The notes under the pieces: model-generated
What the model saw: only the letters and a program-made list of their open reading frames with translations
Told to the model about the DNA's origin: nothing
The model's database searches: none
Shown here: in pieces, positions 1 to 64,000 of the stretch
How the letters are laid out: every line of letters begins with the position of its first letter
Numbering within the stretch: position 1 is the first letter of the stretch
Program-made: the position numbers and the translations under genes
NCBI GenBank assembly: GCA_016165875.1
Contig: JABBOT010000022.1
Span: forward strand, 5,849,724 to 5,913,723
Length of the DNA: 64,000 nucleotides
Origin: Acanthopleura granulata
Taxonomy: Eukaryota > Mollusca > Polyplacophora > Chitonida > Chitonidae
Direction: 5' to 3'

Positions 1-585
1 GTATTTTTAGCCATGATAATTTACTTAAGACTTATGTATAGGTGTATCTTGAAGGTGCACCCATGTCAGCTTATACATGCATACTGTATATACACACTTC
101 TTTGTTTTATAATAAAAGCTCAATTAAAATGCAGTATTCTGACTTTAACAAGTACATTTTACATACGGGTGCTAAAAAATAAGTTTTTGTATTTGAGACA
201 CTTTTTCATTCCTGCAACTTAGCAATGCTGATAAGATAAGGATTAACCACTTAGAGTACAGTTTGGTTGTTACATGATCATAATTACATTTAGTCTCAAT
301 ATTGATGTAAATCCTACCTATCCTACCTGTAAATCCTAACACATAGGTACATAGGTATGTGCCCACAGGAATCAGTGGCTGGACACAATTTCACTTGTAT
401 AGACAGTGCATGGTCCTGGTAACACATGTCAAGTTGGCTGACTTCGGTGTGGTCTCAAAATCTCTGAATTTAGTTCTGTCATCAGTGGATACACATTTAT
501 AACAGGCTTATCTCCCAAGCTGCTAATAAGTTAATTATTTTATATCTGCACTGCACACATGAACATTTATTTATTTATGTTGCAG
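1..585 (+). other. 5' flank or 5'-UTR intron of TRAPPC12
   Basis: No coding exon is visible here. The stretch is AT-rich and ends in a pyrimidine-poor but usable acceptor, with its AG at 584-585, directly before the exon holding the TRAPPC12 start codon (638). I infer that this is the end of an intron interrupting the 5' UTR and that the promoter lies at or beyond the left edge of the window. The short open frames here show no protein-like composition. Confidence 0.55.
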
Positions 586-637
586 GACCAGCAAAAGAGC
601 TAAAATTCTCCTGTAATTTGTGTGTGGAGAATTCGTC

Positions 638-3600
638 ATGGCAGACTTACCTCAACTTGACCCTAACATCTCCATATGCCTGGATGATACAGGAGAAGAA
701 AAAGCCAGCAATGTCATTGCCAAGCAGACTTTGGATGAGAATTCATCTCCCAATTTGGTGGACATTGATAGAGCTAGTGCCCTCGTCCATTCTCCTACCA
801 CGGACACTCTGGATTCTGTAGCGCTAGAACCATCGCCCTCAGATGATGAAGCAAAATTATCTGAAGTAGGAGAGGATGAGAGAGAGACTGTGGTGAATTC
901 TAGGGAAAATTCTCAAGACCAGGAAGAAAGTCAGCAAAATGATGATGAGGCATTACAAGGCTCAACAAATATCAGTGAGACAGACAGAGAAACTGACACT
1001 GTAGTGGAGAAAACAGTGGAGAGTGTGAGAAGCACCAACAAGGCGGGTAATTCTGTTGATAACGAGCAGTATGAAACTCCAAGACTGAGCCATTATTTTG
1101 GGGATTCTTCTTCAGGGGATTTCTTTGATGGGTTAACAGGTGAGGAACCAGCTCCAGTTAGTGCAGCTGCCCCAGTTCCCATTGACACTGCAAAGCGGGT
1201 ACGGCATTGTTCACAGCCAGAACCTGAGCCTGTGAGTTTTGAGTGTGAAAAGCCATCAGTGGACCTCACAAAGCCAGTAGATGTTGATGAACAGGCTCTA
1301 CTGGAAAAGGAAACGGACGCATTTGAATCCTTCACAGCAGAGGGTAACGACAATCCAAATGTAGAAAATTTAAGCGTTTCTCCAATTCACCAAACATTTG
1401 GGACCCCAAAACACTTTCAGGGTGATTCTTTTCCACCGGTACAAGACACGCTATATTCCCATCACGAGGAGCATGGAGAAGTTCATGTGAGTGGTGAGAG
1501 CTCAGCTCCCGCTGCTGAAAAAGAAGAACAGAAACTCAAACTAACATGTACCTCTACCACAGAAGACCAGTTATCTCCCCTCCCCAGCCCAACTCATAAG
1601 ACTCCACCATTACAAGCACAACATTCTGGCTTCCCTGCCCCTGTCAGCCCGACTCACCAGCCACATGCACAGTTTCAGCAATTCTCTGAGAATTTCCTGA
1701 CGACAGCGGAAGACCCATTCACAGCGAGCTTGCACATGAGTGACGCTGACAGAAGAAGAGATGCATGGCTCCCGTCAGAGCACACCAGACAGGTGATTGT
1801 ATCCATGGTAACCAGTGCTCCTGGAACATACTACCCTAGTCCGGATGAGCTGTGTATGCCTGGTTTGGTGTTGGATGACCCACAGGTAACAAGACAGTTT
1901 GATAGAATAGTGGTGTGCAGAAGTGGATGGTCTTATTTTGCTTTTCCCAGAATATGGCCCTCAATTCAGCCTTGATGCTTTGATCATTCATGATCTGATG
2001 TAAACTCCTGTATTTATTTTGTGTCAGTAAGCCAGTGTCTTTGGGTATGATCAAGGCATGTGTCTGGTTCTTACTCTTTGTGGTATTCAATCATGACCAT
2101 GTTGTCAGACATGGGGCACTGAATAATAACCGTGCAAACAAGAGCCAGCCAGTATTCATGTTCCAGTATGTCTCAGTGATTTTTCACTTGCTAAGAAGAA
2201 GCCCAATGCAATTTTCAGAATAATTGAAAATGTGTGAGACTAGCACGTATATGTACAGATTTTATTTATTTATTTTCTTTTTTGGTGAGAATCACACTTG
2301 ATGTGTAGCTGATGTGAGGTCAGTGGAGTTTGGTTCTGGCCAATAGAGTTAAACAAGCACTGGTCCGATGCCCCTGTGATCTACCAACATTTACTTGAGT
2401 TACCATTCTCTATGGTGTTATGTTGATAGACAATCATCTAAAAATATGTCTAATGAAATGTCTATATTTTATACATGTACATGGAAACAGTGTACATAGT
2501 GTTCACATGGTTCTGACTGGTTCTCACCATCCATGTTATAGCCGTATAACTGAAACATTCTCAAGTTTGAAACTCCAAGCTCGGGCATATTAAAATAACA
2601 AATATGTGCTCTGATTTTGTGCCAGGGTGACCCTGTTGTTGAGATGCTGGGCAGATTTTCAGGGGAAGAACAAGTTGCTCAGAGACAGACCCTGTCTGCT
2701 GATGATGTGTCCCAAGATGACCAAGGTGTTCGCAGACTCATTGTAAGCTCTTCTTCATGTGTATATCTGTATATATTTCTATAATTTTATGGTCTAATTT
2801 CTATTTTAATGTTTTATAGAATGTTTGAGGAATTTCCGTCCTTAGTTGATGATAACATGTTTTGTCATGCTTGCCAAGAAAACTTGAGAATAAAAACTTG
2901 AGAATAAAAAACACATGTACTGCACAACGGATTGTGCAGTACATGTGTTTCTTGCCTGGTAAATCTGACTTATCATTCTGTGGTATGGTAAATGTCTTGA
3001 ACTTCAATTGCATGAAGATTGTAATAGCCAATTAATTATGTATATATAACTACGCATATATATACCAAGGCAGCAACAAGGAAATTAGTGCTGTTTCAGT
3101 ATCAAGAGAAACTAGGTGGAAGTGTTAAAATGATTTGGGGGAAGCCATATGGAACTTACATGCAATTAACATCATGGTTTAAAAGGATTTACGGTGAATA
3201 ACAAAATTTAACTCCAATAACTGAAGAATCCTCAAAAACAAAATCGGCGATTTCTGTAAAATTTGCCTGATGTGATGTGATAATATTGTTTACATAAGGT
3301 AACATCAGGCAGATATAATATCAACTGAGCCATTTATGCTAGAAGTGACATCAAGAGCAATTAAAAGCACATTCCAATTTATGGATAGGCATCAGCTATC
3401 GTTGACATCGTGTGTTCTTGCACGAGGTCTCGTTTGGCAAAAGTGGAAACAATAAGAACTTCTGATTTCGTACTGTGTTTGAAATTCGCAATTGCTGTTT
3501 ATTCAGAACTTCAGCTGTCAGCTCTGAAGTCTGCTATATGCTCAGAAAGTGTAAATCTCAAATCCAGACAGAACTCTTTCTCAGACCACTGTCTGAATGA

Positions 3601-6600
3601 CCTCAATCAGTGTGGAAATATACTGTTTTGATAAGACTTTTGTCAAAACCCACCTCGAACCCAGTCAAAGACGGAAAGGAAGTTTTCAGAGATATATGTC
3701 CTCTGGCCATTGCTGTGTTTCAGGAAGCAGATTGTTTGCGGGCAGCTGTAGACCTGGTGGGCAGACTCATCACGTCAGCAGGCCAGGGGGTGGGAAGAAT
3801 CAGCCAGGTCACACAGCACTCCCCTCACACCTTACAGGTAAGATATAGGGCCAGAGGGTGGGGAGAATCAGCCAGGTCACACGACACTCCCCACACATCT
3901 TACAGGTAAGATGCAGGGCCAGAGGGTGGAGAGATTCAGCCAGGTCACACAACACTCCCCACACACCTTACCGGTAAGATGTAGGGTCACTGAGTGAGGA
4001 GAAACAGCCAGGTCACACAACACTGCCCACACACCTTACCGGGTCACTGAGTGAGGAGAAACAGCCAGGTCACATGACACTCCCCTCACACCTTACAGGT
4101 AAGATGCAGGGCCAGGGGTGGGGAGAATCAGCCAGATCACACTCCCCTCACACCTTACATGTAAGATGTAGGGTCATTGAGTGAGGAGAAACAGCCAGGT
4201 CACACACCTTACATGTAAGATGTAGAGCCAGAGGGTGGGGAGAATCAGCCAGGTCACACGACACTCCCCACACACCGTACAGGTAAGATGTAGGGTCATT
4301 GAGTGAGGAGAATCAGCCAGGTCACACGACACTCTCCTCACACCTTACATGTAAGACGCAGGGCCAGGGGGTGGTGAGAATCAGCCAGGTCACACAACAC
4401 TCGCCTCACACCTTACAGGTAAAATGTAGGGACATTGAGCGAGAAGAAACAACAGGTCGCATAACACTCCCCTCACACCTTACATGTAACATGTAGGGGC
4501 AGAGGGTGGGGAGAATCAGCCAGGTCACACGACACTCCCCTCACACCTTACAGGTAAGATGTTGAGCCAGAGGGTGGGGAGAATCAGCCAGGTCACACAA
4601 CACTCCCCTCACACCTTACAGGTAAGATGTAGAGCCAGAGGGTGGGGAGAATCAGCCAGGTCACACAACACTCCCCACACCACTTACAGGTAAGATGTAG
4701 GGCCAGGGGTGGGGAGAATCAGCCAGATCACACAACACTCCCCAAACACCTTACATGTAAGATGTAGGGCCAGAGGGTGGGGAGAATCAGCCAGGTCACA
4801 CAACACTCCCCTCACACCTTACAGGTAAGATGTTGAGCCAGAGGGTGGGGAGAATCAGCCAGGTCACACAACACTCCCCACACCACTTACAGGTAAGATG
4901 TAGGGCCAGGGGGTGGGGAGAATCAGCCAGGTCACACAACACTCCCCTCACACTTTACATGTAAGATGTAGGGTCAGGGGGTGGGGAGAATCAGTCAGGT
5001 CACACGACACTCCCCTCACACCTTACATGTAAGATGTTGAGCCAGGGGGTGGGGAGAATCAGCCAGGTGACACGACACTCCCCTCACACCTTACATGTAA
5101 GATGTAGGGTCATTGAGTGAGAAGAAACAACAGGTTACATAACACTCCCCTCACACCTTACATGTCAGATGTAGGGCCAGAGGATGGGGGGAATCAGCCA
5201 GGTCACACGACACTCCCCTCACACCTTACATGTAAGATGTAGGGCCAGGGGGTGGGGAGAATCAGCCAGGTCACACAACACTCCCCTCACACCTTACAGG
5301 TAAGATGTAGGGCCAGGGGGTGGGGAGAATCAGCCAGGTCACACGACACTCCCCTCACACCTTACATGTAAGATGTAGGGCCAGGGGGTTGGGAGATCCA
5401 GCCAGGTCACACGACACTCGCCTCACACCTTGCATGTAAGATGTAGGGCCAGGGGGTTGGGAGATTCAGCCAGGTCACACAACACTCCCCACACACCGTA
5501 CAGGTAAAATGTAGGGGTAGGGGAGAATCTGAACTGACCACATGCCTTATAAGAATTCATTAGGGATCTCTTGCCTTCACTTGCCATCTTAACTGTAATG
5601 AGATGTTGAATGTACTCTGCTCATGACAAGCTGTGTGTCATAATGGTATATGGGGAAAGTTAGCCAGTTATCTGTGTGGAAGGTTAGCCAGTTACCTGTG
5701 GAGAAAGTTTGTCAGTTACCTGTGGAGAAAGATTGTCAAAGGATTTCACTCCAGGGTTTTCTGCACCATACAACCAACCAGCATTGTGTACATGTAGGAG
5801 AAAAAATTTAAGCAGGTGTGAAAAAAAAAAACAGGAGGTTGATCGTTCCCTCAAAAATGTATCAAGCCATTTGCACAGCTGTGGATTAACAAGCAACCAA
5901 TCACTGAGTGACCTGTACTGTATGTTACAGCTGTGGTTCCTACGCCTGACCTTACTCACCAAGCTGAGATTATACAGTCTGGCGGAATCCGAGTCCCAGG
6001 CCTTCAAGAACCTGGACACGGCCGACCTGTACTACGACTACTACCCTCAGTTACATCCTGGCAAACGCGGTGAGATCTGTGTACAGCTCTACATATACCT
6101 GTAAGGCCGTCTGGAACAGAAATGTTTGTGTGACGTAACCGTAACTACCCATCGAAAAGGAAAGTCCACCTGACAAACGTTTTGATTGAGTCTTTTTTAT
6201 GTTAACATTTTTCCTGGGCAGTTTACCTTGTGTTGAAAAATTTAACAGGAAAAAAATAAAAACCCAACCTACTGCACGCTTCCAAAAAGAGTCAGGCTAT
6301 GTGAAATAAATGTTTTTTCAAAGATGACCTAATGTAAGTAAATTATTTGACATCAGAAATCTGTGTTCTGGCTATAGAGACATGTCAAACAGCAAACAGA
6401 GACGTTTGTGTAAATATTCAGTAATGTGTTTGGTGTCTTTTGATGAGCACAAAATTACTGTATTAAAGCGTATGATTATAGTTCTGCTGACCCGAATGTT
6501 TTGTCAGGTATCTCGAGAAGAGCGCTTGTTTAGACTTGGTGCATCCACCCATAAACTTGGCAGACAGGACAGAAGATAAAAAGTCTGTAGTACAACATTA

Positions 6601-9600
6601 AACAGCAGTCAAATGCCTGAATGTCTGCTTGTCACGGCCTCTTCCTGCAAAGGAAGTGGCATGATGAGTGAGAAGTCACATCCGTGTCAGTATGCTAAAA
6701 TCTCCTCTCTGTTCTGTCCAGGGTCCATGGTTCCATTCGGGATGCGCATCCTCCATGCTAACCTACCCCACTTCTTGGGCAGAACTCAGGATGCTCTGGA
6801 CAGATTGTACTACATCCTGGCTGTTGTCAGGAAGGTTAGTCACTCGTCTGATACCAGGGTTTTTGTTTTATATGTTTGAACCAACTGCATATCCAAGTTA
6901 TACTCTACACAAGCCAGCGCTCAGTTTCATAAAGTGCACTTTAGTGTGAAGTTGCTCTTTGTAAGTATTAAAGTGTACTTCGTATTTGTATGTTGACATG
7001 GTAGCGAAGGGCTGACTGCAGTGAGTGCACTTCATGAAATGGGGGCCTGGCCATGAAAGCTTTGCACTCTCACCCACAAACCTCATTGGCTGAGACTGCA
7101 ATGCAGAGTCTGGATTGGTTGGATTGACATTCTCTGTTGCAGGATATGAAGGTCTAGTATGTAATAGATTTAGGCACAAGTTGGTTTATTCAGTCCTGTT
7201 ATGATGACGTACCAGTAGGTCTTCACTTTATGCTGTCAAGGGAATGTTGTGGGTCCTTAGTAAAACAGGTTACAGGGAATAGCGCAAGGAAACTGGAAAA
7301 AGAAATGATATACTTGTAATAAGAATGTACACTGTGACAGCACAACTTGTGTTTAAAAATTCTTGAGCATTGCGTTAAACAGGGATCAATAAATACATCA
7401 GTGGTTTTGTGTTGAATTAAATGAACTGTTCAATTACTGTAAGCCCAGACTGGGTGATTTTTATTTGTTCACATGTTACAGCTAATGTAGCAAAAAGCTG
7501 ATATTTATGACAACACTAGTAATGGACACAACTGCTAAATTACAGTTTTTGAATCTGGCAAATGTAGCGTTTTTAAAGGAGATAATCTGATATGATTTAT
7601 CCTGAAGTCATGCATATTTTTTCCTTCTTTTCTCCCGTTAACAGATAGTGTCCAATCTGGAGTCTGGCTTTGCAGAAGATGGCAGTTTACTGGAACTGTC
7701 AGTTGAAAGTAGGAAAGGTATTGAAAAAGTAAAAACAAATTACATCTTGCTTTAATTAATATCCCTCCATTTTTAACAAACAGGAAATATTCATTGCCTT
7801 TATTCCAAATGTACAATGTAGTAAAAAAATTTGTGTGGTCACTTTTGCAGTCTTACATTTGATGAAGACCCCTTGTCTTTCACCACTGTGGTCTGCAAGT
7901 CTGTACCTCTACTTGTGGGAAAGTTTGTCTAAATTTGCCAAAGGTCTGTGGTTTTACCCTTGTTACATCAGTTTCCTCAACTGGTAAAACTGACAGCCAT
8001 CAATAAGTGAAAAATTCTGGAGTACCCTAACTCCTAATGTTTAGGACTCCTGATCTGCCCTTTTTAGTTTACATACATGTAAATCTATCAGGGATACAAA
8101 GTTTCTTTCTCCGCCCACGGTTAGACCATCGAATGACCAACATATCCATATGTTTACTCTGTCAGAAAGCTGGGAGAGAAATGTAATATTTTGCTTTCAG
8201 CAGGTCTAATATCTGTCCAAATAATTTGAAGAATTAGGGTATGGTGTTAAACTACCATGAGTCAGTAAATGCTGAACATTATTTGGTTCTCCCAGCATCC
8301 TTAGAGTTATGGAGGAAGAGAGAACTTCAGGTGTTGTACAGTGCTGGAAATAGTCTACTTTCTGTCAAGGTAAGGTCTTTCTGTGCTGGATTGTTCCTAA
8401 ATAACTGCCAGAAAAAGAGCCTCAAGCAGTGAGTGTCTGGGACATACTGTATATTTCAGGAAAATCCGAGAGATGCAGTCCGATTCTTTGTGAATGTGTG
8501 TGGTTTTTAATGGAATAGACAACAGGGGAGACAACTTTTGACTAATTAGAATGTTTTGTTTAAATATCCAAACTGTTCTTTTAAATTGATAAGATCTTGA
8601 TATGGGATACAGTTTGACGACTGCGTCTGAATTGTTTATGTTTACGCTTTAATCTCATCTTAACTTCTCTTTTAAATAAGTACATGAGACAGCTTTTTGA
8701 CCTTTGACTCAAGTTCTCTGTCCTTAGTACAAGAGCAGAAAATTGTGGTATAGTACTACCATGAACTTCCAACTCTGTGAATTATAAATTCAGTTGTATT
8801 GGAACATAATGTGTATGTATGCATGTATATATTTTTACTCTACATGCACCATGCTTCCTTATGCTTGTAGGATTTTGAGGCGGGACTAGAAGTGTATGAA
8901 AGTCTACTGGAGAAGGATACAGCCAATCACTGTGAGCTGTTGTGTGCTCTAGGCCGGATTTATCTTCAGGTATCGGCAGACGTGTACAAGACCCTTTGTC
9001 TGGGTGGATAAGTTGCACTTGTACTACTAGCCATATAGATACTACTGGCTTACATATCACATCACACATACATGGACATACTGTTTTGCTCAAATTCTGA
9101 AGTATTTTCACCCTGATTTAAACAAATCCATGGCGTGATTCACTTCTCTCCGCATTGCTGGCCGTCACCACTGCGTGCATTGGACTGAGGCCAGACAGGA
9201 TAGGTATCAGGATTTGTGTGTGGGATTTGTTACCAGTGGAGAACTGAAATTTTTATTGAGAGCTCAGCATATGTAAATGGTAAAGCATGTGAAGTGTACT
9301 TTTTGATAAACTATGGGAAGTTCATGTGACGGTCATCTATGGAAAGTTCATTAAACAAGTCTTTTTTGTATCTAGATTAAATCAGAAGACTGAGTGTTTA
9401 CGTTCAGCTTTTGTCATTTTTTCTGCCCTTTGTAAACATGGAGGTTTAAACACGTTATGTTAGTATCCTATGAGCCAGTGGACACCTTCCTCAGCACCTG
9501 ACCCGTCTCGTTGTTATTTCAGATGGGAGATATAGACAAAGCCTCCAGCTACTTCAAACAGTTTGACGATAAGTGCAGCAACAGGGACAGTGTTATGACA

Positions 9601-11497
9601 GGACGGATCGCCATAAGCCAGTTAGTAGAGTTACACCAGTTTTGTATCGAAGGAAAAGACAATGAAGAAAAAAAACTGTCATCATGAGATACTCAACTGA
9701 AAAACTGTATCTAAATACATATTCGTGAATATATTTATTGAAACTTTCTCAAAAGAAATTAAATGCATTTAAATGTTTTTCTTCTGAACTGGGCTTTATT
9801 ATAAAGCTGTGTAAAAGTAAGTATTGACAGCATAGTTCAATACTTCTCGATCACACAAGGACCTTGAGTGTGGAGCTTGTAAAGGCTTGGTCTTCACACA
9901 CTGTGTCATATCGAGTTCAGTAATTGGGTTAGATTAACGACTTAAAAATTTAGAAAGTGACATTGTGGGCTGAATGAGTAGGCTGACCAGGAGTCATTTT
10001 TGGCTTTAAACCTTGAATTCACAATTGGAATAACATATATTAACGTAGATTGTGTCATTCACTTGATAAGTATTTTGTACATGGCTAAACATAAAGGTAA
10101 AGATGCCATGCTAAACAGATACGGTCAGTAAAGCCTAAAAACAAGTGAAGATATTTTTAGAAACAGTTTTCTGCTACATGTCACCCTTGATGCAGGCATT
10201 TCTTAAAATTCATGGATAAGAAGAAATTATTCGCTATTTTAATATTAATAAAATACATGTATAGTTTATTTTAGTGTAAACAAAGGTTCAAAGCTCTCAA
10301 TTAATGCTGAAATGTTGCAAATGTTATTGAAATGCCTTGGTAGAACATGGGTTACATTTGTACTATGTTTACCTCTATACCGGAAGACATCAGTTGACAT
10401 ATGGTGATCTGTACCAGTGAACTCTCTCTCTGAGGAATACATGTACTGCTTGTTCACAGTGGTCTTGTGGCGTTGTCAAGGAACAACTTCAATGAGGCCT
10501 ACCAATACTTCACAGCAGCCAGGAAAGCCGACCCATCAAACCCTATCGTAAGTAAAAACACGCCACACTACTGTGTAGGACTGAGTGTGGAGTCTTAGGA
10601 GCAGACATAGGAATCATCAGCTACTGAACCTGGTGGATAACAGCATTCACTGGTGCATAGTCCCAGATTAGAAATCAGTTTAGAAGCTACGAAGGCCCTG
10701 GTTTTCCATTGGCTCTTATGTTGTAAAACAGTGCTTGCTGGCTCAGTTGGGGTTTTAAAACATGAGAACAATTTTCAGGCATCTTGTAAGGTGTAGTGGT
10801 TTACTTCTGGCAAAAATTCCTGGAATGAGACTTAAGGTTTAGCTTTTCATTGACACTCTGTTTTGACCATGTATAGAAGAGGCTAAGATTCCATGTGTCA
10901 CTCAGGTGTGAGGTGTGATCTTGTGAGGTGTAGTGGTTTTCCTCTGGCCCAGATTGCTGGAATCAGATTTAAGTTTTAGCTTTTCATTGGCATTCTGTTT
11001 TGACCATATATAGAAGAGGCTAAGTTTCCATGTGTTACTCAAACTAAGTATTGTTTGTAAAATCTGGTTTTGGCTGTGCCTTGGTTCCTCGACACATAAA
11101 CCTGACCACAGTTATATTGGTGAAATGCATCTAAAGCACCAATCAAGTGAAGAGATTTGCAGTGGTGGTTTGTGTGGAAACTGCCAGGTAAGGTGTCAAA
11201 CTTGATCCCGTGAAGATGTAGATGTATGAAGGGATTATTTGTTTGGTTTGTCAGGCTGTGAACAACCTGGCTGTGTGTTACCTGTACATGGGGAAGCTGA
11301 AGGAGTCGCTGAACACCCTTGAGGGCATGATACAGTCCGACCCCAGTAAGAACCTCCACGAGGGCGTCTTGTTCAACCTCTGTACCCTGTATGAGCTTGA
11401 GTCATCCAGGGCATCCCAGAAGAAGGTTGCACTGCTAGAAATGGTCAGCAAACATAAGGGGGACAGTTTCCCAGTGGCCAGTCTGAAGCTAGCCTAA
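638..11497 (+). CDS. TRAPPC12: TRAPPC12 homologue, trafficking protein particle complex subunit 12 (11 coding exons)
   Basis: Coding exons with in-phase GT-AG junctions: 638-1885, 2626-2742, 3724-3837, 5931-6069, 6722-6834, 7645-7717, 8296-8369, 8871-8969, 9523-9620, 10460-10547 and 11255-11497. They sum to 2,406 nt, or 801 residues plus stop; the human protein is 735. Residues 1 to about 365 are acidic, Ser/Pro/Glu-rich and probably disordered. The conserved block [19 protein letters not shown] lies near 367-385, DLYYDYYP closes exon 4, [15 protein letters not shown] opens exon 5, and exons 8-11 form the C-terminal TPR region ending in [11 protein letters not shown]. These match human TRAPPC12 throughout. 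In known biology the protein is a TRAPP-III subunit acting in ER-Golgi transport and autophagy, with a reported mitotic kinetochore role. I chose Met 638 because it gives the acidic N terminus; an in-frame ATG at 620 would add six residues. The oddity is the donor-carrying minisatellite in intron 3. Confidence 0.93.
2909..2950. repeat. Near-perfect hairpin palindrome in TRAPPC12 intron 2
   Basis: The arms 2909-2927 and 2932-2950 are perfectly complementary over 19 bp, with only a 4-nt loop (CGGA). A short direct repeat (ACTTGAGAATAAAAA, twice) precedes the left arm at about 2882-2910. The right arm also marks where similarity to the duplicated segment at 44,653 begins, so this hairpin sits at a duplication breakpoint. 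Confidence 0.8.
3783..5515 (+). repeat. Minisatellite made of the TRAPPC12 exon 3 end plus its 5' splice site
   Basis: About 25 imperfect units of roughly 67-68 bp (a few shorter) run head to tail. The first unit is the last ~55 nt of coding exon 3 (3783-3837) with its donor; all the others lie in intron 3. Each unit contains AATCAGCCAGGTCACAC, then a C-rich stretch, then TTACAG|GTAAGATG or a variant. About ten units keep a perfect CAG|GTAAG donor core (for example after 3905 and 4098); most others read CATGTAAG. Two unit families alternate irregularly, GGCCAGAGGGTGGGGAG and GGTCATTGAGTGAGGAG. The unit length is not a multiple of three, so moving to the next donor shifts the frame. Reading straight through exon 3 meets a stop at 3907-3909, formed by the TAA of the second donor. 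Confidence 0.93.
5645..5738 (+). repeat. Short tandem repeat of ~27 bp in TRAPPC12 intron 3
   Basis: Three to four degenerate units of the type GGAAAGTTAGCCAGTTA(T/C)CTGTG follow one another ahead of the exon 4 acceptor (AG at 5929-5930). They are unrelated in sequence to the large minisatellite upstream. No function is evident. Confidence 0.6.
6917..7046. mobile_element. Small MITE-like fold-back element in TRAPPC12 intron 5
   Basis: The left end CTCAGTTTCATAAAGTGCAC and the right end GAGTGCACTTCATGAAATGG are imperfect inverted repeats enclosing about 90 bp without coding potential. This is the form of a short non-autonomous DNA transposon. I could not identify a clean target-site duplication, so the ends are approximate. 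Confidence 0.5.
10783..11041 (+). repeat. Direct duplication of 122 bp in TRAPPC12 intron 10
   Basis: Segments 10783-10904 and 10920-11041 are the same length and align without large gaps. Both start CTTGT(A/G)AGGTGTAGTGGTTT, share AGCTTTTCATTG and TAGAAGAGGCTAAG, and end in T(C/T)ACTCA, with roughly 15 substitutions between them. A 15-bp spacer separates the copies. Confidence 0.8.
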
Positions 11498-13095
11498 TAT
11501 TGCTGGTTCAGGGTTGTTTGTTTATGTTGTCAAGGTAAAAACCAGTTGCCCATTTTGTAATTTGTGCTGAGAAAGTTTTGAGGCATTAAATGTTATAGGC
11601 AGTTAGTGTAGTTTCCATTTAGTTTTAAAGATGACTAGAAGAAAATTAAATTTTCTTTCTTAAATGGAGCATTTCTGATTGATTTCTTTATATGGTCTGA
11701 ATAAGTTCTTTATAAGTTTGAATTTTATGGGCACCTGACCTTGCAAAACTGAGGATCACCGGAAAATACTTATTGTCTTTAATATTGGAAACCAGAGTAA
11801 TTTGACATGTATTCATGTTGTGTTCAGTCACTTTCGCAAGTTTCAAATAATGATGATTTGTGATAGTGGAAGTTTCCATTTACAAGTAGTGTAATTCTCT
11901 TTGAAATGACAGTGTTCTTTTGAATGTTAAATATAATTGCAATAAGAATGCTTTGTAATAATTTATTCCTGTCATGCTCAGTGTTCAGATGAAGTCACAA
12001 ACTGGGTTTATTGATTGCACATATCCTCATGGGAGGATGTTTATTATGGGACAGATGCTGATCTACGCTGTGAAGCCCTGCAATCATGTGCTAGCTGGGA
12101 TTTAATGAAATTGTAAACCAGATCGGTGAATTTCACAGCGAGAAACTTCTGGCTGCAAGATGCAAAATGTTGATTATCACATGCATGAACAGCAACTAAG
12201 AATATTACTGAATCCTGCATCGTAATCTATGCTATATATGTGTTCATAGCTATCACAAATGGGAATGTCTACACATGTACTGTATGTAAATCTGAAATGA
12301 ACTTCATTCAGGTCATAAGCTGTAAAGGTTTAGAAATAAATGTATTTGTAAAATCTTCACTAGCATCAAATGTTGTCCTGTTTTGTTGTGAAAGGTGTAG
12401 GAATCTCAAATCAGATCAGTACAAAGACTTTGAAATCAGCAATAATGGTGCTTCTTTGGAGACCACTCAGCATACAAAGGATAGGCCAGATTGGGCATGA
12501 TTACACACCCCTTGGGTACATGAGTCAAACTCAAGGAGTGTAAAAACACCTTGTTTATTGCTGTTAAATATACAGCAGTGCTTGTGAATTACCTTTATGC
12601 TTTACAGGCACAAGTACAGGTATAACATGTAGACTGGCTTGTTTTAGGCAGACGATGTTCATCAGCATTAGTGGCCAAGCTTTTTCAGTGTGTATGTATG
12701 AACCCTGCAGTAAGTCCCCTGTGGGGTCAAGTTACACACTAATATTGGCTCTCTTGGTGCAGTGGTTTGATTGTTGAGAATGGCAATAAAGACCAGTCAA
12801 ACAAAGTGCTCTGAATTCAGTATAAAGGATAGGCCAAGCATAACTAGCTCAGTCAGCATGGGGTAATGGTTTGCCCGCCACTCAGTCTGGTTTCCTCCAC
12901 TCAGTCTGGTTTCCTCCACTCAGTCTGGTTTCCTCCACTCAGTTTAATCCTTTTGGTTTTTCCTCCTGGCCTCCTATTCCTATTTACCCTGCCTGATTTC
13001 CTGGGACAAATGAAATATCCCTGAGTATGACATAAAGCATAAACCAAACAGTGAACAAGACTGGCAATGTGGAGGACAAACTGTATAGTTTGACA
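11498..13095 (+). other. 3' UTR and flank of TRAPPC12 with repeat remnants
   Basis: No second coding gene is supported. AATAAA-type signals occur at about 12337 and 12784, but the real poly(A) site cannot be chosen from sequence. A 19-bp unit (CTCAGTCTGGTTTCCTCCA) is repeated three times at 12881-12937. The stretch from about 12850 to 13060 ends in GAAATATCCCTGAGTATGACATAAAG. This resembles the 3' part of a SINE family that also appears, in reverse orientation, at 44,478. Confidence 0.5.
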
Positions 13096-15108
13096 TAATG
13101 ACCTAAATTTTCGTTTTTGCTGGATTCGCACAGTTTTATCGGTGAGACCTCTTGTGCAAGTTCACAGGTGACATTACATTCTTTCTATTGTCTTTGTATC
13201 TTTGTCCAGAATATTGATGTTGCTAATATATCACAATGTTTTATTGTCCAAGAGCTCAGTGTACTACGTAAAGTAAAAGAAAAAACTGCTCCACAGATCT
13301 TAGATTGTTCAGAGTGATCACTTATGGTTAAAAATTTCAAAAGTTTTGGAATCTTAGATGTTTTATACTGCTAATATCTTTAAAACTAAAGAAAGATATC
13401 AAACATTTGAATAGTTTGTTTTTTACCTTAAGCATTTAGCTACATTTATCTCAAAATTTCTAGGTATTATGCTGAAAACTAAGCGAAAGTCAGAAGAGAG
13501 AAAATGTCTCAGGGAGTGTCATGTCACAAAATTCGACATTAACCAAGAACTGTCCCTCTTCTGTAGTCAAAATGAATTAGAACTTTATTGAATATTTGCA
13601 TACTGTTACATGCAAGATTTAGACGGGGAAGAAAGTGATGAAGCTTGTGCATATCTCAAACTAAATACTGCCTTTACCTTTAGTGATACATCTATAAATA
13701 AATGTAAATGTGGGGTAACACTTGAAGCAGGAAAGCTGTTTTGAGAACTCACGAAGTTGTGCTTGATTTCAATGTAAGACGATCTGACGTGTTACTCTTG
13801 ACAAGGAAGACTCACACAGCCTCTATGTCGTGCAATGTTACGAGGCACCTGAATTTTCTATTATTTGCTCTGGATCACCACATTAGTTTCTGTCCTTACT
13901 ATTTATTATTCTAAAAATAGTTCCATGTATACCAACCACCTGACTTTCACTTACCCTTGGATATATCATATAGGTAAGCTGTGTAAAAGTTTTGCATGAA
14001 AAACCAGTTAAATACCTGATGAAATGAAATACCTTATCTTGTCACCTGTGGATAGTTACTGCTCATAACTGAGCCAGTAGCTGGAGACTTTCGTCATGAT
14101 TTCTGAAAATCCAAATTATGAGCTCTCTGAAGATTTGCATGTTTTAAATATTGGGATGAATGTATCAGACTTTAATCACAATTCAGTCAAGATGCTCGTA
14201 TTTATTCTTCACCGACATGAAATTTAGCAGGTAATGAGTTGACATAAATTTTACTGTTCTAGATACACTAAAAACGTGTCAAACAATATAAACGACCACA
14301 TACCGTATGCATACCACTTTTTCAATAAATTAATGTTTGGGAAAACTATGTGAATATTTCTCTGACGTATGATATGACCCGCCCGGCAAGTTCAAGCTCA
14401 ATCAGTGATCAGAGGTAGGTTTTATTAAACGGCGGTAAGCATTTCCACCACCCTGTGAAGCAATTTCGCTCTTCTTGTTTGTACACACTAGATGATAAGC
14501 TTTTTCTTTGAACATTGTGAACGTACCAATACAAAGCTGGCAATTTCGTTCAAGTTCAATGATAAAATGCATTCAATTCTCAAAAAACATCTGGTTGTAT
14601 AAGCCTACAGTAAACAAAATATTTCTCCCTGAACTCGTTCCTGTTCACGCCACGAGATTTCATGAAACCGACGTCTGATCAGGTCGTGACGATGAAAGAG
14701 GCCCCGTTTTAATATATCGCATCATCTTATAATACGAAGAATCGAGATGCCTATTAAGCATATCTATATATATACCTGTGATGATATGGGGTGTAAATAT
14801 GTTTCTAAATTTCCTGCTCTTGGTGGCTAACACTTTGTAGACAATACTTTGACTTGTGCGCAAATGTATATGCATGTAGCTGGTTATGTATTATATTCTA
14901 CACTTCTGTAGGCTTATATGCGTAATATAATTGTGAAGCTCATTTCGTTTTCTTCAAGTGATAACAGGCAGGTTCGGTATTTGTGTTTACAAAGTGGATA
15001 TTCAATGTTGACTAGTCTATAGTAAAAATGGTAAGTATTATCAGGAATAGCGTTAAGGCTTAATTGTCAAAATGCTAGATGATCAAGTGCCTTTCGGGAG
15101 AAATGGTT
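13096..15108. repeat. Duplicated block upstream of the first histone array (copy A)
   Basis: Non-coding sequence matching the second locus in two pieces. 13096-13216 matches about 45709-45923, and 13217 onward matches 55235 onward continuously into the H2A gene. Similarity is high, with small indels such as the extra ~90 bp near 56540 in copy B. Within copy A the two pieces are directly adjacent; in copy B they are separated by 9.3 kb containing C8orf76. No gene is seen inside. Confidence 0.8.
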
Positions 15109-15124
15109 GGCCCTGAAAAGGGCC
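15109..15124 (-). terminator. Histone 3' stem-loop of H2A unit 1
   Basis: On the minus strand this reads GGCCCTTTTCAGGGCC: a 6-bp stem with a TTTC loop, 30 nt beyond the H2A stop codon. It is the SLBP-bound processing element of replication-dependent histone mRNAs, so this gene should give non-polyadenylated mRNA. Confidence 0.93.
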
Positions 15125-15153
15125 TTTGGATTGAGTCAGTTGGAAACAGCGAC

Positions 15154-15534
15154 TCACTGGAGTGATTTCTTGGACTTCTTGGGCAGAAGAACAGACTGAA
15201 TGTTTGGCAGAACACCTCCTTTAGCAATGGCCACACCGGACAGCAGTCTGTTCAGCTCCTCATCATTACGGACGGCTAGCAGCAGGTGACGAGGGATGAT
15301 GGTCCTCCTCTTGTTATCTCGGGCAGCGTTTCCAGCCAACTCCAACACCTCAGCGGTCAAGTATTCCATCACAGCGGCCAGGTAAACCGGAGCCCCGGCA
15401 CCGATACGGTTAGAGTAGTTGCCTCTCCTCAGAAACCGGTGAATACGACCCACAGGAAACTGCAGACCAGCCCTTGATGAGCGGGTCTGGCTCTTGCCAC
15501 TCTTCGCCTTTCCTCCTTTGCCACGTCCAGACAT
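15154..15534 (-). CDS. Histone H2A, divergent form (unit 1)
   Basis: 126 codons, intronless. I chose the Met of [16 protein letters not shown] at 15534; the upstream in-frame Met (MEIK) at 15546 lies in the leader. The histone fold is complete: [49 protein letters not shown] and [19 protein letters not shown]. Numbering without Met matches human H2A. The acidic patch (E56, E61, E64, D90, E91, E92) and K118/K119 are kept. Unusual residues are S40-N41, R75-R76-T77 in place of K-T-R, L84 for Q, A101 for T, K104 for the near-invariant Q, and S120 for T. There is no SQ tail, so it is not H2A.X. It packages DNA as a dimer with H2B; the neighbouring H2B on the same strand is the likely partner. TATA box and 3' stem-loop are both present. 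Confidence 0.96.
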
Positions 15535-15608
15535 CTTGATCTCCACAGTAACTTTATCGTTCCTCGTTGAGTGTGAGTACGAATGATAACTGACGGCTCT
15601 GCGTGAGC

Positions 15609-15615
15609 TTTTATA
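15609..15615 (-). promoter_or_regulatory. TATA box of H2A unit 1
   Basis: Reads TATAAAA on the minus strand, about 75 bp upstream of the H2A start codon. A CCAAT pentamer in inverted orientation lies at 15702-15706 (AGCCAATGAGG). Both elements are conserved in all six H2A promoters. Confidence 0.85.
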
Positions 15616-15619
15616 CCCT

Positions 15620-16341
15620 CTGGGGGGATTCTGCTATTTTTAGACGCACATTCCCGCCAAGCAGTTTGACCATTCGGCAGAGGGTAAAATTGTTTCACGA
15701 GCCAATGAGGCACCGTCAAAATGTTTTCTATTCGGTTCGCGCTTTAGTTTGGGCCTTCTTTCTTGATACTTTTTCAGTTAATGCGCAGTGTCCTGTGGTG
15801 GATAGACGTACTAGGAAATCGTTCAAAGTAGAAATGCAAAGGGAGAAAGGACATGTATGTTTTTTTTCAAATTGACATCTGGGTTCAAGCCAACTTTATT
15901 GATATTAAACACTGCCAATGTCTTCTAAATCGTGGGCATTTTTGTCACATCTGGGAAATTTCAAATGAGAATTTGGTGTAGGTACTTGTCACACCTACAG
16001 AAGGTCCTTGGACATATTCTTTACACAGTTAAATAATGGAAATAAAGAAAATACAGATAACTTATAGTGACAAAGTGCAAGGTTTGAAGTGAGACATGTG
16101 CTCTCTTACGTAGCGAGTGGTCTGTACTTTATTAGCATAATTATAGAAAAACTGTCACGTGTTATAGAAGGAAACAAAAGAATATCTATTTTAGGCCCGA
16201 TATATTCCGGGCTTATCATTAATTAAATCATTCGATAAACGAAATGATCGAGAGCGAAATGTATTTATAAGGTGACGCATGAACGTTTAACTATAAGCCA
16301 GTGCTCAGATATAGAAAATAGCGTTTCGGGAGGGATTGGTT
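15620..16341. other. Intergenic region between H2A unit 1 and H2B unit 1
   Basis: About 0.7 kb holding the H2A promoter on the right of the gene, then AT-rich DNA leading to the H2B stem-loop. It is shared with unit 5 (57750-58467) but differs entirely, beyond about 15740, from the corresponding interval in units 2-4. No gene or RNA is recognised. Confidence 0.6.
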
Positions 16342-16357
16342 GGCCCTGAAAAGGGCC
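16342..16357 (-). terminator. Histone 3' stem-loop of H2B unit 1
   Basis: GGCCCTTTTCAGGGCC on the minus strand, 34 nt past the H2B stop codon. It is identical to the H2A stem-loop. Confidence 0.93.
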
Positions 16358-16391
16358 GTTGGAAGTCGAAGGTTTCAAGCGACGAGGAGGT

Positions 16392-16766
16392 TTACTTGCT
16401 GCTGGTGTACTTGGTCACAGCCTTGGTACCCTCGCTGACGGCGTGCTTGGCCAGCTCACCGGGAAGGAGAAGACGGACGGCGGTCTGGATTTCCCGACTG
16501 GTGATGGTGGAGCGTTTGTTGTAGTGAGCCAGACGAGAGGCCTCGGCGGCGATACGCTCGAAGATGTCGTTGACAAAGCTGTTCATGATGGACATGGCCT
16601 TGGACGAGATGCCGGTGTCAGGATGGACCTGTTTCATGACTTTGTAAATGTAAATGCCGTAGCTTTCCTTCCTCCTCCTTCGCTTTTTCTTGTCCCCGGA
16701 CTTTGGGGCAGACTTCTTGATAGCTTTCTTTGCTCCCTTGGAACCGGTTGGTGTCTTGGGTGCCAT
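16392..16766 (-). CDS. Histone H2B, canonical (unit 1)
   Basis: 124 codons, intronless, with a short basic N-terminal tail ([19 protein letters not shown]) and a run of basic residues ([10 protein letters not shown]). This is followed by a canonical fold: [39 protein letters not shown], the [18 protein letters not shown] helix and the C-terminal [13 protein letters not shown]. The lysine equivalent to the ubiquitinated K120 (EGTKAVT) is present. It lies on the same strand as H2A about 0.86 kb away, so this is a tandem, not divergent, H2A/H2B pair. Promoter TATA and 3' stem-loop are both present, so I judge it functional. It differs from the unit 5 copy only at SREIQ versus GREIQ and a few silent sites. 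Confidence 0.96.
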
Positions 16767-16832
16767 AGCGACATAGATGTTGCTCGGTCAGAGTTAACGC
16801 TGCGGAATGACGTGCCACTCAGGCGGCCGGCC

Positions 16833-16839
16833 TTTTATA
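16833..16839 (-). promoter_or_regulatory. TATA box of H2B unit 1
   Basis: TATAAAA on the minus strand within AGCTATAAAAGGCC, about 67 bp upstream of the H2B ATG. It is conserved in all five H2B copies of the window, including the truncated ones. Confidence 0.85.
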
Positions 16840-17020
16840 GCTGGAGCCCGGCTTGTAAAGTTGGAGGGAAAACCAGAGCGCGGACCGAACAGAGAGCATG
16901 AAAAGTCACGTTCACTTGCGGGCTGTGTTTTCACGCGCACTCCTGCTAGTATACGATAGGGTGGACTGAAGTTTCTACACAATAACACAACAACGACCAT
17001 TGTTTAATTAAACAGATTTA

Positions 17021-20000
17021 TCAATATACAGTGCTCGTTATATGGCTAGCATTGAGGTAATCCCTTCTGAAGCCAAAGCACTTCAAGGGGACGATTACAC
17101 ATGGTTGCCTGCTAGACCAAAACGGCTTTCTCCTCTCAGTAATGGAAGGAAAACTCCAACTGGAGCACTGTTCTCGAATATGGGGCTTACCAAGTGTCTC
17201 CTGGGTAAATACTATCACCTAAGAAAACAAGCAGTGAGTAACCGAAGTGCATGTCCGTAGTGAGCAACGAGCGTATGGCTACAGCTCCCTATGGTAAAGA
17301 CACAGGAAGCACAGGCATACAACGCTGTAAACAGAATCGTTTTTTGTAATATGGATTATTCCTGGAAGACGCCGTTTTAATAATGCGCTATGTTAACTAT
17401 GTCCTCCGTTTGCAGAAATATGACTTGGTGCGTGGACAATACAGTTACTGAACCATATTGAGAAATCTTTATCATGCTTTTATATGCCTACATTAAAACC
17501 AAAATGAGTGAATAATATCAAAGGTATATTTCATACGACACATAAATATGAACGTTCACAGCCCATGATAATGTTGTCTAGAATAACTTAACTTTCAAGG
17601 GGGACAGCTCTCCCAGCCATTTGCAGCCTACAAATTACATGACGGTCTAGGGGAGATAACTGCGCCATGTAGCCTGCATTGTAAACAGTGTATCAGCTGA
17701 TAAAATAGTTGACATAATTTGAACAGATAGTATGATGAGAGAAATTGATATACCACAGCCCAAACAATTTATTCACTTGAAAAAGTGGAAAAGGTGTCCA
17801 GTTGTCAAGTTCGACAAACGAGATAAAAATTGGTCATTCTGGTACATATAAACCATTTCCATGAAGTCACTTATGACAAAGAGTACCGAGATCTGGCAAG
17901 TAGAGGTCAGTCTGCACACTACGCCCCTTTCAGGTGTCCTGAAGGGTGTCTGCTTCACGCCAATTCTGGACCAAGTTAATCTAGCAACGTATCAGAATCA
18001 ATTTAAGTACAGGAAAAGGCCCATGTCAAAAAATAATAATTTTATAGCAAACAACCTTATCAAACAATTGTACCAGATAGAAAAGAGGAAGCGTGAACTA
18101 TGTCATATAAAAAAGTCTTTAATCTCAAAACGTCATATGGCAGTATACGTGTCGACACGGAAAAGCTGTAATAATTCTCGACGTCTTTAATCCAGTTGTA
18201 TATCAAAATGAAATTAAGTAATGGAAGAGACATTGAAAACCGATGTCCAAAAGACAACATTTATTACAATAAGCAATATCAAAGAATGCAGCAGACAAAA
18301 GGCACCAGATATGAAGAACGTCATATGAAAGAAAAGTCTTTGCAGTCTGAAAATTCCTTATCGCAAAATATGCATATATTCAAAGGGGAGGAACATACAC
18401 ATAAATGTAGACAGAGACTTGAGGAAGTATCCATTGTGCTGCAAATAGTAAACTGACGGCTGCTCTGAACAATTCTCCGTCACGTGGCTCTCTGAATGAC
18501 ATAAGTCACTGACACCATTACAACAAGACAGCTGTCGGAAGCGTTCAGACAGTCGTTGTTCAGTTTTCATGAAATAAAATTAAGTTTTGATACATTGGTG
18601 ACACATTTTGTACTGACATTTCTGATATGGTTAAACTGAGCTTGTAGAAAGAAATGGGCTAGAATAACCCCTGAGGGAGCCATATCCATACAACACCAGA
18701 GAAGTGAATCAAACAGTTACATGTCGAAATGAAAGGGATATTGGTCTCCATATCACAACAGCTGTCAACAATTATTTACATCACCTGTATCATGCGACAA
18801 TTTACGTTTTTGTTATTTTTTAATGTTTTTTTTTATTTTATAGCTCACGGCGTGAGGTCCAATCAGTACAATGTGTATTGTGCTCTGTAATGACACGTGA
18901 TACATGCATGGTGACGGCAGAAGGTAGTCAACAGAGCTGCATTCTGAAAAGCCTACTAAGTTCATACTGATGGCATTTTTGTAAGACGATTCCTTACAGC
19001 AACAAAACTGACAAAAAAATTAATGAGTATATAAACCATAAGAAATGCCCGTTCTGTAAATGTAAACGAGCCTCCAGAGTGACTCTCACAGCTTGGCAAT
19101 GGTAAAAGAAACACTTGCATTTCTTCTTTAAATGGTTTCTATGACAAGAGCTGGGAACAAAATACAGGAACAGAAAGACGCAGAACCACAGATAAACACA
19201 CTGATGCAATGGAAGGGGGAGCCTGGGTGTGGGTGGATGAACTGACTACTTCTGACTTTACATAGTAAACTTTTCGCATAACTGAGTATTTTTACATGTG
19301 AGAAGAAAATTCCAAAATTTCAAAAGATAGAAAAGAAATGAATTCTTGTATAAACCTGAACATTTGCATAACAGTCAGGGATGAGGAACACAGGATCATA
19401 TATGGCTCAAAGCATACGCAATATAAAAACATTTCAACAAGAAAACCCCACAATTTAAAAAAAGAAACTGAGGCAGTTAATTTAAGATTCCTCTATTAGG
19501 CTACTGGGTTCTTATAACCAGAAACTGCATGACTTCAATAAATCGGGTTTCTCAATAAATCTGTATCATACCTGAAAGTACTCATGGTAAATACATAAGA
19601 AGGAAATGCAAATACACGTACTTGACAAACGGTGTCTTTCCTCCTACATGTGTTGATTTTTCAACTCTGCTGCTCTCTCAGTCTCGCGGAGAAGTTTTTT
19701 TCTGCCAGCCACTTCGGCTTTAATGACCTCATGAAGGGGTTGCTATTTGCTAAAAATGAAAAACAAATTTGGTTCTCACGCTCTTTACCACAAAGCTATT
19801 GTTAACAAAGGGAGAGTAAACAAAAAATCATAGGATACGATCCATATTTACCATTGAATATTTTATTTCAGGCGAGGAGGTTTGAAAATTCCTAATATTT
19901 ACTCTACTGTATAGATTTAATTCAATTTAATGTGACTTTTTTCAAATGTCCTCTTAGTTACCGGAATTCTTTCAGCTGATTGTAATTGATTCACTGAGGA

Positions 20001-22557
20001 AATTTGTGACAATACACACATGTAAGCATCTGATTACCTCTGATAATACTCCATGAAACTGGTTTGACCGACAACGCACAGCTGATATACATCATGCAGA
20101 CACCTCTTTATCATGTATCAGCCAGAAAAGGGTTCAAAATAAAACACCTATGTCATGTTCGCTGTTGAAGGTTTTCTAGAGAGCTCTCTGTTTCTTCCTG
20201 GGTTAGTCAGCGCTGGAAGACAAAATGAGAGCCCTACATCTGTGCTGAAAGTTAGCTGATCTTTGGACAGTTTAGCTGACAAACAGAGAATAAAACATTC
20301 TCAATGACGGGAAGGAAAGGCAACAGATACTTGCTCACATACTGTATAAGGCCGTGGGATGATAATTTATTGTCCAGAAGTAAAAAGCTTTCTTTTTGTT
20401 AAGTTCACCGGATCTATGGGAATATTATCATTGCATTTTGGGCACAAAACTCTGTCACAAGCTAAAATGTCCACGTCAAAAAAGACAACATTCAAAATAT
20501 AAATTTCAACGTAAACGTTATTGTGGAGTTATGTTCTGACAGCAGGAATGAAAAAAGGAAATTTGTTCAGATTAATGCCTGGAACCCATTTGTATATTAG
20601 TGTCTACTTGACGTTGGTTGTGTGGGTATGTTTGTAACCCAACTGCAATGACTAAAATTGTAAACCCCTTTGGAGAATGAAAACATAATAGCTCACAATA
20701 GCGCAGGCTTTCATCCCGCTGTATGCGCCAATGTACTACGCACTGTGAAGAAAGACATTTGGGGAACTCACCAGCAAAGTTCTGATTCCTGGAGTGAATT
20801 CTTGGCAAGAGGATCTGATGCGTTCAACATGAAAAGATGAAGATACAGAAACACTACATGAGAGTGCAATGTTACAGCGGCACCTGCATTTTCCATCTCT
20901 TGCCTCAAGTCATCGCATAGTTTTTGTCTTACGTGGTACGACGCAGAGGCTCTATTTTCCCTGTTCCGTAATGTAGTGATCTTAAAACGCTCAAAAAATG
21001 GCATCTACAGGCTATGACTGCAAGCAGACAACAGACAACGTTTCATTTTAGAATGTATGGCTGATTAATCTAGACTTTGATATCTTCTTAAAATTTAAAT
21101 TTTGATTTCTGTTTTCGTTTTTGCGTCGTTTTATCATTTTAAACACATGTACAATATATTCTCAAGTGACTGTCATCTGGCCTTGTATATCCGAGGTGAG
21201 CTGTGTATAAACCTTTTCAAGTTGTATATACTTCAAATGACCTAACCTTCCGCCAAAACTTCTAGAGACAAATGATAGTCATAGAATATTTCTTTTGCTG
21301 CTCAAAGAGTATATTTTTCCAGTGGTATATGGTATACAAAACAAACCTCAAAACAATAATTATAACTCTCTCCATCAGCAAAATACCCAACCCAGGGATG
21401 GATGAAGCTTTAGGTTATTTACGGTAGCTGCCTGCTTTGTCTTACGCATGATGATGGGTTAGTATTCCTTTCACTTCCTGTGACAACAACAGGCAACTTG
21501 TCCGTGTATATTTCTGGCATTTTTTCCCGAAAAGATGAGTGTTAACCGCCTAAACAATGTGCATGAGTTAACAATACTAGACAAATTCATGTCTGTGTGT
21601 TGCATATTTTAAGACACAGCAAAACGTAATTTCAAGATATGACCACCTCTAGCTCAGAATACCATGAGTACATGTTTGACGTATAAATGGGCACAGACAT
21701 TTCTGTTGTGTGTTGTTATCATTTCTGGCTTCAGAAGAGAACAGATTGATAAAAAAATCGATGTAGTCCTGTCAGTTCATAAAAGAAACGGTCATCACTT
21801 TTGAAACAGTCATTGCTAAAGAAATCATGTTCTCTCTGTTCATCCATATGATTTAACAAATATGAATTTTGTCTACACTTCCACAATAAACAGAAGTACC
21901 AACATGATGTCACAGTGACACCTTACACTGTTACAGCAGAACTTAGATAACTCACAGGATTTTTGTTGGCTTCTAGATACATTTTAAACACATACAAAAC
22001 CTGGTAAGCCAGTCTTCTGTCTGGTGATGTCATTGTTAACTATCGATACCTCAGAACTCAAGCGGTAACACTAACAGCTGTTTGTGACGTAATTTATTTA
22101 TAGCGTCATTTCCCGAACACGTGACTAGTCCCGCCACGAGTAATCACGACATTGGCATTATTTAGTCGTCTGCTCAGAGGCTCGTTATTCAACAACGTTC
22201 TAACCGTTCCAGATACACCATAAAATAAATTATTGCTCCCCCCTCCAAAAAAAAAAACATAAAAAAATTAATTTTTTCAGTTGCATATGGTGGGTTAACA
22301 GAACCTTTCAAAAATTAATACACAAATTTACATCTGTAAGCTATAACTTCTTTATGTGCAGTGTCCCTTATTCTACACTTATACCGATTAACGTCACACG
22401 GACATACACTGAAACATGTTGTCAACTTATTATGAAATATTTGTATGTGTGTGCATAGTCGGAATTTACCATAGTAGTATTAATTTACATCAGATAAAAT
22501 CTAAAACCTTAATCATCGAAGTGCCAGGTTATCGAGTGCCTTTCGGGAGAAATGGTT
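17021..22557. other. Histone array spacer 1 (unit 1 H2B to unit 2 H2A)
   Basis: About 5.5 kb without a supportable gene. No tRNA, 5S rRNA or snRNA consensus was recognised. The spacer is repeated with high identity after H2B in units 2, 3 and 5. Its small open frames change reading frame or residues between copies. The one frame that survives in three of four copies starts at 17042 on the plus strand, divergent from H2B. Relative to units 2 and 3 it lacks the five-copy 70-bp array; only a stub (GTGTCGACACGGAAAAG) remains near 18150. Confidence 0.6.
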
Positions 22558-22573
22558 GGCCCTGAAAAGGGCC
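22558..22573 (-). terminator. Histone 3' stem-loop of H2A unit 2
   Basis: GGCCCTTTTCAGGGCC on the minus strand, 30 nt past the stop codon. Confidence 0.92.
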
Positions 22574-22602
22574 TTTGGATTGAGTCAGTTAGAAACAGCG
22601 AC

Positions 22603-22983
22603 TCACTGGGGTGATTTCTTGGACTTCTTGGGCAGAAGAACTGACTGAATGTTTGGCAGAACACCTCCTTTAGCAATGGCCACACCGGACAGCAGTCTGT
22701 TCAGCTCCTCATCATTACGGACGGCTAGCAGCAGGTGACGAGGGATGATGGTCCTCCTCTTGTTATCTCGGGCAGCGTTTCCAGCCAACTCCAACACCTC
22801 AGCCGTCAAGTATTCCATCACAGCGGCCAGGTAAACCGGAGCCCCGGCACCGATACGGTTAGAGTAGTTGCCTCTCCTCAGAAACCGGTGAATACGACCC
22901 ACAGGAAACTGCAGACCAGCCCTTGATGAGCGAGTCTGGCTCTTGCCACTCTTCGCCTTTCCTCCTTTGCCACGTCCGGACAT
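22603..22983 (-). CDS. Histone H2A, divergent form (unit 2)
   Basis: 126 codons. Same protein as unit 1 except that the tail ends KKSPQ instead of KKSLQ. The acidic patch is intact and T77/K104 are present. Other differences from unit 1 are synonymous. It has a promoter and a stem-loop and should be functional, although its H2B neighbour is broken. Confidence 0.96.
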
Positions 22984-23057
22984 CTTGATCTCCACAGTAA
23001 ATTTATCGTTCCTCGTTGAGTGTGAGTACCAATGACAACTTACGCCTCTGCGTGAGC

Positions 23058-23064
23058 TTTTATA
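23058..23064 (-). promoter_or_regulatory. TATA box of H2A unit 2
   Basis: TATAAAA on the minus strand about 75 bp before the start codon, with the inverted CCAAT box ~90 bp further upstream. Confidence 0.83.
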
Positions 23065-23189
23065 CCCTCTGGTGGGATTCTGCTATTTTTAGATGCATTT
23101 TCCCGCCAAGTAGTTTGACCAACCGGCGGAGCGTAAAATTGTTCGGTTAGCCAATGAGGCACCGTCAAAATGTTTTCTATTCGATTCGC

Positions 23190-24146
23190 TCATTACAGTC
23201 ATTTTTTTTTTTCTTGATGCTGATTTTAGTGCATGTGTGTACCTATTGATTACTCAAGATGGAAAACAAAACAAAACAAACGGAAGGACAAAACTCCACA
23301 ATTATTACCAGCTACAGTAACTTTTTAGCGTCCTTGATGCTTCATCACGTTGTCGGTAAATCCTGGCCTGCATATTAAACGTTTTACAAAAAAAGGGTGA
23401 AAATATATTGCAGATCACATGCCAGTATATAGGACTGAAATTTGTATTAGGTAAAAGAATAGCATTTTACAAGACAGTAATTTGTTTTATATTTTATTTA
23501 TTATATTTGTTTACTTTGGGATTTTTGTTTCATGCTGTACTCAATAATAATTTCAGTTTCACTTCCACGTTTACAGTTAATTCTTTTTGAATTATAGAGT
23601 TCAGGTTTTAAGTCCATGAGTTTGGACAAATATATACACGCCCTTACTCTCTGCCTCCCAAAATGCATATTTTGCTGACCCCATATATGTCACAAACGTC
23701 CACAATGAACCGTCAACTTGTCACCTAGTGGCATTGCTGCATAGCATCCCTCTGCTTATAGACGTTCTGACTTTCTCAATGTATATATAACTTGACCAGA
23801 AATGACAGCTAACTAAAGTAATGAAACTGCTGAACAAAATTACTTTAAAGGTGAACATTCAACCCATATGCCGAACGTTTGGCACCACAAATACAATAAA
23901 TTATTCGAACTATAATGAAATTACCTACAAACTACAGGGGCAAGATATAAGGTAAGATTTATCGCAGCGTGTGTGGCGAATTTAAACAGGACGAACGAGC
24001 TTGGCATTTGCATGTCAGGGGTGTTTGAGATGAGGGGCTGGTGTGCGTGCTTCAGGTGTATAGACATACACACAAGCATGTAGGGTATGTAAATGTAGAA
24101 GACAGGAAAAATATATGGCAATAACTAAATGACAGAGTGTAACTAT
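23190..24146. other. Replacement sequence downstream of the truncated H2B (unit 2)
   Basis: About 0.95 kb of AT-rich DNA sits where units 1 and 5 have the H2B 3' half and the H2A-H2B intergenic. It is shared with units 3, 4 and the start of unit 6. Unit 3 lacks the last ~280 bp (about 23870-24146 here) next to the H2B breakpoint, so those bases are either a later insertion in units 2 and 4 or a deletion in unit 3. No gene is recognised. Confidence 0.6.
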
Positions 24147-24396
24147 ATGGTGGGGCGTTTGTTGTAGTGAGCCAGACGAGAGGCCTCGGCGGCGATACGC
24201 TCGAAGATGTCGTTGACAAAGCTGTTCATGATGGACATGGCCTTGGACGAGATGCCGGTGTCAGGGTGCACTTGTTTCATGACTTTGTAAATGTAAATGC
24301 CGAAGCCTTTCCTTCCTCCTCCTCCCCGGACTTTGGGGCAGACTTTTTGATAGCTTTCTTTGCTCCCTTGGAGCCCGTTTGTGTCTTGGGTGCCAT
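24147..24396 (-). pseudogene. Truncated H2B pseudogene (unit 2)
   Basis: The promoter TATA (24463-24469), the start codon at 24396 and the first ~85 codons are recognisable ([19 protein letters not shown], then [20 protein letters not shown], ending HYNKRPTI and a stop). A 14-bp deletion within the basic run shifts the frame. Everything after the fold's central helix is missing: the C-terminal helix, the ubiquitination-site tail and the 3' stem-loop. Neither a full H2B nor normal histone mRNA processing is possible. Confidence 0.93.
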
Positions 24397-24469
24397 AGCG
24401 ATATAGATGTTCCTCGGTCAGAGTTAACGCTGCAGAGTGATGTGCCACTCAGGCGGTCGGCCTTTTATA

Positions 24470-27400
24470 GCTGGAGCCCGGCTTGTAAAGTTGGAGGGAA
24501 AACCAGAGCGCGGACCGAACAGAGGGCATAAAAAGTCACGTTTCACTGGCGGGCTGTGTTAGTAGACGATAGAGTGGACTGAATTTTCTACACAATAACA
24601 CAACAACGACCATTGTTTAATCAAACAGATCTATCAATATACAGAGCTCGTTATATGGCTAGCATTGAGGTAACCGCTTCTGAAGCCAAAGCACTTCAAG
24701 GGGACGATTACACATGGTTGCCTGCTAGACCAAAACGGCTTTCTCCTCTCAGTAATGGAAGGAAAACTCAAACTGGAGCTCTGTTCTCGAATATGGGGCT
24801 TACCAAGTGTCTCCTGGGTAAATACTATCACGTAAGAAAACAAGCAGTGAGTAACCGAAGTGCATGTCCGTAGTGAACAACGAGCGTATGGCTACAGCTC
24901 CCAATGGTAAATACATAGGAAGCACAGGCATACAACGCTATAAACAGAATCGTTTTTTGTATGATGGATTATTCCTGGAAGACGCTATTCTAATAATGCG
25001 CTATGTTACTTTATGTCCTACGTTTGCACAAATATGACTGGGTGTGTGGGAAATGCAGTTATTGAACCATACTGAGAAATCTTTATCGTTCCCTTATATG
25101 CCCACATTAAAACCAAAGTGAGTGAATATCAAGGGTATACTTCATACGACACGTAAATATGAACATTCATAGCCCATGATATTGTCCTCTAGAATAACTT
25201 AACTTTCAAGGGGGACAGCTCTCCCATCCATATGCTGCATACAAATTACATGACGGTCTAGGGGAGATAACTGCGCCATGTAGCCTGCATTATAAACAGT
25301 ATATCAGCTGAGATAAAATCGATGACACCATTTGAACAGATAGAATGGTGAGAGAAATTGATATACCACAGCCCAAACAATTTATTCACTTGAAAAAGGG
25401 TGTCCAGTTGTCAGGTTCGACAAACGAGATAAAAATTGGTCATTCTGGTACATGTAAACCATTTCCATGAAGTCACTTATGACAAAGAGTACCGAGATCT
25501 GGCAAGTAGAGGTCAGTTCGCACACTACGCCCCTCTGAGATGTCCTGCCGGGTGTCTGCTTCACGGCAATTCTGGACCACGTTAATCTATTCACATAACA
25601 GAATCAATTTAAGTACAGGAAAAGGCCCATGTCGAAAAATTATAGTTTTATAGCAACCAACCATATCAAACAATGTACCAGATAGAAAAGAGGAAGCGTG
25701 AACTATGTCATATAAAAAAGTCTTTAATCTCAAAACGTCATATGGCAGTATACGTGTCGACCCAGGAAAAGCCTACACATAAATGTAGACCATAATGTAT
25801 GATGACATCCAGACCTTATGCATGTGTCGACACAGGAAAAGCCTACACATAAATATGGACCATAATGTATGATGACATCCAGACCTTATGCTTGTGTCGA
25901 CACAGGAAAAGCCTACACATAAATGTAGACCATAATGTATGATGACATCCAGACCTTATGCATGTGTCGACACAGGAAAAGCCTACACATAAATATAGAC
26001 CATAATGTATGATGACATCCAGACCTTATGCTTGTGTCGACACAAGAAAAGCCTACACATAAATGTAGACCATAATGTATGATGACATCCAGATCTTATG
26101 CTTGGATAATTAAGAGCACTTTATCACTCAGATTATTTACGGGACAGAGGCCAGCTTTATCAGCCGGGACTCTCTAACCTCATGTCTGGAAACTACTCTG
26201 AGTAATCGCCAGCTCACTTCCTAAACATTCTATGTTTGCTAGACATGAAGTTATTACATAATTAATATTTCTCGACGTCTTTAATCCAGTTGTATATCAG
26301 AATGAAATGAAGTAATGGAAGAGGCATTGAAAACCGATGTCAAAAATATTATATTTATTACAACAAGCAATATCAAAGAATGTAGCAGACAAAAGGCACC
26401 AGATATGAAAAATGTCATATAAAAGAAAAGCCTTTGCAGTCTAAAAATTCCTTATCGCAAAATATGCATATATTCAAAGGCGAAAAGCATACACATAAAT
26501 GGAGACAGAGACTTGAGGAAGTATCCATTGTGCTGCAAATAGTAAACTGACGGCTGCTCTGAACAATTCTCCGTCACGTGGCCGTCCGAATAACAGGACT
26601 CACCGAAACCATTACAACGAGACAATCTGAAGCGTTCAGACAGTCGTTGTTCAGTTTTCATGAAATAAAATTAAGTTTTGATACATTGGTGACACATTTT
26701 GTACTGACATTTCTGATATGGTTAAACTGAGCTTCTAGAAAGAAATGGGCTAGAATAACCCCTGAGGAAGCCATATCCATACAACACCAGAGAAGTGAAT
26801 CAACAGTTACATGTCGAAATGAAAGGGACATTGGTCTCCATATCCCAACAGTTGTCAACAATTATTTACATTGCCTGTATCATGCGACAAATTTACCTTT
26901 TTTTTATTTTATAATGTGTTTTTTTTTATTTTATGGCTCAAGTCACGGCGAGAGGTCAAATCAGTACAATGTGTGTTGTGGTCTGTAATAACACGAGATT
27001 CATGCATGGTGACGGGAGAAGGTAGTCAACAGAGCTGCATTCTGAAAAGCCTACTGAGTCTATCTTTTTAGCATTTTTGTAAGACGATTCCTTACAGCAA
27101 CAAAACTGACAGAAAAAATAATGAGTATATAAACCATAAGAAATGCCCGTTCTGTAAATGTAAACGAGCCTCCAGAGTGACTCTCACAGCTTGGCAATGG
27201 TAAAAGAAACAGTTGCATTTCTTCTTTAAATGGTTTCTTTGACAAGAGCTGGGAACAAAATACAGGAACAGAAAGACGCAGAACCACAGATAAACACACT
27301 GATGCAATGGAAGGGGGAAGCCTGGGGTTGGGTGGATGAACTGAGTACTGCTGTCTATATATAGTAAACTTTTCGTAAAACTGAGTTGTTTTACATGTGA

Positions 27401-30400
27401 AAAAAAAAATTCTAAAATTTTAAAAGATGGAAAAGAAATGAATTCTGGTAAAAACCTGAACATTTACAAAAATAGTCAGGTGAATATGAACGCAGGATCA
27501 CATATGGTTCAAAGCATACGCAATATAAAAACATTTCAACAAGAAAACCCCACAATTTAAAAAAAGAAACTGAAGCAGTTAATTTAAGATTCCCCTATTA
27601 GGCTTCTGGGTTCTTATAACCAGGAAATGCATGACTTCAATAAATCGGGTTTCTCAATAAATCTGTATCATACCTGAAAGTACTCATGGTAAATACATAA
27701 GAAGGAAATGCAAATACACGTACTTGACAAACGGTGTCTTTCCTCCTACATGTGTTGATTTTTCAACTCTGCTGCTCTCTCAGTCTCACGGAGAAGTTTT
27801 TTCTGCCAGCCACTTCGGCTTTAATTACCTCATGAAGGGGTTGCTATTTGCTAAAAATGTAAAACAAATTTGGTTCTCACGCTCTGTGCCACAAAGATAT
27901 TGATAACAAAAGGAAAGGAAACAGAAAAATCAGACAATACCAACCATATTTATCATTGAACATTTTATTTCAGGCGAGGAGGTTCGAAAAATGCTAATAT
28001 TTACTTTACTATATAGATTTAATTGAATTTAATGTGGCTTAGTTACCGGAGTTTTTTCAGCCTATAGAAATTGATTCACTGAGGAAATTTGTGTCAATAC
28101 ACACATGTAAGCATCTGATTACCTCTGATAATACTCCATGAAACTGGCTTACCTGACAACGCACGGCTAATATATATCATGCAGAAGACGCTTTATCATG
28201 TATCAGCCAGAAATGGGTTGAAAATAAATCATCTATGTCAAGTTGGCTGGTGAAGGTTTTCTGCCAGAGCTCTCTGTTTCTTCCTGGGTTAGTCAGCGCT
28301 GGAAGACAAAATGAGAGCTCTACATCTATGCTGAAAGTTAGCTGATCTTTGGACAGTTTAGCTGACAAACAGAGAATAAAACAGGCTCCATGACGGGAAG
28401 GAAAGGCAACAGATGCTTGTCCACATACTGTATAAGGCCGTGGGATGATAATTTATTGTCCACAAGTAAAAAGCTTTCTTTTTGTTAAGTTCACCCGATC
28501 TATGGGAATGCTATCAGTGCATGTTGGACACAAAACTCTATCAATAGCTAAAATGCCCACGTCAAAAAAGACAGCATTCAAAATATAAATTTCAACGTAA
28601 GCGTTAAGTATATTATGGAGTTATGTTCTGGCAGCAGGAATGAAAAAGGGAGATTTATTCAGATTAATGCCTCGAACCCATTTCTATATTAGTGTCTACT
28701 TGACGTTGGTTGTGTGGGTATGTTTGTAACCTAATTGCAATGACTAAAATTGTAAACCCCTTTGCAGAATGAAAACATAATAGCTCACAATAGCAGAGGC
28801 TTTCATCCCACTGTATGCGCCAATGTACTAAACACTGTGAAGAAATACATTTGGGGAACTCACCAACAAAGTTCTGATTCCTGGAGTGAATTCTTGGCAA
28901 GAGGATCTGATGTGTTCAACTTGAAAACATGAAGTTACAGAAACACTACATGAGCGTGCAATGTTACAGAGGCACCTGCATTTTCCATCTTTTGCCGCAA
29001 GTCATCGCATAGTTTTTGTCTTACGTGGTCCGACCCAGAGGCTCTAGTTTCCCTGTACCGTAATGTAGTAATCTTAAAACGCTAAAAAAATGGCATCTAC
29101 AGGCTATGACTACAAGCAGATAACAGACTGCATTTCATTTTAGAATGTATGGCTGATTAATCTAGACTTTTACACCTTCTCAAAATATAAATTGTGATTT
29201 CTGTTTTCGTTGCTGCGTCGTTTTATCATTCTAAACACATGTACAATATATTCTCAAGTGACTGTCATCTGGCTTTGTATATACGAGGTGAACTGTGTAT
29301 AAACGTCTTCAAATTGTATATACTTCAAATGACCTAAACTTCCGCCAAAACTTGTTTTCTCATTTCTAGAGAGAAATGAATGTCATACAATGTTACTTTT
29401 TCCCAGTGGTATATGGTCCTACAGTACAAAACAAACCTCAAAACTCAATAATTATAAATCTGCATCAGCAAAATACCCAACCCATGGATGGATGAAGCTT
29501 TAGGTTATTTACGGTAGCTGCCTGCTTTGTCTTACGCATGATGATGGGTGAGTATTCCTTCCTTTTCCTGTGACAACAGCAGGCAACTTGTCCGTGTATA
29601 TTTCTGGCATTTTTTCCCCAAGAGATAGAGTATTAATCGCCTAAACAATGTGCATGAGTTAACAATACTAAACAAGCTCATGTTTGTTTGTTGTATATTT
29701 TAAGACACAGCAAAACGTAATTTCAAGATAAGATCACCTCTAGCTCAGAATACCATGAGTACATGTATGACGTATAAATGGGCACAGACATTTCTGTTGT
29801 GTGTTGTTGTCATTTCTGGCTTCAGAAGAGAACAGATTGATAAAAAAATCATGTAGTCCTGTCAATTCATAAAAGAAACGGTCATCACGTTTGAAACAGT
29901 CATTGCTAAAGAAATCATGTTCTCTCTGTTCATCCATATGATTTAACAAATATGAATTTTGTCTAAACTTCCACAATGAACAGAAGTACCAACATGATGT
30001 CACAGTGACACCTTACACTGTTACAGCAGAACTTAGATAACTCACAGGATTTTTGTTGGCTTCTAGATAAAATTTAAACAGATACAAAACCTGGTAAGCC
30101 AGTCTTCTGTCTGGTGATGTCATTGTTAACTATCGATACCTCAGAACTCAAGCGGTAACACTAACAGCTGTTTGTGACGTAATTTATTTATAGCGTCATT
30201 TCCCGAACACGTGACTAGTCCCGCCACGAGTAATCAAGACATTGACATCATTTAGTCGTCTGCTCAGAGGCTCGTTATTCAACAACGTTCTAACCGTTCC
30301 AGATACACCATAAAATAAATTATTGCTCCCCCCCTCCAAAATAAAAAACCATAAAAAATTCCTTTTTTCAGTTGCATAGAGTGGGTTAACAGAACCTTTC

Positions 30401-30648
30401 AAAAATTAATACACAAATTTACATCTGTAAGCTATAACTTGTTTATGTGCAGTGTCCCTTATTCTACACTTATACCGATTAACGTCACACGGACATAGAC
30501 TGAAACATGTTGTCAACTTATTATGAAATATTTGTATGTGTGTGCATATTCGGAATTTACCATAGTAGTATTAATTTACATCAGATAAAACCTAAAACCT
30601 TAATCATCGAAGTGCCAGGTTATCGAGTGCCTTTCGGGAGAAATGGTT
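24470..30648. other. Histone array spacer 2
   Basis: Same block as spacer 1, about 6.2 kb. It differs mainly by the five-copy 70-bp array at 25754-26103 and the ~150 bp after it. The divergent small frame near H2B (24613-24873) is open here. No recognisable gene. Confidence 0.6.
25754..26103 (+). repeat. Five-copy 70-bp tandem array in spacer 2
   Basis: Exactly five 70-bp units start at 25754, 25824, 25894, 25964 and 26034. Each opens with the palindrome-containing GTGTCGACAC and includes CATAATGTATGATGACATCC. Units differ by one to four bases, and the odd and even units share variants (ATGTAGAC versus ATATGGAC or ATATAGAC). Confidence 0.92.
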
Positions 30649-30664
30649 GGCCCTGAAAAGGGCC
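30649..30664 (-). terminator. Histone 3' stem-loop of H2A unit 3
   Basis: GGCCCTTTTCAGGGCC on the minus strand, 30 nt past the stop codon. Confidence 0.92.
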
Positions 30665-30693
30665 TTTGGATTGAGTCAGGTGGAAACAGCGAC

Positions 30694-31074
30694 TCACTGG
30701 GGTGATTTCTTGGACTTCTTGGGCAGAAGAACAGACTGAATGTTTGGCAGAACACCTCCTTTAGCAATGGCCACACCGGACAGCAGTCTGTTCAGCTCCT
30801 CATCATTACGGACGGCTAGCAGCAGGTGACGAGGGATGATGGTCCTCCTCTTGTTATCTCGGGCAGCGTTTCCAGCCAACTCCAACACCTCAGCGGTCAA
30901 GTATTCCATCACAGCGGCCAGGTAAACCGGAGCCCCGGCACCGATACGGTTAGAGTAGTTGCCTCTCCTCAGAAACCGGTGAATACGGCCCACAGGAAAC
31001 TGCAGACCAGCCCTTGATGAGCGGGTCTGGCTCTTGCCACTCTTCGCCTTTCCTCCTTTGCCACGTCCAGACAT
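30694..31074 (-). CDS. Histone H2A, divergent form (unit 3)
   Basis: 126 codons, ending KKSPQ; otherwise the same protein as unit 1. The leader in-frame Met reads METK rather than MEIK, which supports MSGRGKGG as the true start. Promoter and stem-loop are present. Confidence 0.96.
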
Positions 31075-31148
31075 CTTGGTCTCCACAGTAAATTTATCGA
31101 TCCTCGTTGAGTGTGAGTACGAATGACAACTTACGCCTCTGTGTGAGC

Positions 31149-31155
31149 TTTTATA
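31149..31155 (-). promoter_or_regulatory. TATA box of H2A unit 3
   Basis: TATAAAA on the minus strand about 75 bp before the start codon; the inverted CCAAT box is also conserved. Confidence 0.83.
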
Positions 31156-31943
31156 CCCTCTGGTGGGATTCTGCTATTTTTAGATGCATTTTCCCGCCAA
31201 GTAGTTTGACCAACCGGCGGAGCGTAAAATTGTTCGGTTAGCCAATGAGGCACCGTCAAAATGTTTTCTATTCGATTCGCTCATTACAGTCATTTTTTTT
31301 TCTCGATGCTGATTTTAGTGCATGTGTGTACCTATTGATTACTTAAGATGGAAAGCAAAACAAAACAAACGGAAGGACAAAACTCCACAATTATTCCCAC
31401 CTACAGTAACTTTTTAGCGTCCTTGATGCTTCATCACGCTGTCGGTAAATCCTGGCCTGCATATTAAACGTTTTACAAAAAAAAGGGTGAAAATATATTG
31501 CAGATCAGATGCCAGTATATAGGACTGAAATATGTATTAGGAATAGTATTTTTCAAGAAAGTAATTTGTTTTATATTTTATTTATTATATTTGTTTCATG
31601 CTGTACTCAATAATAATTTCAGTTTTACTTTTACGTTTACAGTTAATTCTCTTTGAATTATAGAGTTCAGGTTTTAAGTCCATGAGTTTGGGCAAATATA
31701 TACACGTCCTTACTCTCTGCCTCCCAAAATGCATATTTTGCTGATCCCATATATGTCACAAACGTTCACAATGAACCGTCAACTTGTGACCTAGTGGCAT
31801 TGCTGTATAACATCCCGCTGCTTATAGACGTTCTGACTTTCTCAGTGTGTATATAACTTGACCAGAAATGACAGCTAACTAAATTAATGATCCATTGCTG
31901 AAGAAAATTACTTTAAAGGTGAAAATTCAACCCATACGCGTAA

Positions 31944-32204
31944 CGGTGGAGCGTTTGTTGTAGTGAGCCAGACGAGAGGCCTCGGCGGCGATACGCTCGA
32001 AGATGTCGTTGACAAAGCTGTTCATGATGGACATGGCCTTGGACGAGATGCCGGTGTCAGGGTGGGCCTGTTTCATGACTTTGTAAATGTAAATGCCGTA
32101 GCTTTCCTTCCTCCTCCTTCGCTTCTTCTTGTCCCCGGACTTTGGGGCAGCCTTTTTGATAGCTTTCTTGCTCCCTTGGAGCCCGTTGGTGTCTTGGGCG
32201 CCAT
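31944..32204 (-). pseudogene. Truncated H2B pseudogene (unit 3)
   Basis: Start codon at 32204 and TATA at 32271-32277. A single-base deletion at about codon 13-14 (CTTTCTTG against CTTTCTTTG in the intact genes, plus-strand view) shifts the frame. As in units 2 and 4 the 3' third and the stem-loop are lost, with the breakpoint at the same codon region (KRST). The flanking sequence beyond the break differs from units 2 and 4 by the ~280-bp segment. The long basic run deleted in unit 2 is still present here, so the small lesions are independent of the shared truncation. Confidence 0.92.
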
Positions 32205-32277
32205 AGCGATACAGATGTTACTCGGTCAGAGTTAACGCTCCAGAGTGAAATGCCACTCAGGCGGTCGGCCTTTTATA

Positions 32278-35200
32278 GCTGGAGCCCGGCTTGTAAAGTT
32301 GGAGGGAAAAACCAGAGCGCGGACCGAACAGAGAGCATGAAAAGTCACGTTTCACTGGCGGGCTGTGTTAATAGACGATAGAGTGGACTGAATTTTCTAC
32401 ACAATAACACAACAACGACCATTGTTTAATCAAACAGATCTATCAATATACAGTGGTCGTTATATGGCTAGCATTGAGGTAACCGCTTCTGAAGCCAAAG
32501 CACTTCAAGGGGACGATTACACATGGCCTGCCTGCTAGACCAAAACTTCTTTCTCCTCTCAGTAATGGAAGGAAAACTCAAACTGGAGCCCTGTTCCCGA
32601 ATATGGGGCTTACCAAGTATCTCCTGGGTAAATACTATCACGTAAGAAAACAAGCAGTGAGTAACCAAAGTGCATGTCCGTAGTGAACAACGAGCGTATG
32701 GCTACAGCTCCCTACGGTGAAGACATACGAAGCACAGACATACAACGCTATAAACAGAATCGTTTTTTGTAATATGGATTATTCCTGGAAGACGCTATTC
32801 TAATAATGCGCTATGTTACTTTATGTCCTACGTTTGCACAAATATGACTGGGTGTGTGGGAGATGCAGTTATTGAACCATACTGAGAAATCTTTATCGTT
32901 CCCTTATATGCCCACATTAAAACCAAAGTGAGTGAATATCAAGGGTATACTTCATACGACACGTAAATATGAACATTCACAGCCCATGATATTGTCCTCT
33001 AGAATAACTTAACTTTCAAGGGGGACAGCTCTCCCATCCATATGCTGCATACAAATTACATGACGGTCTAGGGGAGATAACTGCGCCATGTAGCCTGCAT
33101 TATAAACAGTATATCAGCTGATAAAATCGATGACACCATTTGAACAGATAGAATAGTGAGAGAAATTGATATACCACAGCCCAAACAATTTATTCACTTG
33201 AAAAAGTGAAAAATGTGTCCAGTTGTCAGGTTCGACAAACGAGATAAAAATTGGTCATTCTGGTACATGTAAACCATTTCCATGAAGTCACTTATGACAA
33301 AGAGTACCGAGATCTGGCAAGTAGAGGTCAGTTCGCACACTACGCCCCTCTGAGATGTCCTGCCGGGTGTCTCCTTCCCGGCAATTCTGGACCACGTTAA
33401 TCTAGTCACATAACAGAATCAATTTAAGTACAGGAAAAGGCCCATGTCCAAAAATTATAGTTTTATAGCAACCAACCATATCAAACAATGTACCACATAG
33501 AAAAGAGGAAGCGTGAACTATGTCATATAAAAAAGTCTTTAATCTCAAAACGTCATATGGCAGTATACGTGTCGACCCAGAAAAAGCCTACATATAAATG
33601 TAGACCAGAATGTATGATGACATGCAGACCTTATGCATGTGTCGCCACAGGAAAAGCCTACACATAAATGTAGACCATAATGTATGATGACATCCAGACC
33701 TTATGCTTGTGTCGACACAGGAAAAGCCTACACATAAATATAGACCATAATGTATGATGACATGCAGACCTTATGCTTGTGTCGACACAAGAAAAGCCTA
33801 CACATAAATGTAGACCATAATGTATGATGACATGCAGACCTTATGCATGTGTCGAGACAAGAAAAGCCTACACATAAATGTAGACCATAATGTATGATGA
33901 CATCCAGATCTTATGCTTGGATAATTAAGAGCACTTTATCTCTCAGATTATTTACGGGACAGAGGCTAGCTTTATCAGCCGGGACTCTCTAACCTCATGT
34001 CTGGAAACTACTCTGAGTAATCGCGAGCTCACTTCCTAAACATTCTATGTTTGCTAGACATGAAGTTATTACATAATTAATATTTCTCGACGTCTTTAAT
34101 CCAGTTATCTATCAGAATGAAATTAAGCAAGGGAAGAGGCATTCAAAACCGATGTCAAAAAGATTATATTTATTACAACAAGCAATATCAAAGAATGTAG
34201 CAGACAAAAGGCACCAGATATGAAGAACCAGAGACTTGAGGAAGTATCCATTGTGCTGCAAATAGTAAACTGACGGCTGCTCTGAACAATTCTCCGTCAC
34301 GTGGCTCTCCGAATAACAGGACTCACCGAAACCATTACAACGAGACAATCTGAAGCGTTCAGACAGTCGTTGTTCAGTTTTCATGAAATAAAATTAAGTT
34401 TTGATACATTGGTGACACATTTTGCACTGACATTTCTGATATGTTTAAAGTGAGCTTCTAGACAGAAATGGGCTAGAATAACCCCTGAGGAAGCCATATC
34501 CATACAACACCAGAAAAGTGAATAAACAGTTACATGTCGAAATGAAAGGGACATTGGTCTCCATATCCCAACAGTTGTCAACAGTTATTTACATTGCCTG
34601 TATCATGCGACAAATTTACCTTTTTTTTTATTTTATAATGTGTTTTTTTTTTTTTTTTATGGCTCAAGTCACGGCGAGAGGTCCAATCAGAACAATGTGT
34701 ATTGTGGTCTGTAATAACACGAGATTCATGCATGGTGACGGGAGAAGGTAGTCAACAGAGCTGCATTCTGAAAAGCCTACTGAGTCTATCTTTTTGGCAT
34801 TTTTGTAAGACGATTCCTTACAGCAACAAAACTGACAAAAAAATTAATGAGTATATAAACCATAAGAAATGCCCGTTCTGTAAATGTAAACGAGCCTCAA
34901 GAGTGACTCTCACAGCTTGGCAATGGTAAAAGAAACACTTGCATTTGTTCTTTAAATGGTTTCTTTGACAAGAGCTGGGAACAAAATACAGGAACAGAAA
35001 GACGCAGAACCACAGATAAACACACTGATGCAATGGAAGGGGGGAGCCTGGGTGTGGGTGGATGAACTGATTACTGCTGTCTATATATAGTAAACTTTTT
35101 GTAAAACTGAGTTGTTTTACATGTGAAAAAAAAATTCTAAAATTTTAAAAGATGGAAAAGAAATGAATTCTGGTAAAAACCTGAACATTTACAAAAATAG

Positions 35201-38200
35201 TCAGGTGAATATGAACGCAGGATCACATATGGTTCAAAGCATACGCAATATAAAAACATTTCAACAAGAAAACCCCACAATTTAAAAAAAGAAACTGAAG
35301 CAGTTAACTTAAGATTCCCCTATTAGGCTGCTGGGTTCTTATAACCAGGAAATGCATGACTTCAATAAATCGGGTTTCTAAATAAATCTGTATCATACCT
35401 GAAAGTACTCATGGTAAATAAATAAGAAGGAAATGCAAATACACGTACTTGACAAACGGTGTCTTTCCTCCTCCATGTGATGATTTTTCAACTCTGCTGC
35501 TCTCTCATTCTCAAGGAGAAGTTTTTTCTGCCAGCCACTTCGGCTTTAATTACCTCATGAAGGGGTTGCTATTTGCTAAAAATGAAAAACAAATATCGTT
35601 TTCACGCTCTGTGCCACAAAGATATTGATAACAAAAGGAAAGGAAACAGAAAAATCAGAGAATACCAACCATATTTATCATTGAACATTTTATTTCAGGC
35701 GAGGAGGTTCGAAAAATGCTAATATTTACTTTACTATATAGATTTAATTGAATTTAATGTGGCTTAGTTACCGGAGTTTTTTCAGCCTATAGAAATTGAT
35801 TCACTGAGGAAATTTGTGTCAATACACACATGTAAGCCTCTGATTACCTCTGATAATACTCCATGAAACTGGCTTACCTGAGAACGCACAGCTGATATAT
35901 ATCATGCAGAAGACTCTTTATCATGTATCAGCCAGAAATGGGTTGAAAATAAATCATCTATGTCAAGTTGGCTGGTGAAGGTTTTCTGCCAGAGCTCTCT
36001 GTTTCTTCCTGGGTTAGTCAGCGCTGGAAGACAAAATGAGAGCTCTACATCTATGCTGAAAGTTAGCTGATCTTTGGACAGTTTAGCTGACAAACAGAGA
36101 ATAAAACAGGCTGCATGACGGGAAGGAAAGGCAACAGATGCTTGTCCACATACTGTATAAGGCCGTGGGCTGATAATTTATTGTCCAGAAGTAAAACCCT
36201 TTCTTTTTGTTAAGTTCACCGGATCTATGGGAATGCTATCAGTGCATGTTGGACACAAAACTCTATCAATAGCTAAAATGCCCACGTCAAAAAAGACAGC
36301 ATTCAAAATATAAATTTCAACGTAAACGTTAAGTATATTATGGAGTTATGTTCTGGCAGCAGGAATGAAAAAGGGAGATTTATTCAGATTAATGCCTCGA
36401 ACCCATTTCTATATTAGTGTCTACTTGACGTTGGTTGTGTGGGTATGTTTGTAACCTAATTGGAATGACTAAAATTGTAAACCCCTTTGGAGAATGAAAA
36501 CATAATAGCTCACAATAGCAGAGGCTTTCATCCCACTGTATGCGCCAATGTACTAAACACTGTGAAGAAATACATTTGGGGAACTCACCAACAAAGTTCT
36601 GATTCCTGGAGTGAATTCTTGGCAAGAGGATCTGATGCGTTCAACATGAAAAGATGAAGATACAGAAACACTACATGAGAGTGCAATGTTACAGAGGCAC
36701 CTGCATTTTCCATCTTTTGCCTCATGTCATCGCATAGTTTTTGTCTTTCATGGTACGACCCAGAGGCTCTATTTTCCCTCTACCGTAATGTAGTAATCTT
36801 AAAACGCTCAAAAAATGGCATCTACAGGCTATGACTACAAGCAGATAACAGACTGCATTTCATTTTAGAATGTATGGCTGATTAATCTAGACTTTTACAC
36901 CTTCTCAAAATATAAATTGTGATTTCTGCTTTCGTTGCTGCGTCGTTTTATCATTCTAAACACATGTACAATATATTCTCAAGTGACTGTCATCTGGCCT
37001 TGTATATACGAGGTGAACTGTGTATAAACGTCTTCAAATTGTATATATTTCAAATGACCTAAACTTCCGCCAAAACTTGTTTTCTCATTTCTAGAGAGAA
37101 ATGAATGTCATACAATGTTACTTTTGCTGCTCAAAGAGCATATTTTTCCAGTGGTATATGGTCCTACGGTACAAAACAAACCTCAAAACTCAATAATTAT
37201 AAATCTGCATCAGCAAAATACCCAACCCATGGATGGATGAAGCTTTAGGTTATTTACGGTAGCTGCCTGCTTTGTCTTACGCATGATGATGGGTGAGTAT
37301 TCCTTCCTTTTCCTGTGACAACAGCAGGCAACTTGTCCGTGTATATTTCTGGCATTTTTTCCCCAAAAGATAGAGTATTAACCGCCTAAACAATGTGCAT
37401 GAGTTAACAATACTAAACAAGTTCATGTTTGTGTGTTGTATATTTTAAGACACAGCAAAACCTAATTTCAAGATAAGATCACCTCTAGCTCAGAATACCA
37501 TGAGTGCATGTTTGACGTATAAATGGGCACAGACATTTCTGTTGTGTGTTGTTGTCATTTCTGGCTTCAGAAGAGAACAGATTGATAAAAAAATCGATGT
37601 AGTCCTGTCAGTTCATAACTGAAACGGTCATCACTTTTGAAACAGTCATCGCTAAAGAAATCATGTTCTCTCTGTTCATCCATATGATTTAACAAATATG
37701 AGTTTTGTCTAAACTTCCACAATGAACAGAAGTACCAACATGATGTCACAGTGACACCTTACACTGTTACAGCAGTACTTAGATAACTCACAGGATTTTT
37801 GTTGCCTTCTAGATACATTTTAAACACATACAAAACCTGATAAAAAAGACTTCTGTCTATAAAAGAAACACCAAACCTTTGTGGTAGTAATGTCCAAAGA
37901 TGATAGCGATATGGCCTGTTTTAGGCTATGGTTATTCACCTGGTGATGTCATTGTTAACTATCGATACCTCAGAACTCAAGCGGTAACACTAACAGCTGT
38001 TTGTGACGTAATTTATTTATAGCGTCATTTCCCGAACACGTGACCAGTCCCGCCACGAGTAATCAAGACATTGGCATTATTTAGTCGTCTGCTCAGTCTT
38101 CTTTTCAGTTGTGTAGAGTGGGTTAACAGAACCTTTCAAAAATTGATACACAAATTTACATCTGTAAGCTATAACTTGTTTATGTGCAGTGTCCTTTATT

Positions 38201-38417
38201 CTACACTTATACCGATTAACGTCACACGGACATACACTGAAACATGTTGTCAACTTATTACTGCCCCATTCCCATTCTATCCTACAAAATTATGAAATAT
38301 TTGTATGTGTGCGCATATTCGGAATTTACCATAGTAGTATTAATTTACATCAGATAAAACCTAAAACCTTAATCATCGAAGTGCCAGGTTATCGAGTGCC
38401 TTTCGGGAGAAATGGTT
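32278..38417. other. Histone array spacer 3
   Basis: Same block as spacers 1 and 2. It contains the second 70-bp array. The small divergent frame next to H2B is broken by indels here. Near its right end (about 37855-37945) it carries ~90 bp also found in spacer 5 but missing from spacers 1 and 2, showing exchange among units. No gene recognised. Confidence 0.6.
33569..33918 (+). repeat. Five-copy 70-bp tandem array in spacer 3
   Basis: Five 70-bp units of the same sequence and phase as the array at 25754, with a partly different set of variants (for example GACATGCAG in several units). Same copy number at the same place in a neighbouring unit implies that the array was amplified before the unit duplicated. 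Confidence 0.92.
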
Positions 38418-38433
38418 GGCCCTGAAAAGGGCC
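38418..38433 (-). terminator. Histone 3' stem-loop of H2A unit 4
   Basis: GGCCCTTTTCAGGGCC on the minus strand, 30 nt past the stop codon. Confidence 0.92.
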
Positions 38434-38462
38434 TTTGGATTGAGTCAGTTAGAAACAACGAC

Positions 38463-38843
38463 TCACTGGAGTGATTTCTTGGACTTCTTGGGCAGAAGAA
38501 CAGACTGAATGTTTGGCAGAACACCTCCTTTAGCAATGGCCACACCGGACAGCAGTCTGTTCAGCTCCTCATCATTACGGACGGCTAGCAGCAGGTGACG
38601 AGGGATGATGGTCCTCCTCTTGTTATCTCGGGCAGCGTTTCCAGCCAACTCCAACACCTCAGCCGTCAAGTATTCCATCACAGCGGCCAGGTAAACCGGA
38701 GCCCCGGCACCGATACGGTTAGAGTAGTTGCCTCTCCTCAGAAACCGGTGAATACGGCCCACAGGAAACTGCAGACCAGCCCTTGATGAGCGAGTCTGGC
38801 TCTTGCCACTCTTCGCCTTTCCTCCTTTGCCACGTCCGGACAT
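38463..38843 (-). CDS. Histone H2A, divergent form (unit 4)
   Basis: 126 codons. The protein is identical to unit 1, including the KKSLQ end. The nucleotide sequence shares some silent variants with unit 6, such as the GAGCGAGTCTGG context. Promoter and stem-loop are intact. Confidence 0.96.
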
Positions 38844-38917
38844 CTTGATCTCCACAGTAAATTTATCGATCCTCGTTGAATGTGAGTACCAATGACAACT
38901 TACGCCTCCGCGTGAGC

Positions 38918-38924
38918 TTTTATA
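38918..38924 (-). promoter_or_regulatory. TATA box of H2A unit 4
   Basis: TATAAAA on the minus strand about 75 bp before the start codon; inverted CCAAT box upstream. Confidence 0.83.
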
Positions 38925-40014
38925 CCCTCTGGTGGGATTCTGCTATTTTTAGATGCATTTTCCCGCCAAGCAGTTTGACCAACCGGCGGAGCGTAAAATT
39001 GTTCGGTTAGCCAATGAGGCACCGTCAAAATGTTTTCTATTCGATTCGCTCATTAGAGTCATTTTTTTTCTTTTTTTTATTGATGCTGATTTTAGTGCAT
39101 GTGTGTACCTATTTATTACTCAAGATGGAAAACAAAACAAAACAAACGGAAGGACAAAACTCCACAATTATTCCCACCTACAGTAACTTTTTAGCGTCCC
39201 TGATGCTTCATCACGTTGTCGGGAAATCCTGGCCTGCATATTAAACGTTTTACAAAAAAAGGGTGAAAATATATTGTAGATCATATGCCAGTATACAGGA
39301 ATGAAATTTGTATTAGGTAAAGGAATAGCATTTTACAAGACAGTAATTTGTTTTATATTTTATTTATTATATTTGTTTACTTTGGGATTTTTGTTTCATG
39401 CTGTACTCAATAATAATTTCAGTTTCACTTTCACGTTTACAGTTAATTCTTTTTGAATTCTAGAGTTCAGGTTTTAAGTCCATGAGTTTGTACAAATATA
39501 TACACGCCCTTACTCTCTGCCTCCCAAAATGCATATTTTGCTGACCCCATATGTGTCACAAATGTCCATAATGAACCGTCAACTTGTCACCTAGTGGCAT
39601 TGCTGCAAAGCACCCCTCTGCTTATAGACGTTTTGAATTTCTCAATGTGTATATAACTTGATCAGAAATGACAGCTAACTAAAGTAATGATCCACTGCTG
39701 AACAAAATTACTTTAAAGGTGAACATTCAACCCATATGCCGAACGTTTGGCACCACAAATACAATAAATTATTCGAACTATAATGAAATTACCTACAAAC
39801 TACAGGGGCAAGATATAAGGTAAGATTTATCGCAGCCTGTGTGGCGAATTCAAACAGGACGAACGAGCGTGGCCTTTGCATGTCAGGGGTGTTTGAGATG
39901 AGGGGCTGGTGTGCGTGCTTCAGGTGTATAGACATGCACACAAGCATCTAGGGTATGTAAATGTAGAAGACAGGAAAAATATATGGCAATAACTAAATAA
40001 CAGAGTGTAACTAT

Positions 40015-40275
40015 ATGGTGGGGCGTTTGTTGTAGTTAGCCAGACGAGAGGCCTCGGCGGCGATACGCTCGAAGATGTCGTTGACAAAGCTGTTCATGAT
40101 GGACATGGCCTTGGACGAGACGCCGGTGTCGGGGTGCACTTGTTTCATGACTTTCTAGATGTAAATGCCGAAGCTTTCCTTTCTCCTCCTTCGCTTTTTC
40201 TTGTCCTTTGAGATGGGTGGTAGACTTTTTGATAGCTTTGTTTGTTCCCTTGCCGGTTGGTGTCTTGGGAGCCAT
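40015..40275 (-). pseudogene. Truncated H2B pseudogene (unit 4)
   Basis: The most decayed copy. It starts at 40275 ([18 protein letters not shown]), with TATA at 40342-40348. Internal indels shift the frame after about residue 20 and a TAG falls in the conserved KVMK segment. The 3' truncation point and flanking DNA are the same as in unit 2. Repeat similarity to the other spacers ends about 180 bp upstream of the start (near 40450), so this is the terminal unit of the first array. Confidence 0.92.
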
Positions 40276-40452
40276 AGGGATACAGGTACTGCTCAGTCAG
40301 AGTTAGCGCTGCAGAGTGACGTGCCACTCAGGCGGCCGGCCTTTTATATCGCAAGTCCCGCTTGTAAAGTTGGAGGGAAAAACCAGAGCGCGGACCGAAC
40401 AGAGAGCATTAAAAACCGCGTTTCAATGGCGGGCTGTGTTTTCATACGCTTT

Positions 40453-41143
40453 CCGGTTGAAAGAGAGTATTCATGCATATTGAAATGAAATAGACGTAGC
40501 CTACAGACATACGTGCATTTCGGAGAAGAAAATTGCACTTCTCACTTTATCCACTTTATATATGCCCTGCCTAAACATGAGCTTGCCCCTGCTTATGCAC
40601 GGGGGTATAGACCCATATAGACTATATAAATCCAAAATTCACTACAGCACGACCGAATCGTATATATACACATATTACTGTGGCAAAATGCACATCCATA
40701 ATTTGGTATAGCAGCAGTAGATAATTTGTGTACTTAATATGTAATTCATAGGCCTATATATATCCACACTGAGGCCGGCACGTGTTGGAGTGTAGCGGGC
40801 GGGTGTAGGGGGACGTTGAGCCAAAGATATCAGTTTAGAGCAAGATTGAATCCTGTCGTACCAATAAGCATGCATGCATGAATGTTCTGAACAAAATTTC
40901 GTGAAGTAAATTCGGGAAGTAAATTTACAGCATAGCCGTGTAGAGAACCTAAACTTCTTGCAGGATAATTACTGGACAATGCTATACATTTACACCATTA
41001 AATCATTTTTTATTGTTTTATTGTAGACTTGCAGCAAAATGTTCTGGCAAATGAGAGACCATTAATTTTCATCGTAGAATTACAGAAACATCTACACAAA
41101 CATTACACAAACATCTACGCAGTTGATTTTGCCAAGCTGTATA
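40453..41143. other. Unique AT-rich region beyond the first histone array
   Basis: Similarity to the histone spacers stops here. No coding exon, RNA gene or clear repeat was recognised. Confidence 0.45.
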
Positions 41144-41487
41144 GAGGCCGATAGGGGACATCTCGCTACCTCATTACCTCCACCTTTCTAATATAGGCAA
41201 GGAAGCGAGGAAGCGTAGTAGCAAAGTAGCTAGGCCGAGAGGCAGCGAGGTAGCGACGCGAGGCATCGAGATAGAGGGGTTATGTTGACCCCGCTACTTC
41301 GCCACCTCGTTACCTTGCCCTTTTTACAGAGGTCGAGGTAGGGAGGTAGCAAGGTAGCGAGGTGGCCAAGCGAGGCAGCGAGATCATCCACTTTGCTACC
41401 TCGCTACCTGGCATAGCAACCTCGCTGCCTCGCCCTCTAGTAGAAACTCGAGGCAGCGAGGTAGCGAGATGTCCTGTAGCGGCTTTC
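41144..41487. mobile_element. Fold-back element rich in GCGAGGTAGC motifs
   Basis: A 344-bp element whose ends are inverted repeats of ~28 bp: the left end contains GGGGACATCTCGCTACCTC and the right end its complement. The interior is packed with alternating copies of GCGAGGTAGC, GAGGCAGCGAG and their complements, so nearly the whole element can fold on itself. It has no open frame. The form fits a non-autonomous fold-back or MITE-type transposon; no clear target-site duplication was found. Confidence 0.75.
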
Positions 41488-42083
41488 ATAGATAAATAAT
41501 TTACAACATTTATCCTCTGGATTAGAAAATCGCATTTAATTTACGAGAGGGAGTAATAGCAATGCTATGATGTTAAACATAACCTATTTTACCTGAGCTT
41601 TTGCATAACCATAAAAAATGTATGTTTAGATACAGGAAAAAAAAGATGTAAACCGATACTTTTGGTGAAAATATTTATCTATTTACCAAAGTAAATAAAT
41701 ATAATTTTAAAACATACTCTAAAATAACATTTTGAAGTCAAATTTGTCACAATCAAGCAAAGCAACGTGTGTGAAGTTGGCTAAGCAGTTAGGCTTTATT
41801 TATAATTGATTTTGAAGTTACTGGGCTATGCTTCTTCTTCTTGTTACTGTCATATAAGTCAAGTATTTATATGCACGGTGTAAAACTTCAATGAAATTAA
41901 AAATAACACCAGTTTATGCGTTTTATCTTTCTTTTTGAACTTCAAATGAATGGGCCAAAATATTATTAAAAAATACTATTCAAAAAATTATATTAAATGA
42001 TACTAGGCATTATGAAAATCTCTTTATCATTCATACTGAGCTGACTGCTGTTATTAAACTGTTCTGAATTCATTCTTTTACAG

Positions 42084-42415
42084 GGAACACCATCCTCAAG
42101 GCGACGAAATATATGATTAGAACTGAAGGCACTATATTTATCTGCAATTTGCACAGCTTTTTGTCTGCATTTTCAGCACTGTTTGGTGTATTCTATGTTC
42201 TAAACACAGAGTACCTGGACAAAGAAAGCGGGATTCAAGAGGTTATGCAAAGATAAGATATTCTATTTCATCTGAATATTTCCTAGGCATAGACATTGTG
42301 GGCACCATGAACTTCTTCTCTGCTTTTATGTGCCAAGGTCGGGTTTTATCCTGAGATAGTCATGAGTCCTGCAGACTATGTGCACATCTTCTTCCAGAAT
42401 GCCCTGGAGAAATGA
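42084..42415 (+). other. Possible last two exons of an unrecognised gene
   Basis: An acceptor (AG at 42082-42083, preceded by ATTCTTTTAC) opens a 57-codon frame with protein-like composition (FICNLHSFLSAFSALFGVFY, then VLNTEYLDKESG) ending at a stop at 42254-42256. A second frame from 42338 follows another plausible acceptor and reads VGFYPEIVMSPADYVHIFF up to a stop at 42413-42415. A GT after GAG at 42241 could join the two in phase. I do not recognise the protein, and no upstream exons are visible. It may be a decayed duplicate or transposon-derived. Confidence 0.25.
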
Positions 42416-42679
42416 TTATGAGTGAAATATTCGCAAATAAGGCGTTTAACATCAAACAGACACACGTATTCTTCAGTTATTTACTCCACAGGAAAAGTCA
42501 ACTGTATTTTTGAGATTTTTAACAGTATAATAAAATGGTCTCAGATGCTGCTGTCACAGAACTGAAAATTTGCTCATCAAGTTGTTAAAAAGTGAGCACT
42601 GACTGTTTTGCCCTTGAAGATGAGAGTCTGGGCTTGCTACAAGAAGACTGCAGTTATCCCAGTGGTCCTATACAGGAGT

Positions 42680-42880
42680 TAAAACTGCGCCTACTAAGTT
42701 CAAGCCATGCTGTTTCAGCCTAGATTTGCCTCTGCTTTAAGCAGGAAGCGGTGCTGGGAACCTCTGGAAGGTCATGGTTTTTCCTGGACACTTCTCTGCT
42801 TTCCTCCCGCTCTATTCATGGCATTATTGCATTGGAAAAATAATCTAAAGTACGGTGTAAAACAATTAAATAGATGCACA
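42680..42880 (+). mobile_element. Degenerate SINE-like remnant
   Basis: Contains GGTCATGG, TTTCCTCC and a 3' tail ending AAAGTACGGTGTAAAACAATTAAAT. These match, in the opposite orientation, the better-preserved copy at 44,478. The 5' half is too decayed to delimit. Confidence 0.45.
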
Positions 42881-44477
42881 TAAAGCCAATAATTGTTCTG
42901 AAATGTCAATTTTTCTGTTTCAGGTGTTTGATAGGTCTGAGCCCTTATATGGGATCTAAAAGTGTGCAGGGCAGAAAAAAGAAAGCAAGATCCGGAGAAG
43001 GTGTTAACACCTGAGATGACATGACTTGTGTTTTAACAAATAAAACTTCAACAGGGATTGTGCTTGCACTCATTTTTTTACTGAGGCAACAAGGATTGCA
43101 CTTCTACTGATTAGTTTCCGTGGCAACAGAAATTGTGTCTTTTCTGGCGTAATATGTAAGGACTTGTCGGTATCTGGCAAGCAACTTTCCTGATGAACAG
43201 CTATGTTCACTTCTTAATGATGATGGGTCACACTCTGCAATGGGACAAAGAACTAATTTCTCCTCGAGGACCATGCAGTGTCCCACAGACTTTGACCCAG
43301 ACTGTATTTCTGAGCCATTGCAACAGATACAAGCTACAATGTAATCATTAAGTGCTCCAGCAAAATATTGAATTATTTGTCAACAGCTACATATAACTGG
43401 TTTCTTAAGTCTCCTTTTTTGATGCCCCCTTTCTTCACGTGTTTGTGTGATATGCAACCTTAAGCGTAATGGTGTGAAGGTAGAAAAACAGAGTAATCTG
43501 AAGTAAAATACTTTGACAGGGCTTGGTGGGACACTAAATTTTCAACAATAAAACTTATTGGGTCATAATTATTTGTTATATGCCAGGCTATTGGTTTTCA
43601 AAGGTGTGTGTAGAGTTATGTCCCTTGATGAAAATAACAAATCGTTACCAGAAACGTTCTGTCAGTTCTCGGGCATGTTTATGATAGAGTGCTAAAATAT
43701 ATGTAAAACAAGTCTCTCAATTTCCAACTACTTTTGACTCTCCTGTAATCGTGAATTCAATAGTTTATCAATGCCAAAATTTTTAAATATTTGTTTACGA
43801 CATATATCATTACATGTAACCTTGGTTCAAATTTTGAAGTGATAATTGCTGCATGCTTCATGTATGTTTGAAAGCAAACGTCATATAACTTAAGGCTATA
43901 GAGAGTTTGCATCATCGCACTTCCTGGTAACGAAGTAATGCGCTACCGATAACTTAATCAGGAACGGATTAATTCGTTATATCAATGTAAAGGCAATCTC
44001 TCAACCTTTTCAAATAACCGATTTAACGGCAGATTTATTCAGTGTTTGCATATGTGGAGGGTGGTGTCCGTTCATATAAACGCCTGAACACAGTCACCGA
44101 GTTCAAAACTCTACATGTTACGATATCTCGCTTAACTGATTTATTTATCTATCCTAAAAATCTGTTAAATCCGCCATTTGGGGAATAATGAGATTACATT
44201 TGTTGATCGTCCGTTCCTGGTAACGAATTATAAACCGTTCCTGATGTAGAACGAATGAATCCGTATTTGAGTATGGGATGATAACTTACATATCTATCAC
44301 AATGCAGCCTGTCATCCCTCAAACGACGGATTTAAGGGACGATTTTTTCGCCGTTTTTTGCCTTCCGGGACGGGGGTCAGTATAGGAGGGCACGCATGTG
44401 CACGTAAATTATATAAGCCTATATACTCTCTAAAAACTATACGAGAGGCACACATTATTGTGGCAAAAATGCAAAAA
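42881..44477. other. Unique AT-rich region with a weak internal repeat
   Basis: No gene is supported. Segments near 43920-43980 and 44212-44265 both contain (C/G)TTCCTGGTAACGAA followed by AGGAACGGATT- or GAACGAATGAAT-like sequence, suggesting an old partial duplication or a decayed element. Short open frames here have no recognisable content. Confidence 0.4.
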
Positions 44478-44652
44478 GTTATTTACTTATTTATTTATTT
44501 GATTGGTTTTTATGCCGTACTCAAGAATATTTCACTTATACGACGGCGGTCAGCGTTATGGTGGGAGGAAACCGGCAGAGCCCGGAGGAAACCCACAACC
44601 GTCCACAGGCTGCTGGCAGGCCTTCCCACGCATCGCTGGAGAGGAAGCCAGC
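44478..44652 (-). mobile_element. 3' part of a tRNA-type SINE family, reverse orientation
   Basis: Reads TTATTTATTTGATTGG, then GCCGTACTCAAGAATATTTC, GGTGGGAGGAAACCGG and a stretch ending GAGGAAGCCAGCATG on the plus strand. From memory this is a repeat widespread in molluscs and relatives; I cannot confirm its family name here. It stops abruptly where similarity to the TRAPPC12 intron 2 segment begins, so it lies exactly at a duplication junction. Confidence 0.65.
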
Positions 44653-45930
44653 ATGTGTTTCTTGCCTGCTAAATCTGACTTATCGTTCTGTGTTATGGTA
44701 AATGGCTTGAACTTCAGTGCATGCAGATTGTAATAGCCAATTAATTATGTATATATAACTGCGCGTATATATATGCCAAGGGAACAACAAGGAAATTAGT
44801 GCTGTTTCAGTATCAAGAGAAACTAGGTGGAAGTGTTAAAAATGATTTGGGGGAAGCCCTATGACACTTACATGCAATTAACATCATGGTTTAAAAAATC
44901 TACGATGAATGACACAATTTAACTCCAATAACTGAAGAATCCTTAAAAACAAAATCGGCGTTTTCTGTAAAATTTGCCTGATGTGATGTGATAATATTGT
45001 TTACATACGGTTAAATCAGGCAGATATAATATCAACTGAGTTAGTTATGCTAGAAGTGACATCAAGAGCACTTAAAAACACATTCCAATTTGTGGATAGG
45101 CATCAACGATCGTTGACATCGTGTGTTCTTGCACGAGGTGTCATTTGGGCAAAGTGGAAACAACAAAAACTTCTGATTTCGCACTGTGTTTGAAATTCAC
45201 AACAGCTGTTTACACCACTGTAGTGTGCAAGTCTATACCTCTGCTTGGGGAAAAGTTTATCTAAATTCTGTAAAGGTCTGTAGTTTCACCCTTGGTACAT
45301 CAGTTTCCTCTACTGGTAAAACGGACAGCAATCAATACGTGAAAAATTCTGGAGTACCCTAATTTCTCTAATTTTTGGGACACCTGATCTGCCCTTTTTA
45401 CCTTACATACATGTAAATCTACAAAGTTTCTTTCTCCTGCCATGCTTAGACCATCGAATGACCAATATATCCATATGTTTACTCTTTCAAAAAGCTGGGA
45501 GAGAAATGTAATATTTTGCTTTCAGCAGGTCTAATATCTGTCCCAATAATTAGAAGAATTAGGGTATGGTGTTAAACTAGCATAAGACCATCCCTAGAGT
45601 TATGGAGGAAGGGAGAATTTCAGGTATTGTTGTGCCGGGAATATTCTACCTTCTGTCAAGGTAAAGTCTTTCTGTGCTGAGCCTCAAGCTCTTCAAACTG
45701 CTTGTTTGTAATGACCTAAATTTTCGTTTTTGCTGGATTCGTAGTTTTATCGGTGGGGCCTGTTGTGTATGTATCTGTGTCTATGCTGCCTGTGTCTTTA
45801 TGCTGCCCGTACTTTATGCTGCCTGTGTCTTTATGCTGCCTGTGTCTTTATGGCAGTACACAGTGTATGTGCAAGTTCACAGATGACATTACTTTCTTTG
45901 TATTGTCTTTGTATTTCTGTCCATCCTCTT
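44653..45930 (+). pseudogene. Deleted partial copy of the TRAPPC12 locus
   Basis: Three segments of the TRAPPC12 region occur in the original order. 44653-45212 matches 2942-3502 (intron 2), 45213-45700 matches 7881-8430 (intron 6, exon 7, intron 7 start), and 45709-45923 matches 13096-13208 (3' flank). Everything between is deleted, including exons 3-6 and 8-11. The only exon left is a copy of exon 7 at 45589-45660. It keeps the donor (CAAG|GTAAAG) but has lost the acceptor and has an internal frameshift after CAGGTATTG. It cannot encode protein. Confidence 0.85.
45783..45856 (+). repeat. Short tandem repeat in the duplicated segment
   Basis: Three to four units of the type ATGCTGCCTGTGTCTTT are inserted within the copy of 13140-13160. 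The original locus has no such repeat, so it arose after the duplication. Confidence 0.7.
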
Positions 45931-46936
45931 GTATCAGTGTATCTAGTTGAAATCCTCCCTTCTGCACCTATTTTTACAATGAGGCAAAAGTTCAAAAGTT
46001 ATATGAATGGCAAGTTGGGTTTTTCTGTCTTTTTGCAGCAGTGGCACATATTAGTCTTGCGCTTGGGGTTGCCAGTTTTCTAATATATACATATATATAT
46101 ATAGAACACTACCTGTCTGTCAGCCAGCAGATTACCGTGATGCATTTCCATGCTACTTAATCTGATGATCTGGTTTTGTTAAATTGACTTTGTTGACATT
46201 TAAGCACCTCTGGCATCTCCATTCATTCTAATGGCACATTGCCTCAGGAAAACCTGACACAGACATGTAAATACAGTAAATACACAGTAAAAAGTGCAAC
46301 AAGAGATATAACCATAGTCACCATTTTGATTAGTACTTTGCAATCAAATCTGTGTAAATTTTGCATTGTCCTCTTATACATTTAAAAACAATCTATCAAT
46401 GGTCACTTCAATGGTGACTTCAATATAAACTGCCCTTGATGCAGATGGTGGAAGACATACACTGGCTACACATAAGGGTCCCAAATACAGTAAACTCATT
46501 GTTTGTGTACTATAAGTGTATTTCTGTGCACACTTACTACCAAGAAAGGACAAAGGAGCACATAGCTTTGGACCCTTTTGTTAAAAGCAGGAAGGAGTTT
46601 TACAAGTTCTCCATTGATAACATCAAGACATTAGATGCAGACAATCTTTCATCATTTTCTTGTTAACAGTGCTTTTATGTTATTAGAACGTCTGTGTTGC
46701 CATATCAGATGTTTGGTTGGTTTCTGACATGTCACTGCCATATGGTGTAGATGATTCACATTGGCTGTGGACAGTCTAGGAAGTCAGATCCGTCTGTGTG
46801 AACATCAGAGTGTGTGTACACGTCACACAGCTAGGTACAGCGGACATTCCTCATTTGCTTGACCAGCTGGTTCACTAATACTCTGGCTGTTCTGTCCACT
46901 TCTGATGATGTCTCCTGAATTTGTCACGTGGCAGCC
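45931..46936. other. Region between the TRAPPC12 fragment and C8orf76
   Basis: About 1 kb of AT-rich DNA with no supported gene; it presumably includes the C8orf76 3' UTR and poly(A) region. A 76-codon plus-strand frame at 46436-46666 has no recognisable content. Confidence 0.45.
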
Positions 46937-49900
46937 TCATGGCGGGTTTTCATCAACCTTCTCAGAAGCGGCCAAGTTTGACCAGGAAAACCAACGGCAC
47001 TCAAATGACACATCTTTTGGCACCTACAAAAGGTTTGGAAAGAAAGGAAATGTAGAATGTGACAGTTGCAGGATTCATTATTTACATGTGGTCCACTGAA
47101 TACCTCTGAGCAGCAGACAGGTGATGGACAACCCCAACATGGACAACAGCCCAAAAGTAGGAAATAATTGCTGCCATTTGTAAAATCACCTGAACGGTAA
47201 ATACATCAACCGAAAATGTAAACTGCTTGTTACCTGAAGGTGTAAAGCATTGATATCTAGAAAATACTTACTGTCGTACTCTGTCCGCAATCTGACTCAG
47301 AACCAGATTCTGATCCTAAAGGCAGCTCATTGGGTAAATCCTGAGATAAAAACTGAAAAAAACACAACACCTTACACAGACAAAATACAAAGATATACAC
47401 ATAAAACAAAAATGACACTCACATTAAAATATGACTAGACAATGTGCAAGGACATTCACACAAAACTATGACTAGACAACATGCAAGTTCATAAACACCT
47501 AAAACCATAAATGAATACAAGAATTACCAAACATCATGAATACAGATCCATAAAATACAGCATCATTTACACCTTACACTAGGAATATATGACTGGAGGA
47601 AAAACTGCATGGATTCACTGATGTCTAAATTCAGCATTCCTTCTGGGTAATTTATGCAAATTTCCTTTCTCCCACCTTTTCTGCTCTGTCCCTTTCGTCA
47701 ACTGGGAAATCCATCTTCTCAACAACTTCGGAGATCTGCAATACACAACATAAGGTCTCCATCAGTGAAATCAAATGGACTGTTATCAAGCTGTTTGATT
47801 TCTTCTGCACCAGGTTTTACTTCCTTGCTCCAGATATTTTCTTGTTCACTTGGCAGTGGGTACTGGCTGAGGTGCTTGCCTTTCAGTCGCTACATCACAC
47901 ATGGTGGGTTCAATCCCAGTTGTGGAACAAATATGTCTGGATTCTGGATTCCCTGTCTCTCATGGTTCTTGGACCATGGCGGCCTTGAGTGTTCTCTTAT
48001 ATGGAGTCAGTTGGAGATCACTTATCATCCACCAATATGAATAACTCACATATATAGCAGCTTGTCACTAAGTCACCAAAGGCTGGTCGTTTACTCTGTG
48101 CACTCACTGCTATCATGAAAACGAAGAATTCTGGAATATGGCGTTAAACAATTAAAAAAAACAAAACCAAACTTTGAAAACTTTATTCATGTTAGTCATT
48201 CCTAATGTTGTTAGGTGTGTTATGAAGCCGAATGTTCACTTTATTGATAATAATCCCAGATTGTGGTGGTGTTTATCGTCATATAGAAGATGAGATTTAG
48301 GAGCTGTGGAGGTAATGATTCATAGAACAACAGTTCATAGAAGGCGTTATGGCACTGACGACTGGGCAGTATATAGGCTCTACATAGAGGGTCTAGCGTA
48401 ACCTCTAAAACTGCATATAACTGGTCAGTTAAGTTGGGACCTTCAACATTTTTTTTTCTCTCTTCCAAAAAAAAAAACACAAAACATTTTTTTCTCTCTT
48501 CCAAAAATAGCCCAATTTTTTTTTTCACCATGTCACTTTTATGGCTCCATACATTCCTCATCTATGAAAAAACTATTCTGATAGTTACCATCCTAGCTAG
48601 ATTATCTGACATTTTAGTGTAGAATTTGAAATATTTTTGAAAAATACCCAGGAAAATCAGTGAAAGTGTTGTTACAGCCACTGCTCTCAGCTGTTTGTCT
48701 GGTGACACTTACCTGCTGTAATAGACTCAGGTGGTGAGATTTTATGAAGCTACCACACGTTCTCTGACTGAATTGGAGTAACAATCTGACAAAAACAACA
48801 ATCATGGAAATTACTGCTGTGATTTATTGAAAGTTATCAAAGACCATGTAATTTTCAAAGCAATTACACAAGTTATTACAAGTACCACACCTATGAAATC
48901 TCTGTTTGGTAAAAACTACAACACATGTGACAACGCAGTCATTCAATCGCTACATTTATAATTATTATACCTCACAGTGTAGTACTTGGTTTCCACTGGC
49001 AATACACGGTCACATGATATTCCGCAAAACATATGTACAACGGTTATAAGGCAATGTACAATGGTCACGCGCGAATAGCCAACGATCTTGTGTGCTTATT
49101 CTAAAAGGTTATCTCCCTTGGTCTGCTCTCTAAGGTCCACTTGCTGATAAAGTAAACAGTTGGACGATGACTTTCTCAGCTGACAACGGCAATTTAGGGC
49201 TTTAGCAGAGCAGATCATATCTTCAGTTTTTTTCAGTATAATAAAACATATAGTGCATGAAGTGGGATTTTCTATGAGAAATTGTGAGCTCTCCAGCTTG
49301 CATTTTGAGATTTTCTATGAGAAATTGTGAGCTCTCGGGCTCTTATCTTCTCAAAGGCAATCCCACAGCATGCACTATCTGTATAATAGAATCCTTTCAC
49401 AACTTAGAAAATGATTGGGCATTACTGTTTGGAGAGTACAGGATGAATGTCTCAGTGACATTTAAATTAATTAAAATAATATCATAACTTTAAAAAAAAA
49501 AATTCTGCCACCATGAATGTTATTTTCATAGTTTTAAATAGCCTCATTTGTTATAACTTTCAATTAACACCTTAATGTGATGCATATGTAGCTATCACAA
49601 CTGATATTCCACTGGCCATATGTTCCTGTGAGATAACTACTACATTTTAGGCTTTACCAATTGACTGATTGCTTCACCTTAATGAGAGACAAAATGTCCT
49701 GGACATGTGCTATCAGACCTAAGAAGTCACCCCCAAAAGTGCAGATGATGTTCATAAACTCTTACATCTGGTGTAACTTACATTTGTCTAGTACAGGATA
49801 TCATCCTATGTTCCAAACGAACATCAACACACCTTTCCAAACGGATCAAAATCAGGCAAATGGCTCCAAAAATCATGGAGGAAACTTGGAAGTCAAATAC

Positions 49901-52900
49901 AGTATAATACTCACTTGGTTCTCAGGTAACAGGTGAGCACCTTAATACAGTTATCTGCCTCTCTAGCAGGTGACAAGTCCCTCCCACCCCACAGGCCCTG
50001 GTAGGCCACCCCTAGCTGGAGCCAGTACAGGTGATACTGAGGGTGACAGGTTATCAGTCTCTGCAGCACAGGCACATCTTCTGCCCAGTGAAAACAGAAA
50101 CAAACAGAAAGCAACAAGATTAGTTCACCTGTATGTTGATGGTCTCTAAGCATGAGGACTGAGTGATTTTTGTGAATCTGGAGTGCCCCTTGCTAAAACC
50201 ACATACACTAAGCACATTACTGATGAACTTTTCCACTTGCAGTATGTACATACATATATGCACACCACACTGATGTAGGATAATGGTCTAAAAGCGACAC
50301 AAGATTGTACAAAGGTTAGGTAGATCTGCTTCTTGTACATTGTTGGGGAATGACCTTACCTGTAAAGTCTTCAGTCTTAGATGTGATGTAACAGTGACAG
50401 TCCCTGGACTTCATGATCATCATTAGTGCCTTGTTCACACTGAGAACAATTCTTGTACATTGTTGGGGAATGACCTTACCTGTAAAGTCTTCAGTCTTCA
50501 TGTAGATGTGATGTAACAGTGACAGTTCCTGGACTTCTTGATCATCATTAGTGCCTTGTTCACACTGAGAACAATTCTTGTACATTGTTGGGGAATGACC
50601 TAACTTGTAAAGTCTTCAGTTTTAGATGTGATGTAACAGTGACAGTCCCTGGACTTCATGATTATCATTAGTGCCTTGTTCACACTGAGAACAATTCTTG
50701 TACATTGTTGGGGAATGGTCTTACCTGTAAAGTCTTCAGTTTTCATGTAGATGTGATGTAACAGTGACAGTCCCTGGACTTCATGATTATCATTAGTGCC
50801 TTGTTCACACTGAGAACAATTCTTGTACATTGTTGGGGAATGGTCTTACCTGTAAAGTCTTCAGTTTTCATGTAGATGTGATGTAACAGTGAGAGTTCCT
50901 GGACTTCATGATCATCATTAGTGCCTTGTTCACACTGAGAACAATTCTTGTACATTGTTGGGGAATGGTCTTACCTGTAAAGTCTTCAGTCTTAGATGTG
51001 ATGTAACAGTGACAGTCCCTGGACTTCACGATCATCATTAGTGCCTTGTTCACACTGAGAACAATTCTTGTACATTGTTGGGGAATGGTCTTACCTGTAA
51101 AGTCTTCAGTTTTCATGTAGATGTGATGTAACAGTGACAGTCCCTGGACTTCATGATCATCATTAGTGCCTTGTTCACACTGAGAACAATTCTTGTACAT
51201 TGTTGGGGAATGGTCTTACCTGTAAAGTCTTCAGTTTTCATGTAGATGTGATGTAACAGTGACAGTCCCTGGACTTCTTGATTATCATTAGTGCCTTGTT
51301 CACACTGAGAACAATTCTTGTACATTGTTGGGGAATGGTCTTACCTGTAAAGTCTTCAGTTTTCATGTAGATGTGATGTAACAGTGACAGTCCCTGGACT
51401 TCATGGTCATCATTAGTGCCTTGTTCACACTGAGAACAATTCTTGTACATTGTTGGGGAATGACCTTACCTGTAAAGTCTTCAGTCTTCATGTAGATGTG
51501 ATGTAACAGTGACAGTCCCTGGACTTCATGATCATCATTAGTGCCTTGTTCACACTGAGAACAATTCTTGTACATTGTTGGGGAATGGTCTTACCTGTAA
51601 AGTCTTCAGTTTTCATGTAGATGTGATGTAACAGTGACAGTCCCTGGACTTCATGGTCATCATTAGTGCCTTGTTCACACTGAGAACAATTCTTGTACAT
51701 TGTTGGGGAATGGTCTTACCTGTAAAGTCTTCAGTCTTCATGTAGATGTGATGTAACAGTGACAGTCCCTGGACTTCATGATCATCATTAGTGCCTTGTT
51801 CACACTGAGAACAATTCTTGTACATTGTTGGGGAATGGTCTTACCTGTAAAGTCTTCAGTTTTCATGTAGATGTGATGTAACAGTGACAGTCCCTGGACT
51901 TCATGGTCATCATTAGTGCCTTGTTCACACTGAGAACAATTCTTGTACATTGTTGGGGAATGGTCTTACCTGTAAAGTCTTCAGTCTTCATGTAGATGTG
52001 ATGTAACAGTGACAGTCCCTGGACTTCATGATCATCATTAGTGCCTTGTTCACACTGAGAACAGACAAACAAGATGTGATACAACAGTGACTGCCCCTGG
52101 ACTTTTTGATCTTCATTAGTGCCCTGTTCACACAGACAAGGAATAAACAAGATGTGATACACTGGTATCTGATTTTCTCCACGTTTGGGTCACAAAAAAA
52201 TTGTTGAAAGTAAACATTATGGCCTTTAGGCGGTCTTACCTGCCTTCCACCACTATGGTATACACCTTGAGTTAGTTCTACAGGTGCAAATGGCTGAAGG
52301 TGGGAATGGATCAGTACGACTAAAGGTTCAATCACTTCGTTTTTCTCCAATCACATAACTGATTGTCACAACAAAAGCAAACAATTCTTCAGTATATCAT
52401 CAAAACCCATCAAATACACATATGTAAAATTAGTGAAGAAACCAAGAGTTTCTAAACTGGGTCAAATTCCACAATGATCTCTAGGGAAAACCTAAATGCA
52501 ACATTTCTAATTCTGTCCTACTGCTGTGAATTTGGAGAGTAACAAACCAGTTGTTTGGCCACACGCACAGCCTCTGCCTTGTTTCCGCTGTCCAGATGAC
52601 ATCGACTCAGAGATTCCAGCACATCACGACGCATACACATTCCACTAGGAGGAAGTAAGTCTGAAACAGGAAATTACAGATTTTCATCACTAGCTCATAA
52701 TCCCTGGGGAGCACTTTGGCGGCATGGACTCACCCTGCTACAAGGAGATGGCATATCTACATTCTAAGGACTCCTCACTGTCATATGATTGAAAAATTGT
52801 TCAGTAGGACATAAAGCCCAAGCATACATACACAATACATAACCTTGGGGCTGATTGCACAAGGACAGTGGTGACTTTATACATGGAAATTTGAAATGTG

Positions 52901-54262
52901 ACTTCAGCCCTTAATTTATTTTAGACAGCTTGACTTTAACTGGGATTACTTAAGAAGTCTTATCTTAGGACATATATTTGAATACGTAAAGACTTTGTAA
53001 TCTAATAACAGTATTTAATATCTCCCCAAATTTGGAGCATCTCCAGCTTGTCAGGCAGCCAGGCTTGTTTAATGTGGATGTCAGTATTTCTTCCATATGG
53101 TATAAACCTGACTGACATCATATAAGTGAAAACTTCTTGAGCACAGTATTAAACAAAATCAATTAGAAAAAAAAAATTGAAACTGTATTGCCAACAATGT
53201 TTGTTCAGTGAGAATCTTACCAAATATTTATACTTGTTAGATATTTTGGCTGAGCTTCGTCACAATTGCCAGCCATCCTTGTTCAATGTGAATCTTACCC
53301 AATATTGTTTGATATTTTTCCTTAGCTTTGTCGTATCTGCCAGACATGTGGTGATAATCTGCGCTGAACTTCAGCTGTGTGATTCTACTCTCATCACTAT
53401 CAGGTTCTTCATCCTCAAACCACTGCAAAGACAAAATGTCAAAACACATTTTCCAATACTGCACAAACTTCAATCAGTTTTGTTATTTTCACATTGTTTT
53501 TACATACAAAAATGATACATGAAACCAAAACACTCAAACCATTTTCAGATGCCACAAGCCCCAGACCTACAGCAACACATATGTACATATGAGTCTCATA
53601 GTAGGCCTAATTACACATAATCAAAATCTGGTTTCAAAGTCGTTTTGGTTATAAATATATATGTGATACTTTTACCATACTCTCTTTTACCTTCACTGTA
53701 CTGATTACACTCATTTCAATCTGACACATACACTGTACTTTCAGTCTCACTGCATTTTCACTCAGTGTTAGCTATACAGCTTTGTAGCATTCTAGCAGTG
53801 CTTCTATCTCATTTCACTGTGGTTACATATGTACTTACTTCATCACAGTTTTTGAACATCACATTGTATAACATTTTCAGTCCTATGACACATTTTAAGT
53901 TCAATAACACCTGTCATAATATATTGGAAAACTGCTGTGGGCTGCTGAGCAGTTTCCATTTTTCATTGTAATTAATAGGCTAGATTTTATGACAATATCA
54001 TCTTGTGCAACAATTTCTGGCAAAATTTTAAATCATGAATCCGTATGCAGGGAGTTTGGGTGAAGGGGTGGATGTGTGGACGGTGATAGAAAACGAGGAA
54101 TCAAGTGTGAATGGCCTTACAACAGTTCTCTTGGATCTCAGCCAACTTTACATACTGACTTACCAAGGGAGAACATATTTTGGCATTATATGATGTTAGT
54201 TTGTCATGAGGCATACATCTTCTTTCAGCAAGGAATATTGAGTCATCAAAGTTGAATTCCAT
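46937..54262 (-). CDS. C8orf76: C8orf76 homologue, uncharacterised TPR-like protein (nine coding exons)
   Basis: Exons in transcription order: 54262-54164, 53422-53299, 52660-52548, exon 4 (one of fourteen copies between 52054 and 50360), 50080-49915, 48785-48713, 47804-47676 (uncertain), 47340-47272 and 47023-46937. With a single 85-nt exon 4 the sum is 945 nt, or 314 residues plus stop; the human protein is 380. It matches human C8orf76 along its length: FNFDDSIFLAERR and YNAKICSPL-WFEDEE in exons 1-2, DVPVLQRLITCHPQ and LYWLQLGVAYQGL in exon 5, LLLQFSQ in exon 6, ISEVVEKMDF in exon 7 and FECRWFSWSNL in the last exon. Exons 2-6 look like helical TPR-type repeats. No biochemical role is established that I can state. 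The start could be 54292 (ten residues earlier). The main oddities are the exon 4 array and a frame conflict in exon 7. Confidence 0.82.
47850..48171 (+). mobile_element. tRNA-derived SINE in C8orf76 intron 6
   Basis: Has pol III promoter-like boxes: an A-box-like TGGCTGAGGTGC at 47864-47875 and a B-box-like GGTTCAATCCC at 47907-47917. The A-rich tail GGCGTTAAACAATTAAAAAA is at about 48140-48160. It is inserted antisense to C8orf76. Its head lies a few bases from a candidate exon 7 acceptor (minus-strand CAG ending at 47863), so part of the exon could be SINE-derived. Confidence 0.65.
50360..52054 (-). repeat. Array of 14 copies of C8orf76 exon 4 with 40-nt micro-introns
   Basis: A 125-bp unit repeats head to tail. 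On the minus strand each unit is a 40-nt intron, from GTAAGACCATTCC to TTGTTCTCAG, followed by an 85-nt exon starting TGTGAACAAGGCACTAATGA and ending GACTTTACAG. The exon copies (lower to upper coordinate) start at 50360, 50480, 50605, 50725, 50850, 50975, 51095, 51220, 51345, 51470, 51595, 51720, 51845 and 51970. Copies 50360, 50605 and 50975 lack 5 bp, giving an 80-nt exon with an in-frame TAA. Copy 50605 also has a weak donor (GTTAGG). Encoded 28-residue segments vary only at a few positions (NDDHEV, NDNHEV, NDDQEV). The acceptor of the first copy in transcription order (upper end 52054) has a long pyrimidine tract; internal ones are short. Confidence 0.95.
52070..52165 (-). repeat. Two degenerate partial copies of C8orf76 exon 4
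   Basis: Just upstream of the array in transcription order, a diverged copy still reads CEQGTNEDQKVQGQSLLYHI but has lost the AG acceptor (CTGTG in place of CTCAG) and its 3' end and donor. A shorter fragment (YHIL, then a Cys/Leu-rich stretch) precedes it. These are decayed members at the array edge. They contribute the pyrimidine-rich tract used by the first intact copy. Confidence 0.75.
52690..52830 (+). mobile_element. SINE-like remnant in C8orf76 intron 2
   Basis: The tail CATATGATTGAAAAATTGTT followed by AGTAGGACATAAAGCCCAAG matches the 3' end style of the other SINE remnants in the window. Its 5' end is unclear. Confidence 0.45.
53040..53175 (+). mobile_element. SINE-like remnant with A-rich tail in C8orf76 intron 2
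   Basis: Contains CATATAAGTGAAAACTTCTT and GAGCACAGTATTAAACAAAA followed by a run of A, a 3' end of the same type as the other remnants. It directly precedes the duplicated exon 2 tail. Confidence 0.45.
53203..53355 (-). repeat. Tandem duplication of the C8orf76 exon 2 end and donor
   Basis: The segment 53281-53355 holds the last ~57 nt of exon 2, its donor (TTGG|GTAAGATTC) and ~18 nt of intron. It is repeated about 78 bp downstream in transcription order at 53203-53280, in diverged form and still with TTTG|GTAAGATTC. The copy encodes only a degraded version of the exon end and would shift the frame if used. Confidence 0.8.
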
Positions 54263-54292
54263 CAAGGCTCCAGCTGTGGAGGATAAAATCAC

Positions 54293-55234
54293 ACAATCTT
54301 CTGACTACATGTAGGAAGACACCAGTAAAAAAGACCCACAACATCATTAAATCAAACTCAATTACATCATACAGTACAGTAATATATTATTGGAATTAAG
54401 ATTAATTTCCCTTGCTTGTTTAGGGATTAATAGTGTTTTTGACTTTACTCCAGTCATATCACAATGGTCTCTCCTTGTAGTAGACCCATTCTACTGCAGG
54501 CATGTATCCAGTGCTGCCACACTAGAACGATACGCCGAGCCGGAGAACACCAGACACGGGGTATATTACTGTATTACTGCCACTCTTCCCTACGCTTGAA
54601 GGCGCAAACTATTCATTACAGGAAACCTGAAACCATATCTCACCCGCTTATATTTAAAAGGAAAACTACATGAATAGAAAAACAAAGGATTTCTAATGCT
54701 GAGAGTTGTGTGACGAAAATTAGACACTTCATCATCCTTAATGCCAGTCTCCATTGAAAGTGTGACTCGTATCAATGCGTTTATCTACGAAATGACTGAA
54801 TATAAACAGTATACAAAATAGTATTATTATCGTTTAAGCACAAATTTTACATACATGCAAGACGAAAAGCTAAATATGGGGGCAAAGGTTAATTTAAAGC
54901 TGTGAACAGCTGAGCTGGACAAGCGTGTTACATCTTCGGAAATCCCCTTTTCTCGCGCTGGAACAATCAAGGGGAGGTCACTCTCATAACTCTTACACGT
55001 GTGAGCTGGCTTAGCAAAGACGTGGCGCTTACGATTATACGGAAACACTGGTGTGACCAGCCCATAAGGACCAATCTGGAGCCACGTTTGAGCAAAATTC
55101 CACATTTTGTCTTGTGTAGTTCAAAATATTGATTGAGTATGCAAATATTCTCAAAGATCACTGCTGATTTCAAAACATTTTCAAAAAAAAATATTTTTTT
55201 TTTGTGTGTGGGAAAAAATAATGACAATATGTTT
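54293..55234. other. 5' flank of C8orf76
   Basis: A possible acceptor (minus-strand TTTATCCTCCACAG, ending at 54276) lies just before the start codon, so a 5'-UTR intron is possible. No other gene is supported; the plus-strand frames at 54390-54673 and the minus-strand frames at 54827-55278 lack recognisable content. Confidence 0.45.
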
Positions 55235-57240
55235 GAGTTGCTGCTAATATATTGCAATGTTTTATTGTAGAAGAGCATAGTTTACTACTTAAAGTAAAAG
55301 AAAAAACCGCCCCACAGATCTTACATTATTTACATTGATCACTTATGGTTAAAAATTTCAAAAGTCTGGAATCTTAGATGTTTTATACTGCTAATGTCTT
55401 CATAACTAAAAAAAAGATATCAAAATTCTGTATAATTCGTTTTTTACCTTAAGCATTTAGCTACATGTATCTCAAAATTTCTAGGTAAGAAAACTAAGCG
55501 AAGGTAAGAAAGGAGAAAATGTCTCGCAGAGCGTTAGCTCACAAAATTCGACATTAACCAAGAACTGTTCCTCTTCTGTAGTCAAAATTAATTAAAATTT
55601 TATTGAACATTTGCATACTGTTACATGTAAGACTTAGATGGGGAAGAAAGTGATGAAAGCTTGTGCATATCTCAAAGTAAATACTGCCTTTACCTTTAGT
55701 AATACACATATAGATAAATGTAAATGTGGAGTAACACTTGGAGCAGGAAAGCTGTTTTGAGAACTCACCAACTTGTGCTTGATTTCAGTGTAAGACGATT
55801 GACGTGTTACTCTTGAAAATTAAGACTCACACAACCCCTATGTCGTGCAATGTTACCAGGCTCCTGAATTTTATATTGTTTGCTCTGGATCACCACATTA
55901 GTTTCTGTCCTTTACAATTTATTATTCTAAAGACAATTCCATGTACACCAACCACCTGACTTTCACCTGTCCTAGGATATATCATATGCGTAAGCTGTGT
56001 AAAGGTTTAGTAGGAAATACCAGTTTATTATAATGTACCTTTTCTTGTCACCAGTGGATAGTTACTCCGCATAACTGAGCCAGTAACTGGAAACTTTCGT
56101 CATGATTTCTGAAAATCCAAATTATGAGCTCTTTGAAGAATTGCATGTTTTAAATATTTGGATAAATGTCTATATCAGGCTTCAATCACAATTCAGTCAA
56201 GATGCTCGTATTTATTCCTCATCGACATGAAATTTAGCAGGTAATGAGTTGAAATAAAATTTTACTGTTCTAGATACACTAAAAACGTGCCAAACAATAT
56301 AAACGAACACATACCGTATGCATACCACTTTTTCAATAAATTAATGTTTGGGAAAACTATGTGAATATTTCTCTGACGTATGATATGACCCGCCCGGCAA
56401 GTTCAAGCTCAATCAGTGATGATCAGTGGTAGGTCATATTAAACGGCGGTAAATATTTCCACTACCCTGTGAAGCAATTTCGCTCTTCTTGTTTTTACAA
56501 ACCAGCTGATAAGCTTTTTCTTTGACCATTTATAAAATTAATTCATAATTATATATATATTTTAGCGTATACTAAATATCGCCAAGGTGATAGTGAATAT
56601 ATAGTATCCATTTAACATTTATGATGTTAATGATTTAGAGATGTAGGGATTGTGAACGTACCGATACAAAGCTGGCAATTTCGTTCAAGTTCAATGATAA
56701 AATGCATTCAATTCTCAAAAAACATCTGGTTCTATAAGCCTACAGTAAACAAAATATTTCTCGATAAATTCGTACCTGTTCACGCCACGAGATTTCATGA
56801 AACCGACGCCTGATCAGGTCGTGACGATGAAAGAGGCCCCGTTTTAATATTTCGCATCATCTTATAATATGAAGAATCGAGATGCCTATTAAGCATATCT
56901 ATATATATACCTGTGATAATATGGGATGTAAATATGTTTCTAATTTCCTACTCTTGCTGGTTAACACTTTGTAGACATTACTTTGACTTGGGCGCAAACG
57001 TATATGGATGTAGCTGGTTATGTATTATACTTTACACTTCTGTAGGCTTATATGCGTAATATAATTGTGAAGCTCATTTCGTTTTCTTCAAGTGATGACA
57101 GGCGTTTTCGATATTTGTGTTTACAAAGTGGATATTCAGTGTTGACTAGTCTAGTAGAAATAGTAAGTATTATCAGGAATAGCGTTAAGGCTTAATTATC
57201 AAAATGCTACATTATCAAGTTCCTTTCGGGAGAAATGGTT
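55235..57240. repeat. Duplicated block upstream of the second histone array (copy B)
   Basis: Matches 13217-15108 continuously, for example GCTAATATAT...CAATGTTTTATTGT at the left end and GACCCGCCCGGCAAGTTCAA in the middle, and runs into the H2A gene of unit 5. The left edge is the second breakpoint around the C8orf76-containing segment. No gene is seen. Confidence 0.8.
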
Positions 57241-57256
57241 GGCCCTGAAAAGGGCC
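57241..57256 (-). terminator. Histone 3' stem-loop of H2A unit 5
   Basis: GGCCCTTTTCAGGGCC on the minus strand, 30 nt past the stop codon. Confidence 0.92.
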
Positions 57257-57285
57257 TTTGGATTGAGTCAGTTGGAAACAGCGAC

Positions 57286-57666
57286 TCACTGGGGTGATTT
57301 CTTGGACTTCTTGGGCAGAAGAACAGACTGAATGTTTGGCAGAACACCACCTTTAGCAATGGCCACACCGGACAGCAGTCTGTTCAGCTCCTCATCATTA
57401 CGGACGGCCAGCAGCAGGTGACGAGGGATGATGGTCCTCCTCTTGTTATCTCGGGCAGCGTTTCCAGCCAACTCCAACACCTCAGCCGTCAAGTATTCCA
57501 TCACAGCGGCCAGGTAAACCGGAGCCCCGCCACCGATACGGTTAGAGTAGTTGCCTCTCCTCAGAAACCGGTGAATACGGCCCACAGGAAACTGCAGACC
57601 AGCCCTTGATGAGCGAGTCTGGCTCTTGCCGCTTTTCGCCTTTCCTCCTTTGCCACGTCCGGACAT
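57286..57666 (-). CDS. Histone H2A, divergent form (unit 5)
   Basis: 126 codons. Differs from unit 1 by A45 to G (RIGGGAPVY) and the KKSPQ end. T77, K104 and the acidic patch are as in the other copies. Promoter and stem-loop are present. Together with the intact H2B at 58518 this is the first unit of the second array and mirrors unit 1. Confidence 0.96.
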
Positions 57667-57740
57667 CTTGATCTCCACAGTAAATTTATCGTTCCTCGTT
57701 GAGTGTGAGTACGAATGATAAGTGACGTCTCTGCGTGAGC

Positions 57741-57747
57741 TTTTATA
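57741..57747 (-). promoter_or_regulatory. TATA box of H2A unit 5
   Basis: TATAAAA on the minus strand about 75 bp before the start codon, with the inverted CCAAT box near 57834. Confidence 0.83.
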
Positions 57748-58467
57748 CCCTTTGAGAGGATTCTGCTATTTTTAGACGCACATTCCCGCCAAGCAGTTTG
57801 ACCATTTGGCAGAGGGTAAAATTGTTTCACGAGCCAATGAGACACCGTCAAAATGTTCTGTATTCGGTTCGCGCTTTAGTGTCGGTCTTTTTTCTTGATA
57901 CTTTCTCAGTTATTGCGGAGTGTCCTGTGGTGGATAGACGTACTAGGAAATCGTTCAAAGTAGAAATGCAAAGGGAGGAAGACCATGAATGCTTTTTTGA
58001 AACTGACATCCTGGATTCAAGCCAACTTGATTAATATTAAACAATGCCAATGCCTTCTGAATCGTATTCATCTTTGTCACATCTGCGGAATTTCAGTGGA
58101 GAATTTGGTGTACGTCCTTGTTACACTTGCAGAAGGTTCTTGGACATATTTTTTGCACAGTTAAATAACGCAAATAAAGAGAATACAGAATGCTTATAAT
58201 CACAAAGTGCAAGGTTTGAAATCAGACATGTACTCTCTTACGTTGCAAAGCGAGTCGCCTGTGCTTTATTAGCATAATTATAGAAAAACTGTCACGTGTT
58301 ACAGCATTGAACAAGGCCCGATATATTCATTCATATGTTTATCATTAATTAAATCATTCAATAAACGAAATGATCGAGAGCAAAATGAATTTTTAAGGTG
58401 CCGCATGAACGAGTAACTATAAACGAGTCCTCAAATATAGAAAGTAGCGTTTCGGGAAGAATTGGTT

Positions 58468-58483
58468 GGCCCTGAAAAGAGCC
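58468..58483 (-). terminator. Histone 3' stem-loop of H2B unit 5
   Basis: Reads GGCTCTTTTCAGGGCC on the minus strand. One stem pair is G-U instead of G-C, which keeps the fold and brings one arm closer to the common metazoan consensus. Confidence 0.9.
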
Positions 58484-58517
58484 GTTTGAAGACGTAGGTT
58501 TCAAGCGACGAGGAGGT

Positions 58518-58892
58518 TTACTTGCTGCTGGTGTACTTGGTCACAGCCTTGGTACCCTCGCTGACGGCGTGCTTGGCCAGCTCACCGGGAAGGAGAAGAC
58601 GGACGGCGGTCTGGATTTCCCGACCGGTGATGGTGGAGCGTTTGTTGTAGTGAGCCAGACGAGAGGCCTCGGCGGCGATACGCTCGAAGATGTCGTTGAC
58701 AAAGCTGTTCATGATGGACATGGCCTTGGACGAGATGCCGGTGTCAGGGTGCACTTGTTTCATGACTTTGTAAATGTAAATGCCGTAGCTTTCCTTCCTC
58801 CTCCTTCGCTTCTTCTTGTCCCCGGACTTTGGGGCAGACTTCTTGATAGCTTTCTTTGCTCCCTTGGAGCCGGTTGGTGTCTTGGGTGCCAT
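58518..58892 (-). CDS. Histone H2B, canonical (unit 5)
   Basis: 124 codons, identical to the unit 1 protein except S to G in the helix start ([11 protein letters not shown] in place of [11 protein letters not shown]). Serine is nearly invariant at this place in canonical H2B, so the change may be mildly disruptive. The start is the Met of [11 protein letters not shown] at 58892. Promoter and stem-loop are intact. Confidence 0.96.
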
Positions 58893-58958
58893 AGCGATAC
58901 AGATCCTGCTCGATCAGAGTTAACGCTGCAGAGTGACGTGCCACTCAGGCGGCCGGCC

Positions 58959-58965
58959 TTTTATA
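58959..58965 (-). promoter_or_regulatory. TATA box of H2B unit 5
   Basis: TATAAAA on the minus strand about 67 bp upstream of the H2B start codon. Confidence 0.83.
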
Positions 58966-59125
58966 GCCGGAGCCCGGCTTGTAAAGTTGGAGGGAAAACC
59001 AGAGCGCGGACCGAACAGAGAGCATGAAAAGTCACGTTCACTTGCGGGCTGTGTTTTCACGCGCACTCCTGCTAGTATACGATAGGGTGGACTGAAGTTT
59101 CTACACAATAACACAACAACGACCA

Positions 59126-62100
59126 TTGTTTAATTACACAGTTTTATCAATATACAGAGCTCGTTATATGGCTAGCATTGAGGTAATCCCTTCTGAAGCC
59201 AAAGCACTTCAAGGGGACGATTACACATGGTTGCCTGCTAGACCAAAACGGCTTTCTCCTCTCAGTAATGGAAGGAAAACTCAAACTGGAGCACTGTTCC
59301 CGAATATGGGGCTTACCAAGTGTCTCCTGGGTAAATACTATCACGTGAGAAAACAAGCAGTGAGTAACCGAAGTGCATGCCCGTAGTGAGCAACGAGCGT
59401 ATGGCTACAGCTCCCTACGGTAAAGACACAGGAAGCACAGGCATACAACGCTATAAACAGAATCGTTTTTTGTAATATGGATTATTCCTGGAAGACGCCG
59501 TTTTAATAATGCGCTATGTTAACTATGTCCTACGTTTGCAGAAATATGACTTGGTGCGTGGGCAATACAGTTACTGAACCATACTGAGAAATCTTTATCG
59601 TGCCCTTATATGCCCACATTAAAACCAAAGTGAGTGAATATCAAGGGTATACTTCATACGACACGTAAATATGAACATTCACAGCCCATGATATTGTTCT
59701 CTAGAATAACTTAACTTTCAAGGGGGACAGCTCTCCCAGCCATATGCTGCATACAAATTACATGACGGTCTAGGGGAGATAACTGCGCCATGTAGCCTGC
59801 ATTATAAACAGTATATCAGCTGATAAAATCGATGACACCATTTGAACAGATAGAATGGTGAGAGAAATTGATATACCACAGCCCAAACAATTTATTCACT
59901 CGAAAAAGGACGTCCAGTTGTCAGGTTCGACAAACGAGATAAAAATTGGTCATTCTGGTACATATAAACCATTTCCATGAAGTCACTTATGACAAAGAGT
60001 ACCGAGATCTGGCAAGTAGAGGTCAGTCTGCACACTACGCCCCTTTGAGGTGTCCTGAGGGGTGTCTGCTTCACGGCAATTCTGGACCACGTTAATCTAG
60101 CAACGTATCAGAATCAATTTAAGTACAGGAAAAGGCCCATGTCAAAAAATAATAATTTTATAGCAAACAACCTTATCAAACAATTGTACTAGATAGAAAA
60201 GAGGAAGCGTGAACTATGTCATATAAAAAAGTCTTTAATCTCAAAACGTCATATGGCAGTATACGTGTCGACACGGAAAAGCTGTAATAATTCTCGACGT
60301 CTTTAATCCAGTTGTATATCAGAATGAAATTAAGTAATGGAAGAGACATTGAAAACCGATGTCAAAAAGACAACATTTATTACAATAAGCAATATCAAAG
60401 AATGCAGCAGACAAAAGGCACCAGATATGAAGAACGTCATATAGAAGAAAAGCCTTTGCAGTCTGAAAATTCCTTATCGCAAAATATGCATATATTCAAA
60501 GGGGAAAAACATACACATAAATGTAGACAGAGACTTGAGGAAGTATCCATTGTGCTGCAAATAGTAAACTGACGGCTGCTCTGAACAATTCTCCGTCACG
60601 TGGCTCTCTGAATGACATAAGTCACTGACACCATTACAACAAGACAGCTGTCGGAAGCGTTCAGACAGTCGTTGTTCAGTTTTCATGAAATAAAATTAAG
60701 TTTTGATACATTGGTGACACATTTTGTACTGACACTTCTGATATGGTTAAACTGAGCTTCTAGAAAGAAATGGGCTAGAATAACCCCTGAGGGAGCCATA
60801 TCCATACAACACCAGAGAAGTGAATCAAACAGTTACATGTCGAAATGAAAGGGATATTGGTCTCCATATCACAACAGCTGTCAACAATTATTTACATCAC
60901 CTGTATCATGCGACAATTTACGTTTTTTTTATTTTTAATGTTTTTTTTTTTATTTTATAGCTCACGGCGTGAGGTCCAATCAGTACAATGTGTATTGTGC
61001 TCTGTAATGACACGTGATACATGCATGGTGACGGTAGAAGGTAGTCAACAGAGCTGCATTCTGAAAAGCCTACTAAGTTCATACTGATGGCATTTTTGTA
61101 AGACGATTCCTTACAGCAACAAAACTGACAGAAAAATTAATGAGTATATAAACCATAAGAAGTGCCCGTTCTGTAAATGTAAACGAGCCTCCAGAGTGAC
61201 TCTCACAGCTTGGTAATGGTAAAAGAAACAGTTGCATTTCTTCTTTAAATGGTTTCTATGACAAGAGCTGGGAACAAAATACAGGAACAGAAAGACGCAG
61301 AACCACACATAAACACACTGATGCAACGGAAGGGGGGAGTCTGGGTGTGGGTGGATGAACTGACTACTTCTGACTTTATATAGTAAACTTTTCGCATAAC
61401 TGAGTATTTTTACATGTGAGAAGAAAATTCCAAAATTTCAAAAGATAGAAAAGAAATGAATTCTTGTATAAACCTGAACATTTACATAACAGTCAGGGAT
61501 GAGGAACACAGGATCTTATATGGCTCAAAGCATACGCAATATAAAAACATTTCAACAAGAAAACCCCACAATTTAAAAAAAGAAACTGAAGCAGTTAATT
61601 TAAGATTCCTCTATTAGGCTACTGGGTTCTTATAACCAGAAACTGCATGACTTCAATAAATCGGGTTTCTCAATAAATCTGTATCATACCTGAAAGTACT
61701 CATGGTAAATAAATAAGAAGGAAATGCAAATACACGTACTTGACAAACGGTGTCTTTCCTCCTACATGTGTTGATTTTTCAACTCTTCTGCTCTCTCAGT
61801 CTCGCGGAGAAGTTTTTTCTGCCAGCCACTTCGGCTTTAATGACCTCATGAAGGGGTTGCTATTTGCTAAAAATGAAAAACAAATTTTGTTCTCGCGCTC
61901 TTTACCACAAAGCTATTGTTAACAAAGGGAAAGTAAACAGAAAATCATAGGATACGATCCATATTTACCATTGAATATTTTATTTCAGGCGAGGAGGTTT
62001 GAAAATTGATAATATTTACTCTACTGTATAGATTTAATTGAATTTAATGTGACTTTTTTCAAATGTCCTCTTAGTTACCGGAATTTTTTCAGCTGATTGT

Positions 62101-63207
62101 AATTGATTCACTGAGGAAATTTGTGACAATACACACATGTCAGCATCTGATTATCTCTGATAATACTCCATGAAACTGGTTTGACTGACAACGCACAGCT
62201 GATATACATCATGCAGAAGACTCTTTATCATGTATCAGCCAGAAAAGGGTTCAAAATAAAACACCTATGTCATGTTCGCTGTTGAAGGTTTTCTAGAGAG
62301 CTCTCTGTTTCTTCCTGGGTTGGTCAGCGCTGGAAGACAAAATGAGAGCTCTACATCTGTGCTGAAAGTTAGCTGATCTTTGGACAGTTTAGCTGACAAA
62401 CAGAGAATAAAACAGGCTCCATGACGGGAAGGAAAGGCAACAGGTACTTGCTGACATACTGTATAAGGCCGTGGGATGATAATTTATTGTCCACAAGTAA
62501 AAAGCCTTCTTTTTGTTAAGTTCACCGGATCTATGGGAATGCTATCATGTACACTGTTACAGCAGAACTTAGATAACTCACAGGATTTTTGTTGGCTTCT
62601 AGATACATTTTAAACACATACAAAACCTGGTAAGCCAGTCTTCTGTCTATAAAAGAAACATCAAACCTTTGTGGTAGTAATGTCCAAAGATGATAGCGAT
62701 ATGGCCTGTTTTAGGCTACGGTTATTCACCTGGTGATGTCATTGTTAACTATCGATACCTCAGAACTCCAGCGGTAACACTAACAGCTGTTTGTGACGTA
62801 AGGTATTTATAGCGTCATTTCCCAAACACGTGACCAGTCCCGCCACGAGTAATCAAGACATTGGCATTATTTAGTCGTCTGCTCAGTCTTCTTTTCAGTT
62901 GTGTAGAGTGGGTTAACAGAACCTTTCAAAAATTAATACACAAATTTACATCTCTAAGCTATAACTTGTTTACGTGCAGTGTCCCCTATTCTACACTTAT
63001 ACCGATTAACGTGACAGGGACATACACTGAAACATGTTGCCAGCTTATTACTGCCCCATTCCCATTCTATCCTACAAAATTATGAAATATTTGTATGTGT
63101 GTGCATATTCGGAATTTACCATAGTAGTATTAATTTACATCAGATAAAACCTAAAACCTTAACCATCGAAGTGCCAGGTTATCGAGTGCCTTTCGGGAGA
63201 AATGGTT
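59126..63207. other. Histone array spacer 5, shortened
   Basis: Same block as spacer 1, and like it without the 70-bp array, but about 1.5 kb is deleted: sequence equivalent to ~20430 in unit 1 jumps to ~21930 at about 62547. The small divergent frame beside H2B (59126-59386) is open. No gene recognised. Confidence 0.6.
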
Positions 63208-63223
63208 GGCCCTGAAAAGGGCC
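63208..63223 (-). terminator. Histone 3' stem-loop of H2A unit 6
   Basis: GGCCCTTTTCAGGGCC on the minus strand, 30 nt past the stop codon. Confidence 0.92.
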
Positions 63224-63252
63224 TTTGGATTGAGTCAGTTAGAAACAGCGAC

Positions 63253-63633
63253 TCACTGGAGTGATTTCTTGGACTTCTTGGGCAGAAGAACAGACTGAAT
63301 GTTTGGCAGAACACCTCCTTTAGCAATGGCCACACCGGACAGCAGTCTGTTCAGCTCCTCATCATTACGGACGGCTAGCAGCAGGTGACGAGGGATGATG
63401 GTCCTCCTCTTGTTATCTCGGGCAGCGTTTCCAGCCAACTCCAACACCTCAGCCGTCAAGTATTCCATCACAGCGGCCAGGTAAACCGGAGCCCCGGCAC
63501 CGATACGGTTAGAGTAGTTGCCTCTCCTCAGAAACCGGTGAATACGACCCACAGGAAACTGCAGACCAGCCCTTGATGAGCGAGTCTGGCTCTTGCCACT
63601 CTTCCCTTTTCCTCCTTTGCCACGTCCGGACAT
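63253..63633 (-). CDS. Histone H2A, divergent form (unit 6)
   Basis: 126 codons, with A9 to G in the N-terminal tail ([10 protein letters not shown]) and a KKSLQ end. The TATA box is at 63708-63714. Upstream sequence to the window edge follows the units 2-4 type, so the next H2B is predicted to be truncated as well, but it lies outside the window. Confidence 0.96.
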
Positions 63634-63707
63634 CTTGATCTCCACAGTAAATTTATCGTTCCTCGTTGAGTGTGAGTACGAATGACAACTTACGCCTCTG
63701 CGTGAGC

Positions 63708-63714
63708 TTTTATA
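63708..63714 (-). promoter_or_regulatory. TATA box of H2A unit 6
   Basis: TATAAAA on the minus strand about 75 bp before the start codon. Confidence 0.83.
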
Positions 63715-64000
63715 CCCTGTGGTGGGATTCTGCTATTTTTAGATGCATTTTGCCGCCAAGTAGTTTGACCAACCGGCGGAGCGTAAAGTTGTTCGGTTAG
63801 CCAATGAGGCACCGTCAAAATGTTTTCTATTCGATTCGCTCATTACAGTCATTTTTTTTTCTTAATGCTGATTTTAGTGCATGTGTGTACCTATTGATTA
63901 CTCAAGATGGAAAACAAAACAAAACAAACGGAAGGACAAAACTCCACAATTATTCCCACCTACAGTAACTTTTTAGCGTCCCTGATGCTTCATCACGTTG

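What the first reader, a model, noticed from the sequence alone, without database searches (positions are those of the whole stretch)
50360..52054. Fourteen near-identical copies of one coding exon separated by 40-nt micro-introns
Seen directly: each 125-bp unit carries a complete acceptor (TTCTCAG), an 85-nt exon and a donor (ACAG|GTAAG), all in register, inside the C8orf76 homologue. The flanking exons need exactly one copy to match the human protein, and 85 nt keeps the frame only for 1, 4, 7... copies. From established splicing knowledge, introns of about 40 nt are at or below the usual animal minimum, so adjacent copies should not be joined. Inference: the array works as a set of mutually exclusive, almost synonymous exons, a redundant-exon buffer, unlike Dscam-type arrays whose exons differ. 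The first copy has the strongest pyrimidine tract and may be favoured.
Basis: partly seen in the sequence, partly recalled or inferred. Interest (0 to 1): 0.9.

Follow-up and report, generated by a model that had tools for sequence, protein, structure and literature searches.

The report
Repeated exon minisatellite in chiton gene
In a chiton gene one small protein-coding exon is copied fourteen times in a row like a minisatellite, and the sequence suggests that the cell uses the first copy and leaves the others in the intron, much like the splice-site-bearing repeats described in lancelet genes.

Summary
The array is real. Window 50330-52063, minus strand, holds 14 tandem copies of exon 4 of the C8orf76/DUF5588 homologue, all with an AG acceptor and 13 with a CAG|GTAAG donor, separated by 13 introns of 40 nt. 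Correction: copies 9, 12 and 14 carry a 5-nt deletion that makes an in-frame stop; copy 12's donor is damaged too. Genome size and contig number point to the chiton Acanthopleura granulata (inference). The repeat unit carries only about 10 nt of upstream intron: copies 2-14 lack a clean branch/AG-free region, whereas copy 1 resembles 12 other acceptors of the window. Best reading: copy 1 is exon 4; copies 2-14 are intronic pseudo-exons, a whole-exon form of the amphioxus 'mirage'. A donor-type array lies in TRAPPC12 in the same window. Genome-wide, donor-word arrays outnumber the reversed control 701 to 66, the word itself 26,722 to 13,339. No RNA data were available.

The parts
54164..54262 (-). 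C8orf76 homologue exon 1 (ATG ... CCC TTG|GTAAGT)
   Evidence: protein colinear with L. sinensis P0001
53299..53422 (-). exon 2 (124 nt)
52548..52660 (-). exon 3 (113 nt), ends in phase 0 at a weak donor CTG|GTTTGT
   Evidence: donor score 2.88 with recalled weights
52064..52161 (-). older, degenerate partial duplication of the acceptor side of exon 4 (period 78); the word ATCACATCT occurs both in it and in the exon
   Evidence: TRF 51994-52161, period 78, 2.2 copies; sequence
51970..52054 (-). exon 4 copy 1, intact; the only copy with a full acceptor (AG-free zone 34 nt, two clean UNAY motifs)
51845..51929 (-). copy 2, intact, truncated acceptor
51720..51804 (-). copy 3, intact, truncated acceptor
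51595..51679 (-). copy 4, intact, truncated acceptor
51470..51554 (-). copy 5, intact, truncated acceptor
51345..51429 (-). copy 6, intact, truncated acceptor
51220..51304 (-). copy 7, open, D-to-N and H-to-Q changes
51095..51179 (-). copy 8, intact, truncated acceptor
50975..51054 (-). copy 9, 80 nt, 5-nt deletion gives a stop
50850..50934 (-). copy 10, open, G-to-E change
50725..50809 (-). copy 11, open, D-to-N change
50605..50684 (-). copy 12, 80 nt, stop, donor CAA|GTTAG
50480..50564 (-). copy 13, open, H-to-Q and G-to-E changes
50360..50439 (-). copy 14, 80 nt, stop; borders the downstream intron
49915..50080 (-). exon 5 (166 nt), acceptor ...TTTTCACTGGGCAG
3781..5516 (+). second splice-site-bearing minisatellite, in TRAPPC12: 68-bp unit with an exon 3' end and its donor; of 24 GTAA sites only the first (3838) joins in frame to the exon at 5931
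   Evidence: same junction (LQ|LWF) in the predicted L. sinensis TRAPPC12 P0002

Best explanation
The array is a minisatellite whose repeat unit contains one whole exon: about 10 nt of upstream intron, the 85-nt exon and about 30 nt of downstream intron. Copy 1 keeps the upstream intron with its branch region and pyrimidine tract and is the exon that is normally spliced in. Copies 2-14 have strong donors (copy 12 excepted) but truncated acceptors, so they stay inside the 1.9-kb intron as pseudo-exons. If any of them is joined in addition, the frame runs into GTG TGA or an earlier stop. It is a whole-exon form of the 'mirage' minisatellites described in amphioxus, tolerated here because the unit carries no complete acceptor. 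Shown: anatomy, frames, acceptor contrast, single segment in predicted homologues. Inferred: use of copy 1, silence of the others, decay of faulty transcripts.
For: AG-free zone before the acceptor: copy 1 34 nt; 12 other acceptors that I could place in the two genes 19 nt or more (12 of 12); copies 2-14 10 nt (13 of 13). UNAY motif with no AG between: copy 1 yes, others 11 of 12, copies 2-14 0 of 13. Pyrimidine fraction 0.75 in copy 1, 0.50 in copies 2-14, 0.55-0.85 in the 12 others. Single-copy products open for 11 of 14, multi-copy 0 of 16,369, skipping the array gives a stop. Copies 1-6 all encode the consensus peptide; 7 of the 8 copies 7-14 carry amino-acid changes or stops. The four homologues found have one segment. 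In TRAPPC12 24 GTAA donors follow an exon and only the first is productive. In amphioxus such arrays were said not to interfere with splicing (PMC3087553, PMC3902484, passages).
Against: No transcript was seen. The 12 control acceptors are those that I placed, not all of the two genes. The full criterion is loose: 7 sites per kb of a 200-kb sample pass it, 54% of random YCAG sites also have a zone of 10 nt or less, and one real acceptor lacks the motif. Use of the internal AG, or of the AG upstream of it, is not excluded. Copies 1-6 are alike partly by recent duplication, so their intactness is weak evidence for use of copy 1. In 4 of 12 other arrays more than half of the inter-donor stretches do hold an acceptor that passes the loose test, so 'no full acceptor in the unit' is not a general rule. 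The homologues are predicted proteins, whose gene models might hide an array.
Confidence: 0.62

Rival explanations
1. Redundant mutually exclusive exon array: any one of 11 intact copies is spliced in, giving almost synonymous products; short introns and frame block double inclusion.
For: Strong donors on 13 of 14 copies, 40-nt introns, only single inclusion open.
Against: Truncated acceptors on copies 2-14; three stop copies; short introns do not stop joining of copies i and i+2. Pairing of the unit with the flanking introns: 40 of 100 shuffles as good for intron 3, 2 of 100 for intron 4, simple shuffles, one sequence, so a docking structure is neither shown nor excluded.
Confidence: 0.15
2. 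Noisy splicing: several copies compete, part of the transcripts carries two or more copies or a stop copy and is degraded, so copy number tunes C8orf76 output.
For: Internal AG sites and 13 donors remain; multi-copy and stop-copy products are non-coding; exon 3 has a weak donor.
Against: Internal acceptors look poor; no RNA evidence.
Confidence: 0.13
3. Assembly artefact: the true locus has one or a few copies.
For: A hybrid MaSuRCA assembly with 37x nanopore (PMC7850002, passages), if that is the source, can miscount repeats.
Against: Copies differ by linked variants, with the same 5-nt deletion in three separate copies; 1.7 kb is short for nanopore reads (general knowledge); comparable arrays occur in other genes of the assembly.
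Confidence: 0.05
4. An intact copy and a following 5-nt-deleted copy are used as one 205-nt exon with the micro-intron kept, giving an insertion in the protein.
For: 3 of 13 adjacent pairs stay open when the intron is kept; by arithmetic these are 8+9, 11+12 and 13+14.
Against: None of the four homologues has such an insertion; none of these pairs has copy 1's acceptor.
Confidence: 0.02

Closest known systems
Amphioxus 'mirages' (minisatellite-like duplications of exon-intron boundaries in Adh3, globins BflGb6 and BflGb9, TnC, PGBD5; PMC3087553 and PMC3902484, passages and one section)
   Same: Tandem repeat with a splice boundary in the unit, at a real exon; reported units of 10-72, 60, 108 and 150-160 bp; said not to interfere with regular splicing.
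   Different: Here the unit contains a whole exon with both splice sites, 14 copies, 40-nt introns, in a mollusc. The globin cases span one boundary; in PGBD5 imperfect repeats overlap exons 3 and 4.
Mutually exclusive exon arrays (Dscam type, recalled; human MXE clusters, PMC5740500, passages)
   Same: Tandem duplicated exons of equal phase; only single inclusion codes; short donor-to-branch distance and frame shift are named as exclusion mechanisms.
   Different: Copies are nearly identical, three are nonsense, internal acceptors are truncated, no evidence that more than one copy is used.
Earthworm metallothionein clone Lr6F14, exon 4 duplications (PMC12783039, passages)
   Same: Duplicated exon copies in a spiralian gene that are not in the final transcript.
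   Different: The passages seen do not describe a micro-intron array.

Membership tests
Mirage minisatellite | tandem repeat unit spans a real exon-intron boundary | tested here: met
   Copy 1 and copy 2 share 94 nt left of the donor (85 exon, 9 intron) and the unit runs 30 nt into the downstream intron
Mirage minisatellite | high identity between units / homogenisation | tested here: met
   94.2-100% pairwise, alternating two-unit pattern in copies 1-6
Mirage minisatellite | length polymorphism between haplotypes or somatic instability | not testable with these tools
   one haploid assembly only
Mirage minisatellite | normal splicing undisturbed, authentic boundary used | not testable with these tools
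   no RNA data held
Mutually exclusive exon array | exactly one copy gives a coding product | tested here: met
   11 of 14 single, 0 of 16,369 multi, skip = stop
Mutually exclusive exon array | each copy has a competent acceptor and donor | tested here: not met
   13 of 14 acceptors have a 10-nt AG-free zone and no clean branch motif; copy 12 donor damaged. Sequence criteria only, no splicing assay
Mutually exclusive exon array | junction reads from each copy to both flanking exons | not testable with these tools
   no RNA data held
Mutually exclusive exon array | competing RNA structure (docker/selector) | tested here: inconclusive
   one-sequence duplex energies; 40 of 100 (intron 3 flank) and 2 of 100 (intron 4 flank) shuffles as good

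The most novel reading that the evidence does not exclude
This chiton genome has a genome-wide process that preferentially amplifies exon 3' ends with their 5' splice sites into minisatellites, leaving perhaps a hundred or more genes with arrays of decoy donors behind a real exon; in C8orf76 the unit captured a whole exon, a ready-made test case for how the spliceosome picks one of many identical exons and for intron or exon birth from tandem repeats.
Probability: 0.35. Interest if true: 0.8.

Novelty: new variant of a known kind. Interest (0 to 1): 0.6.

Why it matters
Fourteen near-identical exons in one gene make a natural experiment on what defines an exon: nearly the same donor and exon body, with the acceptor context differing between copy 1 and the rest. 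If donor-bearing minisatellites are as common in this chiton as the pattern counts suggest, mirages are not an amphioxus curiosity but a recurrent class, and their proposed role in intron gain (PMC3087553) becomes testable across a whole genome. Such arrays may also mislead gene predictors, as reported for PGBD5 (PMC3902484).

Tried and rejected
Amphioxus as the source: suggested by the likeness to mirages, dropped when the best protein match was a chiton. Frame rule '1, 4, 7' tested and rejected. RNA docking: inconclusive. The 137-bp x 1.9 array at 10781-11041 overlaps no frame that I could match to TRAPPC12, so I take it as intronic (inference). A PDB search for TRAPPC12 gave generic TPR and TPR-containing proteins only. 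The first frame script used a wrong exon 1 and was discarded, redone. The first homology queries carried three wrong residues at the exon 1/2 junction and an unverified exon 8; the corrected protein was used. A general rule that units hold no full acceptor failed. Whole-exon pattern elsewhere: 15 matches genome-wide, 11 in this array, 3 in an array on C8 without an open frame, 1 on C6 not followed up. More motif controls (CAGGAATG, TTTTGCAG, and a listing of the reversed word) were asked for and never answered. The Fisher-type asymmetry of changes between copies 1-6 and 7-14 was not tested, because the copies are not independent.

Full report
What is there. On the minus strand, 50330-52063 is a tandem array, period 125, 14.0 copies, 96% match. 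Fourteen TTCTCAG acceptors lie in register. Exons are 85 nt in 11 copies and 80 nt in copies 9, 12 and 14, where a 5-nt deletion makes the frame read HHI-stop; 13 donors are CAG|GTAAG and copy 12's is CAA|GTTAG; the 13 inner introns are 40 nt. Units are 94.2-100% identical. A search of the 606.5-Mb own genome found the unit 14 times, all here.

The gene and the organism. The spliced product matches Pfam DUF5588, E 3.1e-29 (query with three wrong residues). Its best relative is the predicted C8orf76 homologue of the chiton Liolophura sinensis, 76% identical. A profile search, limited to relatives sharing short words, found four proteins (that chiton and three gastropods), each with one exon-4 segment. 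The own genome has 606,523,666 bases in 87 contigs; the Acanthopleura granulata assembly is given as 606.9 Mb in 87 scaffolds, from 37x nanopore and 204x Illumina reads with optical mapping (PMC7850002, passages). I infer that species; no call names it.

Frames. With exons 1-3 and 5-7 fixed, 11 of 14 single copies give an open product; copies 9, 12 and 14 stop. All combinations of 2 to 14 copies in order were tested: 0 of 16,369 open. Skipping the array gives a stop. Keeping the 40-nt intron between neighbours is open in 3 of 13 pairs; keeping the whole array is not. So, apart from those kept introns, only exactly one intact copy works, and the frame makes each multi-copy mRNA non-coding, four and seven copies included.

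Which copy. The unit starts only about 10 nt before the exon. Copy 1 therefore keeps the upstream intron, while copies 2-14 have the tail of a 40-nt intron there. I scored 12 other acceptors of the two genes, five of C8orf76 and seven of TRAPPC12; at least three more TRAPPC12 acceptors and the last C8orf76 exon were not scored. Copy 1: AG-free zone 34 nt, pyrimidine fraction 0.75, two clean UNAY motifs. Copies 2-14: zone 10 nt, fraction 0.50, no clean motif, 13 of 13. Controls: zone 19 nt or more in 12 of 12, fraction 0.55-0.85, clean motif in 11 of 12. Random YCAG sites of the window: 54% have a zone of 10 nt or less and 27% one of 19 nt or more (614 sites). The combined criterion is loose, met 7 times per kb in a 200-kb sample. 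The branch motif and the donor weights are recalled. Copies 1-6 encode the consensus peptide and 7 of copies 7-14 have changes or stops; recent duplication explains part of that. I conclude that copy 1 is most likely exon 4 and the others intronic pseudo-exons. Ultrashort human introns analysed before are 43 and 49 nt (PMC8363638, passage), so joining of neighbours is unlikely, but copies two apart could be joined, so sterics do not explain exclusivity.

How it arose. Before copy 1 lies an older partial duplication, period 78, with the word ATCACATCT in it and in the exon; I infer an unequal event there, then amplification of the 125-bp unit. Copies 1-6 alternate two types, as after a two-unit duplication.

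A second case in the window. TRAPPC12 on the plus strand has an array at 3781-5516, 68-bp unit, starting inside the 3' end of an exon. It holds 24 GTAA sites, 12 of them within CAG|GTAAR; only the first, at 3838, joins in frame to the exon at 5931. The predicted L. sinensis TRAPPC12 has the same junction.

Genome-wide. Three CAGGTAAG words spaced by 50-80 nt occur 701 times (313 + 388) against 66 (28 + 38) for the pattern read backwards. The single word occurs 26,722 times against 13,339. The excess in arrays (10.6-fold) is thus about five times that of the word. This rests on one control word, and matches are not independent: the first 100 listed of 701 fall into 16-19 clusters in 10% of the genome, and the control's clusters could not be seen. 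I fetched one stretch from each of 12 of the 16 clusters. In 8 of 12 an array donor, as a rule the first, ends an open frame of 48 residues or more; 27% of random positions do (20,000) and 3 of 17 single CAGGTAAG sites of the 200-kb sample; binomial tail 0.005 against random positions, with a threshold set after seeing the data. I gave Pfam ten peptides from nine of the 12 stretches: a ferric-reductase NAD-binding domain (1.3e-7) and a TPR protein (5.6e-9) match, an M17 peptidase (0.0086) and another TPR protein (0.0072) weakly and below cut-off. Of three peptides sent to the PDB one matched, VPS18, E 3.8e-5. So three of 12 arrays follow a well-supported coding exon, two a weakly supported one, three an open frame without a match, and four show none. 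In a 200-kb sample taken without regard to the word (25% of it beside the window) there were 17 arrays of period 20 or more and 2.8 or more copies, none with a donor word. A pattern for donor, micro-intron, acceptor, short exon, donor gave 15 matches and 0 in the control: 11 are this array, 3 an array on C8 without an open frame, 1 on C6 not followed up. The whole-exon form seems rare, within that pattern, and the donor form common.

Known kinds. Repeats spanning exon-intron boundaries are known as mirages in amphioxus Adh3, globins, TnC and PGBD5 and were said not to interfere with splicing (PMC3087553 passages, PMC3902484 passages and one section; the Adh paper was not held). Human MXE mechanisms include close branch points and frame shift (PMC5740500, passages). 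Earthworm metallothionein has exon duplications that are not in the transcript (PMC12783039, passages). Paper searches listed no whole-exon micro-intron array and no mirage in a mollusc; several listings were cut (15 of 384, 20 of 28, 10 of 161 and 8 of 12 shown) and most papers were seen as listings only.

Verdict. A new variant of a known kind: a whole-exon mirage in a chiton. The redundant-exon buffer is possible but not favoured.

Noticed in passing
window 3781-5516 (+): TRAPPC12 exon end followed by a 68-bp minisatellite with 24 GTAA sites, only the first productive: a mirage-type array in a second gene of the window.
   Followed up: yes
G000 genome-wide; L029-L040: Arrays with a consensus donor word outnumber the reversed word about tenfold (the word itself twofold), and of 12 fetched arrays three follow a well-supported coding exon and five more an open frame.
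   Followed up: partly
window 15154-63732: Repeated histone-like frames (H2A-like at 15154, 22603, 30694, 38463, 57286 and 63253, H2B-like between them, some interrupted), spaced about 6-8 kb, with the C8orf76 gene between the fourth and fifth. Names recalled, frames.
   Followed up: no
window 25754-26104 and 33569-33916: Two closely similar 70-bp x 5 arrays about 7.8 kb apart, within the histone-like repeats.
   Followed up: no
L041 (C8:9715000-9720000): 98-bp x 5.9 array with donor word and TTTTCAG in the unit but no open frame.
   Followed up: partly
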